From Roseburia sp. (GTDB taxonomy: Bacteria; Bacillota; Clostridia; Oscillospirales; Ruminococcaceae), in the NCBI GenBank assembly GCA_023666265.1, contig JAMPCH010000026.1, positions 1-38,424 on the forward strand: DNA of 38,424 nt, written 5' to 3'. The notes under the pieces were generated by a model, which had not been told where the DNA came from, did no database searches, and saw only the letters and a program-made list of their open reading frames with translations. Both the position numbers and the translations under genes were made by a program. Below are positions 1 to 38,424 of the stretch, piece by piece. Numbering within the stretch: the first letter of the stretch is position 1; each line of letters opens with the position of its first letter.

Positions 1-363
1 TATATCATATTTTGTCTTTTTGTGCAACTTTTATTTTTCAGACAAACCCTAATTGGAAGTGGCAGTATAGGATCGGATATAAACAGAAAAAATTTTTGGG
101 GATTTGGGTACAATTTTAGAAAAGATTGTTGGGGAAATGGGTATGCTACAGAAGCAACAAAAGCAATGATGAAATTTGCATATGAAAATTTTTCGATTGC
201 GAAATTTTCCTCAAGTCACGTTGAACGAAATAAAGCATCCGGACGTGTTATGGAAAAGTGTGGACTTCGTTTTGTAAAATATGGAGAATTTAAAAAACTT
301 GACGGAACTTGTAAAATGCGTTCAATGGAGTACGAAGGAGATTTTGAGTGCATTATTGAGTAG
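1..363 (+). CDS. GNAT-family N-acetyltransferase (RimJ/RimL-like), 5' truncated by window edge
   Basis: The reading frame is open from base 1 with no stop, so the N-terminus lies outside the window. What remains is the C-terminal acetyl-CoA-binding half of a GNAT fold. An IGSGSIG strand is followed by WGFGY, then WGNGYATEATKAMM, which is the pyrophosphate-binding loop and helix of RimJ/RimL-type enzymes. Then comes NKASGRVMEKCGL, the late motif of this subfamily. The family transfers acetyl groups from acetyl-CoA to amines or protein N-termini; the substrate cannot be told. The gene is strongly AT-rich with A/T-ending codons, unlike nearly everything downstream, suggesting transfer. An internal GTG at position 22 is in frame but has no ribosome site and would delete the first part of the domain. 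Confidence 0.8.
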   Translation, partial: YIIFCLFVQLLFFRQTLIGSGSIGSDINRKNFWGFGYNFRKDCWGNGYATEATKAMMKFAYENFSIAKFSSSHVERNKASGRVMEKCGLRFVKYGEFKKLDGTCKMRSMEYEGDFECIIE

Positions 364-416
364 AAAATAAATTCCAATTTATTGAGAAATTCACCTCTTC
401 TTTAAACCGAATAATG

Positions 417-452
417 AAAACGGCGTCGCCTTTCAAAGCGACGCCGTTTTTT
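417..452 (+). terminator. Rho-independent terminator after the acetyltransferase
   Basis: AACGGCGTCGC and GCGACGCCGTT form an 11-bp stem around an 8-nt loop, followed by TTTT. It lies 55 bases after the acetyltransferase stop on the same strand. The A-run on the left side would also let it work from the other strand. Confidence 0.8.
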
Positions 453-478
453 GTTGTCAATCACTCGGCTGCCCGTGC

Positions 479-613
479 GTGAGATTCAACGACCGCGACC
501 GCGCTACGGTGATCGGCAACAATTTCGACCTCCCGTTAAACGAAAAGCTTTCCGCGTTTGAGGCGATCGCCGCCGAGACCGACGACGGCGATCCTAAACG
601 GTTATTGGTATAA
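479..613 (+). pseudogene. possible 3' remnant of an unidentified gene
   Basis: A GC-rich open frame runs up to a TAA at 611-613. Its codon choice matches real genes here (GAC, GCG, ATC, CTC) and it encodes an acidic tail that includes RATVIGNNFDLPLNEKLS. There is no ribosome site or convincing start; the frame simply runs back into the terminator at 417-452. I read it as the C-terminal relic of a native gene cut by whatever brought in the AT-rich segment to its left. I do not recognise the family. It could also be chance coding-like sequence. Confidence 0.3.
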
Positions 614-653
614 AACCCAAAAGGAGAGCCGACAAAGATAAGGGAATGTGATC

Positions 654-1280
654 TCACGATCCCCCGACCCTCGCCTCCGCCCTTAAAATACAAAACGGGC
701 GTACCCCGCCTCGGTCGTCGTTTTGACAGAGCCCGACCGTGACCGCGCCGTCCGCGTCGATACAGACCGCGCCGTCGGTTTCCCCGACCGCGTCGGGCGT
801 ACATGTCCAGTACCATTCGTCATAGGCTTCGCCCCGGGCGATCGGCTTGATGCTTTCCCGATTTTCGCGGTAGAGGTCATAGGTGAGGAGGGCGACCCGA
901 TCCTCACATTTCCCATAGTCCCGCGAGCCGTCGAGGCTAAAAAGATCCGTCCGAATGGGGACGAGCGCGTCCGAGCCGAGCGCGTCGGCGATCCTTTTCG
1001 CGAGCTCGTCGTTCAATATCCTTCGGATCGGGCTTTCGCGCCAGTCGTTCCTTTTCCCAAAGGGGAGGTCAAAGAGCTTTTTGTCCGCGAGCATATACGC
1101 GTTCCCCACGCGATCCTCCGCGAATTTACTCCACGTAAGCCCCGCGAAAGAGACGCTTTCCCCGAGCGACAGCTCCTTCGCCCGTTTTGGGAGAGCGGAT
1201 ACACTTAAAAGCTCCGCGATCGTCTCTTGATGATCTTTTAGGAAGGTGATGACCTCCCGCTGTTCCTTCGTCAGCTCCAT
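654..1280 (-). CDS. DUF6273-type domain protein, function unknown
   Basis: 208 residues, no signal peptide or membrane segment. An N-terminal helix (about 1-30) precedes a domain resembling DUF6273, a sequence-variable fold common in gut Firmicutes. Matching features are FAGLTWSKF near residue 46, WRESPIRRILNDELA around 80-94 (the W-x2-S-x3-R-x2-LN pattern), a mid-domain EDRVALLTYDLY, a WYWTCTP segment, and a closing GGVRPFCIL near the C-terminus. These are the positions usually conserved in the family; the biochemical role is not known to me. The ATG at 1280 is preceded by a weak GGGGAAAAG ribosome site. It faces away from the acetyltransferase and has its 3' end near the possible gene remnant. 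Family assignment rests on motif recall only. Confidence 0.6.
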   Translation of the reverse strand: MELTKEQREVITFLKDHQETIAELLSVSALPKRAKELSLGESVSFAGLTWSKFAEDRVGNAYMLADKKLFDLPFGKRNDWRESPIRRILNDELAKRIADALGSDALVPIRTDLFSLDGSRDYGKCEDRVALLTYDLYRENRESIKPIARGEAYDEWYWTCTPDAVGETDGAVCIDADGAVTVGLCQNDDRGGVRPFCILRAEARVGGS

Positions 1281-1348
1281 TTTTTCTTTTCCCCCGTGCG
1301 TTTTTGTCTCAATAATATGACCGCCCGTCCCGTTTTATGCCGAAGTCC

Positions 1349-1377
1349 TTGACTTTTTCGCCCCCGTCATATATAAT
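1349..1377 (+). promoter_or_regulatory. sigma-A promoter for the histidine phosphatase
   Basis: TTGACT at 1349-1354 and TATAAT at 1372-1377 are separated by exactly 17 bp, a near-consensus housekeeping promoter about 50 bp upstream of the phosphatase start. Confidence 0.8.
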
Positions 1378-1427
1378 ATTTATAAAAATGAAAAACGAAA
1401 AATGATCATACGAAAGGCTTGGTACAT

Positions 1428-2159
1428 ATGAAAATACTGATCATTCGTCACGGAGACCCCGATTATACGGTCGATTCGCTGACCGAGAAGGGGAGGGTAG
1501 AGGCGGCGCTTTTAGCGGAGCGGATCGCGCCCCTATCGGTGAAGGACTACTACGTTTCGCCCTTGGGTCGGGCGCGGGATACCGCCGAGGCGACCCTAAA
1601 AAAGGCGGGGCGGACGGCGGAGACCCTCCCGTGGCTGAAGGAATTCAACGTCGACGTGACCGATCCCGTTACGGGCGAGGTACGGGGTCTCCCGTGGGAC
1701 TTCCCGCCCGAGGAATGGACGGTCGTCCCCGAATATTACGATAAAAGCCTGTGGTACGACGTTCCCTATATGCGCTCGGGGAATATGCGCGAAAGGCTCG
1801 CGGAGGTATGGGACGGGCTCGACATGATCTTCGAGCGCCACGGCTATCGGCGCGAGGGGAATTTATACCGCGCGGTACGCCTGAACGAGGATCGGATCGT
1901 CTTTTTTTGTCATTTCGGCGTCCAATGCGTGATGCTCGGTCACCTCCTCGGGATCTCGCCGATGATCCTATGGCATGGACTGATCACCGCCCCGACCGCC
2001 GTCACGACGCTCTGCTCCGAGGAGCGGAGGGAAGGCGCGGCTTTTTTCCGCGCGAGCGCGATCGGCGATATTTCTCACCTTTACTCCCGCGGCGAAGAAC
2101 CCGCCTTCGCGGGGCGCTTTTGCGAGATGTTCTCAAACGCGAATCAGCGGCATGACTGA
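1428..2159 (+). CDS. histidine phosphatase superfamily protein (phosphoglycerate-mutase-like)
   Basis: About 243 residues. The N-terminus MKILIIRHGDPDY holds the RHG motif with the catalytic phospho-accepting histidine at residue 8. YYVSPLGRARDTAEA near residue 50 is the usual SPL-x-RAxxTAE segment that binds phosphate. The second catalytic histidine lies in FFCHFGVQCVML (residues about 162-173), where the typical HGG is HFG. Enzymes of this branch remove phosphate from small molecules or proteins; the substrate is not predictable. I chose ATG 1428, with AAAGG at 1413-1417 ten bases upstream, over an in-frame TTG at 1419 that would sit on top of that site. It is monocistronic between its promoter and a terminator that belongs to the opposite-strand kinase. 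Confidence 0.85.
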   Translation: MKILIIRHGDPDYTVDSLTEKGRVEAALLAERIAPLSVKDYYVSPLGRARDTAEATLKKAGRTAETLPWLKEFNVDVTDPVTGEVRGLPWDFPPEEWTVVPEYYDKSLWYDVPYMRSGNMRERLAEVWDGLDMIFERHGYRREGNLYRAVRLNEDRIVFFCHFGVQCVMLGHLLGISPMILWHGLITAPTAVTTLCSEERREGAAFFRASAIGDISHLYSRGEEPAFAGRFCEMFSNANQRHD

Positions 2160-2182
2160 ATTATGCTTCGGCGGAAGAAGTC

Positions 2183-2219
2183 AAAAACGCCGTCTTGCGT
2201 TCTTTCGCAAGGCGGCGTT
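2183..2219 (-). terminator. terminator of the LytTR/GHKL operon
   Basis: A 14-nt stem arm at 2186-2199 pairs with 2206-2219 around a short loop. Read on the minus strand it ends in GTTTTTGAC, seven bases past the kinase stop. On the plus strand it may also stop the histidine phosphatase transcript. Confidence 0.8.
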
Positions 2220-2225
2220 ATCTCA

Positions 2226-2960
2226 TCAAGCCCCATAAAGCGGGATCATGATCTCCGTCGCGAAGATCCCCTCCTCGTTCTGACGGTTCACATACCCGCC
2301 GTATTTTTTTACCACGCGGTCAATCCTAAAGATCCCATAGCCGTGTTCGCCCGCCTTGGTCGAGCGGTAAGCGCCCTTTTCCTTCCGAACCCTCCCCGCA
2401 GCGTTTTGTACCGAGAGATAGAGCTGACCCTTTAGCTTCCCGATATAGACGCGGAGAAAGCGCTCCTCCTCGGGGAGAGCGCCGCACGCCTCGATCGCGT
2501 TGTCGAGCATATTCCCGAGTACGGAACAAAGCTCGACGTCGCTCATCGGGAGGCGGTCGGGGACGTTCGCCTTGACGTTCGGGCGGACGTTCATTTTTCG
2601 CGCGACATTCAGCTTACTGTTGAGGATCGCGTCCGCCATGACGTTTCCCGTCTTTATGACGGTGTCGACCGTATTGAGGTCGTCCGCGAGCTGGTCGAGA
2701 TAGCGGTCGAGTCCGTCATAGTCCTTCTCCGAGAGGCGGATCTTCATATTTTGGATATGATTTCGATAATCGTGACGCCAGCCCCTGACTTGGCGATACA
2801 TATTTTGGATCTCTCTGACCTGCTTCTCGATCAGCTCGCTCTGAAAGCGCTCGATCCGTTGGTCGATCGCACGATAAAACAGGCGGCGAAAAAGGACGAC
2901 AGCGCCCGCCGTCAGCACGCCTGCCATAAATAAAATAACAAAAAATAAGATCGGGTTCAT
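2226..2960 (-). CDS. sensor histidine kinase with GHKL ATPase domain (AgrC/NatK type)
   Basis: 244 residues with a single N-terminal membrane helix (about residues 4-25), then a coiled-coil helix (30-60). The H-box WRHDYRNHIQ (His63 or His68) is typical of kinases paired with LytTR regulators. The ATP-binding domain has an N-box NMLDNAIEAC (about 150-159) and a G-box GEHGYGIFRID (about 204-213). There is no large multi-span sensor region as in AgrC, so it likely senses through its single helix, another membrane protein or the cytoplasm. Its ATG overlaps the stop of the upstream regulator by ATGA, so the two are translationally coupled. No peptide-pheromone gene was seen beside it, so a quorum-sensing role is not supported. 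Confidence 0.88.
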   Translation of the reverse strand: MNPILFFVILFMAGVLTAGAVVLFRRLFYRAIDQRIERFQSELIEKQVREIQNMYRQVRGWRHDYRNHIQNMKIRLSEKDYDGLDRYLDQLADDLNTVDTVIKTGNVMADAILNSKLNVARKMNVRPNVKANVPDRLPMSDVELCSVLGNMLDNAIEACGALPEEERFLRVYIGKLKGQLYLSVQNAAGRVRKEKGAYRSTKAGEHGYGIFRIDRVVKKYGGYVNRQNEEGIFATEIMIPLYGA

Positions 2961-3664
2961 GGCTCGTCCCTCGTATAAAAGTCGATAAATCGGTCGTTTA
3001 CGTCCTTATAGAGCCGCCGCGAAAGCGGTAGCTCGCCGCCGCCGTCGGGTAAGACCGCCGTCCGCGAGATCGCGCGGATATAGCGAAGCCCGACGAGGTA
3101 GGAGCGGTGACAGCGGATCAGCCCCCCGACCCCCTCAAACCGCCCGAGCGGCATATCACAGGGGAGGACGCGCCCGTCCGCGAGGTGAAGCTCCGTCCGC
3201 CGCCCGAAAGCCTCGACGTAAACGATCTCGTCCGCCGCGATATGGAGGCTCGTTCTGTCCGACGAGACGATAAGCTCCTCGGCGCTCTCGCGGCGGGCGG
3301 CGGCTCGTTCGAGGACGGAGAACAGGCGCTCGCGCTCGACGGGCTTTAAAAGATAATGGAGCGCTCTCACGTCATAGCCCTCCGCCATATAGTCGGAATA
3401 GCCCGTAATAAAGGCGATCGGGAGGAGGTCGCCCGCCGCGCGGAGCTTTTTGGCGAGCGCCATACCGCCGAGCCCGCGCATCTCGATGTCGAGGAGGAGC
3501 AGGTCACAGGGGCGGTCGGGATAGGCGAACAAAAACTCCTCCGCGCTCTCATAGCCGACAATATCGACCGCGAACGGCGCACCCGACGACCATTCGCCGA
3601 TCAGCCGCCGAAGGTTCGCGATCTGCTCCGCCTCGTCGTCGCAGAGCGCGACGGTAAAAGCCAT
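2957..3664 (-). CDS. LytTR-family response regulator
   Basis: 235 residues. The receiver domain (1-120) has acidic pocket residues Asp9/Asp10 in ALCDDEAEQ, the phospho-acceptor Asp59 in DLLLLDIEM, and Lys107 in HYLLKPVE. The LytTR DNA-binding domain follows (about 130-230), recognisable from EIVYVEAFGRRTELH, a CHRSYLVGLRYI segment and a terminal SRRLYKDVNDRFIDFY. Such regulators bind direct repeats upstream of virulence, bacteriocin or cell-envelope genes. The chosen start at 3664 has GAGGGGG just upstream; a longer in-frame extension to 3709 lacks a ribosome site and would overlap the promoter. It heads a two-gene operon with the GHKL kinase. The targets are not evident in the window. Confidence 0.9.
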   Translation of the reverse strand: MAFTVALCDDEAEQIANLRRLIGEWSSGAPFAVDIVGYESAEEFLFAYPDRPCDLLLLDIEMRGLGGMALAKKLRAAGDLLPIAFITGYSDYMAEGYDVRALHYLLKPVERERLFSVLERAAARRESAEELIVSSDRTSLHIAADEIVYVEAFGRRTELHLADGRVLPCDMPLGRFEGVGGLIRCHRSYLVGLRYIRAISRTAVLPDGGGELPLSRRLYKDVNDRFIDFYTRDEP

Positions 3665-3699
3665 TTTGCCACCCCCTCTGTTCCTTTCGGCGTATCTCC

Positions 3700-3728
3700 A
3701 GTATACCATAAAGCGGCGAAAAAATCAA
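3700..3728 (-). promoter_or_regulatory. sigma-A promoter of the LytTR/GHKL operon
   Basis: On the minus strand TTGATT (3723-3728) and TATACT (3700-3705) are 17 bp apart, 36 bp upstream of the regulator start. It separates this operon from the Bce-like module transcribed from the same strand. Confidence 0.75.
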
Positions 3729-3737
3729 CTTTTTTTG

Positions 3738-3755
3738 TTTTATTTTTGGGGAAGG
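3738..3755 (+). repeat. intergenic box, copy 1 (TTTTATTTTTGGGGAAGG)
   Basis: One of about eight intergenic copies of a T-rich block, ATTTT, then GGG(G)AAGGCG. This copy lies between the microprotein stop (3771) and the next promoter. Read on the minus strand it is CCTTCCCC followed by an A-rich block, 16 bases after the stop. Confidence 0.5.
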
Positions 3756-3770
3756 GGATACTCGGCGAGC

Positions 3771-3935
3771 CTACATCGTCCCGCCCCCGCCGATCAGCTC
3801 CGCGAGCTTATCCGACCCGCGCCATACGAGCGCGATGAGCGCCGCGAGGAGTCCCGCCGGGATCAACAACAGCACGATCACGGCGAGCCCGACGCGCGGA
3901 ACGATCTCCGATACCTTTTCTCTAAACTTTTTCAT
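3771..3935 (-). CDS. 54-residue single-span membrane microprotein, last gene of the Bce-like module
   Basis: A short frame starting at ATG 3935 and ending at TAG 3771 encodes MKKFREKVSEIVPRVG, then a strongly hydrophobic helix (about residues 17-38, rich in Leu/Ile/Val/Ala), an Arg-Gly turn and a Gly-rich tail. The basic N-terminus suggests an N-in orientation. Its start lies inside the last codons of the upstream lipoprotein gene (14-bp overlap, different frame), which points to translational coupling. Position and coupling suggest it works with the lipoprotein and the ABC transporter, for example by tuning kinase or permease activity. That role is inference; I know of no named family for it. 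Codon use matches neighbouring genes, supporting a real gene. Confidence 0.65.
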   Translation of the reverse strand: MKKFREKVSEIVPRVGLAVIVLLLIPAGLLAALIALVWRGSDKLAELIGGGGTM

Positions 3936-4410
3936 TTTCGGTTTCTACCGCGAGCGCGACCCTCCCGGTAAAATTCTCTCCTTTCAGTATGATAAAATTA
4001 TCCCCGGCGCTTACGCTGAATTCGTACACGCCTTCGGCGTCCCCGACGGCGATCTCATATTCGTGTTCGCCGTCGACCCGATAGAGGCGGACGCTGCCGC
4101 CCTCCGCCCCGATCGTATACGCGACCGTCATTTTTTCGCCTTCGCGTAGGAGCGACGTCCCGCCGAATAAATATTCTTCCCCGTTATAGCGGCTGTATTC
4201 GGCGAAATAGCTCCCGTTATAGTCGTCCTCGCCCGTCTCGCGCGTTCCCTTGAGCCATAGATCACCCGTCAGCGCGCATTTCCCGACAAACTCGACCGCG
4301 CCGTTAAACGCGCCGATGAGATCGTCCTTCCATTCCTCGAGCGTCTCCGACGAACAGGCGGAGAGGAGCAGGATCGGGGCGACGAACGCGAGAATTTTTT
4401 TCTTTTTCAC
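3922..4410 (-). CDS. lipoprotein co-transcribed with the Bce-like transporter
   Basis: 162 residues starting at a GTG with AGGTGAGG upstream. The signal peptide has four lysines, a hydrophobic core and the lipobox LLSAC (Cys19), so the mature protein should be lipid-anchored outside the membrane. After an acidic helix-prone stretch (EEWKDDLIGAFNGAVEFVG), the rest looks like a small beta-domain: GSVRLYRVDGEHEYEIAVG, VYEFSVSAGDNFIILKG, GRVALAVE. The gene begins ten bases after the permease stop with no terminator, so it should share that transcript, and it overlaps the microprotein gene. A lipoprotein is not one of the four standard Bce components. It may bind the antibiotic peptide or a lipid-linked target at the membrane surface. 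Specific function unknown. Confidence 0.8.
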   Translation of the reverse strand: MKKKKILAFVAPILLLSACSSETLEEWKDDLIGAFNGAVEFVGKCALTGDLWLKGTRETGEDDYNGSYFAEYSRYNGEEYLFGGTSLLREGEKMTVAYTIGAEGGSVRLYRVDGEHEYEIAVGDAEGVYEFSVSAGDNFIILKGENFTGRVALAVETENEKV

Positions 4411-4420
4411 CGCGCCTCAC

Positions 4421-6442
4421 CTACCTTCTTACGATCCGATAATACGCCCGCGCCGTAAAGGAATAGATCAGCCCGTAGATCAGCGTAAATATCAAAAAAC
4501 AGCCGACCGTACATAAAATATAAAGCGAGGTATTCGTGAGCTGAAACAGGGTCAGGATTCGCGCGATCATCGGGAAGGCGAAAAGGACATGGACGCCCGC
4601 AGTCAGGAGCGGGAGAAAGAAGACGGTCAGGACCTGAGAGCGGATCGTCCCCTTTACCTCGCGGGCGCTCATACCGACCTTTTGCATGATCTCAAAGCGC
4701 TCCTGATCGTCGTAGCCCTCCGAGATCTGTTTATAATAGATAATTAAAACGGTCGCCATGATAAAGAGCAGCCCGAGGAATATCCCGAGGAAAAAGAAGC
4801 TCCCGTACAGTCCGTAAAGCTCGCTCCGCTCCGCCTCGCGAGAGGTGAGGCGATAGCTCCCGAGCGCATAGGGGGCTTCCTCGCCGAGCGCCGCCCTCCG
4901 CTCGTTAAAATAGTCAAAGAGGCGGTCGTTTAAGCGGATCTGTTCCTCCGCCGTCAGCTCCGTGTCAAATTGATAGCGATAGGTGAGACTGCTCGCCGAT
5001 TCCTCATAGACCTCTTTTTGGAGAAGGTCGAGCTTCTCGAGGGTCGCGCGATCCTTTACGACCAGTCCGTAGACCGGCACCATATAGGCGCTCAGCTCGC
5101 CGTCGAGGACGTAGGCGTCCGTTTTTTCGACGACCCGATAATCCTCGTCAAAGAGCCGTAGGGTATCCCCGCGAAATTCGCTCCGATTTGTGTAGAGGAG
5201 GACTTCGTTCTCGGCGAGCGAGGTCGCCCGCCCCGTATTTTTTTCATAATCCTCGGCGGTGATCGCGTAGATGATCCCGTATTGATCCGAGATGATGCTT
5301 CCGGGCGCTTTTACGATAAATTCGCCGTCGCCCTCGCGATAGACCGCCGTAAACTCGAGCGAGGTATACGACGATTCGTTTAAGACGTTTATGCCCTCGG
5401 CTTTTACGCCCTCGCGGATCAGCTCCTCGGCGAGGGCGCGACCCTCCTCCGTCCGCGCGTGGCTCACCATCGTGATCTCATAGGGATAGCGCTGTAAAAG
5501 GATGTCCTCGACCCCGATCATTAGCGCGCTCGTCGACGAGACCATAACGAGTACCATCGTCGAGAGGATACAGATATTCGCCAGCCCGACCGCGTTTTGT
5601 TTCATACGATAGATCATACCCGATACGCCGATAAAGTGGTTCGGCTTATAATAATAGCGTCGGTTCTTTTTTAAGAGCTTTAAGAGCGCGATACTCCCCG
5701 CCATAAACAGTAAGTAAGTCCCCCCGATGACGAGTAAGACCGCGACAAAAAACAGCGCGAGCGCGTCGACCGGGTTCTCGATCCTGAGCGCGAGGGTATA
5801 ACCGCCCCCGAGGAAGGCAACCCCGAGGAGCGCCGAGATCCATTTTATCTTCGGCTCTTTTTCGCCGACGCTCCCGCCCCGTAAAAGCTCGATCGGCTTT
5901 ACGAAGGAGACCGCGCGGAGCGAGTTTAAGAGGATCAGGACAAAAAGGATCGTAAACAGGATCAGCGTATAGCGGATCGCGTCGGCGGAGATATAATAGT
6001 CGAGCGTGACCTCGACGCGGACGATCTTCGCGATCGTAAGATACATCAGCTTATCGAGGAGAAGCCCCGCCCCAAGCCCGCCGATAAAGCTTAAGATCGC
6101 GGTATAAAGGCTCTCACAGGCGATGAGGCGGGATAAATGACGCTTCTCCATACCGAGGATCTGATATAAGCCGAATTCCTTCTTACGGTTCTTCATAAGA
6201 AAGCTGTTGGTATAAAACAGGAAGATAAAGGCAAAGACCGCGATCACGTTACTTCCGAGCATGAGCGTTACCGAGACGACGTTCCCGCCCATCACCGCGT
6301 CCAGCCCCTCGTTCAGCGAGAGAGACTTCATAATATAATACATCGCGATCGTCAGCATACAGGTCAAAAGATAGGGGAGATAGACCCGCGCGTTCTTTTT
6401 CATATTCACCGCCGCGAGACGAAAATAAAACAGCTTTTTCAT
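4421..6442 (-). CDS. BceB-like ABC transporter permease (FtsX family)
   Basis: 673 residues. Hydrophobic segments fit the ten-helix BceB plan: one near 18-40, three around 50-180, more near 200-310, then a large extracytoplasmic domain (about 320-560), and a C-terminal FtsX bundle (about 565-670). The segment KNRKKEFGLYQILGMEKRHL (about 85-105) is the typical cytoplasmic coupling motif, repeated at the C-terminal side by QERFEIMQKVGMSAREVKG. These permeases remove peptide antibiotics from lipid II cycle intermediates and also act as sensors with the partner kinase. The start overlaps the ATPase stop as ATGA. The neighbouring regulator, kinase and ATPase complete a Bce-type module; which peptide it detects cannot be read from sequence. 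Confidence 0.9.
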   Translation of the reverse strand: MKKLFYFRLAAVNMKKNARVYLPYLLTCMLTIAMYYIMKSLSLNEGLDAVMGGNVVSVTLMLGSNVIAVFAFIFLFYTNSFLMKNRKKEFGLYQILGMEKRHLSRLIACESLYTAILSFIGGLGAGLLLDKLMYLTIAKIVRVEVTLDYYISADAIRYTLILFTILFVLILLNSLRAVSFVKPIELLRGGSVGEKEPKIKWISALLGVAFLGGGYTLALRIENPVDALALFFVAVLLVIGGTYLLFMAGSIALLKLLKKNRRYYYKPNHFIGVSGMIYRMKQNAVGLANICILSTMVLVMVSSTSALMIGVEDILLQRYPYEITMVSHARTEEGRALAEELIREGVKAEGINVLNESSYTSLEFTAVYREGDGEFIVKAPGSIISDQYGIIYAITAEDYEKNTGRATSLAENEVLLYTNRSEFRGDTLRLFDEDYRVVEKTDAYVLDGELSAYMVPVYGLVVKDRATLEKLDLLQKEVYEESASSLTYRYQFDTELTAEEQIRLNDRLFDYFNERRAALGEEAPYALGSYRLTSREAERSELYGLYGSFFFLGIFLGLLFIMATVLIIYYKQISEGYDDQERFEIMQKVGMSAREVKGTIRSQVLTVFFLPLLTAGVHVLFAFPMIARILTLFQLTNTSLYILCTVGCFLIFTLIYGLIYSFTARAYYRIVRR

Positions 6443-7203
6443 TTTTCTTCGCCTCCCGACGCGAGTAGGGTCAGCGTATCGGAGATCTTACGGAACATTT
6501 CCTCGTTTGTACAATCCCCCCGATAGAGCTGGTGAAATACCTCGCCGTCTTTTATAAAAAGGACTCTCCCCGATCGGCTCGCCGCCCGCGCCGAGTGGGT
6601 CACCATGAGGATCGTCTGTCCCGCGCGGTTAAGCTCGGCGAAGACCTTTAAAAGCGCGTCCGCCGACTTTGAGTCGAGCGCGCCCGTCGGCTCGTCCGCG
6701 AGGATCAGCTTTGGGTCGGTGATGATCGCGCGGGCGACGGCGGCTCGCTGCTTCTGACCGCCCGAGACCTCATAGGGGAACTTATTTAAAAGCTCGGTCA
6801 ATCCGAGCCTTTTCGCGATCGGCTCTAAGCGCCGCTCCATTTCGACGTATTTCCTCCCCGCGAGGACGAGCGGGAGGAAGATATTGTCCTTTAAGCTGAA
6901 CGAATCGAGGAGGTTAAAATCTTGAAAGACAAAGCCGAGGTTATCGCGCCGAAACGCCGAGAGCTCGCGGTCGCAGACCGAGGCGAGCGAGCGCCCCTCG
7001 AGGAGAACGCCGCCGCCCGTCGGCTTATCGAGCGCCGCCAAAATATTGAGGAGCGTCGTTTTTCCCGAGCCCGACTCCCCCATGATCGAGACGTATTCGC
7101 CGTCCTCGACCGAGAAATTGACATTCGTGAGCGCCCGTACCTGATTGCCGCCGAAGCGCGTCGTATAGACCTTTTCGAGATTTTGTACTTCCAAAAGTGC
7201 CAC
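6439..7203 (-). CDS. BceA-like ABC transporter ATP-binding protein
   Basis: 254 residues. Walker A is MGESGSGKTTLL (about 41-52), the Q-loop lies in FVFQDFNLLDSFS, the signature is VSGGQKQR (146-153), Walker B is LILADEPTGALD (167-178), and the H-loop is MVTHS. This matches the MacB/BceA subfamily that drives FtsX-type permeases. Translation starts at a GTG (7201-7203); AAAGGA lies ten bases upstream, and a nearby ATG is out of frame. The stop overlaps the permease start. It has its own promoter and upstream direct repeats, separating it from the kinase gene, the usual arrangement in which the regulator controls only the transporter genes. Confidence 0.92.
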   Translation of the reverse strand: MALLEVQNLEKVYTTRFGGNQVRALTNVNFSVEDGEYVSIMGESGSGKTTLLNILAALDKPTGGGVLLEGRSLASVCDRELSAFRRDNLGFVFQDFNLLDSFSLKDNIFLPLVLAGRKYVEMERRLEPIAKRLGLTELLNKFPYEVSGGQKQRAAVARAIITDPKLILADEPTGALDSKSADALLKVFAELNRAGQTILMVTHSARAASRSGRVLFIKDGEVFHQLYRGDCTNEEMFRKISDTLTLLASGGEEK

Positions 7204-7241
7204 GTAGGATCATTCCTTTCTTTTTTCTTTTTTGTATCTTT

Positions 7242-7270
7242 ATTGTAGCACGTTTTTGCCTTCAGAAAAA
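7242..7270 (-). promoter_or_regulatory. promoter of the Bce-like transporter operon, weak -35
   Basis: On the minus strand a good -10 TACAAT (7242-7247) is preceded 17 bp upstream by a poor -35 TTTTTC (7265-7270). A weak -35 with direct repeats just upstream is what an activator-dependent promoter looks like. Confidence 0.55.
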
Positions 7271-7279
7271 TTGATTTAC

Positions 7280-7309
7280 GTGACATTTTCGCGAACGAGG
7301 TGACATTTT
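7280..7309 (-). promoter_or_regulatory. candidate binding site of the Bce-type response regulator (direct repeat)
   Basis: Two identical 10-mers, GTGACATTTT on the plus strand (AAAATGTCAC on the minus strand), occupy 7280-7289 and 7300-7309, exactly 20 bp apart. They lie just upstream of the transporter promoter, at roughly -45 to -75. OmpR-family regulators bind such tandem half-sites about two helical turns apart. The match to the neighbouring regulator is inference from position. Confidence 0.65.
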
Positions 7310-7329
7310 TGTAAGATTGGAATACGTTC

Positions 7330-8319
7330 TTATTCTATATCGAGCTTTACGGAGCTGAGGTCGATCGAGACGGTCGTTCCCTCGCCGACCCGAGAGCTGA
7401 CCGAGAGGCGATGACCGAGCTTATCCGCCGTCCGCTTACAAAGATATAGCCCGAGACCCGTCGATTTACGCTCCTTCCTCCCCGATAATCCCGTAAAACC
7501 CTTCTCAAAAATACGCGGGAGATCTTCGGCGGCGATCCCGATCCCGGTATCCGCGATCGTTAAGACCCGATCCTCGCCAAAGGCGATCGTGACCGATCCG
7601 TGATTTGTGTATTTGATCGCGTTTGAGAGGAGCTGTTCGATCAGGAATAAGAGCCATTTCTCGTCGCTGACGACCGCCGCGTCCGTCTCGTGATAGACGA
7701 GACGGATCTTTCGGCGGATAAAAAGCGGCGCATAGCTGTGGATCGCCTGTTTTACGACGCGGTCGAGCGGAAACTCCCGAATGACAAGGTCGGAGGTGGG
7801 GCTGTCGAGCCGAAGGTAGTTGAGCGCCATTTGGGCGTATTCCTCGATCCGAAACAGCTCGGCGGAAAGCTCGCGGTTCGTCTCGGTATCCTCCGACTGG
7901 AGGATCATTCGCATGGCGGCGATCGGCGTTTTGATCTGGTGGAGCCAGACGGTGTAATATTCGAGGCTGTCCCGCCGCTCGGCGCTGAGCGCGGCGATAT
8001 TTCGCTTACTGATCTCGCCGAGGCGCGAGATGATCGCGCATAAGGCTTTCTCCTCGGGGTCGAGGGCGGGCGGGAGCAGGTCGGTCATCAGCGGGAGGTT
8101 CGCCTCAATGTCGCGAAGGAGGAGGCTGCGCCTCCTGTACAAAACGAAACGGACGAGGATCGCGATCAACCCGACGGCGGCGCAGATCAGCGCCGTATAA
8201 AGGATCGGCTCGAGCGATACGTCATAGAGATAAAAGACCCCCGCCGCGACGGCGAGAAACAACAGCCACACGGCGGCGACCCGCCGAAAGGAATAGAGAT
8301 ACTCAAAAAACAGCTTCAT
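7330..8319 (-). CDS. BceS-like intramembrane-sensing histidine kinase
   Basis: 329 residues. Two membrane helices (about 14-32 and 38-60) are separated by only a few residues, the hallmark of intramembrane-sensing kinases that take their signal from the transporter instead of an external domain. The H-box is WLHQIKTPI with His127, the N-box EQLLSNAIKYT (Asn233), G1 ADTGIGI, the F-box region RIFEKGFTG, and G2 STGLGLYLCK. It follows the regulator with an 11-bp gap, and the ATPase gene lies 126 bp further downstream. In known Bce systems the BceAB complex activates this kinase in proportion to transport load. Confidence 0.92.
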   Translation of the reverse strand: MKLFFEYLYSFRRVAAVWLLFLAVAAGVFYLYDVSLEPILYTALICAAVGLIAILVRFVLYRRRSLLLRDIEANLPLMTDLLPPALDPEEKALCAIISRLGEISKRNIAALSAERRDSLEYYTVWLHQIKTPIAAMRMILQSEDTETNRELSAELFRIEEYAQMALNYLRLDSPTSDLVIREFPLDRVVKQAIHSYAPLFIRRKIRLVYHETDAAVVSDEKWLLFLIEQLLSNAIKYTNHGSVTIAFGEDRVLTIADTGIGIAAEDLPRIFEKGFTGLSGRKERKSTGLGLYLCKRTADKLGHRLSVSSRVGEGTTVSIDLSSVKLDIE

Positions 8320-8331
8320 CGCGTTCCTCCG

Positions 8332-9003
8332 TTATTCGACTAAATAACCCGCGCCGACCTTGGTCTTGATGAGGTCGCCGAGACCGACCGCCTCGAGCTT
8401 TTTCCTAAGCCGCGCGACGTTGACCGAGAGGGTGTTTTCCTCGACGTAACAGTCGATCTGCCAAAGGCGGGTCATGAGCGTGTCGCGGCTCACGATCTTT
8501 CCCCGGTTCTCCATGAGGGTCTGTAAAACGCGAAACTCGTTTTTCGTCAGCTCGAGCCGCTCCCCGCGATAGGTGAGCGACGCGTCGTTGAGGTTCAAGA
8601 CCGCGCCCCGATGCTCGAGGACGGGGATCTTACTCCCCATATCATACGTGCGGCGGAGGAGCGCCCCGATCTTAGCGGTCAGGACGTTGAGGTCGACGGG
8701 CTTGGGGATAAAGTCGTCCCCGCCCATATTCATCGCCATAACGATATTCATATTGTCCGCCGCCGAGGAGAGGAAGACGACGGGGACCTCGGAAATTTTA
8801 CGGATCTCGGCGCACCAATGATACCCGTTAAAAAAAGGGAGCATAAGGTCGATCAAGACCATATGGGGGTCAAACGCGGCAAATTCGTCGACCGCGTCGC
8901 GAAAGTCCTCCGTCGTTTTCACGAGATAGCCCCAGCCCTCGAGATGCTCCTTGATACGCGAGGCGATCGTGTGATCGTCCTCGATCAGATAGATCTTATA
9001 CAT
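8332..9003 (-). CDS. BceR-like OmpR-family response regulator
   Basis: 223 residues. The receiver domain has Glu8/Asp9/Asp10 in LIEDDH, the phospho-acceptor Asp52 in MVLIDLMLP, Thr/Ser and Lys in VVFLSSAAD and FIPKPVD. The C-terminal winged helix (about 125-223) includes LTKNEFRVLQTLMENRGKIV and a recognition region VNVARLRKKLE. The ATG at 9003 has AAGGAG upstream. It heads the kinase gene and most likely activates the transporter promoter through the direct repeats at 7280-7309. A TATAAT on the minus strand at 9098-9103 overlaps the -35 of the divergent HAD promoter and could serve this gene, but no good -35 accompanies it. Confidence 0.92.
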   Translation of the reverse strand: MYKIYLIEDDHTIASRIKEHLEGWGYLVKTTEDFRDAVDEFAAFDPHMVLIDLMLPFFNGYHWCAEIRKISEVPVVFLSSAADNMNIVMAMNMGGDDFIPKPVDLNVLTAKIGALLRRTYDMGSKIPVLEHRGAVLNLNDASLTYRGERLELTKNEFRVLQTLMENRGKIVSRDTLMTRLWQIDCYVEENTLSVNVARLRKKLEAVGLGDLIKTKVGAGYLVE

Positions 9004-9027
9004 TTTTTCGGCTCTCCTTTTTTTCTT

Positions 9028-9046
9028 TTTTTATTTTGGGAAGGCG
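9028..9046 (+). repeat. intergenic box, copy 2 (TTTTTATTTTGGGAAGGCG)
   Basis: Copy of the recurrent intergenic box, here in the divergent region between the response regulator and the HAD gene. On the minus strand it directly precedes the regulator's ribosome site. Confidence 0.5.
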
Positions 9047-9103
9047 CAAAGGGCGGCGGGCTTTCAAAAAGATCCCCGTTCTTTATTTTGTGGAGAGATT
9101 ATA

Positions 9104-9132
9104 TTGACAAATTCTCAAAAATAAGGTATAAT
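9104..9132 (+). promoter_or_regulatory. consensus sigma-A promoter for HAD-degV
   Basis: TTGACA (9104-9109), a 17-bp spacer, and TATAAT (9127-9132): a perfect consensus in an AT-rich stretch. The predicted transcript starts near 9139 and leaves a leader of about 120 bases before the HAD gene. Confidence 0.88.
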
Positions 9133-9261
9133 TAAAATATAATTTAAAAAGCTTGCCTTCGCGCTCGTTACATTATATGGTATCACGGTTTCCAAAAAAT
9201 GTCAAGCGCGATACGGCGAAAGCACGCCTACCATAAACAAAAAAGGAAAGGGGAGATCGGT

Positions 9262-9990
9262 TTGTCGCTCAAGGCGATACTTTTTGATCTGGACGGGACG
9301 CTCCTCCCGATGGATAACGATGGATTTACCGAGGAGTACTTCCGCCTTCTCGCCGCGAAAGCGGCGCCTTACGGCTATGAGCCGAAGGGGCTTATAAAAG
9401 CGGTCTGGGCGGGGACGGAGGATATGATCAAAAACGACGGACGAGAGACGAACGAGATAGTTTTTCGCCGCCGCTTCGCCTCGATCTACGGCGAGGAAAA
9501 ATTAAGCGATTTTACGATCTTTGACGAGTTTTATCGCCTCGAATTTTTGGGGACGCGCCGCGCCTGCGGCTATGATCCGCTCGCCGCCGAGACGGTACGC
9601 GGGCTTAAAGAGCGAGGGCTAACGGTCGCGCTCGCGACGAACCCGATCTTCCCGAGAGAGGCGATCGAGACGCGCGTTCGCTGGGCGGGACTCGAGCCGA
9701 GCGATTTCGCCTATATCACGAGCTATGAAAACAGCCGCTTTTGTAAGCCGAACCCGGACTACTTTCGCGCCGTCGCGGAGGAGATCGGCGTTCACCCGTC
9801 GGACTGTCTCATGGTCGGGAACGACGTAAGCGACGACGGCGCGGCGAAAAAGGCGGGGATGACGGTATTTTTTATGACCGCCTGTCTCATCAATCACGAA
9901 AATCGACCGATCTCCGACGAGCCGCAAGGCGGCTTCCCGGAATTATCAAAATACATAGAGCTTCGCTCAAAGAAAGGATTGACCGTATGA
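9262..9990 (+). CDS. HAD-superfamily hydrolase
   Basis: About 242 residues from a TTG start at 9262, chosen because GGGGAG (9250-9255) sits six bases upstream and the protein then begins with the core strand KAILFDLDGTLLPMD. An upstream in-frame ATG at 9199 lacks a ribosome site. Motif I has the nucleophile Asp9 and acid/base Asp11, motif II is VALATNP, motif III a Lys in KPNPDYF, and motif IV MVGNDVSDDGAAKKAG. The family hydrolyses phosphate esters or phosphonates; the cap lies between residues about 18 and 100. Substrate unknown. It overlaps degV by ATGA, so the two are co-translated. Confidence 0.85.
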   Translation: MSLKAILFDLDGTLLPMDNDGFTEEYFRLLAAKAAPYGYEPKGLIKAVWAGTEDMIKNDGRETNEIVFRRRFASIYGEEKLSDFTIFDEFYRLEFLGTRRACGYDPLAAETVRGLKERGLTVALATNPIFPREAIETRVRWAGLEPSDFAYITSYENSRFCKPNPDYFRAVAEEIGVHPSDCLMVGNDVSDDGAAKKAGMTVFFMTACLINHENRPISDEPQGGFPELSKYIELRSKKGLTV

Positions 9991-10859
9991 CCAAGATCGC
10001 CATTACGACCGACACCAACAGCAGTATGACCCGCGAGGAGGCGGATCGCCTCGGCGTTTTTCTCCTCCCGATGCCGTTTATCATAGACGGGAAGGAGTAT
10101 TTTGAGGACGTGACCTGTACCTATGACGAGTTTTTTGAGAGGCTCGCGGCGGGCGCGGAAGTCTCCACCTCCCAGCCCTCGCCCGGTTCGCTGACCGAGC
10201 TTTGGGATCGCGTTTTAACGGAATACGACGCGCTCGTCCATATCCCGATGTCCTCCGCGATCAGTAGCTCGACCGCGACGGCGAAGGCGCTTTCGGCGGA
10301 GTACGGCGGGCGGGTCTTTGTCGCGGATAACCGTCGTATTTCCCCGACCCAGCATCAATCCGTCCACGACGCGCTCGATATGGTAAAGGCGGGAATGAGC
10401 GCGTCGGAAATTTGCGAAAAGCTCGAGGAAACGTCGTATCACGCGAGTATCTACCTCGCGGTCAATACGCTCGAGCTTCTGAAAAAAAGCGGGCGCGTCA
10501 CGGCGGCGGGCGCGGCGATCGCGACGATCTTAAACCTAAAGCCGGTCTTACAGATCCAAGGCGGTAAGCTCGACGCCTTCGCGAAGGCGCGGGGGATGGC
10601 GAACGCGGAAAAGATCATGCTCGACGCGGCGAAAAAGGACAAGGACGAGCGCTTCGCGGGGATCCCGATCAAGATCGCGGCGGCTTATTCCGGCGAGCTC
10701 GCCCCCGCGCTCGAATGGAAAAAAACGGTAGAGGCGAACTTCCCCGGCTACGACGTGATCCTCCACCGCCTCCCGATCAGTATTTCCTGTCACGTCGGCG
10801 CAGGCGTAAAGGCGATCGTCTGTATGCGCTATTTTGAGGGCGGGAAGGAGAAGGAATAA
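9987..10859 (+). CDS. DegV family fatty-acid-binding protein
   Basis: 290 residues. The N-terminus MTKIAITTDTNSSMT is typical of DegV, with the ligand-site loop EVSTSQPSPGS (about 60-70) and a downstream HIPMSSAISSSTATA segment. The C-terminal domain has the expected LELLKKSGRVTAAGAAIATILNLKPVL-type stretch, split here only for display. DegV/FakB proteins hold a single fatty acid; FakB forms deliver it to the FakA kinase for phosphorylation and entry into phospholipid synthesis. No fakA is in the window, so assignment as FakB is possible, not shown. It overlaps the HAD gene by four bases and is followed by a terminator. Confidence 0.88.
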   Translation: MTKIAITTDTNSSMTREEADRLGVFLLPMPFIIDGKEYFEDVTCTYDEFFERLAAGAEVSTSQPSPGSLTELWDRVLTEYDALVHIPMSSAISSSTATAKALSAEYGGRVFVADNRRISPTQHQSVHDALDMVKAGMSASEICEKLEETSYHASIYLAVNTLELLKKSGRVTAAGAAIATILNLKPVLQIQGGKLDAFAKARGMANAEKIMLDAAKKDKDERFAGIPIKIAAAYSGELAPALEWKKTVEANFPGYDVILHRLPISISCHVGAGVKAIVCMRYFEGGKEKE

Positions 10860-10878
10860 GCGACGCGTCAAGACGCGA

Positions 10879-10914
10879 AAAAAAGGAACAGCCGTTTTGA
10901 GCTGTTCCTTTTTC
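10879..10914 (+). terminator. terminator of HAD-degV
   Basis: AAAGGAACAGC pairs with GCTGTTCCTTT around a short loop and runs into a T-tract, 20 bases after the degV stop. A small CGCGTC/GACGCG hairpin precedes it. Confidence 0.85.
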
Positions 10915-10935
10915 GCTATCGTTTCGTTTACGAGG

Positions 10936-11121
10936 TTACTTCGCGGAGTTCTCGTAGCTTTCGACCATCTTCTTAACCATCTGACCGCCGACCGAGCCTA
11001 CCTGCTTCGCGGTGAGATCGCCGTTATAGCCGTTGTCCTTGAGCGGTACGCCGACTTCATTGGCGGCCTGCATCTTGATACTGTTTAACGAAGTATTCTT
11101 CTTACTTTTATTGTTAGCCAT
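10936..11121 (-). CDS. alpha/beta-type small acid-soluble spore protein
   Basis: 61 residues. The C-terminal half DNGYNGDLTAKQVGSVGG followed by QMVKKMVESYE is the conserved DNA-binding core of alpha/beta SASPs, which coat spore DNA and protect it from UV and heat. This is the best evidence that the organism sporulates. The N-terminal region is LNSIKMQAANEVGV, where the spore protease site usually reads like (T/S/Y)E(I/F)A; here Glu is replaced by Gln and the next residue by Ala. The ATG has GGAGG upstream. A candidate sigma-G promoter and a perfect 5' hairpin lie just upstream. Confidence 0.93.
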   Translation of the reverse strand: MANNKSKKNTSLNSIKMQAANEVGVPLKDNGYNGDLTAKQVGSVGGQMVKKMVESYENSAK

Positions 11122-11149
11122 TTTAACTTCCTCCGAAATGAGTTGTTTT

Positions 11150-11167
11150 CAAGGGCTTTTGCCCTTG
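11150..11167 (-). promoter_or_regulatory. perfect hairpin at the 5' end of the SASP mRNA
   Basis: CAAGGGC and GCCCTTG form a perfect 7-bp stem around a 4-nt loop. If the predicted -10 at 11174-11180 is right, the hairpin begins at or within a few bases of the transcript start, suggesting a stabilising 5' structure. Confidence 0.5.
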
Positions 11168-11173
11168 CAGTAG

Positions 11174-11202
11174 TATTATTGCACGCCGAAAAATCAATAT
11201 TA
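11174..11202 (-). promoter_or_regulatory. candidate sigma-G promoter of the SASP gene
   Basis: On the minus strand TAATA (11198-11202) and AATAATA (11174-11180) are 17 bp apart and resemble the sigma-G pattern GNATR / CATNNTA with one mismatch in each box. No sigma-A-like pair was seen here. Call rests on the gene being a SASP. Confidence 0.4.
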
Positions 11203-11263
11203 CAGGGAATTTTTTTTCGCGCTTCAAGATTACGGAAGCCCGCGCTTTTTTTGGAAGCTTTTC

Positions 11264-11288
11264 TTTTTCCATTTTGGGAAGGCGTGCG
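11264..11288 (+). repeat. intergenic box, copy 3 (TTTTTCCATTTTGGGAAGGCGTGCG)
   Basis: Recurrent intergenic box with the extended GGCGTGCG ending, between the SASP gene and the lipoprotein terminator. The T-rich part is interrupted by CC. Confidence 0.45.
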
Positions 11289-11305
11289 TTCCCGTCGATC
11301 TTGTG

Positions 11306-11341
11306 TGAAAAAAACCGCCGTATTTTTTCGGGATACGGCGG
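11306..11341 (-). terminator. terminator of the nnrED/lipoprotein unit
   Basis: CCGCCGTAT (11315-11323) pairs with ATACGGCGG (11333-11341); on the minus strand it is followed by seven T. It lies 27 bases past the lipoprotein stop. Confidence 0.85.
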
Positions 11342-11368
11342 AAATTATTTTATGCGTGATACAAAATT

Positions 11369-11932
11369 TTATTCGACGCTTACGAATGTCTCGTCGGAGG
11401 CTTCCTCCTCATCCGCGCGTTGCTCCTCGATCGGGAGTTCCGCGAAATCGGCGAGCTTGACCGATACGCTCCGCCCGCTCAGGCTCAGCTCGCTCGGAGC
11501 GCCCGCCACGTCGAGCGTCAGCGTATAATGAGCGTTCTCGGAATCGCCCGTTACCATGATCGTGTCGCCGCTTTTTGAGACCGTCCCGTCCTTCGCCGCG
11601 TCAAAAGCGTCGGAAATGAGCTTCGCGGTCGAGACCGCCTCCTCCGAGAGATCGGCGAAGCCCTCGAGCTCGACCATCGAGAGCGACGTTTCGCCGTCGC
11701 GGATCGTCACGATCAGCCCCTCTATCGCGTAAGGCTCGGTCACATAAAGCTCCCAATCCTTCTCGGCGAAGCGCTTTATCACCGCCTTACAGTTCTCCTT
11801 CCCAAAGCGTATCTCCGCCGTAGCGGAAAAAGCACGGTCAAGCTCGGGCGCTTCCGGCGGGAGTACCGTCGTACAGGCGCAGAGAGCCGAACACCCCGCG
11901 AGCAAAAATGCCCCAAATAAAAAACGTTTCAT
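11369..11932 (-). CDS. lipoprotein of unknown function
   Basis: 187 residues. MKRFLFGAFLLAGC is a lipoprotein signal peptide with lipobox LLAGC (Cys14); a second possible lipobox ALCAC follows. The mature part has alternating beta-type segments, including TAEIRFGKENCKAVIKRF and DWELYVTEPYAIEGLIV, and ends in an acidic tail rich in Glu/Asp. The pattern recalls the DUF4292/LolA-like lipoprotein shape, but I cannot place it in a family. It starts 59 bases downstream of the NAD(P)HX repair gene on the same strand with GGAACGAGG before the ATG. No promoter was seen between them, so it is probably co-transcribed. Confidence 0.7.
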   Translation of the reverse strand: MKRFLFGAFLLAGCSALCACTTVLPPEAPELDRAFSATAEIRFGKENCKAVIKRFAEKDWELYVTEPYAIEGLIVTIRDGETSLSMVELEGFADLSEEAVSTAKLISDAFDAAKDGTVSKSGDTIMVTGDSENAHYTLTLDVAGAPSELSLSGRSVSVKLADFAELPIEEQRADEEEASDETFVSVE

Positions 11933-11991
11933 ACCTCGTTCCTTTCCGATATTTGATCGTTTCTTTTTCGGAAAGCGAGGCGATGATCGTT

Positions 11992-13515
11992 TTATACGAT
12001 CTCCGCGACCGCGTCGGGGAGATCGCGCGGAAGGATCCCGAAAAGGGGTCTCGTTTTTGCGAGTTTGTCCGCCGCGAGTCCGTGGAGATAGACGGCGAGA
12101 ACCGTCCCGTAGAAAGGATCCGCGCCCTGCGCCAAGAGCGAGGCGATCATCCCCGTCAGGACGTCGCCGCTCCCGCCCTTCGCGAGACCCGCGTTCCCCG
12201 TCGTGTTGACGAAGGCTTCGCCCGTCGGCGCGGCGACGACCGTATTTACGCCCTTTAAGACGGTGACCGCCCGATATTCGCGCGCGAACCGCTTCGCGGC
12301 GGCGATCCGATCGGCTTGGATCGCCTCGACCGTTTCGCCCGTCATACGCGAGAATTCGGCGGGGTGCGGCGTGACGACGACGCTTCCCTTGCTTTCCTTT
12401 AAAATATTTATATTCCCGGAAATCGAATTAAGACCATCGGCGTCCAAAATCACGGGACAATCCGCGTTTTTGAGCGCGAAGGTTGTCGTCTCCGCCGTTT
12501 CCGCGCGGTCGCCGAGACCACAGCCGAGCGCGATCGCGGTATATTTTTCCTCGGAAATGATCTTTTTGAGCTGTTCGACGCTCTCGTGGTTTAAAAAGCC
12601 GTCGTCGTCACAGAGGAGGGGCGCGTAGACCGCCTCGGGGATCGCCGAGGCGATCGCGTTAATGACGCGGGCGGGGGTCGCGAGGGTACAAAGCCCCGCC
12701 CCAAGGCGCAGCGCCGCGTCCGTCGAGAGGAGCGCCGCGCCGGTATAGCGGGCGCTCCCCGCGATATTTAAGAGCCGCCCATACGTCCCCTTATGCGAGA
12801 CGGTCTTACGCTCGGGGAGAAATTCGCGGATCACCTCGTCGGTGAGGACGGCTTCACAGCTATCGAAACAGCTTTGAGGTATCCCGATGTCCGCTAAGAC
12901 GAGGACGCCGCAATGCTCAAAACAGGGGTGAGAATAAAGCCCCCTCTTGACGGCGGCGAGGGTGATCGTAAAGTCGGGCTTAAAGGCGTTCTCGGCGACC
13001 GCGCCGCTGTCGCTGTCACAGCCGCTCGGGACGTCGATCGAGATCTTTTCGGCGGGACAGCTCTCGTTGATAAAACGAAAGAGATCGCCGAGATCGGACT
13101 CGAGCTCGCCGCGAAAGCCCGTCCCGAATACACAGTCGATGACGAGCTCGCTATTCTCGAGGACGCGCTTGACGTTCTCCTTTTGGTGGGTATAAAGGCT
13201 CACGTTGAGTCCCGTTTCATAGATCGAGTAACAAAGTCGGGCGCATTCGGATTTCGGGAGGTCGGTCACAAAAATAAGGATCGCGTTCGCGCCCGCCTCG
13301 AGGAGGAGGTCGGTTATGACGATCCCGTCCCCGCCGTTATTTCCGCGCCCCGCGAGGACGACGACGTTTTTTTCCTTGACCCCGCCCGAGAGCTGGACGA
13401 TCCGATCGAAGCACGCCTGTCCCGCGTTTTTCATAAGCTGGAGATAAGGGATCCCCGACGCGTCGGCTTTTTCCTCGGCGCGTCTCATTTGTTCGTTTGA
13501 TACAACCAGCCGCAT
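11992..13515 (-). CDS. nnrD: bifunctional NAD(P)HX epimerase / ADP-dependent NAD(P)HX dehydratase
   Basis: 507 residues from ATG 13515 (AAGGAAGGA upstream; a longer frame to 13620 would run through the promoter). The N-terminal YjeF_N domain (1 to about 215) has the epimerase loop GRGNNGGDG at 56-64. The C-terminal ribokinase-like domain (about 225-505) has HKGTYGRLLNIAG, a VVTPHPAEFSRMTG segment, and the catalytic NTTGNAGLAKGGSGDVLTG. The fusion repairs hydrated NADH and NADPH: the epimerase interconverts the R and S forms, the dehydratase restores the S form using ADP. Known as Nnr in E. coli. Own promoter upstream. Length and domain order are normal for the fused form. Confidence 0.93.
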   Translation of the reverse strand: MRLVVSNEQMRRAEEKADASGIPYLQLMKNAGQACFDRIVQLSGGVKEKNVVVLAGRGNNGGDGIVITDLLLEAGANAILIFVTDLPKSECARLCYSIYETGLNVSLYTHQKENVKRVLENSELVIDCVFGTGFRGELESDLGDLFRFINESCPAEKISIDVPSGCDSDSGAVAENAFKPDFTITLAAVKRGLYSHPCFEHCGVLVLADIGIPQSCFDSCEAVLTDEVIREFLPERKTVSHKGTYGRLLNIAGSARYTGAALLSTDAALRLGAGLCTLATPARVINAIASAIPEAVYAPLLCDDDGFLNHESVEQLKKIISEEKYTAIALGCGLGDRAETAETTTFALKNADCPVILDADGLNSISGNINILKESKGSVVVTPHPAEFSRMTGETVEAIQADRIAAAKRFAREYRAVTVLKGVNTVVAAPTGEAFVNTTGNAGLAKGGSGDVLTGMIASLLAQGADPFYGTVLAVYLHGLAADKLAKTRPLFGILPRDLPDAVAEIV

Positions 13516-13590
13516 AGAAACGATCCTTCCTTTTTCTGATGATTTATGACAGCGCTTCGCGCCGCTTTTTCGATTTTCTTCGTTTTTACC

Positions 13591-13620
13591 AGTATACCAT
13601 ATTTTCCCGTAGTTCGTCAA
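13591..13620 (-). promoter_or_regulatory. sigma-A promoter of the NAD(P)HX repair gene
   Basis: TTGACG (13615-13620) and TATACT (13591-13596) on the minus strand, 18-bp spacer. Confidence 0.7.
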
Positions 13621-13660
13621 GTGCTAAATTACGCCCTCGTCGGAAACGTCGCTCGCCTTT

Positions 13661-13835
13661 AAGGCTACACCGTACAATGATTGGCGTACAGATGTGCGGC
13701 AGATTTTTCGTCAGATTGTACAGAATTTTTGCAGGAAGGCTGACGCCTTTCAAAAAAATTCTGTGCAATATGGCGGAAAAGATGTCGTGCAGCTGTGCGT
13801 CAAAGGCGTAGCCAGTCATTGTGCGGTGTTGCCTT
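13661..13835. mobile_element. MITE-like palindromic element, copy A (175 bp)
   Basis: The whole segment is an imperfect inverted repeat. The left end AAGGCTACACCGTACAATGA matches the reverse complement of the right end (AAGGCAACACCGCACAATGA), and the inner arms both carry a TTG(T/C)ACAGAATTTTT block. The arms meet at a short loop near 13747. No coding sequence. A second, enlarged copy at 20915-21221 shares the same ends and inner arms. The outer ends read TTAAGGC...GCCTTAA. This is the form of a non-autonomous miniature transposon or a large intergenic palindrome. No transposase was seen in the window. Confidence 0.75.
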
Positions 13836-13840
13836 AATTA

Positions 13841-13922
13841 TTACAAAAAGGTTACAAAAAATTGACAAAGCGGTTACAAATATTTACAATTTGATTACAG
13901 TTTTTTAAAACCCCTTTACAAT
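13841..13922 (+). promoter_or_regulatory. helically phased array of TTACAA boxes
   Basis: TTACAA-like boxes begin at 13841, 13852, 13862 (TTGACAA), 13874, 13884, 13895 (TTACAG) and 13916. Steps are 11, 10, 12, 10, 11 and 21 bp, so all fall near one face of the helix. The array covers two promoters. Tandem hexamers with an 11-bp period are how PhoB/PhoP-type OmpR-family regulators bind (Bacillus PhoP uses TTAACA-like boxes). The actual regulator is unknown. Confidence 0.55.
13862..13890 (+). promoter_or_regulatory. distal sigma-A promoter of the lipoprotein genes
   Basis: TTGACA (13862-13867), 17-bp spacer, TACAAT (13885-13890). It is embedded in the TTACAA array, so a bound regulator could block or replace RNA polymerase contacts. 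Confidence 0.6.
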
Positions 13923-13943
13923 TCCCAAAAATTCGATTATAAT
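13915..13943 (+). promoter_or_regulatory. proximal sigma-A promoter of the lipoprotein genes
   Basis: TTTACA (13915-13920), 17-bp spacer, TATAAT (13938-13943). It lies downstream of most TTACAA boxes, as expected for an activated promoter. Confidence 0.65.
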
Positions 13944-13988
13944 TTCATTATGGGAAGGTTCGGGCTTCCGCGAAAAAGAGGTGTATTT

Positions 13989-14113
13989 ATGGTTAAAAGG
14001 TTTTTTCTCTCCTTTTGTGCGCTTGCTTTTTGCTTTGCGGCTGTATCCCCTCGGCGGAACGCGAATTTTCCCGCTACGCCGCCGCCCGCGTGGACGAATA
14101 TTTTGATCAGTAA
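13989..14113 (+). pseudogene. frameshifted micro-lipoprotein
   Basis: ATG 13989 has an AGAGGTG ribosome site and begins MVK, but its frame soon loses sense. The neighbouring frame reads SLLLCACFLLCGC, a textbook lipobox, followed by IPSAEREFSRYAAARVDEYF and ends at TAA 14113. One extra A in the AAAA run at 13994-13997 would join both into a 41-residue lipoprotein of about 18 + 23 residues. It is therefore a broken small gene, a phase-variable or recoded one, or an assembly indel. It sits 15 bases before the large lipoprotein gene and shares its promoters. Confidence 0.5.
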
Positions 14114-14128
14114 AAAGGAGCTTTTGAT

Positions 14129-16426
14129 ATGAAACGAAAAACATTCTCCCTCTTTTTATGCGCCTGTCTCCTGTTAAGCGGCTGTACCGCCGAGAGCGGG
14201 GAAGGAGCGGAGACGGCGGAGACCCCGCCGACCGCCGAGACCTCGCCCGAGGAGACCGACCCCGCCGAAACAACGCCTTCCAAAACGGAGGAAACGGCGG
14301 CGGAGACGACGGAGGACGACCCCTTTCTGACGGTCTCGGAGGCGCGGATCTACTCGACCATGTTAAATCTGACCGATCCCGATTTCCGCGATTTTTTCGG
14401 CGGCGGGGGACTTTACAGCGGGAACGAGATCGCCTTCTCGAGCTTTAACTATCTCTATCTCGGCGAGGGTCTCTTTCGCGTCATCGATCAGCCCCGCGTC
14501 CGCGAATCGAGCCGTAAGCTCGCCGTGACCGAGGAGGAGAAGGCGGCTTTTTCCGAGGAGATCCAAAGATCCGAGTTTATCCCCTTCGGGACGGCGACCG
14601 AGGCGTCCGCCTATACGGGCTTTAAGGCGAGCGAGATGTTTTTTACGCTCGATAATTTAAGCTCGGAGTATGATCTGAACGGCTCTCGCGCCGACCTGAC
14701 GAACGTGTCCTGCGGCTATACGCTGTCCGACGAGGTCGCGGTGAACGCCTTCGTCAAAAGCGACGGGGACGGGAACGTCGTCTTTATCCCCGACCCCGCC
14801 TATCTTTACGGGATCCCCGTTTTTGGGCGCGAGACGGCACACCTCACCTTTGATCTGGACGGGACGGAGGTCATGATGGATAGCTTCCCCGTGACTTGTC
14901 AACAGGGCGACGCGGACGTCCCCGAGCGTTATATTTACGCAAGGGTACGTTTTAGCGACCTCGTCGTCGGCTACGATTTTGAGGAGGGGTACGACTGTAC
15001 CGCGAAGCTCCTCGCGGTCGAGCCGATCACGGACGATCTCAACGAAGCGCTGAGCGAATCCTTCGTCCCCGACGACCCCGATAAAGACCCCGAAATGAGC
15101 ATGGTCTATCGGGCGCTCGCGGAGAATATCGACCTGTATTATAAGGATACGACCCACGGGATCGTCCTCCTCGACCTTGATTTCGACGGAACGCCCGAGC
15201 TTCTCGTCTCCGACGTTTATGTCTATTATGAGAACGAGTATCGGAGCGATCTCGGCGTAAACGTCTCGGTCTATCGGATCGAGGACGGCGAGCTGAAATA
15301 TATCGATTCTTTCCAAAACGCCCATCGGGTCGTTTACGCCGTATGGAATTCTCTCGGGAAAAAGACGCTCCCCGACGGGTCGGTCGGCTGGTTCTCGACC
15401 TCGCCCGACGATAACGATTATCTCTATCGGCTCGAGGGCGATCGGCTGATCGCGACCCCGATCTTTACGCGAGAGGTCGTGAGCGAGACGACCGACGAAT
15501 ACGGTAATACCTCGTATGAGTACGATTATTATTACATGGGCGATAAGATCGTCCCGATCGTAACACACGAGGAGCTAAGCGAGGACAATCCGATCTCCGA
15601 TACCCACTATGAATGGAACGGGAGCTATTCCTATTTCGGAGAAATGTGGGAGCTTTTTGGGATGGCGCGTGAGGCTTACTGCGCGGATATTACCGAGACC
15701 TATAGCCTTTACAGCGACTTCCTCACCGAGCTGACGGACAATAATCTCTATGAATACCGCGATCCGATCAAGCTCACGAAGCGCGAGCTCTCCTATTCCC
15801 TCGCGTACATGGTGGACGGCTTTTATCTCGGGGAATACGACTCCGAAAGTCGTACATACGGATACCGCTTTTTGGGCGATTACGCCAAGCCCGTGATCTA
15901 TCTCTATCCCGAGGAGGAGACCGAGGTCTCGGTTCGGGTGGACTTTACCGAGGGCGGCGAATTGACCTGTACCTATCCCGATTACGGCGACGGCTGGTCG
16001 GTGACGGCGTTCCCCGACGGGACGTTATACGATAAGGACGGGAACGAGTACTATTGCCTTTACTGGGAAGGCGAGGGGAACGCCCGCCTTGAGGAAGGGA
16101 AGGGCTGGTGCGTTCCGAGGGAGGATACCGCCTCCTTCCTGCGCGAAAAGCTGCTCGCGATCGGTCTGACCGCGCGGGAGGCGAACGAATTCATCATCTA
16201 CTGGCTTCCCGAGCTTCAAAAAAATCCCTATAACGTGATCTCCTTCCATACCGACGACTACGCGGATAGCGTTCCGCTGACGGTCACGCCCGCGCCCGAT
16301 ACCGTGATCCGCGTATTTATGACCTTTGAGCCGTGCGACGAGCCGACGGAGATCGAGCCTCAGGCGCTCCCGTCTTATGCGCGAGAGGGCTTCACCGTCG
16401 TCGAATGGGGCGGAAGTCACGGATAA
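14129..16426 (+). CDS. large lipoprotein with C-terminal KPVIYLYP-type domain
   Basis: 765 residues, ATG with AAAAGGAG eight bases upstream. The signal peptide ends in lipobox LLLSGC (Cys19). A linker rich in Thr, Glu and Pro (about 20-65) resembles a wall-spanning spacer. The middle region has an FDGTPELLV segment preceded by LLDLD, a pattern seen in VCBS/FG-GAP-like or Ca-binding repeats. The C-terminal 200 residues start with AKPVIYLYPEEETEVSVRVD and include DGWSVTAFPDGTLYDKDG, REANEFIIYWLPELQKNPYN and GFTVVEWGG. This recurrent extracellular domain is common in gut Firmicutes; its function is not known to me. Expression is probably set by the TTACAA array. Role in surface binding or nutrient sensing is a guess. 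Confidence 0.8.
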   Translation: MKRKTFSLFLCACLLLSGCTAESGEGAETAETPPTAETSPEETDPAETTPSKTEETAAETTEDDPFLTVSEARIYSTMLNLTDPDFRDFFGGGGLYSGNEIAFSSFNYLYLGEGLFRVIDQPRVRESSRKLAVTEEEKAAFSEEIQRSEFIPFGTATEASAYTGFKASEMFFTLDNLSSEYDLNGSRADLTNVSCGYTLSDEVAVNAFVKSDGDGNVVFIPDPAYLYGIPVFGRETAHLTFDLDGTEVMMDSFPVTCQQGDADVPERYIYARVRFSDLVVGYDFEEGYDCTAKLLAVEPITDDLNEALSESFVPDDPDKDPEMSMVYRALAENIDLYYKDTTHGIVLLDLDFDGTPELLVSDVYVYYENEYRSDLGVNVSVYRIEDGELKYIDSFQNAHRVVYAVWNSLGKKTLPDGSVGWFSTSPDDNDYLYRLEGDRLIATPIFTREVVSETTDEYGNTSYEYDYYYMGDKIVPIVTHEELSEDNPISDTHYEWNGSYSYFGEMWELFGMAREAYCADITETYSLYSDFLTELTDNNLYEYRDPIKLTKRELSYSLAYMVDGFYLGEYDSESRTYGYRFLGDYAKPVIYLYPEEETEVSVRVDFTEGGELTCTYPDYGDGWSVTAFPDGTLYDKDGNEYYCLYWEGEGNARLEEGKGWCVPREDTASFLREKLLAIGLTAREANEFIIYWLPELQKNPYNVISFHTDDYADSVPLTVTPAPDTVIRVFMTFEPCDEPTEIEPQALPSYAREGFTVVEWGGSHG

Positions 16427-16470
16427 CGGTTTCCTCGCGGTAGGAAACAAAAGGACGGAAGCTTTCGCTC

Positions 16471-16490
16471 CTGCCCCAAAAAATAAAAAT
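16471..16490 (-). repeat. intergenic box, copy 4 (degenerate)
   Basis: CTGCCCCAAAAAATAAAAAT on the plus strand is a diverged copy of the recurrent box, 44 bases after the lipoprotein stop, just before the terminator. Confidence 0.35.
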
Positions 16491-16498
16491 ACAAAAAC

Positions 16499-16534
16499 AT
16501 AAAACCCGCGCTCTTTTACGAATGCGGGTTTTAT
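16499..16534. terminator. bidirectional terminator between convergent genes
   Basis: ATAAAACCCGC pairs with GCGGGTTTTAT around a 14-nt loop. The minus-strand side continues into a longer T-rich run, so it should stop the EF-G-like gene well, and the plus-strand lipoprotein transcript moderately. Confidence 0.8.
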
Positions 16535-16545
16535 TGACTTTTTAA

Positions 16546-18597
16546 TTATCCCTCATACTCGCCGTACTTCGGCGCGTTCGCGATCACGTCCGCCTCGAGG
16601 TTGCTCGGGAGCTGTTCATACCGCGAGAAGGACATCGTGAACCAGCCCATACCGCGCGTGATCTGACGGATCACGGTCGCGAAATCGCCCGTTTCCGCCA
16701 TCGGAAGCTCGACGCTGACCGCCGTCATTCCGTTTTCGGCGGGGTTCATACCGAGTACCGCGCCGCGCCGCTTATTGACGATCCCCATGATGTCGCCCGT
16801 GTTCTCGTCGGGGACGGTCACCGTCAACAGCTCGATCGGCTCGAGGAGACAGGGCGAGGCTTGGGTCAATCCGTTTTTATAGGCGATATGCGCCGCCATC
16901 TTAAACGCCTGCTCCGAGCTGTCGACCGGGTGATATGACCCGTCGAGGAGCGTCGCCTTTAGCCGAACGACGGGATAGCCCGCGAGTACGCCGTGAACGA
17001 TGCTTTCCTGTAAGCCCTTTTCGACGGCGGGGAAGTAGTTCTTGGGGACGCTCCCGCCAAAGACTTTTTCCTCAAAGATCAGCTCGTCGCTCCCGTGCGG
17101 CTCAAACTCGATCTTTACGTGACCGTATTGCCCGTGACCGCCCGATTGCTTTTTATGCTTCCCTTCGACCGTGACCTTCTTTCTGATCGTCTCGCGGTAG
17201 GCGATGAGCGGATCCTCGAGAAGGACGTCTACGCCGAATTTATTTTTGAGCTTTTGTACCGACGCGTCGATATGCTGTTCGCCGAGACCGCCGATGATCC
17301 GCTGGTGGGTCTCGTGATTATGCTCATAGCTTAAGGTGTGATCCTCCTCGAGGAGACGCTGGAGCGCGGCGCTGATCTTTCCCTCGTCGCCCTTCGCCTT
17401 CGCGCGGATCGCCTTAAAGTAACAGGGGACGGGGAACTCAATCTTATCGAGCTTAATGGTATACCCCGCCTCACAGAGGGTGTCGCCGGTGTTCGCCCCG
17501 AGCTTCGTGAGCGCGATAATATCGCCCGCGTAGGCTTCGACCATTTCCTCCTGCTTCTTCCCCTTTAGGGCGACCATTTTCCCGAATTTCTCCGGCTCTT
17601 CCGTCTCGGCGTTGACGATATTGACGTTCCCCGAGAGGACGCCCGAGGCGATCTTAACGAAGCTGAGCTTCCCGATAAACTGGTCGGCGATCGTCTTAAA
17701 TACGATCGCGGCGAGCGGCTTTGTCTCGTCATATTCGGTCTTTTCGAGGTTGCGCTCATCGGGGGAGGGGAGCATATAAACGATCGTATTCAAGAGCATA
17801 TCCACGCTCGCGAGCGTATCGCCCGAACAGCATACGACCGGGGTAATGATCCCCTGATCGATCCCGTCGTGGATTCCCTTGATCATCTCCGCCTCGGTGA
17901 AATCCTCGCCCTCACTCTCAAAGAACTTCATCATAAGCTCCTCGTCCGTCTCGGCGATCGCCTCCGCCATCGCGGCGCGAAGCCCCTTTAAACGATTCTC
18001 AGAGGCGGGCATGGGTACCTCGGTCGGCTTCCCGTTCGCGTCGTAGGTATAAGCCTTCATCTCGAGAAGGTTTATGTAGCTCTCGACGGTCCCGTGCTTA
18101 TCAAACGGTACGACGATCGGGCAGACCGACGGACCGAAATTCGTTTTAAGCTCCTCAAGGCATTTATAAAAGTTGGAGTTTTCCTCCTCCATACGCGTTA
18201 CGACGAACATAGTCGCCTTTTTTTGTTTATGCGCCTCGCGAAACGCCTTGATCGTCCCCACCTGTACGCCGTCCTTCGCGGGGAGCGTGATGATGACGCT
18301 TTCCGCCGCGCGCATTCCCTCGTACATTCCGCCGATAAAATCAAATTGACCAGGGGTATCGATCAGGTTGATCTTTACGTCCTTCCATTCCGCGTAAGCG
18401 AGCGAGGTATTGAGCGAGATCTTACGCTTTATCTCGTCGGGGTCATAGTCACAAACGGTGTTCCCGTCCGCGACCTTCCCGATCCGGTCTAAGCCTCCGC
18501 TTACATACATGAGCGCTTCCGCGAGCGAGGTCTTTCCGCTCCCGCCGTGACCGGCGAGGGCGACGTTACGGATGTTTCTGCATTTGTAGGTTTTCAT
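16546..18597 (-). CDS. elongation factor G-like GTPase (EF-G2 type) with altered GTPase motifs
   Basis: 683 residues covering all five EF-G domains. G1 is GHGGSGKT (16-23). G3 reads DTPGQFDF (80-87), with Gln84 where EF-G has the catalytic His. G4 reads VVTRMEEENSNF, so the usual NKxD is TRME. Domain IV has KHKKQSGGHGQYGHV, the signature of the EF-G2-like branch. Later, PVDSSEQAFKMAA and RRGAVLGMNP match EF-G domains IV/V. Canonical EF-G drives translocation; this branch's role is unclear and may be ribosome rescue, recycling or a slower GTPase. A separate canonical fusA is expected elsewhere. Start ATG 18597 has AAAGGAA upstream; a TATAAT at 18684-18689 lacks a good -35. Confidence 0.85.
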   Translation of the reverse strand: MKTYKCRNIRNVALAGHGGSGKTSLAEALMYVSGGLDRIGKVADGNTVCDYDPDEIKRKISLNTSLAYAEWKDVKINLIDTPGQFDFIGGMYEGMRAAESVIITLPAKDGVQVGTIKAFREAHKQKKATMFVVTRMEEENSNFYKCLEELKTNFGPSVCPIVVPFDKHGTVESYINLLEMKAYTYDANGKPTEVPMPASENRLKGLRAAMAEAIAETDEELMMKFFESEGEDFTEAEMIKGIHDGIDQGIITPVVCCSGDTLASVDMLLNTIVYMLPSPDERNLEKTEYDETKPLAAIVFKTIADQFIGKLSFVKIASGVLSGNVNIVNAETEEPEKFGKMVALKGKKQEEMVEAYAGDIIALTKLGANTGDTLCEAGYTIKLDKIEFPVPCYFKAIRAKAKGDEGKISAALQRLLEEDHTLSYEHNHETHQRIIGGLGEQHIDASVQKLKNKFGVDVLLEDPLIAYRETIRKKVTVEGKHKKQSGGHGQYGHVKIEFEPHGSDELIFEEKVFGGSVPKNYFPAVEKGLQESIVHGVLAGYPVVRLKATLLDGSYHPVDSSEQAFKMAAHIAYKNGLTQASPCLLEPIELLTVTVPDENTGDIMGIVNKRRGAVLGMNPAENGMTAVSVELPMAETGDFATVIRQITRGMGWFTMSFSRYEQLPSNLEADVIANAPKYGEYEG

Positions 18598-18755
18598 TCT
18601 TTAAACCGTTCCTTTCCTTGCGGCGCGGGAATTTCGCGGGAGGTGGGCGCCGCGCGCTTTTTGGCGTCAATCGCCTTTCTATTATTATACACGATTTTTT
18701 TAGAAAAATCTACCCGTTTTTTGTGAAAAATAATTTATGCGTGTAGAAATCTTAT

Positions 18756-18788
18756 CGGATAATTTGTGCGTATTTCACAAATTATCCG
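18756..18788. promoter_or_regulatory. perfect 13-bp inverted repeat upstream of the EF-G-like gene
   Basis: CGGATAATTTGTG and CACAAATTATCCG are perfect inverted arms with a 7-nt spacer. It is AT-rich and lies about 160 bp upstream of the EF-G-like start and 105 bp past the phospholipase-like stop. On the plus strand a T-run follows after eight bases; on the minus strand none does. It could be a dimer operator or a 3' hairpin of the upstream gene. Confidence 0.5.
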
Positions 18789-18808
18789 GTCTTCCCGTTT
18801 TTTTGTTG

Positions 18809-18832
18809 TTTATTTTTTGGGGAAGGCGTGCG
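18809..18832 (+). repeat. intergenic box, copy 5 (TTTATTTTTTGGGGAAGGCGTGCG)
   Basis: Full-length recurrent box. The GCGTGC at its end pairs with GCACGC at 18837-18842 to form a small hairpin. Confidence 0.5.
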
Positions 18833-18893
18833 CCTCGGCACGCTCGGTCTTAGCGGCGGGAAAGCTTTTTCGGCGGTTATCGCGCGGTGTTAC

Positions 18894-19667
18894 CTAAAGT
18901 ACCCTTTTCCCCGCGAAGCTGTACGAATACGCTTCGCTCCACGGCTTTTTCCGCCGCGCGTTCTCCTCGAGCTGTGCGATCAGCCGCGCCGCGACCCCGA
19001 GGGCGCGGCGATAGCGCTTCATGAGCCCCGCCTCGCCTTTTTCGAGGACACGGACGCGCCGCCGTCTGAGGGTCGGGAAAGCCGCGCCGCAAAGCCTTCT
19101 CCCCGCGATGGTACGCGCCCCCGAGAATAGCGTCCCGTAAAAAGCCGCCGAGCTTACGGCGCGGCGGAGCTTTTTCGGCGAAACGCCGCGATAAAACGCC
19201 GCGATCAGCTCCGACTGCGCCCGCGACAGGCGAAACGCTCCGAGCGGACATTGATCCGGGTCTTTCCCGTCACACCGCATGAGCGAGCGGTCGAAAGCGT
19301 TCTCGAGCTCGATATGCCCGACGCCAAAGCGCTCAATCACCGAGGAGATAAAGCCGTGACAGGCGCTGTCGAGTACGAAGTGACAAAGCACGCCGCAAAG
19401 ATACGCGAACGCGTCGTCGGAAAAGCGGCGGCTTCGGAGGACGCTCGCTCCGTGGGCGAAAAAACGAAGCCCCGCGTCGGCGTGTATCCTTCGCCCGAGC
19501 GCGAGGACGATATTCGGGACGGCGGGGCGGTAAAAGAAAAGAAAGTCCGGTCCGATCAGCCCGAGGCGAAAAAGCGCCCCCTCGGAGCGCAGTCGATCGG
19601 ACAGCGGGGCGGGGAGGAGGTCTAAGACCTCCTCCCCGAATTTAAGATGCGCGTAAGCGGCGGGCAT
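18894..19667 (-). CDS. zinc-dependent phospholipase C family protein
   Basis: 257 residues, ATG 19667 with GAGGAGA upstream. It begins MPAAYAHLKFGEEVL, typical of the Zn_dep_PLPC fold, which in this intracellular branch starts at the N-terminus without a signal peptide. Likely metal ligands are His7, Asp41 in IGPDFLFFY, His62, His72, His96 and Asp100 in CHFVLDSACHGF, and His118 with Glu122 in GHIELENAFD. The mostly helical layout fits. The founding members cleave phosphatidylcholine; this branch is widespread in Clostridia and its substrate is unknown. The last 60 residues are basic (RRRRVRVLEKG). No promoter was clearly seen; the small acidic gene upstream may share its transcript. Confidence 0.78.
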   Translation of the reverse strand: MPAAYAHLKFGEEVLDLLPAPLSDRLRSEGALFRLGLIGPDFLFFYRPAVPNIVLALGRRIHADAGLRFFAHGASVLRSRRFSDDAFAYLCGVLCHFVLDSACHGFISSVIERFGVGHIELENAFDRSLMRCDGKDPDQCPLGAFRLSRAQSELIAAFYRGVSPKKLRRAVSSAAFYGTLFSGARTIAGRRLCGAAFPTLRRRRVRVLEKGEAGLMKRYRRALGVAARLIAQLEENARRKKPWSEAYSYSFAGKRVL

Positions 19668-19744
19668 AAGGATCGTCTCCTCTCATCGAGTCGTCGGGAA
19701 GGTCATAAAATCGTCGGAAGATCGGGAAGCTTGTCGGAGCGCCG

Positions 19745-19765
19745 CGCCTTCCCAAAATAAAAAAA
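19745..19765 (-). repeat. intergenic box, copy 6 (minus orientation)
   Basis: CGCCTTCCCAAAATAAAAAAA on the plus strand, directly abutting the stop codon of the small acidic protein gene. Confidence 0.5.
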
Positions 19766-19999
19766 CTAAAACCGATTTAACCGCTCCGCGTCCCTCATCT
19801 CCTCGCGGTCGTCCTCGTCGGGCATTTTTGGGACGGCGAAGGGGAGGATCTCTCTGTAATTCTCAAATTCCTCCTCCGAGGGGTCGGCGTTCGCGGGGAT
19901 CAGCCCGGTACAGTCCCGCGCCGACGAGGCGGGCGTAAAGTTCTCCATAAGGTCTTTTTCCTCTTTTTTAAGAGAATTTTTCTTCTTTTCGTTTTTCAT
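19766..19999 (-). CDS. small acidic hypothetical protein
   Basis: 77 residues, ATG 19999 preceded by AAGGAGG. The first 18 residues are highly charged (MKNEKKKNSLKKEEKDLM) with no hydrophobic core. The rest, from MENFTPASSARDCTGLIPAN onwards, is acidic and ends DEDDREEMRDAERLNRF. Small proteins with an ARDCTGLIP-like segment followed by an acidic tail recur in Clostridia, to my recollection, but no function is established. An internal Met at residue 18 is an alternative start but lacks a comparable ribosome site. Cytoplasmic. The lone conserved-looking Cys could bind metal or form a disulphide; this is only a suggestion. Confidence 0.65.
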   Translation of the reverse strand: MKNEKKKNSLKKEEKDLMENFTPASSARDCTGLIPANADPSEEEFENYREILPFAVPKMPDEDDREEMRDAERLNRF

Positions 20000-20048
20000 T
20001 TTTTTAGCGCCTCCTTGATTTGATCGAGGATAGAGTGCGCTTTTTCCG

Positions 20049-20097
20049 AAAAAAATATACGCGGCTTTTCCGAAATCGTTCGGGAAAGCCGCGTATA
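20049..20097 (-). terminator. terminator of hpf
   Basis: ATACGCGGCTTTTCC pairs with GGGAAAGCCGCGTAT around a 9-nt loop; on the minus strand a run of seven T follows. It ends 10 bases after the hpf stop. Confidence 0.88.
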
Positions 20098-20106
20098 AAA
20101 GAACGA

Positions 20107-20634
20107 TCAGCCCTTACTCGGCTCAAGCACCGCGTAGGCCTCGTCATCGCGCCGATAGACGACGTTTACGTCGCCCGTCTCGGCGTTTTTAAACATAAAG
20201 AAGGTATGCCCGAGGAGGTTCATCTGTAAGATCGCCTCGTCGATCGTCATCGGGCGAAGCTCAAAGGTCTTATGACGAATGACGTTATAATCGACCTGTT
20301 CGTCGGGGACGGGGTCGTACTGCTCGGCGAAGGAGCTGTCGCGGAGCTGTTTCGCGAGCTTTGTCTTATTCTTACGGATCTGGCGGATAATTTTATCGAC
20401 ACAGGCGTCGAGCGCGTCGTTTTTATCCTCCGCCGACTGCTCCGAGCGAAACGTCAGCCCGTTATAAAGCACCGTAAGCTCGACGATGATCTTATTTTTT
20501 TCGGCGCTAAGGGTGATCCGGGCGGAAGCGTCCGCCCCGAAGAATTTATCGAGCTTCGCGGACAGCTTTTCGTTCGCGTACTCCGTAAAGGCGGGGCTGA
20601 TCTGCATTTTTTTCGCGGTGATCTGAGTAGTCAT
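20107..20634 (-). CDS. hpf: ribosome hibernation promoting factor, long form
   Basis: 175 residues from ATG 20634, with AGGAAGGAA upstream (an extended frame to 20679 lacks a ribosome site). The N-terminal domain (1 to about 105) begins MTTQITAKKMQISPAFTEY and ends in a basic helix KIIRQIRKNKTKLAKQ, the ribosome-binding S30AE fold. The C-terminal domain (about 118-170), with VIRHKTFELRPMTIDEAI and LLGHTFFMFKNAETGDVNVV, is the dimerisation module of long HPF that joins two 70S into 100S particles in stationary phase. A consensus promoter and an unusual long palindromic leader precede it, and a strong terminator follows, so it is monocistronic. Confidence 0.95.
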   Translation of the reverse strand: MTTQITAKKMQISPAFTEYANEKLSAKLDKFFGADASARITLSAEKNKIIVELTVLYNGLTFRSEQSAEDKNDALDACVDKIIRQIRKNKTKLAKQLRDSSFAEQYDPVPDEQVDYNVIRHKTFELRPMTIDEAILQMNLLGHTFFMFKNAETGDVNVVYRRDDEAYAVLEPSKG

Positions 20635-20681
20635 AAGCGTTCCTTCCTTTCCTGTCGGCGGCGAAGCGCCGTCTTGCATTC

Positions 20682-20846
20682 AGAGCTTGTCTTCATAAGA
20701 TTTGTATGCGGATTTTCGGATAAATTTTGCCGAAGGCGAGGAGAAAAGCCGCAGGAATACTCGATGTATTTCAAGGGTTTCCGACGAAGTCTTCGGCGAA
20801 ATTTGCCGAAAAGACGCATGCAACATCTTGTGAAGACACGCTCTTA
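20682..20846 (-). repeat. 165-bp palindrome forming the hpf leader
   Basis: The arm starting AGAGCTTGTCTTCATAAGAT matches the reverse complement of the other end (AGAGCGTGTCTTCACAAGAT), with roughly 80 percent identity over about 57 bases including TTTTCGG and TTTGCCGAAG blocks. The -10 of the hpf promoter touches its outer end, so almost the whole palindrome is transcribed as the 5' leader. It could be a second family of miniature palindromic element or a structured leader. Sequence unlike the MITE at 13661 and 20915. Confidence 0.65.
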
Positions 20847-20874
20847 GTATACCACGATTTTCCGCGCTTGTCAA
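20846..20874 (-). promoter_or_regulatory. consensus sigma-A promoter of hpf
   Basis: TTGACA (20869-20874), 17-bp spacer, TATACT (20846-20851) on the minus strand. Predicted start near 20839, giving a leader of about 205 bases. Confidence 0.85.
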
Positions 20875-20914
20875 TGATTTGTCCAAGAAATGACAATTTG
20901 GAACGGAACTGTCT

Positions 20915-21221
20915 TTAGACTACACCGCACAATGATTGGCGTACAGATGTGCGGCAGAAATTTCTCTAACATTCGCTTTGCTTTGCGCCGCGTCCGTGCG
21001 GCACTTGGGGCGAATGTTACGCAACATCCTGTTGCGGTCAGATTGTACAGAATTTTTGCAGGAAGGCTGTTCTTTCGGTCAGCCCCTCTGGCTGGCTCTG
21101 CCAGCCACCTCCCCCGCCCGGGGGAGACCACCTTTCAAAAAAATTCTGTGCAATATGGCGGAAAAGATGTCGTGCAGCTGTGCGTCAAAGGCGTAGCCGG
21201 TCATTGCGCGGTGTTGCCTTT
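20915..21221. mobile_element. MITE-like palindromic element, copy B (about 307 bp, with nested palindromes)
   Basis: Same ends and inner arms as copy A. It is enlarged by two inserts. The left-arm insert (about 20958-21037) is itself bounded by AACATTCGC and GCGAATGTT. The loop insert (about 21073-21134) holds GGCTGGCTCTGCCAGCC and CTCCCCCGCCCGGGGGAG palindromes, of a type widespread in gut Firmicutes. The right end coincides with the GH31 stop codon: the TAA uses the element's last base. No open frame of note. Confidence 0.75.
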
Positions 21222-23217
21222 ACCCGATCTTACGGAATACGGGCGTTACGTCGAGCGGCGCGGGGACGGTCACGGTCTGTTCGCCGTCATAGACCTTTTT
21301 ATCCTCGATACTCTCCCATTTCCCCGAGGGAAGGTAGACCTCGCGCTCCCGTGCGCCGAGCGCGAGGACGGGCGCGACGAGGTATTCGCCGCCGAACATA
21401 TACTGATCCGCGAGATCCCAGCATTTCTCGTCCTCGGGGAATTCGTAGAACATCGTCCGAATGAGCGGCGCGCCCGTTTTCGCCGTTTCCTCCATTAGCC
21501 CCGCGATATAGTCCTTGAGCGAGAGGCGTATGTCGAGCCATTTTTTAAGGATCGTATAACATTCCTCGCCATAGCTCCAAAGCTCGTTCGGGTGACCCGT
21601 ATAAAGATACCCGCCGCCGAAATCGCGGTCGTCGAGCGCGGGAATGTCATACGGCGCGCGCGAGCCGTGCATACGGAGGATCGGACAAAATACCGCGAAC
21701 TGATACCAGCGGATCAAAAGCTCGACGAAATCGGGATCGTGACAGTTATCCGTCATAAAGCCGCCAATGTCGGTCGTCCACCACGGGATACCCGCGAGAC
21801 CCATATTCTGTCCCGCGATGATCTGATCGCGGAAGGACTCGAAATTCGACTGAATGTCGCCCGTCCAGACGAGCGCCCGATACTTCTGACTTCCGACCCA
21901 AGCCGAGCGGAGGAGATTTACGCTTTCGTGGTCGCCCTCCGCCTCTTGTCCGTTATAAAAAGCCTCGACGTATTTTTTCGGGTATTCGTTTCCGACCTTT
22001 GATCCCCTCCCCGTATAATAGCGGAGGTTCTCAAAGTCGTAAGCCGCGCTGTCCGGCTCGGAGTTATCGAGCCAAAAGAGGTCGATCCCGAGCTCGCGAT
22101 AATTCTTTTTACACTTATTCCATACAAATTCCTGCGCCTCGGGGTTAAAAAAGTCCACCGTTCCGCAATCGCCCTGATAGTCGTATGTTTGAACAGAGCC
22201 GATGTCCGTGGTGCTGATAAGCCCCTTTTGCTCCATATAGTAGTAGTTCTCGCTCCGCTTATCGACCGACGGCCATACCGAGACCATGACCTTCGTCCCC
22301 ATCGCGTGAAGCTCGTCCGTCATCGCCTTTACCGCGTCCTTTGACCAGTATTTTTCGTCGAATTTCCAGTCCCCCTGATACGGCCAGTGAAAGAAGTCGA
22401 TCACGATCACGTCGAGCTTGATCCCGCGCTTTTGATATTCCCGCGCGACCTCGAGGACCTCGTCGGGCGTGCGATAGCGGAGCTTACATTGCCAAAGCCC
22501 GAGATAATCGCGGCTCATAACGGGCGCGCGCCCGACGCATTCGGTATAGTTCGCGACGATCGCGGCGGGCGTATCGTCGGCGGTGATCCAATAGTCGAGC
22601 CGATCGCTCTCGTCCGCCGTCCATTTGGTAATATTCGTCCCGAACGCCGCCTCGCCCGTCGCGGGATTGTTCCAAAGCATCCCATAGCCCTTATTCGATA
22701 CGAGGAAGGGGACGCTGACCTGAGAGTTACGCTGTTCGAGCGGAAGGATCGACCCCTTCAGGTTGAGGAGGGGGATCTGATACTGCCCCATGCCAAAAAG
22801 CTTTTCGTCCGGGTCGGACTCAAACCGCGCCGTGATCTTAAAGCCGTCCGAGGCGATCCCTTTATACTCGCGCGAGCGGATCTTATAACAGATCGGCTCT
22901 TTACGGATCGAGCCGTAATAAGAGCTGTAATATTCCTGTAAAATAAGCTCGCCGTCCTTATAAAAACAGATCACGCCCACACAGTTCACGGTCGCCTTGA
23001 GCTTCCCGTTCTCGATCTCGGCGCGTTCTCCCGCGTGGTCGATCGTGACCTTCGCGTGATGCGCGGTCGGCTCGGTGAGGGCGTGATCCCCCTCGGGGAG
23101 CTTTTTAAGGAGCGTGGAGCGAACGCGGAGCGCGTTTTTCCCCCAGCCCTCTATGCGTAGCGTTTCGTTCCTGAGGCGGACGACGAGCGCTCCGCCTTCT
23201 TCAAAAAATCCGATCAT
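21220..23217 (-). CDS. glycoside hydrolase family 31 (alpha-xylosidase/alpha-glucosidase type)
   Basis: 665 residues, ATG with GGAGG upstream, no signal peptide, so cytoplasmic. An N-terminal beta-sandwich (1 to about 230, with KLFGMGQYQ at 139-147) precedes the barrel. The nucleophile is Asp384 in DLFWLDNSEPD and the acid/base is Asp454 in WTGDIQSNFES; WWTTDIGGF and RMHGSRAPY follow in the usual order. WLDNSEP is frequent in YicI-like alpha-xylosidases, but substrate specificity is not certain. It cleaves terminal alpha-xylosyl or alpha-glucosyl residues. No transporter is adjacent. A weak -10 (TATAAT, 23302-23307) and a hairpin at 23253-23279 precede it; the stop abuts MITE copy B. Confidence 0.9.
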   Translation of the reverse strand: MIGFFEEGGALVVRLRNETLRIEGWGKNALRVRSTLLKKLPEGDHALTEPTAHHAKVTIDHAGERAEIENGKLKATVNCVGVICFYKDGELILQEYYSSYYGSIRKEPICYKIRSREYKGIASDGFKITARFESDPDEKLFGMGQYQIPLLNLKGSILPLEQRNSQVSVPFLVSNKGYGMLWNNPATGEAAFGTNITKWTADESDRLDYWITADDTPAAIVANYTECVGRAPVMSRDYLGLWQCKLRYRTPDEVLEVAREYQKRGIKLDVIVIDFFHWPYQGDWKFDEKYWSKDAVKAMTDELHAMGTKVMVSVWPSVDKRSENYYYMEQKGLISTTDIGSVQTYDYQGDCGTVDFFNPEAQEFVWNKCKKNYRELGIDLFWLDNSEPDSAAYDFENLRYYTGRGSKVGNEYPKKYVEAFYNGQEAEGDHESVNLLRSAWVGSQKYRALVWTGDIQSNFESFRDQIIAGQNMGLAGIPWWTTDIGGFMTDNCHDPDFVELLIRWYQFAVFCPILRMHGSRAPYDIPALDDRDFGGGYLYTGHPNELWSYGEECYTILKKWLDIRLSLKDYIAGLMEETAKTGAPLIRTMFYEFPEDEKCWDLADQYMFGGEYLVAPVLALGAREREVYLPSGKWESIEDKKVYDGEQTVTVPAPLDVTPVFRKIG

Positions 23218-23252
23218 ATGTACCTCCGTGTTGTGTTATAATTTGTTTTTGA

Positions 23253-23279
23253 GAAGGGTTCTCGCGGGCGAGACCCTTC
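23253..23279 (-). promoter_or_regulatory. hairpin in the GH31 leader
   Basis: GAAGGGTTCTCG pairs with CGAGACCCTTC (one bulged base) around a 4-nt loop, 36 bases upstream of the GH31 start and downstream of the candidate -10. It could be an operator or leader structure; not followed by T in the reading direction. Confidence 0.4.
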
Positions 23280-23377
23280 GCCGAACGGTTTTTGATCGAT
23301 TATTATATTACCATAAAATTTCTTAAAAAGCTATAACTATATCGCCGAATAATATGAAAAAAACGTCAAGCTTTTTG

Positions 23378-23402
23378 TTTTATTTTTTGGGGAAGGCGTG
23401 CG
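23378..23402 (+). repeat. intergenic box, copy 7 (TTTTATTTTTTGGGGAAGGCGTGCG)
   Basis: Best-conserved copy together with that at 18809. GGCGTGCG can pair with CGCACC just after it. Confidence 0.5.
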
Positions 23403-23449
23403 AGCGCACCGATCTCCTTCGTTATCCTTCATTTACGCGGAAGCGCATT

Positions 23450-23477
23450 TTGAACGCAACAATCGTCAAAATATACA
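23450..23477 (+). promoter_or_regulatory. candidate promoter of the 505-residue protein operon
   Basis: TTGAAC (23450-23455), 16-bp spacer, TATACA (23472-23477). It would leave a leader of about 115 bases. Confidence 0.4.
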
Positions 23478-23598
23478 AATTTTTCTATTCGGCTTTATGC
23501 AAAAGACAGAATTGAAAGAAATTCCGAAAATTTTCTTGATTTTACCGATAGGACAGCCGATAAGACTTAGGGAAACAATAAGAACGGGAGGATCTGTC

Positions 23599-25116
23599 AT
23601 GATCATCGACGCAAGAAACTTGAACCAAAGCGCGAACGCGCAAAAAAGAAGCGCCCTCCCCACGGTGGCGCGGGAGGAGGCGGAGAAGCTGATCCGTCTC
23701 TTGGATCGAAAGAAGACCGACGGCGACGGAGCGGAAACGGTCGTTATGGCGCCGCTGATCCCCGGGGAAAAAAGCGAGCGGGCGGGCGCGCCGCGCACCG
23801 ACACGCTCGACCTGAGCCTTACGGGGTCGTATAACCTCAAGGAAACAAAGCTCGAATTTGCCGTTGATATGGAGTACACAAAAGATACCGCGCTCACGAA
23901 CGCTTGGGTCAATTCCCAAAACTCGATGTTCCGCTTCCTCGGGAGTAGCGGGAAGGTCTCCGACGAGGCTGTCGTCGGTATGAGCAAGAACGAGTTTTCG
24001 GAGTATATGAAAACACACGAGCTTGATAAGGAAATAAACTGGTTTTCGGTCGATCTGCAGGTGTGGGGAAGTTGTGATTTAGGCACTTTCACAAAATTTA
24101 CCGACTACGTGGGCGCGCTTTACGCGAGCCTTGAGGACAGGATCATGGCCGACTTCGCGGGCGACGAACAGACCGAACAGCTTGAAAAGCTGAACGCTGT
24201 TTATGCCAAAGCGGTGAACGAGGTCGTTGAAAACACCGTGGAAAGAACGGAACGCTCCTTTTCCGATCTCGGCGTTGCCCTACCGGAGGGAAAGCTTGAA
24301 GAAAGCGTTCGTCGGGTGATGGACGACAAGGTAAACGCTTACTGCGGATTTATTGCCAAAAACGAGGATTACGCGGGGATAAAAAATACCGAGGATCAAT
24401 GGATGGCGCGGGATATCGGCTTTATGGCTCATTCTCTGACAAACGCGTATCAACCGAGCAATGCGGAAGCGGACGAAGAATTATGGAGCGAGAACGATAT
24501 TCTTGTTTTGGGAATGTTCGGCTCTATGTACGCCGGAGCGACCGGCGAGGGACTTGCCAACTTACAGATGATCCGAGCCAATGACGAGGAGAGCCTTGGG
24601 CTTGAAATTTCAAAGCAGTGGCTGACGGATCAAAAGGTAACGTCGACCTTTGATCCGAACGCGGATGTAAAGAGCCTTTGCGGAAAGCTGTTTGAACAAT
24701 ATGTTGAGAATTTGATCAAAAACGCCGACAACGCGATCAAAATCATAGGGAAAAACACGATCGGAACGGATTCGTCACAATTTTCGCCGACCAATAGAAG
24801 CGCCGTTTATGCCGTGCTTGACATAATGAAGCAAGGCTATTCGGAAAGCGGCGATGAAAAGACCGCACTCGTTAAGACCGCCGCGTTCGTGAGGAACGCC
24901 TTCCTTAAAAAAGCGGAAAGCTCGTACCTTTGGCGTTACAACAACGAATACGGGACGAACGCGAAAAAATACTGGGAGGGCTTTTATGACGCGAAGGGCG
25001 GCGAGCCGAGCGCGATGAAGTCGATCCTCACGAAATGGGAGCGGTTCGGATCGGTCATAGGTTCAAAGGACTTTTATAAAATCTTTAAAGAGATCGGCTT
25101 CGGTCTGCCGGAATAA
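23599..25116 (+). CDS. unrecognised 505-residue protein
   Basis: Start ATG 23599 is set by GGGAGG (23586-23591); the frame extends upstream to 23398 but without a ribosome site. There is no signal peptide or membrane helix, so it is predicted cytoplasmic unless exported by a non-Sec route. The N-terminus MIIDARNLNQSANAQ is followed by a polar linker (about 40-70), then a beta segment GSYNLKETKLEFAVDMEYT, and a mostly helical body with acidic helices such as EDRIMADFAGDEQTEQLEKL. The C-terminal end has KKYWEGFYDAKGGEPSAMK. I do not recognise a family. It is 24 bases upstream of a secreted wall-binding protein and probably co-transcribed with it. Codon use is slightly more mixed than in neighbours (AAA, CTT more frequent). 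Confidence 0.65.
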   Translation: MIIDARNLNQSANAQKRSALPTVAREEAEKLIRLLDRKKTDGDGAETVVMAPLIPGEKSERAGAPRTDTLDLSLTGSYNLKETKLEFAVDMEYTKDTALTNAWVNSQNSMFRFLGSSGKVSDEAVVGMSKNEFSEYMKTHELDKEINWFSVDLQVWGSCDLGTFTKFTDYVGALYASLEDRIMADFAGDEQTEQLEKLNAVYAKAVNEVVENTVERTERSFSDLGVALPEGKLEESVRRVMDDKVNAYCGFIAKNEDYAGIKNTEDQWMARDIGFMAHSLTNAYQPSNAEADEELWSENDILVLGMFGSMYAGATGEGLANLQMIRANDEESLGLEISKQWLTDQKVTSTFDPNADVKSLCGKLFEQYVENLIKNADNAIKIIGKNTIGTDSSQFSPTNRSAVYAVLDIMKQGYSESGDEKTALVKTAAFVRNAFLKKAESSYLWRYNNEYGTNAKKYWEGFYDAKGGEPSAMKSILTKWERFGSVIGSKDFYKIFKEIGFGLPE

Positions 25117-25140
25117 CGGGGAAAGGGAGTTTAAACAAAA

Positions 25141-26460
25141 ATGAAAAAATTCAAAATATTCGCCGCGATCCTGTCGGCGGCGATCGTTTCGGCGAGCGCT
25201 CTTACCGTCCCCGCCTTCGCCGATCCCGCGCAAGCTAACGCTTTGGATTCGGAAGCGAAGGACGACGCACAGACCCCATCGGGCTATTGGGCTGTAGAGG
25301 AAAGGTTAGAGGGGATTTGGAGAAAAACCCGACCGCTGACCAAATCCGAGATAAGCAATTACACAGGCTGGGCGTGGAGCAAAAGCAACGACGCATATTA
25401 TTTTGTGAAAGGCGTTAAACAAATCAAACCCTCTAAAGTCATCGACGGAGTTCGGTACACATTTACAGAGACCGGCGTGTCAAAGGGGACATACTCCGGC
25501 TGGACGGATTCGGCGAAGGGGCGGCGTTATTGGTATGACGGTATTGTACAGAAAAACAAATGGCTTCGTTCCTCAGACGGGAGATTTTATTACGCGGACG
25601 AAAACGGCTATATGGCCGTCGGTTGGTCGGACGTGACGCGGATCGGCGGCGCGTACAGCTACTTCGACGAAAAGGGCGTATGGGACGGGAAGGTTTATTG
25701 GAGCAAGTCAGCTCCCGAGGCGACCCGCGAAAATATGCTGAACGAAACAGTACGGATCAGGATCAAGCCCGTCGAGACCGTTTTGGATTCGGACAAAAAC
25801 CGGAGCAAAAAGGAAAAACAGTATCTCGAAAGTAACTCGACCTATGAGCTTGAGATCCCGCTCGCCGTCGCGGAGACGCTTCGGGTCGGCGATACCGTTC
25901 TCTTAAACCCCAAGGTCACGCGCGGGGAAAAGAAAAACGGCGTATACGACTATTACCTGACGATCGGTTCTGACGACTACGCCCCCGAGGACAGGGATAA
26001 CAGCGGCGTATTCGACGAGGAAGAAATTTTTTGGATGCTCGACGCTCGGCTCGGCTTGTTCAACAAACTGCTTCTCATTCGGGACGATAAGCTTATGCTC
26101 GACCGTATGTTCCGAATACTCGGACTGTCGTGGGAGGAGATTGGGGAAAGCGAAGAATTGATCCGATCTTTTGAAGACCTTCACGACGGGATATGGTGTT
26201 GGTCGGGCGAGACGACCTACGGGTTATTCGGCGGCTATAACCGCTTGGACGAGGAAACGGGCGAATATGTATACCGCGACGGAATGAGCGAAAAGGAGCT
26301 GATCGACCTGATGAAGCGCGTAAGCGCCGAATCGAAGGCGAAGCGGGAGGCGGACGAACGGGAGGAAGGCGACTACGATTATTATGACTGGTTTACCCGG
26401 GCGAGCGCTCCCGGTCTTTGGCTAAAGGCGGAGATCGAGGAGATCCCGTCCGTTTCATAG
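25141..26460 (+). CDS. secreted protein with cell-wall-binding-like repeats
   Basis: 439 residues. A Sec signal peptide MKKFKIFAAILSAAIVSASA runs to a likely cleavage at AFA-DP (about residue 28). Residues 48-180 hold degenerate repeats of the choline/glucan-binding type: YTGWAWSKSNDAYYF, YSGWTDSAKGRRYWYDG, NKWLRSSDGRFYYADENG, VGWSDVTRIGGAYSYFDEKG. These often anchor proteins to teichoic acid or polysaccharide. Residues about 284-295 read DRDNSGVFDEEE, a canonical 12-residue EF-hand-like calcium loop. The C-terminal part is acidic with Trp-rich segments and no recognised enzyme domain. GGGGAAAGGGAG lies upstream of the ATG. It seems to form an operon with the unrecognised gene before it, which may supply or modify its cargo; this is inference. 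Confidence 0.75.
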   Translation: MKKFKIFAAILSAAIVSASALTVPAFADPAQANALDSEAKDDAQTPSGYWAVEERLEGIWRKTRPLTKSEISNYTGWAWSKSNDAYYFVKGVKQIKPSKVIDGVRYTFTETGVSKGTYSGWTDSAKGRRYWYDGIVQKNKWLRSSDGRFYYADENGYMAVGWSDVTRIGGAYSYFDEKGVWDGKVYWSKSAPEATRENMLNETVRIRIKPVETVLDSDKNRSKKEKQYLESNSTYELEIPLAVAETLRVGDTVLLNPKVTRGEKKNGVYDYYLTIGSDDYAPEDRDNSGVFDEEEIFWMLDARLGLFNKLLLIRDDKLMLDRMFRILGLSWEEIGESEELIRSFEDLHDGIWCWSGETTYGLFGGYNRLDEETGEYVYRDGMSEKELIDLMKRVSAESKAKREADEREEGDYDYYDWFTRASAPGLWLKAEIEEIPSVS

Positions 26461-26487
26461 ACCTTCGCCGGAATTTAAATGATCAAA

Positions 26488-26531
26488 ACACCGCGTAAAG
26501 CTGTATACTAGCCTTGCGCGGTGTCGTTTTA
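26488..26531 (+). terminator. terminator after the secreted protein gene
   Basis: ACACCGCG (26488-26495) pairs with CGCGGTGT (26517-26524), followed by CGTTTTATG. The 21-nt loop is long. It lies between convergent genes and may also serve iorB. Confidence 0.55.
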
Positions 26532-26551
26532 TGTTTTACGTTTTGCGATCT

Positions 26552-27124
26552 CTATGAGCGATACCCAAGATCAAACGCCTTTTGGTTGATCTCGATAAAC
26601 TGCGGCTTGACGAGCCGCTCGATGACCGAGAGCCATTTCGACGGCTCGATCTCAAAATACTTCGCGAGCCGCCCCATTAAAACGATGTTGACCGCTTTCC
26701 CGCTCCCCGCCTCGGTCGCGAGCTCGAGCGCGTCGATCTCGTCGACGGTCACGCCTTTTTCCCTTAATTCGTCGAGAATGTTCGCGGGATAGACCGCGTC
26801 GCCGATCACGACCGGCATCGGGGCGATCTCCTGACTGTTTACGATGACCCGTCCGCCTTTTTTAAGGCAGGAGATATACCTCGCCGCCTCGATCTTCTCA
26901 AAAGAAACAATAAAATCCGCCTCTCCCCGCGAGATCACGGGGGAATAAACCTTCTCACCAAAGCGGACATAGGTCACGACCGACCCGCCTCTTTGGCTCA
27001 TCCCGTGGACCTCGCTCACCTTTACGTCATATCCCTCGTCGGATAGGAGCGTCCCGAGAAGGCGGCTCGCGAGGAGACTTCCCTGTCCGCCCACGCCAAC
27101 GATCATAATGTTTTTCGTCTGCAT
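26552..27124 (-). CDS. iorB: indolepyruvate:ferredoxin oxidoreductase, beta subunit
   Basis: 190 residues from ATG 27124 (GGGGAGAG upstream). MIVGVGGQGSLLASRLLG is the conserved opening of the gamma-type domain of 2-oxoacid:ferredoxin oxidoreductases, followed by SEVHGMSQRGGSVVTYVRFG, the usual second motif, and an ISRGEADFIVSFEKIEAAR segment. With IorA it forms the enzyme that oxidatively decarboxylates aryl pyruvates (indole-, phenyl-, hydroxyphenylpyruvate) to aryl-acetyl-CoA with ferredoxin as acceptor, or runs in reverse. Thirteen bases follow iorA's stop. It is the last gene of the operon. Cytoplasmic, oxygen-sensitive. Confidence 0.92.
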   Translation of the reverse strand: MQTKNIMIVGVGGQGSLLASRLLGTLLSDEGYDVKVSEVHGMSQRGGSVVTYVRFGEKVYSPVISRGEADFIVSFEKIEAARYISCLKKGGRVIVNSQEIAPMPVVIGDAVYPANILDELREKGVTVDEIDALELATEAGSGKAVNIVLMGRLAKYFEIEPSKWLSVIERLVKPQFIEINQKAFDLGYRS

Positions 27125-27137
27125 TTTTCTCTCCCCC

Positions 27138-28865
27138 CTATTCCTTGATCGCGCCGGGCTTACAAAGCTCTTGACATACGCCACAGCCGATACATTGCGA
27201 ACGGTCGATACGGGCGTGACCGTCGGCGAAGCTGATCGCGGGACAGCCGAGCCTCATACAAGCCTTACAGCCGACACAGCGGCTTTCGTCTACGTTAAGC
27301 GGCGCTTTCGCCTTGACATATTTTAAAAGGACACAGGGTCGGCGCGAAATGATGACCGACGGCTCGTCGACCGCCAGCTCCTCTAAGACCGCCTCTTCAC
27401 ATTCCTTTATATGATACGGGTCGACGACCTTGACGCGCTTGATCCCGACGGCTTTACAAAGCTCCTCGAGATCGACGGCGTTCGCCGGCTCGCCCTTGAT
27501 GTTATAGCCGGTCGTCGGGTTTTGTTGATGCCCCGTCATACCCGTGATCGAGTTATCGAGGATAATGACCGTCGAGCTTGAGCCGTTATACGCGATGTTG
27601 ACCAGCCCCGTGATCCCCGAATGGATAAAGGTCGAATCGCCGATCACACAGACGGTCTTTTTTTCGCTCTCGCCGCCGCCCGCCTTGTTAAAGCCGTGAA
27701 GCCCCGAGACCGACGCGCCCATACAAAGGGTCGAGTCGAGGGCGAATAGCGGCGCTGAGCCGCCCAGCGTATAACAGCCGATGTCCCCTAAAGCGGTGAT
27801 CTTATGCTTGGATAATACATAATAAAGTCCCCGATGAGGACAGCCCGCGCACATCACGGGCGGACGCGGGGGGATCGGCGTATCGACGGTCACATACTCG
27901 GGGACGGGTAGCCCAAACGCCTTTTTGATCTCGGTCTGGTTCAGCTCGCCCACGGCGGGGAAGAGCGCCTTCCCGATACAGTCGATCCCGAGCGCCTTGA
28001 TATGCCCCTCGATGATCCCGTCAAGCTCCTCGATCACATAAAGCTTTTTTACGCTCGCGGCGAAATCGCGGAAAAGCTTTTCGGGGAGCGGGTTTACCAT
28101 ACCGAGCTTTAAGACCGAGGCGCTGTCGCCGAATACTTCCTTCACATATTGATAACAGTTCCCGGCGCAAACGATCCCGATCTCGCTGTCGCCTTTTTCG
28201 ACGCGGTTGAGCGGCGAGCGCTCGGCGAGGTCGGCGAGCTTTTTCAGCCGCTCCTCGACGAAGGGGTGGCGCTTGATCGCGTTCGCGGGCGACATAATGT
28301 ATTTTTGGGGTCGCTTTATGTATTCGTCGAGCGCCCTTTCCTCGCGGTCGGATAGCTCTACGGCGTTTTGAGAGTGCGCGATACGGGTACACGTCCTGAT
28401 GATGACCGGCGTGTCATATTCCTCCGAGAGGCGATAGGCTTCCTTGACATAGTCCTTCGCCTCGGCGGAGTCCGCCGGCTCGAGCATCGGGACTTTCGCG
28501 GCGATCGCGTAATGTCTGGAGTCCTGTTCGTTCTGCGACGAATGCATAGCGGGGTCGTCGGCGACAAAGAGGACGAGACCGCCGGTCACGCCCGTATAAG
28601 AGAGGGTAAAAAGCGGGTCGGCGGCGACGTTTAAGCCGACGTGCTTCATGGCGCAGGCGGCTCTTACCCCCCTCAGCGACGCGCCGAAGGCGGTCTCGAG
28701 GGCGACCTTTTCGTTCGGCGCCCATTCACAGTATATTTCGTCATATTTCGCGGCGAATTCCGTGATCTCCGTGGACGGAGTACCGGGATAGCTCGAGACG
28801 ACCTTTACGCCCGCCTCATAAAGCCCGCGCGCGAGGGCTTCGTTCCCTAACATGGTCTTTTTCAT
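27138..28865 (-). CDS. iorA: indolepyruvate:ferredoxin oxidoreductase, alpha subunit
   Basis: 575 residues from ATG 28865. The N-terminal pyrimidine domain has SYPGTPSTEI and ACAMKHVGLNVAADPL. The thiamine-diphosphate domain (about 340-500) has CAGCPHRGLYYVL, GDIGCYTLGG and GDSTFIHSGITG with IILDNSITGMTG. Two [4Fe-4S] motifs close the protein: CVGCKACMRLGCP and CIGCGVCQELCKP. The first has four residues before the last Cys, as is common for IorA. The ribosome site is poor (AAAGGA about 14 bases before ATG), so translation may depend on the upstream symporter gene, 35 bases away. Length and domain order are normal. Confidence 0.94.
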   Translation of the reverse strand: MKKTMLGNEALARGLYEAGVKVVSSYPGTPSTEITEFAAKYDEIYCEWAPNEKVALETAFGASLRGVRAACAMKHVGLNVAADPLFTLSYTGVTGGLVLFVADDPAMHSSQNEQDSRHYAIAAKVPMLEPADSAEAKDYVKEAYRLSEEYDTPVIIRTCTRIAHSQNAVELSDREERALDEYIKRPQKYIMSPANAIKRHPFVEERLKKLADLAERSPLNRVEKGDSEIGIVCAGNCYQYVKEVFGDSASVLKLGMVNPLPEKLFRDFAASVKKLYVIEELDGIIEGHIKALGIDCIGKALFPAVGELNQTEIKKAFGLPVPEYVTVDTPIPPRPPVMCAGCPHRGLYYVLSKHKITALGDIGCYTLGGSAPLFALDSTLCMGASVSGLHGFNKAGGGESEKKTVCVIGDSTFIHSGITGLVNIAYNGSSSTVIILDNSITGMTGHQQNPTTGYNIKGEPANAVDLEELCKAVGIKRVKVVDPYHIKECEEAVLEELAVDEPSVIISRRPCVLLKYVKAKAPLNVDESRCVGCKACMRLGCPAISFADGHARIDRSQCIGCGVCQELCKPGAIKE

Positions 28866-28900
28866 TGATTGATCCGATCCTTTCTTTTTGTGAAGGCGTT

Positions 28901-30466
28901 CTATTCGCCGAGGCTGTCGGTGATCTCGACGGTCTTTACGTCGGCGTAACATTCAAACATTTTTTCCACGTCCTTTGGGCGGGTATTTTTGGTGAAGGCG
29001 CTCACAACGGGGACGATGATAAGCCCGCCGACCATCGCGATCACGCCCGAATAAAGCGAATTTGTGAATACGAAGGATAAAACGGGGATCTCCGAAACAT
29101 CGATCATTCCGAGAGAGATAAAAAGCTGAACGATCTCAAGCCCCGCGCCAAAGACAAAGGACGACACGACCGCCGCCTTTGTGGTCTTTTTACTGTATAG
29201 TCCGTATAAAAACGGCGCTAAAAACGACCCCGCGAGCGCGCCCCAAGATACGCCCATCATCTGAGCGATGAACATATTCTTGCTTTTCGCCTGTATGATC
29301 GCGATCACGGCGGAAATAACGATAAAGATCACGATAAAAATACGGATCGTGAGCATTTTTTTCTTCTCGTCAAGCTTCTTCTTACGGAGCGGCTCGATAA
29401 AATCGAGGACGACGGTCGACGAGCTCGTCAAAACGAGCGACGAGAGGGTCGACATCGACGCCGAGAGTACCAGTACGATCACGATCGCGATGATAATCGA
29501 GGGTAGGGTAGAGAGCATCGACGGGATCACGGCGTCGAATCCCTCCGCCGCGACGTCCACGTCATAAAGCCGCCCGAATCCGCCGAGGAAGTAACAGCCC
29601 CCCGCGACGATGATCGCGAAGAAGGTGGAGATGATCGTCCCCTTTTTGATCGCGCCCTCGTTTTTGATCGCGTAAAACTTCCCGACCATTTGAGGTAGTC
29701 CCCATGTCCCGAGCGAGGTCAGCATGACCACAAAGAGCAGAAACAGCGGGTTCGGTCCGAGGAAGGAGGAATAAGCGCCCGCCCAGCCCGCGTCGCCCGT
29801 CTCGGCGGCGAGACTTTTCGTCGCCTCGAGGAGACCGCCGTTATCGTTCAGCACCGCGCCGATGACCGCGATGATCCCGACGAGCATGATGATCCCTTGG
29901 ATAAAATCGTTGACCGCCGTCGCCATATATCCGCCGATGATGACATAGATCCCCGTCAATACCGACATGATGATGACGCATACCGAATAATCCAGCCCGT
30001 TAAACGCCATTCCAAAAAGCCGCGACAGCCCGTTAAAAAGCGAGGCGGTGTATGGGATCAAAAAGACGAAGGTGATCACCGAGGCGGCGATCTTTAACCC
30101 CTTCGACTCAAAGCGCGAGCCGAAAAAATCGGGCATCGTCTTACTCGATAAATGCTGGGTCATGATACGGGTACGCCGCCCGAGGACGCTCCACGCGAGG
30201 AGCGAGCCGATAAACGCGTTCCCGAGACCGATCCAAGTGGACGCCAGACCAAAGTTCCAGCCGAATTGCCCCGCGTAGCCGACAAAGATGACCGCCGAAA
30301 AATACGATGTCCCAAAGGCAAAGGCGCTGAGCCACGGACCGACCTGTCGCGAGCCGAGGACAAAGCCGTTTACGTCTGAGGCGTGCTTTCGCGTCCGTAT
30401 CCCGATAAAGATCATAACGGCGAAAAAACAGATCAAAAGCGCGGATGTAAGTATAATGGTCGTCAT
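28901..30466 (-). CDS. sodium:solute symporter family transporter
   Basis: About 521 residues from ATG 30466 (AAAGGAAA upstream; an earlier ATG at 30499 lacks a site). About 13 membrane helices fit the SSS (LeuT-fold) family: FGTSYFSAVIFVGYAGQFGW in the region of TM2, a TM3-like segment, TRIMTQHLSSKTMPDFF in loop 3, and SLVLTSSSTVVLDF near TM8, where Ser/Thr residues form the Na2 site. SSS members take up organic acids, sugars or amino acids with Na+. Placement between an acyl-CoA synthetase and iorAB suggests an aryl carboxylate such as phenylacetate, indoleacetate or their 2-oxo forms. The substrate is inference. Confidence 0.88.
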   Translation of the reverse strand: MTTIILTSALLICFFAVMIFIGIRTRKHASDVNGFVLGSRQVGPWLSAFAFGTSYFSAVIFVGYAGQFGWNFGLASTWIGLGNAFIGSLLAWSVLGRRTRIMTQHLSSKTMPDFFGSRFESKGLKIAASVITFVFLIPYTASLFNGLSRLFGMAFNGLDYSVCVIIMSVLTGIYVIIGGYMATAVNDFIQGIIMLVGIIAVIGAVLNDNGGLLEATKSLAAETGDAGWAGAYSSFLGPNPLFLLFVVMLTSLGTWGLPQMVGKFYAIKNEGAIKKGTIISTFFAIIVAGGCYFLGGFGRLYDVDVAAEGFDAVIPSMLSTLPSIIIAIVIVLVLSASMSTLSSLVLTSSSTVVLDFIEPLRKKKLDEKKKMLTIRIFIVIFIVISAVIAIIQAKSKNMFIAQMMGVSWGALAGSFLAPFLYGLYSKKTTKAAVVSSFVFGAGLEIVQLFISLGMIDVSEIPVLSFVFTNSLYSGVIAMVGGLIIVPVVSAFTKNTRPKDVEKMFECYADVKTVEITDSLGE

Positions 30467-30507
30467 ATAAAAAATTTCCTTTCTTTCGCTTCCTGCCATA
30501 AAAAAGC

Positions 30508-32142
30508 TTAACGCTTATTTTGTTCCTCGACTAATCGATCCGCGCCGTAAAGCTTCCTTAAATAGGGCTTCTCGATCTTACCCGTCGCGTTCCTCGGGAC
30601 GTCGGCGAAAATGATCTTCCTCGGGCGCTTATATCGCGGCATCGCATTACAAAATTCGTTGATCTCCTCCTCGGTACATTCGACGCCGTCCTTTATTTTA
30701 ATGATCGCGGCGGCGATCTCGCCGAGGCGGTCGTCCGCCAGCCCGATCACCGCGACGTCCGATACCTTTGTAAAGCCACGGATAAAGTCCTCGATCTGTA
30801 CGGGGTAGAGATTTTCGCCGCCGGAAATGATCACGTCCTTTTTCCGATCGACGAGATAGATAAAGCCGTCGCTGTCGCGCATCGCCATATCGCCGGTATA
30901 AAGCCAGCCGTCCTTTAGCGTGCTTTCCGTCGCCCGGTCGTCGCGGTAATAGCATACCATCACGCCGTCGCCCTTTAGACAAAGCTCGCCGACCGCCTCG
31001 CCCTCGACCTCGTCGCCGTTTTTGTCGACGATCTTGACCTCCCATCCATAGCCGGGGACGCCGATCGCGCCGACCTTATGGATATTCTCGACGCCGAGAT
31101 GGACCGCGCCCGGTCCGATCGACTCCGAGAGACCGTAGTTGGTATCATACTGTTGATCGGGGAAGTAGTCGAGCCAATGCTTGACGAGGCTTTTGGGGAC
31201 GGGCTGTGCGCCGATATGCATGAGCCGCCATTGCGACGTCTCATAATCCGACAGCTTTAACGCGCCCGAATCCAGCGCGTTGAGAATATCCTGCGCCCAA
31301 GGGACGAGTAGCCATACGATCGTGCATTTTTCCCTTGAGACCGCCTCAAGAATGACCTCGGGCTGTGTTCCTTTTAAAAGTACCGCCTTTGAGCCGCTCA
31401 AAAGCGAGCCGAACCAGTGCATTTTTGCGCCCGTGTGATAGAGCGGGGGGATACAGAGAAATACGTCGTCGCGGGTCTGGGAATGGTGATTTTGTTCGAC
31501 CCGACAGGAATGGATCAGCGCGCGGTGGCGGTGAAGGATCGCTTTTGGGAAGCCCGTCGTCCCGGAGGAGAAATAGATCGCGGCGTAATCGTCCTCGGTG
31601 ATCGGGATCTCGGGGTCGGTACTCGGACTGTCCGACGTGATGTGATGATAATTCTCCGCGAAGGAGGGACAGCCGTCGTCGACATAGACCAAAAGTCGGT
31701 TTTTACTGATCTCGTCGGCGATCTCCTCGACGCGCCCGATAAACTCCGCGCCAAAGATCAAGAGATTGACCTCCGCGAGATCGAGACAATACTTGATCTC
31801 GTCCGAGGAATAGCGGAAATTAAGCGGTACCGCGATCGCCCCGGTCTTTAAGATCCCAAAGTAGATCGGTAGCCACTCGAGACAGTTCATTAAAAGGATC
31901 GCGACCTTGTCGCCCTTCTTGATCCCACAGTTGATCAGGGCGTTGGCGGCGCGGTTCGCTTTTTCGTTGAATACGCTCCAGCTGATCTCGCGGCGATAGC
32001 TGTTTCGCTCGGTGGATTGTACGAGGTTGTATTCGCGCCAGGTGAACCTCCGCCCGTCGCCGAGCTTTGGGTTGATCTCGACGAGCGCCGCGTCGTTACC
32101 GTATTTCTCGCTGTTTTGTTTTAATAAGTCGATGATCGTCAT
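30508..32142 (-). CDS. AMP-forming acyl-CoA synthetase
   Basis: 544 residues. ATP-binding loop YFSSGTTGFPK (about 190-200), YGLSES (A5), LYTGDMA (A7), VDRKKDVIISGGENLYP (A8) and TGKIEKPYL with the catalytic Lys near the C-terminus (A10). It activates a carboxylic acid to acyl-AMP and then acyl-CoA. RHRALIHSCRVEQNHH and PPLYHTGAK are typical of medium/long or aryl acid ligases. The setting with a symporter and iorAB favours an arylacetate ligase, not a housekeeping fatty-acid one. AAGGG precedes the ATG. It is divergent from the amidohydrolase; its own promoter is not clear in the 70 bp between them. Confidence 0.88.
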   Translation of the reverse strand: MTIIDLLKQNSEKYGNDAALVEINPKLGDGRRFTWREYNLVQSTERNSYRREISWSVFNEKANRAANALINCGIKKGDKVAILLMNCLEWLPIYFGILKTGAIAVPLNFRYSSDEIKYCLDLAEVNLLIFGAEFIGRVEEIADEISKNRLLVYVDDGCPSFAENYHHITSDSPSTDPEIPITEDDYAAIYFSSGTTGFPKAILHRHRALIHSCRVEQNHHSQTRDDVFLCIPPLYHTGAKMHWFGSLLSGSKAVLLKGTQPEVILEAVSREKCTIVWLLVPWAQDILNALDSGALKLSDYETSQWRLMHIGAQPVPKSLVKHWLDYFPDQQYDTNYGLSESIGPGAVHLGVENIHKVGAIGVPGYGWEVKIVDKNGDEVEGEAVGELCLKGDGVMVCYYRDDRATESTLKDGWLYTGDMAMRDSDGFIYLVDRKKDVIISGGENLYPVQIEDFIRGFTKVSDVAVIGLADDRLGEIAAAIIKIKDGVECTEEEINEFCNAMPRYKRPRKIIFADVPRNATGKIEKPYLRKLYGADRLVEEQNKR

Positions 32143-32153
32143 AATAATTTCCC

Positions 32154-32182
32154 TTGAATTTCTTTAAATTTTGTGCTATAAT
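32154..32182 (+). promoter_or_regulatory. sigma-A promoter of the amidohydrolase
   Basis: TTGAAT (32154-32159), 17-bp spacer, TATAAT (32177-32182), 31 bases upstream of the ATG. It occupies the space where the divergent synthetase operon must also start, so the two may interfere. Confidence 0.75.
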
Positions 32183-32213
32183 ATTCCATCGGGGAGAAAG
32201 GAGCGGATAAAAA

Positions 32214-33038
32214 ATGATCGTTGATTTTCATACGCATACGTTTCCCGATAAAATTGCCGAAAAAACCATTGATTATTTGGCGAAGAAGGGGAACATCAAA
32301 CCGTATCGCGAGGGAACGCTCCTGTCATTAAAAAAGAGCATGGAGCGTAGCGGGGTCGATTATTCCGTCGTCCTCCCGGTCGCCACAAAGTCCGAACAGG
32401 TCGGGTCTATCAACCGCCTCGCCGTCGAGCTGAACGGTAAGGACGGGATCATCTACGCCGGCGCGATCCACCCCGATTGCGACAATATCGACGAGATACT
32501 CGACGGGATCAAACGCGCGGGGCTTTTTGGGATCAAGCTCCACCCCGATTATCAGGGCGTTTATTTTACCGATGAGCGGGTCTTAAAGATCCTCGAGGGC
32601 GCGGCGAAACGGGGCTTGTACACCGTGACCCACGCCGGGGTCGACGCGGCGTACCCCGACGACGTACATTGTACGCCCGACCACGTCCTGTACGTACTTG
32701 ATAAGCTGGGCGCGGTGATCAAAAATAAGCTGATCCTCGCCCATATGGGCGGCTGTGACCTCGGCGAGGAGGTTTTGGAGAAGGTGTGCGGCAAGGCGGT
32801 CTATCTGGATACCGCAGTCGTTTTGGATCGTTACCCCGCGCTGTGCAAACGGATCATTCAAAAACACGGCGCGGATAAGATACTGTTCGCGACCGACTCG
32901 CCGTGGGCGGATCAAAAGAAGTATGTCGAGCTTATGTACGGCTTCGGCTTCCCGCCCGACGCGCTGAGATCGATGCTTTTCGGGAATGCCGAAAAGATCC
33001 TTTCCGACGCGGGGATCAAGCTTAAAAAGAGCCTCTGA
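32214..33038 (+). CDS. amidohydrolase family protein (TIM-barrel metal-dependent hydrolase)
   Basis: 274 residues, ATG with AAAGGAG upstream. Metal ligands in order: FHTHTF (His6, His8), GIKLHPDYQ with a Lys at about 109, TVTHAGVD, ILAHMGGCD, and FATDSPWAD near 225. This matches the amidohydrolase 2 / TatD-like group; the Lys is followed by HPD as in the ACMSD-like members. Reactions range from hydrolysis to decarboxylation of aromatic acids, the latter being attractive given the divergent aryl-acid operon, but there is no proof. Monocistronic. Confidence 0.85.
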   Translation: MIVDFHTHTFPDKIAEKTIDYLAKKGNIKPYREGTLLSLKKSMERSGVDYSVVLPVATKSEQVGSINRLAVELNGKDGIIYAGAIHPDCDNIDEILDGIKRAGLFGIKLHPDYQGVYFTDERVLKILEGAAKRGLYTVTHAGVDAAYPDDVHCTPDHVLYVLDKLGAVIKNKLILAHMGGCDLGEEVLEKVCGKAVYLDTAVVLDRYPALCKRIIQKHGADKILFATDSPWADQKKYVELMYGFGFPPDALRSMLFGNAEKILSDAGIKLKKSL

Positions 33039-33154
33039 AACTACGCGCGGCGTTACTTGTGTATTATATCATTTTTTATTTCGCTTGTCAATAGCCATTA
33101 TCGTCCACAATTGCCTGTAATTGGTTCAAAGGAAGGCGAGCGGGTCATAAAGGG

Positions 33155-33183
33155 TTGACATTTACGCGGCGATCGACTATAAT
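33155..33183 (+). promoter_or_regulatory. consensus sigma-A promoter of the ComEA-like gene
   Basis: TTGACA (33155-33160), 17-bp spacer, TATAAT (33178-33183), 26 bases upstream of the start codon. Confidence 0.88.
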
Positions 33184-33209
33184 AAGAATCGCGGAAAGGG
33201 GCGTTTCGG

Positions 33210-33590
33210 ATGAAAAAGGCGCGTGAAAAGCGCACGGGGCGCGTTTATCGGATCGTCGCGGCGGCGTACTTGATCCTTTGTGCCGCCGTTTTTGTCGTCT
33301 ATCGGAGCGCCGAGCGTTCCGCCTATGTGAGCGCCGAGGAGTTGACGCTCCTTCGCGCGGAGAACGAAGCCGCCCTCTCGGCGGAGGCCGAGGCGGCGCG
33401 GATCGACCTTAATACCGCGACCATAGACGAGCTGATCACGCTCGATGGGATCGGTCCCGCGCTCGCGCAAAGGATCATCGATTACCGCGAGGAAATGGGC
33501 GGCTTTTTATCGGTCGACGAGCTGACGAAGGTGAGCGGGATCGGCGAGGCGAAGCTCGCGCAGTTCCGCGAGTTCGTCACGGTCGGATAG
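33210..33590 (+). CDS. ComEA-like helix-hairpin-helix membrane protein
   Basis: 126 residues, ATG with AAAGGGG upstream. A basic N-terminus ([10 protein letters not shown]) leads to one membrane helix (about 15-31), then a short acidic stalk with coiled-coil tendency ([21 protein letters not shown]), then two helix-hairpin-helix motifs: [29 protein letters not shown] and [21 protein letters not shown], each shown here as family-typical. In competence systems ComEA binds incoming DNA outside the membrane. The soluble domain here is the size of ComEA, but no comEB/comEC is adjacent, so the role may be DNA uptake or unrelated DNA binding. Confidence 0.85.
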
Positions 33591-33659
33591 CGCTTTCGCG
33601 GCGGGGTCGAACGGTGATATTATGCGGAGGTATTTTTACTTGCTTTGACGGAGGTAAAT

Positions 33660-34022
33660 ATGATCAATCAGAAAGTCAGAGAGTATATTGAGTCAAAATC
33701 CTTTTGTTCTGAATATCTGTTTAAGGATTGGAATACATTTCTTGATTTGTTGTATGCGGAAGGCGGTCATGTTTCCGCAATTCTTTGGTGGGATCATTGC
33801 AGAGTAGACGAGCAACATTTATCTGTTGGTCTCGGCGGATATTCCGATCCCGAAAATGAGGAATATATGTTTGCGGAGACACAGGAGTATGTAGATTGTT
33901 TAGAGAATAAAACGTTAGATGACATCAAAACTTATATCATAGAAACAATAAGCACAGGCATTAGCTACAACGGAAAGTATCATAGCTTTGACCTTGTTCC
34001 ATCGTTTTATATCTGCGACTGA
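33660..34022 (+). CDS. possible immunity-type protein, AT-rich
   Basis: 120 residues from ATG 33660, set by GGAGG at 33650-33654; an in-frame TTG at 33645 would overlap that site. No signal or membrane segment. Recognisable traits are GGHVSAILWWDHC (about 35-47), SVGLGGYSDPENEEYMFAET (about 57-76), LENKTLDDIKTYI and a closing HSFDLVPSFYIC. I recall such small proteins as orphan immunity-like genes in Clostridia, neighbours of polymorphic toxins, but cannot confirm a family. The gene is much richer in A/T than its neighbours and uses TTT, AAA, GAA codons, so recent transfer is likely. No toxin gene is adjacent. Confidence 0.6.
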   Translation: MINQKVREYIESKSFCSEYLFKDWNTFLDLLYAEGGHVSAILWWDHCRVDEQHLSVGLGGYSDPENEEYMFAETQEYVDCLENKTLDDIKTYIIETISTGISYNGKYHSFDLVPSFYICD

Positions 34023-34146
34023 CAACTTTCAGTTTGTCGGATAAGTAAAATATAGGCAGAAAATATAATACGCGGATATGGCTGACCCGCCCGACGCGCC
34101 GGATTTGGATAGCGATAACCGCATTGAATGAAAAGGAGATCTGTAT

Positions 34147-34593
34147 ATGTGCTTGATCTTTGAGCGTATCGAAATGATCAAAAACGGGACAAATCCCTAC
34201 TTTGTCAAGGAGCTTGAAACGGGATATGTTGTGATCGGAGATCATCAGCGTTTTAAAGGGTATACGCTTTTTCTCTGTAAGCGTCACGAGACCGAATTGT
34301 TTTATCTCGACAAGGAATTTGCCGCGAAATTCTCCGAGGAGATGATCTTTGTCGCTGGGGCGGTAAAAAGCGCTTTCGGCGCGGAGAAGATCAATTATGA
34401 GTGTCTCGGACAGGGTGACGCGCATCTCCATTGGCATCTGTTCCCCCGAAGAAGCGGGGACATCGAGGGATATGGGAATAACGGCGCAGGACCGGTTTGG
34501 TGGCTTCCGCCGGAAAAAATGTACGCCGACGATAACCGCCCCTCGGATATCGAGCTTACGGAGTTAAAAACGAGACTTCTCGCGGAATTGTGA
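34147..34593 (+). CDS. HIT family nucleotide-binding protein
   Basis: 148 residues, ATG with AAAAGGAG upstream. The histidine triad is in GDAHLHWHLFPR (about 97-108), the middle His acting as the nucleophile on nucleotide phosphates. ETGYVVIGDHQRFKGYTLFLCKRH (split here only as reference to residues 24-47) is the usual nucleotide-binding face. The C-terminal region VWWLPPEKMYAD is characteristic of a subgroup with aromatic tails. HIT proteins hydrolyse AMP-linked or dinucleoside polyphosphates. Native codon usage returns here. It may share transcription with the preceding gene. Confidence 0.88.
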   Translation: MCLIFERIEMIKNGTNPYFVKELETGYVVIGDHQRFKGYTLFLCKRHETELFYLDKEFAAKFSEEMIFVAGAVKSAFGAEKINYECLGQGDAHLHWHLFPRRSGDIEGYGNNGAGPVWWLPPEKMYADDNRPSDIELTELKTRLLAEL

Positions 34594-34634
34594 GGTCTTC
34601 ACAAAACTTCCACAAATTTTCAGCCGCGCGGCTC

Positions 34635-34663
34635 TTGATTTTCTTCGGATTATCCTGTATAAT
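34635..34663 (+). promoter_or_regulatory. sigma-A promoter of lon
   Basis: TTGATT (34635-34640), 17-bp spacer, TATAAT (34658-34663). Leader of about 133 bases. No CIRCE or CtsR heptad repeat was noticed near it. Confidence 0.8.
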
Positions 34664-34680
34664 TTGTTACAGGCGCTTTA

Positions 34681-34723
34681 CCCGGGGGAGCTGTCATAAG
34701 ACGGATCGGATCGCTCCCCCGGG
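34681..34723 (+). promoter_or_regulatory. GC-rich hairpin in the lon leader
   Basis: CCCGGGGGAGC (34681-34691) pairs perfectly with GCTCCCCCGGG (34713-34723) around a 21-nt loop. No T-run follows, so it is not a simple terminator. It starts about 12 bases into the predicted mRNA and may be a leader control structure. Confidence 0.55.
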
Positions 34724-34802
34724 AGCGCCCTGCCATAAAAAAGAAAACGAAAAGCTTGTCGTGTCCTCAAAGAAGGAGAACACGCGAAGAAAGGTCATAA
34801 AA

Positions 34803-37202
34803 ATGAAAAATACAAAAACGCTCACGATCCCGATGATGGTGACGAAGGGGATCGTGATCTTCCCGGGAATGTCGATGCACTTCGACATCACCAGCGGTAA
34901 GAATATCGCCGCGCTCCAGACCGCGTCCATGACGGATAAGCGCGTCTTCCTCGTCTCTCAGAGCAATTACGACGCCGAGCCGACCGAACAGCGCGAGATC
35001 TTTCGCGTCGGGGTGATCGCCGTCGTAAAACAGATCTTAACGACCCCCGACCGCGCGACGAGAGTCCTCGTCGAGGCGCGTTCGCGCGCGCGCGTCCGCT
35101 CGGTCTCGGAATTTGACAAATACGACGTGGCTGACGTTGTCCTTTTCGCCCCGCGCTCGGTGAAAATGCCGCCCGAACAGCTCGACGCGTATCTCCGTAC
35201 TTTAAAAGAGCTTTTCGCCGAATACGCGTCCATGCTCCCAAAAGTCCCGCCCGAGCTGATCCGCGAGGCGGAAAGCACGGAGAGCCTCGAGCGTCTTTTT
35301 GACCTCATCGTCTTTAACACGTACCTAAAGCCTGAGGATAAACAGGATCTCCTCGAGATCGCGGGCTTTCGCGGTCAGGTCAAGCGCCTCATCGGTATCC
35401 TCTCCAACGAGATCAACGTCCTTCGCTTTGAGACGGAGATCCACGAACAGATCCGAAGCACGATGGAGAATAACCAGCGCGAATACCTCCTACGCGAACA
35501 GATGAAGGCGATCTCAAAACAGCTCGGCGGCGTCGAGGAGGGCGACGAGGAGGTCTATGAATACTGCGACGAGATCCAAGCGCTCGGCTTCCCCGAGGAA
35601 ACGGAAGAAAAGCTCCTCCGCGAGGCGAATAAGATGCTCAAGGTCTCGCCCTCGTCTCAAGAATACGGTCTCATTAAGGCTTATCTCGATACCGTCCTCG
35701 AGATGCCGTGGAATACATACACCGTCGATACCGTTAATTTAAAGAAGGCGGAGAAGCAACTCGACCGCGATCACTACGGGTTAATAAAGGTCAAAGAGCG
35801 GATCCTCGAGATCATCTCGGTCAGGAAGCTCAACCCCGAGATCAAGGGACAGATCATCTGTCTCGTCGGACCTCCCGGCGTGGGGAAGACCTCGGTCGGG
35901 CGGTCGATCGCCGAGGCGCTCGGGCGGCGGTTCGTCCGTATCTCGCTCGGCGGTGTTCGCGACGAGGCGGAGATCCGGGGGCATCGTAAGACCTATCTCG
36001 GCTCGATGCCCGGGCGAGTGATCGCCGCGCTCAAACAGGCGAAATGTATGAACCCCGTCATGATGTTTGACGAGATCGATAAAATGGGGAACGACTATAA
36101 GGGCGACCCCGCCTCCGCTATGCTCGAGGTATTAGACCCCGAACAAAACGTCGCCTTTACCGATCACTTTATGGAGATCCCCGTCGACCTGAGCGATACC
36201 TTATTTATCACGACCGCGAATACGACGGACACGATCCCCGCGCCGCTCCTCGACCGTATGGAGGTCATCGAGCTCGGGAGCTATACCCGCGAGGAAAAAT
36301 TTAAGATCGCCAAAAAACACCTCCTCCCGAAGGTGATGAAAAAACACGGGATCACGCGCGATACGCTGAAAATTTCGGATAAGGCGATCTATGCCGTGAT
36401 CGACGGGTATACGCGCGAGGCGGGCGTTCGCCGCCTCGAAAAAAGGCTCGCCGCGATCTGTCGTAAGACGGCGCGTAAGCTCGTCGACGGGGCGGAGAGC
36501 GTATCGGTGACGCCCGCGAACCTAAAGGACTTCCTCGGTATCCCGAAATATCTCGCCGAGGCCCTCCCCAAGACGAACGAGGTCGGCGTTGTGACGGGTC
36601 TCGCGTGGACGTCGGCGGGCGGCGTGACGATGCCGCTTGAGGTACTTGTGATGGAAGGAACGGGGAAGGTCGAGGTGACCGGCTCGCTCGGCGACGTGAT
36701 GAAGGAGTCGAGCCGTATCGCGGTGAGCCTCGTCCGCTCGCTCTCCTCCGCTTACGGGATCGACGGATCATTCTATAAGGAAAAAGACCTTCATATCCAC
36801 GCGCCCGAGGGCGCCGTCCCAAAGGACGGGCCGTCGGCGGGCGTAACGATGACGACCGCGCTCGTCTCGGCGCTCTCGGGGATCCCCGTAAAGCGCGACG
36901 TCGCGATGACGGGGGAGATCACCCTTCATGGAAAGGTTCTCCCGATCGGGGGACTTCGCGAGAAGTCGATGGCGGCGTACCGCGCGGGCGTAAAGACCGT
37001 GATCTTCCCGAAGGAGAACGAACCCGACCTCGAGGAGGTCGACGAGATCGTAAAAGAAAATATCACCTTTATCCCCGCCGAGGACATTCGGACGGTTTTA
37101 AGTAACGCGCTCGTTTCCCGCCCGATCGCGGCGAGACGCGCCAAGCGAAGCGTTTCGACGGAAAGGAAAGGCAAGAATGAACTACAACAAAGCCGAATTT
37201 AA
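34803..37202 (+). CDS. lon: ATP-dependent Lon protease
   Basis: 799 residues from ATG 34803 (AAAGG upstream; an open extension to 34590 runs across the promoter and hairpin). The N-terminal substrate-binding domain (about 8-200) and a coiled-coil region lead to the AAA+ module: Walker A GPPGVGKTS (356-364), Walker B PVMMFDEIDK. The C-terminal protease domain has Ser678 in KDGPSAGVTM and Lys721 in GLREKSMAAY, matching the E. coli Ser679/Lys722 pair. It degrades misfolded and regulatory proteins. The 3' end overlaps engB by 26 bases, as in Firmicutes lonA-ysxC. Confidence 0.97.
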   Translation: MKNTKTLTIPMMVTKGIVIFPGMSMHFDITSGKNIAALQTASMTDKRVFLVSQSNYDAEPTEQREIFRVGVIAVVKQILTTPDRATRVLVEARSRARVRSVSEFDKYDVADVVLFAPRSVKMPPEQLDAYLRTLKELFAEYASMLPKVPPELIREAESTESLERLFDLIVFNTYLKPEDKQDLLEIAGFRGQVKRLIGILSNEINVLRFETEIHEQIRSTMENNQREYLLREQMKAISKQLGGVEEGDEEVYEYCDEIQALGFPEETEEKLLREANKMLKVSPSSQEYGLIKAYLDTVLEMPWNTYTVDTVNLKKAEKQLDRDHYGLIKVKERILEIISVRKLNPEIKGQIICLVGPPGVGKTSVGRSIAEALGRRFVRISLGGVRDEAEIRGHRKTYLGSMPGRVIAALKQAKCMNPVMMFDEIDKMGNDYKGDPASAMLEVLDPEQNVAFTDHFMEIPVDLSDTLFITTANTTDTIPAPLLDRMEVIELGSYTREEKFKIAKKHLLPKVMKKHGITRDTLKISDKAIYAVIDGYTREAGVRRLEKRLAAICRKTARKLVDGAESVSVTPANLKDFLGIPKYLAEALPKTNEVGVVTGLAWTSAGGVTMPLEVLVMEGTGKVEVTGSLGDVMKESSRIAVSLVRSLSSAYGIDGSFYKEKDLHIHAPEGAVPKDGPSAGVTMTTALVSALSGIPVKRDVAMTGEITLHGKVLPIGGLREKSMAAYRAGVKTVIFPKENEPDLEEVDEIVKENITFIPAEDIRTVLSNALVSRPIAARRAKRSVSTERKGKNELQQSRI

Positions 37203-37797
37203 GGCTTCCTACGGAAGCTTCGCCCGGCTCCCCGCGCCCGAGCGCCCGGAATTTGCTTTTTCGGGACGCTCAAACGTCGGGAAGTCCTCGCTCATCAATA
37301 AGCTGTTGAACCGAAAGGCGCTCGCGCGGGTAAGCTCCGTCCCCGGTAAGACCGTCACGATCAACTTTTACGCGGTCGACGATATTTATATCGTCGACCT
37401 CCCCGGTTATGGCTACGCGAAGGTCGCCAAGTCGGAGAAGGAGCGCTGGGCGGGGCTTGTCGAGGGGTATTTACGCGACCGCGACAGTCTCGCGCTCGTA
37501 TTCCAGCTCATCGACTTTCGCCACCCGCCGACCGCCGACGATCGGCTGATGATCGAGTTTTTGGTCGAGAGCGAGCTTCCGTTCGTCGTCGTTTTAACGA
37601 AGGCGGATAAGCTTAAAAAGTCCGAGCGCGTGATACGGCGAAAGGCGCTTTTGAGCGAGCTCCCTTACGCGGACGAGATCACGATGATCGAGTTTTCCGC
37701 CGAGACGGGGGAGGGGAGAGACGAGCTTCGCGCGATCATCGAGGAGATCGCGGAGGAGGAGGAAGCGCCGACGAATACGTCACCGTTGGAGGGGTGA
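37177..37797 (+). CDS. engB: ribosome biogenesis GTPase EngB/YsxC
   Basis: 206 residues. G1 FSGRSNVGKSSLINKLL (about 28-44), G2 threonine in PGKTVTINFY, G3 VDLPGYGYAKV, G4 TKADKLKKSE, G5 EFSAETGEG. This TrmE/Era-like GTPase assists assembly of the large ribosomal subunit and is essential in Bacillus. The start lies within the end of lon in another frame, with AAGGAAAGG upstream, so translation is coupled. The C-terminal acidic tail (EEIAEEEEAP) extends beyond the core. Cytoplasmic. Confidence 0.95.
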   Translation: MNYNKAEFKASYGSFARLPAPERPEFAFSGRSNVGKSSLINKLLNRKALARVSSVPGKTVTINFYAVDDIYIVDLPGYGYAKVAKSEKERWAGLVEGYLRDRDSLALVFQLIDFRHPPTADDRLMIEFLVESELPFVVVLTKADKLKKSERVIRRKALLSELPYADEITMIEFSAETGEGRDELRAIIEEIAEEEEAPTNTSPLEG

Positions 37798-37801
37798 CTG
37801 T

Positions 37802-38269
37802 ATGACCAAGAAAAAAATCTTACTCGCCGTTTCGGCTCTCGTCCTTATCGCGGTCGTCGGCTCGGCGTGCTTTTTCGCCTACTATGTTTACGGCTATACG
37901 GTCGCCGAGGATTACACCTACGTGGTAAAGGACGCGCTCGGCGAAAGCGTCGCCGACCTTCCCCCGTATGATAGGCTCGCGAGCGGATTAAAAGCCGAAA
38001 TATCGAGGGAGGCGTATGACGCGCCCAAAACGGCGGACGAGCTTTTACTTTTATTTGAGAAAATCAACGCGGTCGGTCTCGAGGCGAATTTCTTTCAAAA
38101 GCTCTCGGTCAATTCGACGGATCAAGGGAAGACCAAGACGGATCACCACGTCGTCGAAGCCGATAACGGGAAAAAGTACCGCGTTCGCCACCATATCGAC
38201 GTCGCCTCGACCTTATTTTTTGAACCCGTGATCGTGGGCTGGCGGATCGATATAGAGGAAATTGAATGA
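37802..38269 (+). CDS. membrane-anchored hypothetical protein
   Basis: 155 residues, ATG with GGAGGGG upstream, four bases after engB's stop, so in the lon-engB operon. A lysine-rich start and hydrophobic segment (about 6-30) form a signal anchor; Cys23 in VVGSACFF is not in a good lipobox. The outer part has no strong motif; it contains ELLLLFEKINAVGLEANFFQ and a late HHIDVASTLFFEPVIVGW region. I do not recognise a family. Position next to lon-engB is probably convenience rather than function. Confidence 0.65.
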   Translation: MTKKKILLAVSALVLIAVVGSACFFAYYVYGYTVAEDYTYVVKDALGESVADLPPYDRLASGLKAEISREAYDAPKTADELLLLFEKINAVGLEANFFQKLSVNSTDQGKTKTDHHVVEADNGKKYRVRHHIDVASTLFFEPVIVGWRIDIEEIE

Positions 38270-38318
38270 CTGAAAGAGGAGAGACCCGCGTCGGGAGAAG
38301 CGGATCGCGCCTCTCCCG

Positions 38319-38338
38319 CGCCTTCACAAAATAAAAAA
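38319..38338 (-). repeat. intergenic box, copy 8 (minus orientation)
   Basis: CGCCTTCACAAAATAAAAAA on the plus strand: the recurrent box with one change, 50 bases after the last gene and just before the terminator hairpins. A shorter relative, with CGCCTTCACAAAAAG on the minus strand, lies at 28886-28899 between the symporter and iorA. Confidence 0.45.
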
Positions 38339-38342
38339 ACAA

Positions 38343-38368
38343 CAAGACCGCCGTCTCCGGCGGTCTTG
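38343..38368 (-). terminator. terminator hairpin 1
   Basis: CAAGACCGCCG pairs with CGGCGGTCTTG around a 4-nt loop. A T-rich run follows only on the minus strand, implying a converging gene beyond the window's right edge. It may also act on the lon-engB transcript. Confidence 0.75.
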
Positions 38369-38382
38369 ACAGTCTGTCGCAA

Positions 38383-38412
38383 AACCCCGGATTCACTCAC
38401 GAATCCGGGGTT
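38383..38412. terminator. terminator hairpin 2
   Basis: AACCCCGGATTC pairs with GAATCCGGGGTT around a 6-nt loop. Short T/A-rich flanks on both sides. In tandem with the hairpin at 38343, this suggests a strong barrier between convergent units. Confidence 0.6.
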
Positions 38413-38424
38413 AAAATTTAAACA

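Follow-up and report, generated by a model that had tools for sequence, protein, structure and literature searches.

What do two small genes without a family name contribute behind the permease gene of a Bce-type module? The question is raised by a 38,424-nucleotide stretch of DNA (hereafter the window; contig C18 of a 2.81 Mb assembly in 98 contigs), in which six minus-strand genes at 3771–9003 encode, in this order, a regulator, a kinase, an ATPase, a permease, a lipoprotein and a microprotein. A first-pass annotation had proposed this layout; all of its open reading frames were found where it had placed them, on the minus strand, together with the 10-bp gap between permease and lipoprotein and the 14-bp overlap between lipoprotein and microprotein.

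The first four genes identify the locus as a Bce/Psd-type module, whose regulator, kinase, ATPase and FtsX-type permease genes form one cluster. The OmpR-family response regulator (8332–9003, BceR/PsdR-like) matches the Pfam models Response_reg (1.1e-21) and Trans_reg_C (4e-24). The intramembrane-sensing histidine kinase (7330–8319, BceS-like; HATPase_c 1.9e-22) has SapS as its best NCBIfam match (5.2e-64, below the SapS cut-off). Its translation, read by eye, has two hydrophobic segments and a very short loop of few residues, and Pfam gave no sensor domain. By eye and by Pfam, the kinase thus lacks an extracellular sensor domain, as in the Bce-type modules described in PMC10858260, whose kinases carry no separate sensor domain and whose transporters both sense and detoxify. 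The ATPase (6439–7203) is BceA/PsdA-like (ABC_tran 1.7e-34) and the permease (4421–6442) BceB/PsdB-like, with FtsX matched in two stretches (1e-15); among solved structures in the PDB the latter is nearest to PsdB (9ugg, E 8.1e-43) and then to BceB (7tcg, E 2e-30). Bce-type permeases are marked by a large extracellular domain between helices 7 and 8, of which the window's permease, with its two FtsX stretches and its PsdB and BceB matches, is a candidate bearer. The window resembles BceRS-AB and PsdRS-AB of Bacillus subtilis and other Firmicutes in its four core genes and in the type of operator ahead of the ATPase gene, and differs from them by the two additional genes downstream of the permease gene. 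As a candidate function, the module would sense peptide antibiotics and confer resistance to them. The next genes after it form a LytTR regulator and GHKL kinase pair, for which a promoter scan marked a promoter-like TTGATT-17-TATACT at 3700–3728 (minus strand), outside the module.

Are the two small genes expressed with the transporter? A generic scan of 2100–9300 marked no promoter-like site on the minus strand from 9177 to 3728. Within 3771–7203 it marked two minus-strand terminator-like sites, at 4772–4789 and 5999–6016, both inside the permease gene. Such scans are weak evidence either way: on both strands, four promoters were found against 3.5 expected, and 15 terminators against 8.8 expected. 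With that proviso, the earlier proposal that no terminator intervenes stands, as no terminator-like site outside the permease gene, and no promoter-like site at all, was found to separate the last four genes. The 126-bp gap between the kinase and ATPase genes holds a conserved two-part inverted repeat, TTACAAAAATGTCA-N12-AAATGTCA (7281–7314, minus strand), a putative operator that is probably bound by the response regulator. Of the kinase–ATPase gaps of 22 loci, 19 were readable, and 18 of these contained the inverted repeat: 12 matched the searched form, and six were variants recognised by eye; the gap of L044 had none. The window's own genome holds a single copy at up to three mismatches, with no control match. 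The published PsdR/ApsR consensus is AnnTTACnAnnnnGTnAG, and the window operator agrees with it except at the last base (PMC10858260). A TTAC-type inverted repeat thus precedes the transporter genes, as in other Bce-type modules, with this one difference. It is not peculiar to modules with extra genes, since modules lacking them also have it (L040, L041 and L049); the literal TTACAAAAATGT occurred in three of five modules with the microprotein alone (L201, L203 and L204; not L200 or L202). A -10-like TACAAT at 7242–7247 (minus strand), noted by eye and not reported by the generic scan, would belong to the probable inducible promoter. Given the conserved operator between kinase and ATPase genes, the ATPase, permease, lipoprotein and microprotein genes probably form the induced unit. 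By eye, an SD-like GGTGAGG lies ahead of the lipoprotein GTG start and no SD is visible ahead of the microprotein ATG; as this start lies inside the lipoprotein gene, the microprotein is likely to be translationally coupled to it.

Both small proteins represent families, although neither has a Pfam or NCBIfam name. The lipoprotein gene (3922–4410) starts with GTG, 10 bp beyond the stop codon of the permease gene, and encodes a lipobox (LSAC, Cys19). The predicted model comprises a signal peptide, a helical stretch of low confidence and a small β-sandwich at residues 56–158, and the fold match points to no ligand. Neither the window protein nor 20 aligned members carried a Pfam or NCBIfam name; matches to Glucodextran_B were weak (7 of the 20, best E 0.0034). 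The microprotein (3771–3935) has 54 residues, a single predicted transmembrane helix and an ATG 14 bp inside the lipoprotein gene. A proline within the helix is invariant in all 16 aligned members. Seven members searched had no Pfam or NCBIfam name, and their matches to LiaI-LiaF-TM_PspC (one of seven, E 2.7e-4) and CoaP_CTERM (three of seven, best E 0.0035) were weak.

We searched for the lipoprotein family by profile. At E ≤ 1e-3 it matched 29 of 394 genomes of the order; eight (E 1.9e-4 to 8e-4), most covering only the first part of the profile by coordinates, were dropped, leaving 22 places in 21 genomes. Eleven of these lie behind a complete Bce module and seven behind LanE/G-like permeases; L092 lies, by eye, behind a LanF-like ATPase and two permease-sized open reading frames, two are cut by a contig end, and L105 has no transporter genes of either type. 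Genome contigs gave 58 loci, many of them near-copies, which divide into 51 of Lan type (LanFEG/Cpr-type, including L160, whose upstream permease is unrelated), five of Bce type and two others. The expectation that both small genes would always sit behind BceAB is not supported: 51 of the 58 contig loci are LanFEG-type, and many modules lack either gene. Among 149 relatives, three other genomes held the lipoprotein, in each directly behind a BceB-like permease, and across the phylum the profile matched three of 398 genomes (the window's own, G1063 and G1141).

The microprotein is distributed differently. A profile of seven members, run against the 394 genomes with no use of permease information, gave 14 strong places (E ≤ 1.2e-6, six of them seeds); a further ten of 24 (E 5.1e-4 to 0.0068) were dropped as weak, and the two of these that were read (L123 and L124) had no Bce gene near. 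Eleven of the 14 strong matches sit behind a BceB-like permease. This includes six of the eight non-seed matches (L115, L116 and L118–L121), which lie directly behind it, five with regulator, kinase and ATPase genes upstream and the sixth (L205) with none found. Elsewhere among the matches, the contig of G195 ends within the lipoprotein gene; in L117 (G125) a GT51 gene comes straight after the microprotein gene, and the 10.5 kb inspected there contain neither Bce nor Lan genes; and the open reading frame at L122 (G349), with a regulator-like start and a microprotein-like end, is by eye probably a deletion relic. The microprotein was found in four of the five Bce contig loci but in no Lan locus, neither among the 51 on contigs nor among the seven of the 394-genome lipoprotein search. 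Thus the microprotein goes with Bce transporters, and the lipoprotein with both classes. Across the class, four of 391 genomes matched (the window's own, G150, G219 and one weak match). Two other open reading frames, one of 44 residues with one helix behind the L108 lipoprotein and one of 96 residues with a TTG start in L106, are missed by the profile and were not counted as microproteins.

We propose, with moderate confidence, that the locus is a Bce/Psd-type detoxification module with two accessory subunits. The proposal starts from the observed gene order, conserved operator, two families and their linkage, from which we infer induction, substrate and both accessory roles. Peptides of this kind bind lipid intermediates of cell-wall synthesis (PMC10314905), and target protection is the proposed mode of Bce-type transporters (PMC7038271). 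The permease–kinase pair would sense a peptide that binds a lipid II-cycle intermediate, and the regulator would then induce the four-gene unit from the operator at 7281–7314. The surface-anchored β-sandwich lipoprotein may capture the peptide or its lipid target, intercepting the one or shielding the other beside the transporter, a role modelled on that of LanI-type lipoproteins beside LanFEG. As the microprotein goes with Bce permeases, a VraH-like role as a transporter subunit is its simplest reading: a proline-kinked single helix that would pack against the permease, alone or together with the kinase, and adjust permease activity or specificity.

The model for the lipoprotein has precedents. 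NisI with NisFEG and CD1348 beside CprABC are described as lipoproteins encoded beside a lantibiotic ABC transporter (PMC5786555). Relatives of the window's lipoprotein are encoded with LanFEG-like transporters in 51 of the 58 contig loci; the window's own transporter is of Bce type. A search of the PDB with the lipoprotein profile gave no NisI or SpaI chain at E ≤ 5, and neither protein was among the best 50 matches of the fold comparison, which is no evidence of true absence. CD1348 is reported in PMC5786555 as not lantibiotic-induced and without a shown resistance role, so proximity to such a transporter does not by itself make a lipoprotein an immunity protein; the likeness of CD1348 to the window lipoprotein is one of gene context. 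That two transporter classes share the lipoprotein points to a ligand encountered by both.

Alternatively, one or both small proteins might mainly tune signalling, with little direct effect on resistance, as proposed for Lactococcus YsaD, whose removal altered induction and hardly changed resistance (PMC7438565). The single kinked helix of the microprotein could pack against helices of the kinase or of the permease. We regard this account as possible but rather unlikely: a role in Bce signalling would not explain the presence of the lipoprotein in Lan-type operons, given that the kinase of the related Cpr system is described as sensing through an extracellular loop of its own (PMC8003753). YsaD/YxeA (TIGR01655), beside YsaCB and YxdLM, is a secreted accessory protein in a Bce-type operon (PMC7438565). 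TIGR01655 was absent from the NCBIfam matches of the window lipoprotein at E ≤ 1 and from the 25 families listed for the 20 aligned lipoproteins.

A further account places the lipoprotein on the target side, where it would hold or screen lipid II, or help a transglycosylase to use lipid II that the transporter has freed, and bind no peptide. It draws on a GT51 transglycosylase gene (PF00912, 1.6e-66) that follows the lipoprotein gene in some Bce and some Lan operons alike, namely in five of 21 fetched loci of the 394-genome search (L099, L100, L102, L103 and L107) and two of the 58 contig loci (L133, which is L107 and has lipoprotein, microprotein and GT51 genes together, and L190). Transglycosylases use lipid II. 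Most lipoprotein loci, however, have no GT51 gene behind, and the window has none; its own genome gave one match elsewhere, in an 845-residue frame. An exclusively target-side role therefore seems unlikely to us. The occurrence of the lipoprotein with Lan transporters, together with the transglycosylase gene behind some members, makes a peptide or a lipid II-cycle intermediate met by both systems the likely ligand, as in the accessory-subunit proposal.

For the microprotein the nearest precedent is VraDEH of Staphylococcus aureus. This complex includes the small transmembrane protein VraH, whose gene follows that of a BceB-type permease (PMC5786555) and which is reported to matter for gallidermin resistance (PMC5786555, PMC7438565). 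The window microprotein is of the same size class, with one helix, and it too follows a BceB-type permease. That it is a true VraH orthologue is nevertheless improbable. The motif YYKRREEKGK is given as conserved at the VraH C-terminus (PMC5786555), and its start, YYKRR, is absent from all 16 aligned microproteins, a distinction drawn from the motif. No VraH-named model appeared among the NCBIfam and Pfam matches of the seven members, though these libraries may hold none. The window also differs from VraDEH in having the lipoprotein gene between permease and microprotein genes and its own two-component system alongside. The protease NSR, which accompanies NsrFP, is a further membrane-associated resistance protein found with a Bce-type transporter (PMC5786555); the window lipoprotein, for which neither Pfam nor NCBIfam gave a protease match at E ≤ 1, differs from NSR also in its modelled small β-sandwich. 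As the microprotein lacks the VraH motif and the lipoprotein a TIGR01655 match, we group neither with VraH or YsaD/YxeA. The first-pass view of Bce modules as four parts only is out of date, as VraH, GraX, YsaD/YxeA and NSR have been published (PMC7438565, PMC5786555). Accessory parts as such are thus no novelty in Bce modules.

How firmly are these parts tied to the module? We compared the genes close behind 59 distinct permeases, a set enriched for both small genes by the way it was collected. Thirty-eight had no lipoprotein, microprotein or GT51 gene (one of them, L136, has a lipoprotein about 350 bp away); six had the lipoprotein only, six the microprotein only, five both, two both plus GT51, one GT51 only and one the microprotein with a GT51 remnant. 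With 38 of 59 bare, the Bce module evidently does not need the two genes. Nor do these need each other: the lipoprotein is missing from seven permease loci that have the microprotein, and by profile six of ten other Bce lipoprotein loci lack the microprotein (only 310 nt follow in L098), as does L136. The first-pass annotation had tied both genes to the transporter and had named their absence from related genomes as evidence to the contrary. The tie holds where the genes occur, as in the three relatives with the lipoprotein and the six of eight non-seed microprotein matches. Absence is in part what we observed: among 21 genomes of the same genus with a strong permease match (E < 1e-100, the window's own included), two have the lipoprotein (own and G048) and one the microprotein (own), with fewer than 300 nt following the permease in G008, G025 and the second permease of G015. 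When presence of the lipoprotein (14 rows) is mapped on a tree of 58 permeases, at least nine gains or losses are required, six of them forced by starred branches, and the window falls in a group of 14 rows (100/98), of which 11 lack all three genes. Although such patchy occurrence would suit two chance neighbours of the transporter, this is hardly credible, since the tight linkage is repeated across genera and families and each small protein was found repeatedly by profile beside the same kind of transporter, more often than chance would suggest.

A wider reading can be offered tentatively. The lipoprotein family, serving the two unrelated Bce and LanFEG/Cpr classes, the Bce-only proline-kinked microprotein subunit and a GT51 enzyme consuming freed lipid II may together form a set of interchangeable accessory parts, so far undescribed, that serves Clostridia in lipid II-directed peptide defence. 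In titles and abstract openings of the open-licence literature we found no report of this lipoprotein family or of Bce operons that include a GT51 gene. According to PMC10877564, numbers of known resistance genes do not fully explain the susceptibility of commensals to gut-derived nisin-like lantibiotics, and lanI is in none of the strains listed in that study. If one lipoprotein family does serve both classes, it would provide one shared starting point for understanding how commensals of the gut withstand nisin-like peptides, and the two unnamed families are candidates for part of the missing commensal lantibiotic resistance. The microprotein family would, for its part, show that Bce transporters have single-helix partners outside the staphylococci as well.

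The window lipoprotein may have been recruited into its Bce module separately from the other Bce lipoproteins. It is 33–39% identical to Lan-type members versus 24–35% to Bce-type members. In a tree of 37 lipoproteins the 12 other Bce members group together (100/100), with the window's outside and adjoining L092 (93/77), a neighbour that is Lan-type by eye only; a topology that unites all 13 Bce lipoproteins, with the window's among them, in one clade was not rejected (p-AU 0.229). On plasmids, one record carries a Lan-type lipoprotein and 17 carry distant permeases.

The lipoprotein family is also represented in operons for LanFEG/Cpr-type lantibiotic transporters at loci L138-L166 (for example L139, L146 and L164). 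Regulator, kinase and ATPase at these loci, which span many gut genera, are mostly >90% identical to those of locus L093, and recombinase-like ORFs were found by eye near the LanFEG-type operon copies at L093 and L096. Because this level of identity extends across genera and recombinase-like ORFs lie nearby, the sequences suggest a recent spread of the LanFEG-type operon together with its lipoprotein.

Genes for a GT51 transglycosylase (PF00912) were observed within both Lan-type and Bce-type (BceAB/PsdAB-like) operons, at L102, L103, L107/L133, L190 and L053/L207. At L053/L207 the permease is followed by the GT51 gene, with neither lipoprotein nor microprotein. At L206 GT51 follows the microprotein, and no Bce or Lan gene is present within the 10.5 kb read. 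In the Lan-type operons at L102 and L103, the genes for lipoprotein and GT51 flank a gene for a distinct protein of 117 residues that has a single hydrophobic segment (1984-2337 and 6878-7231, respectively, along the operon strand).

Some loci show possible signs of decay. In genome G235 (L121/L205) the microprotein is followed by GT51 fragments, and at L190 the lipoprotein is much shortened; these accessory genes are perhaps decaying. An ORF on the minus strand of L122 (1456-1632; genome G349) was seen by eye to start like the response regulator and end like the microprotein, and is probably a deletion relic of a module.

Directly behind the module in the window, the minus strand carries genes for a LytTR-type regulator and a GHKL-type kinase (2226-3709), with a promoter-like site for the pair at 3700-3728 detected by sequence scan. 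Two genomes of the same genus have two BceB-like permease genes in tandem (G001, contig C37, 11055-15076; G015, contig C47, 1610-5632). The window also contains a dispersed repeat pair, 13659-13835 and 20914-21220, spaced ~7.3 kb apart, comprising 90-nt copies that are 98% alike and 51-nt copies that are 90% alike.
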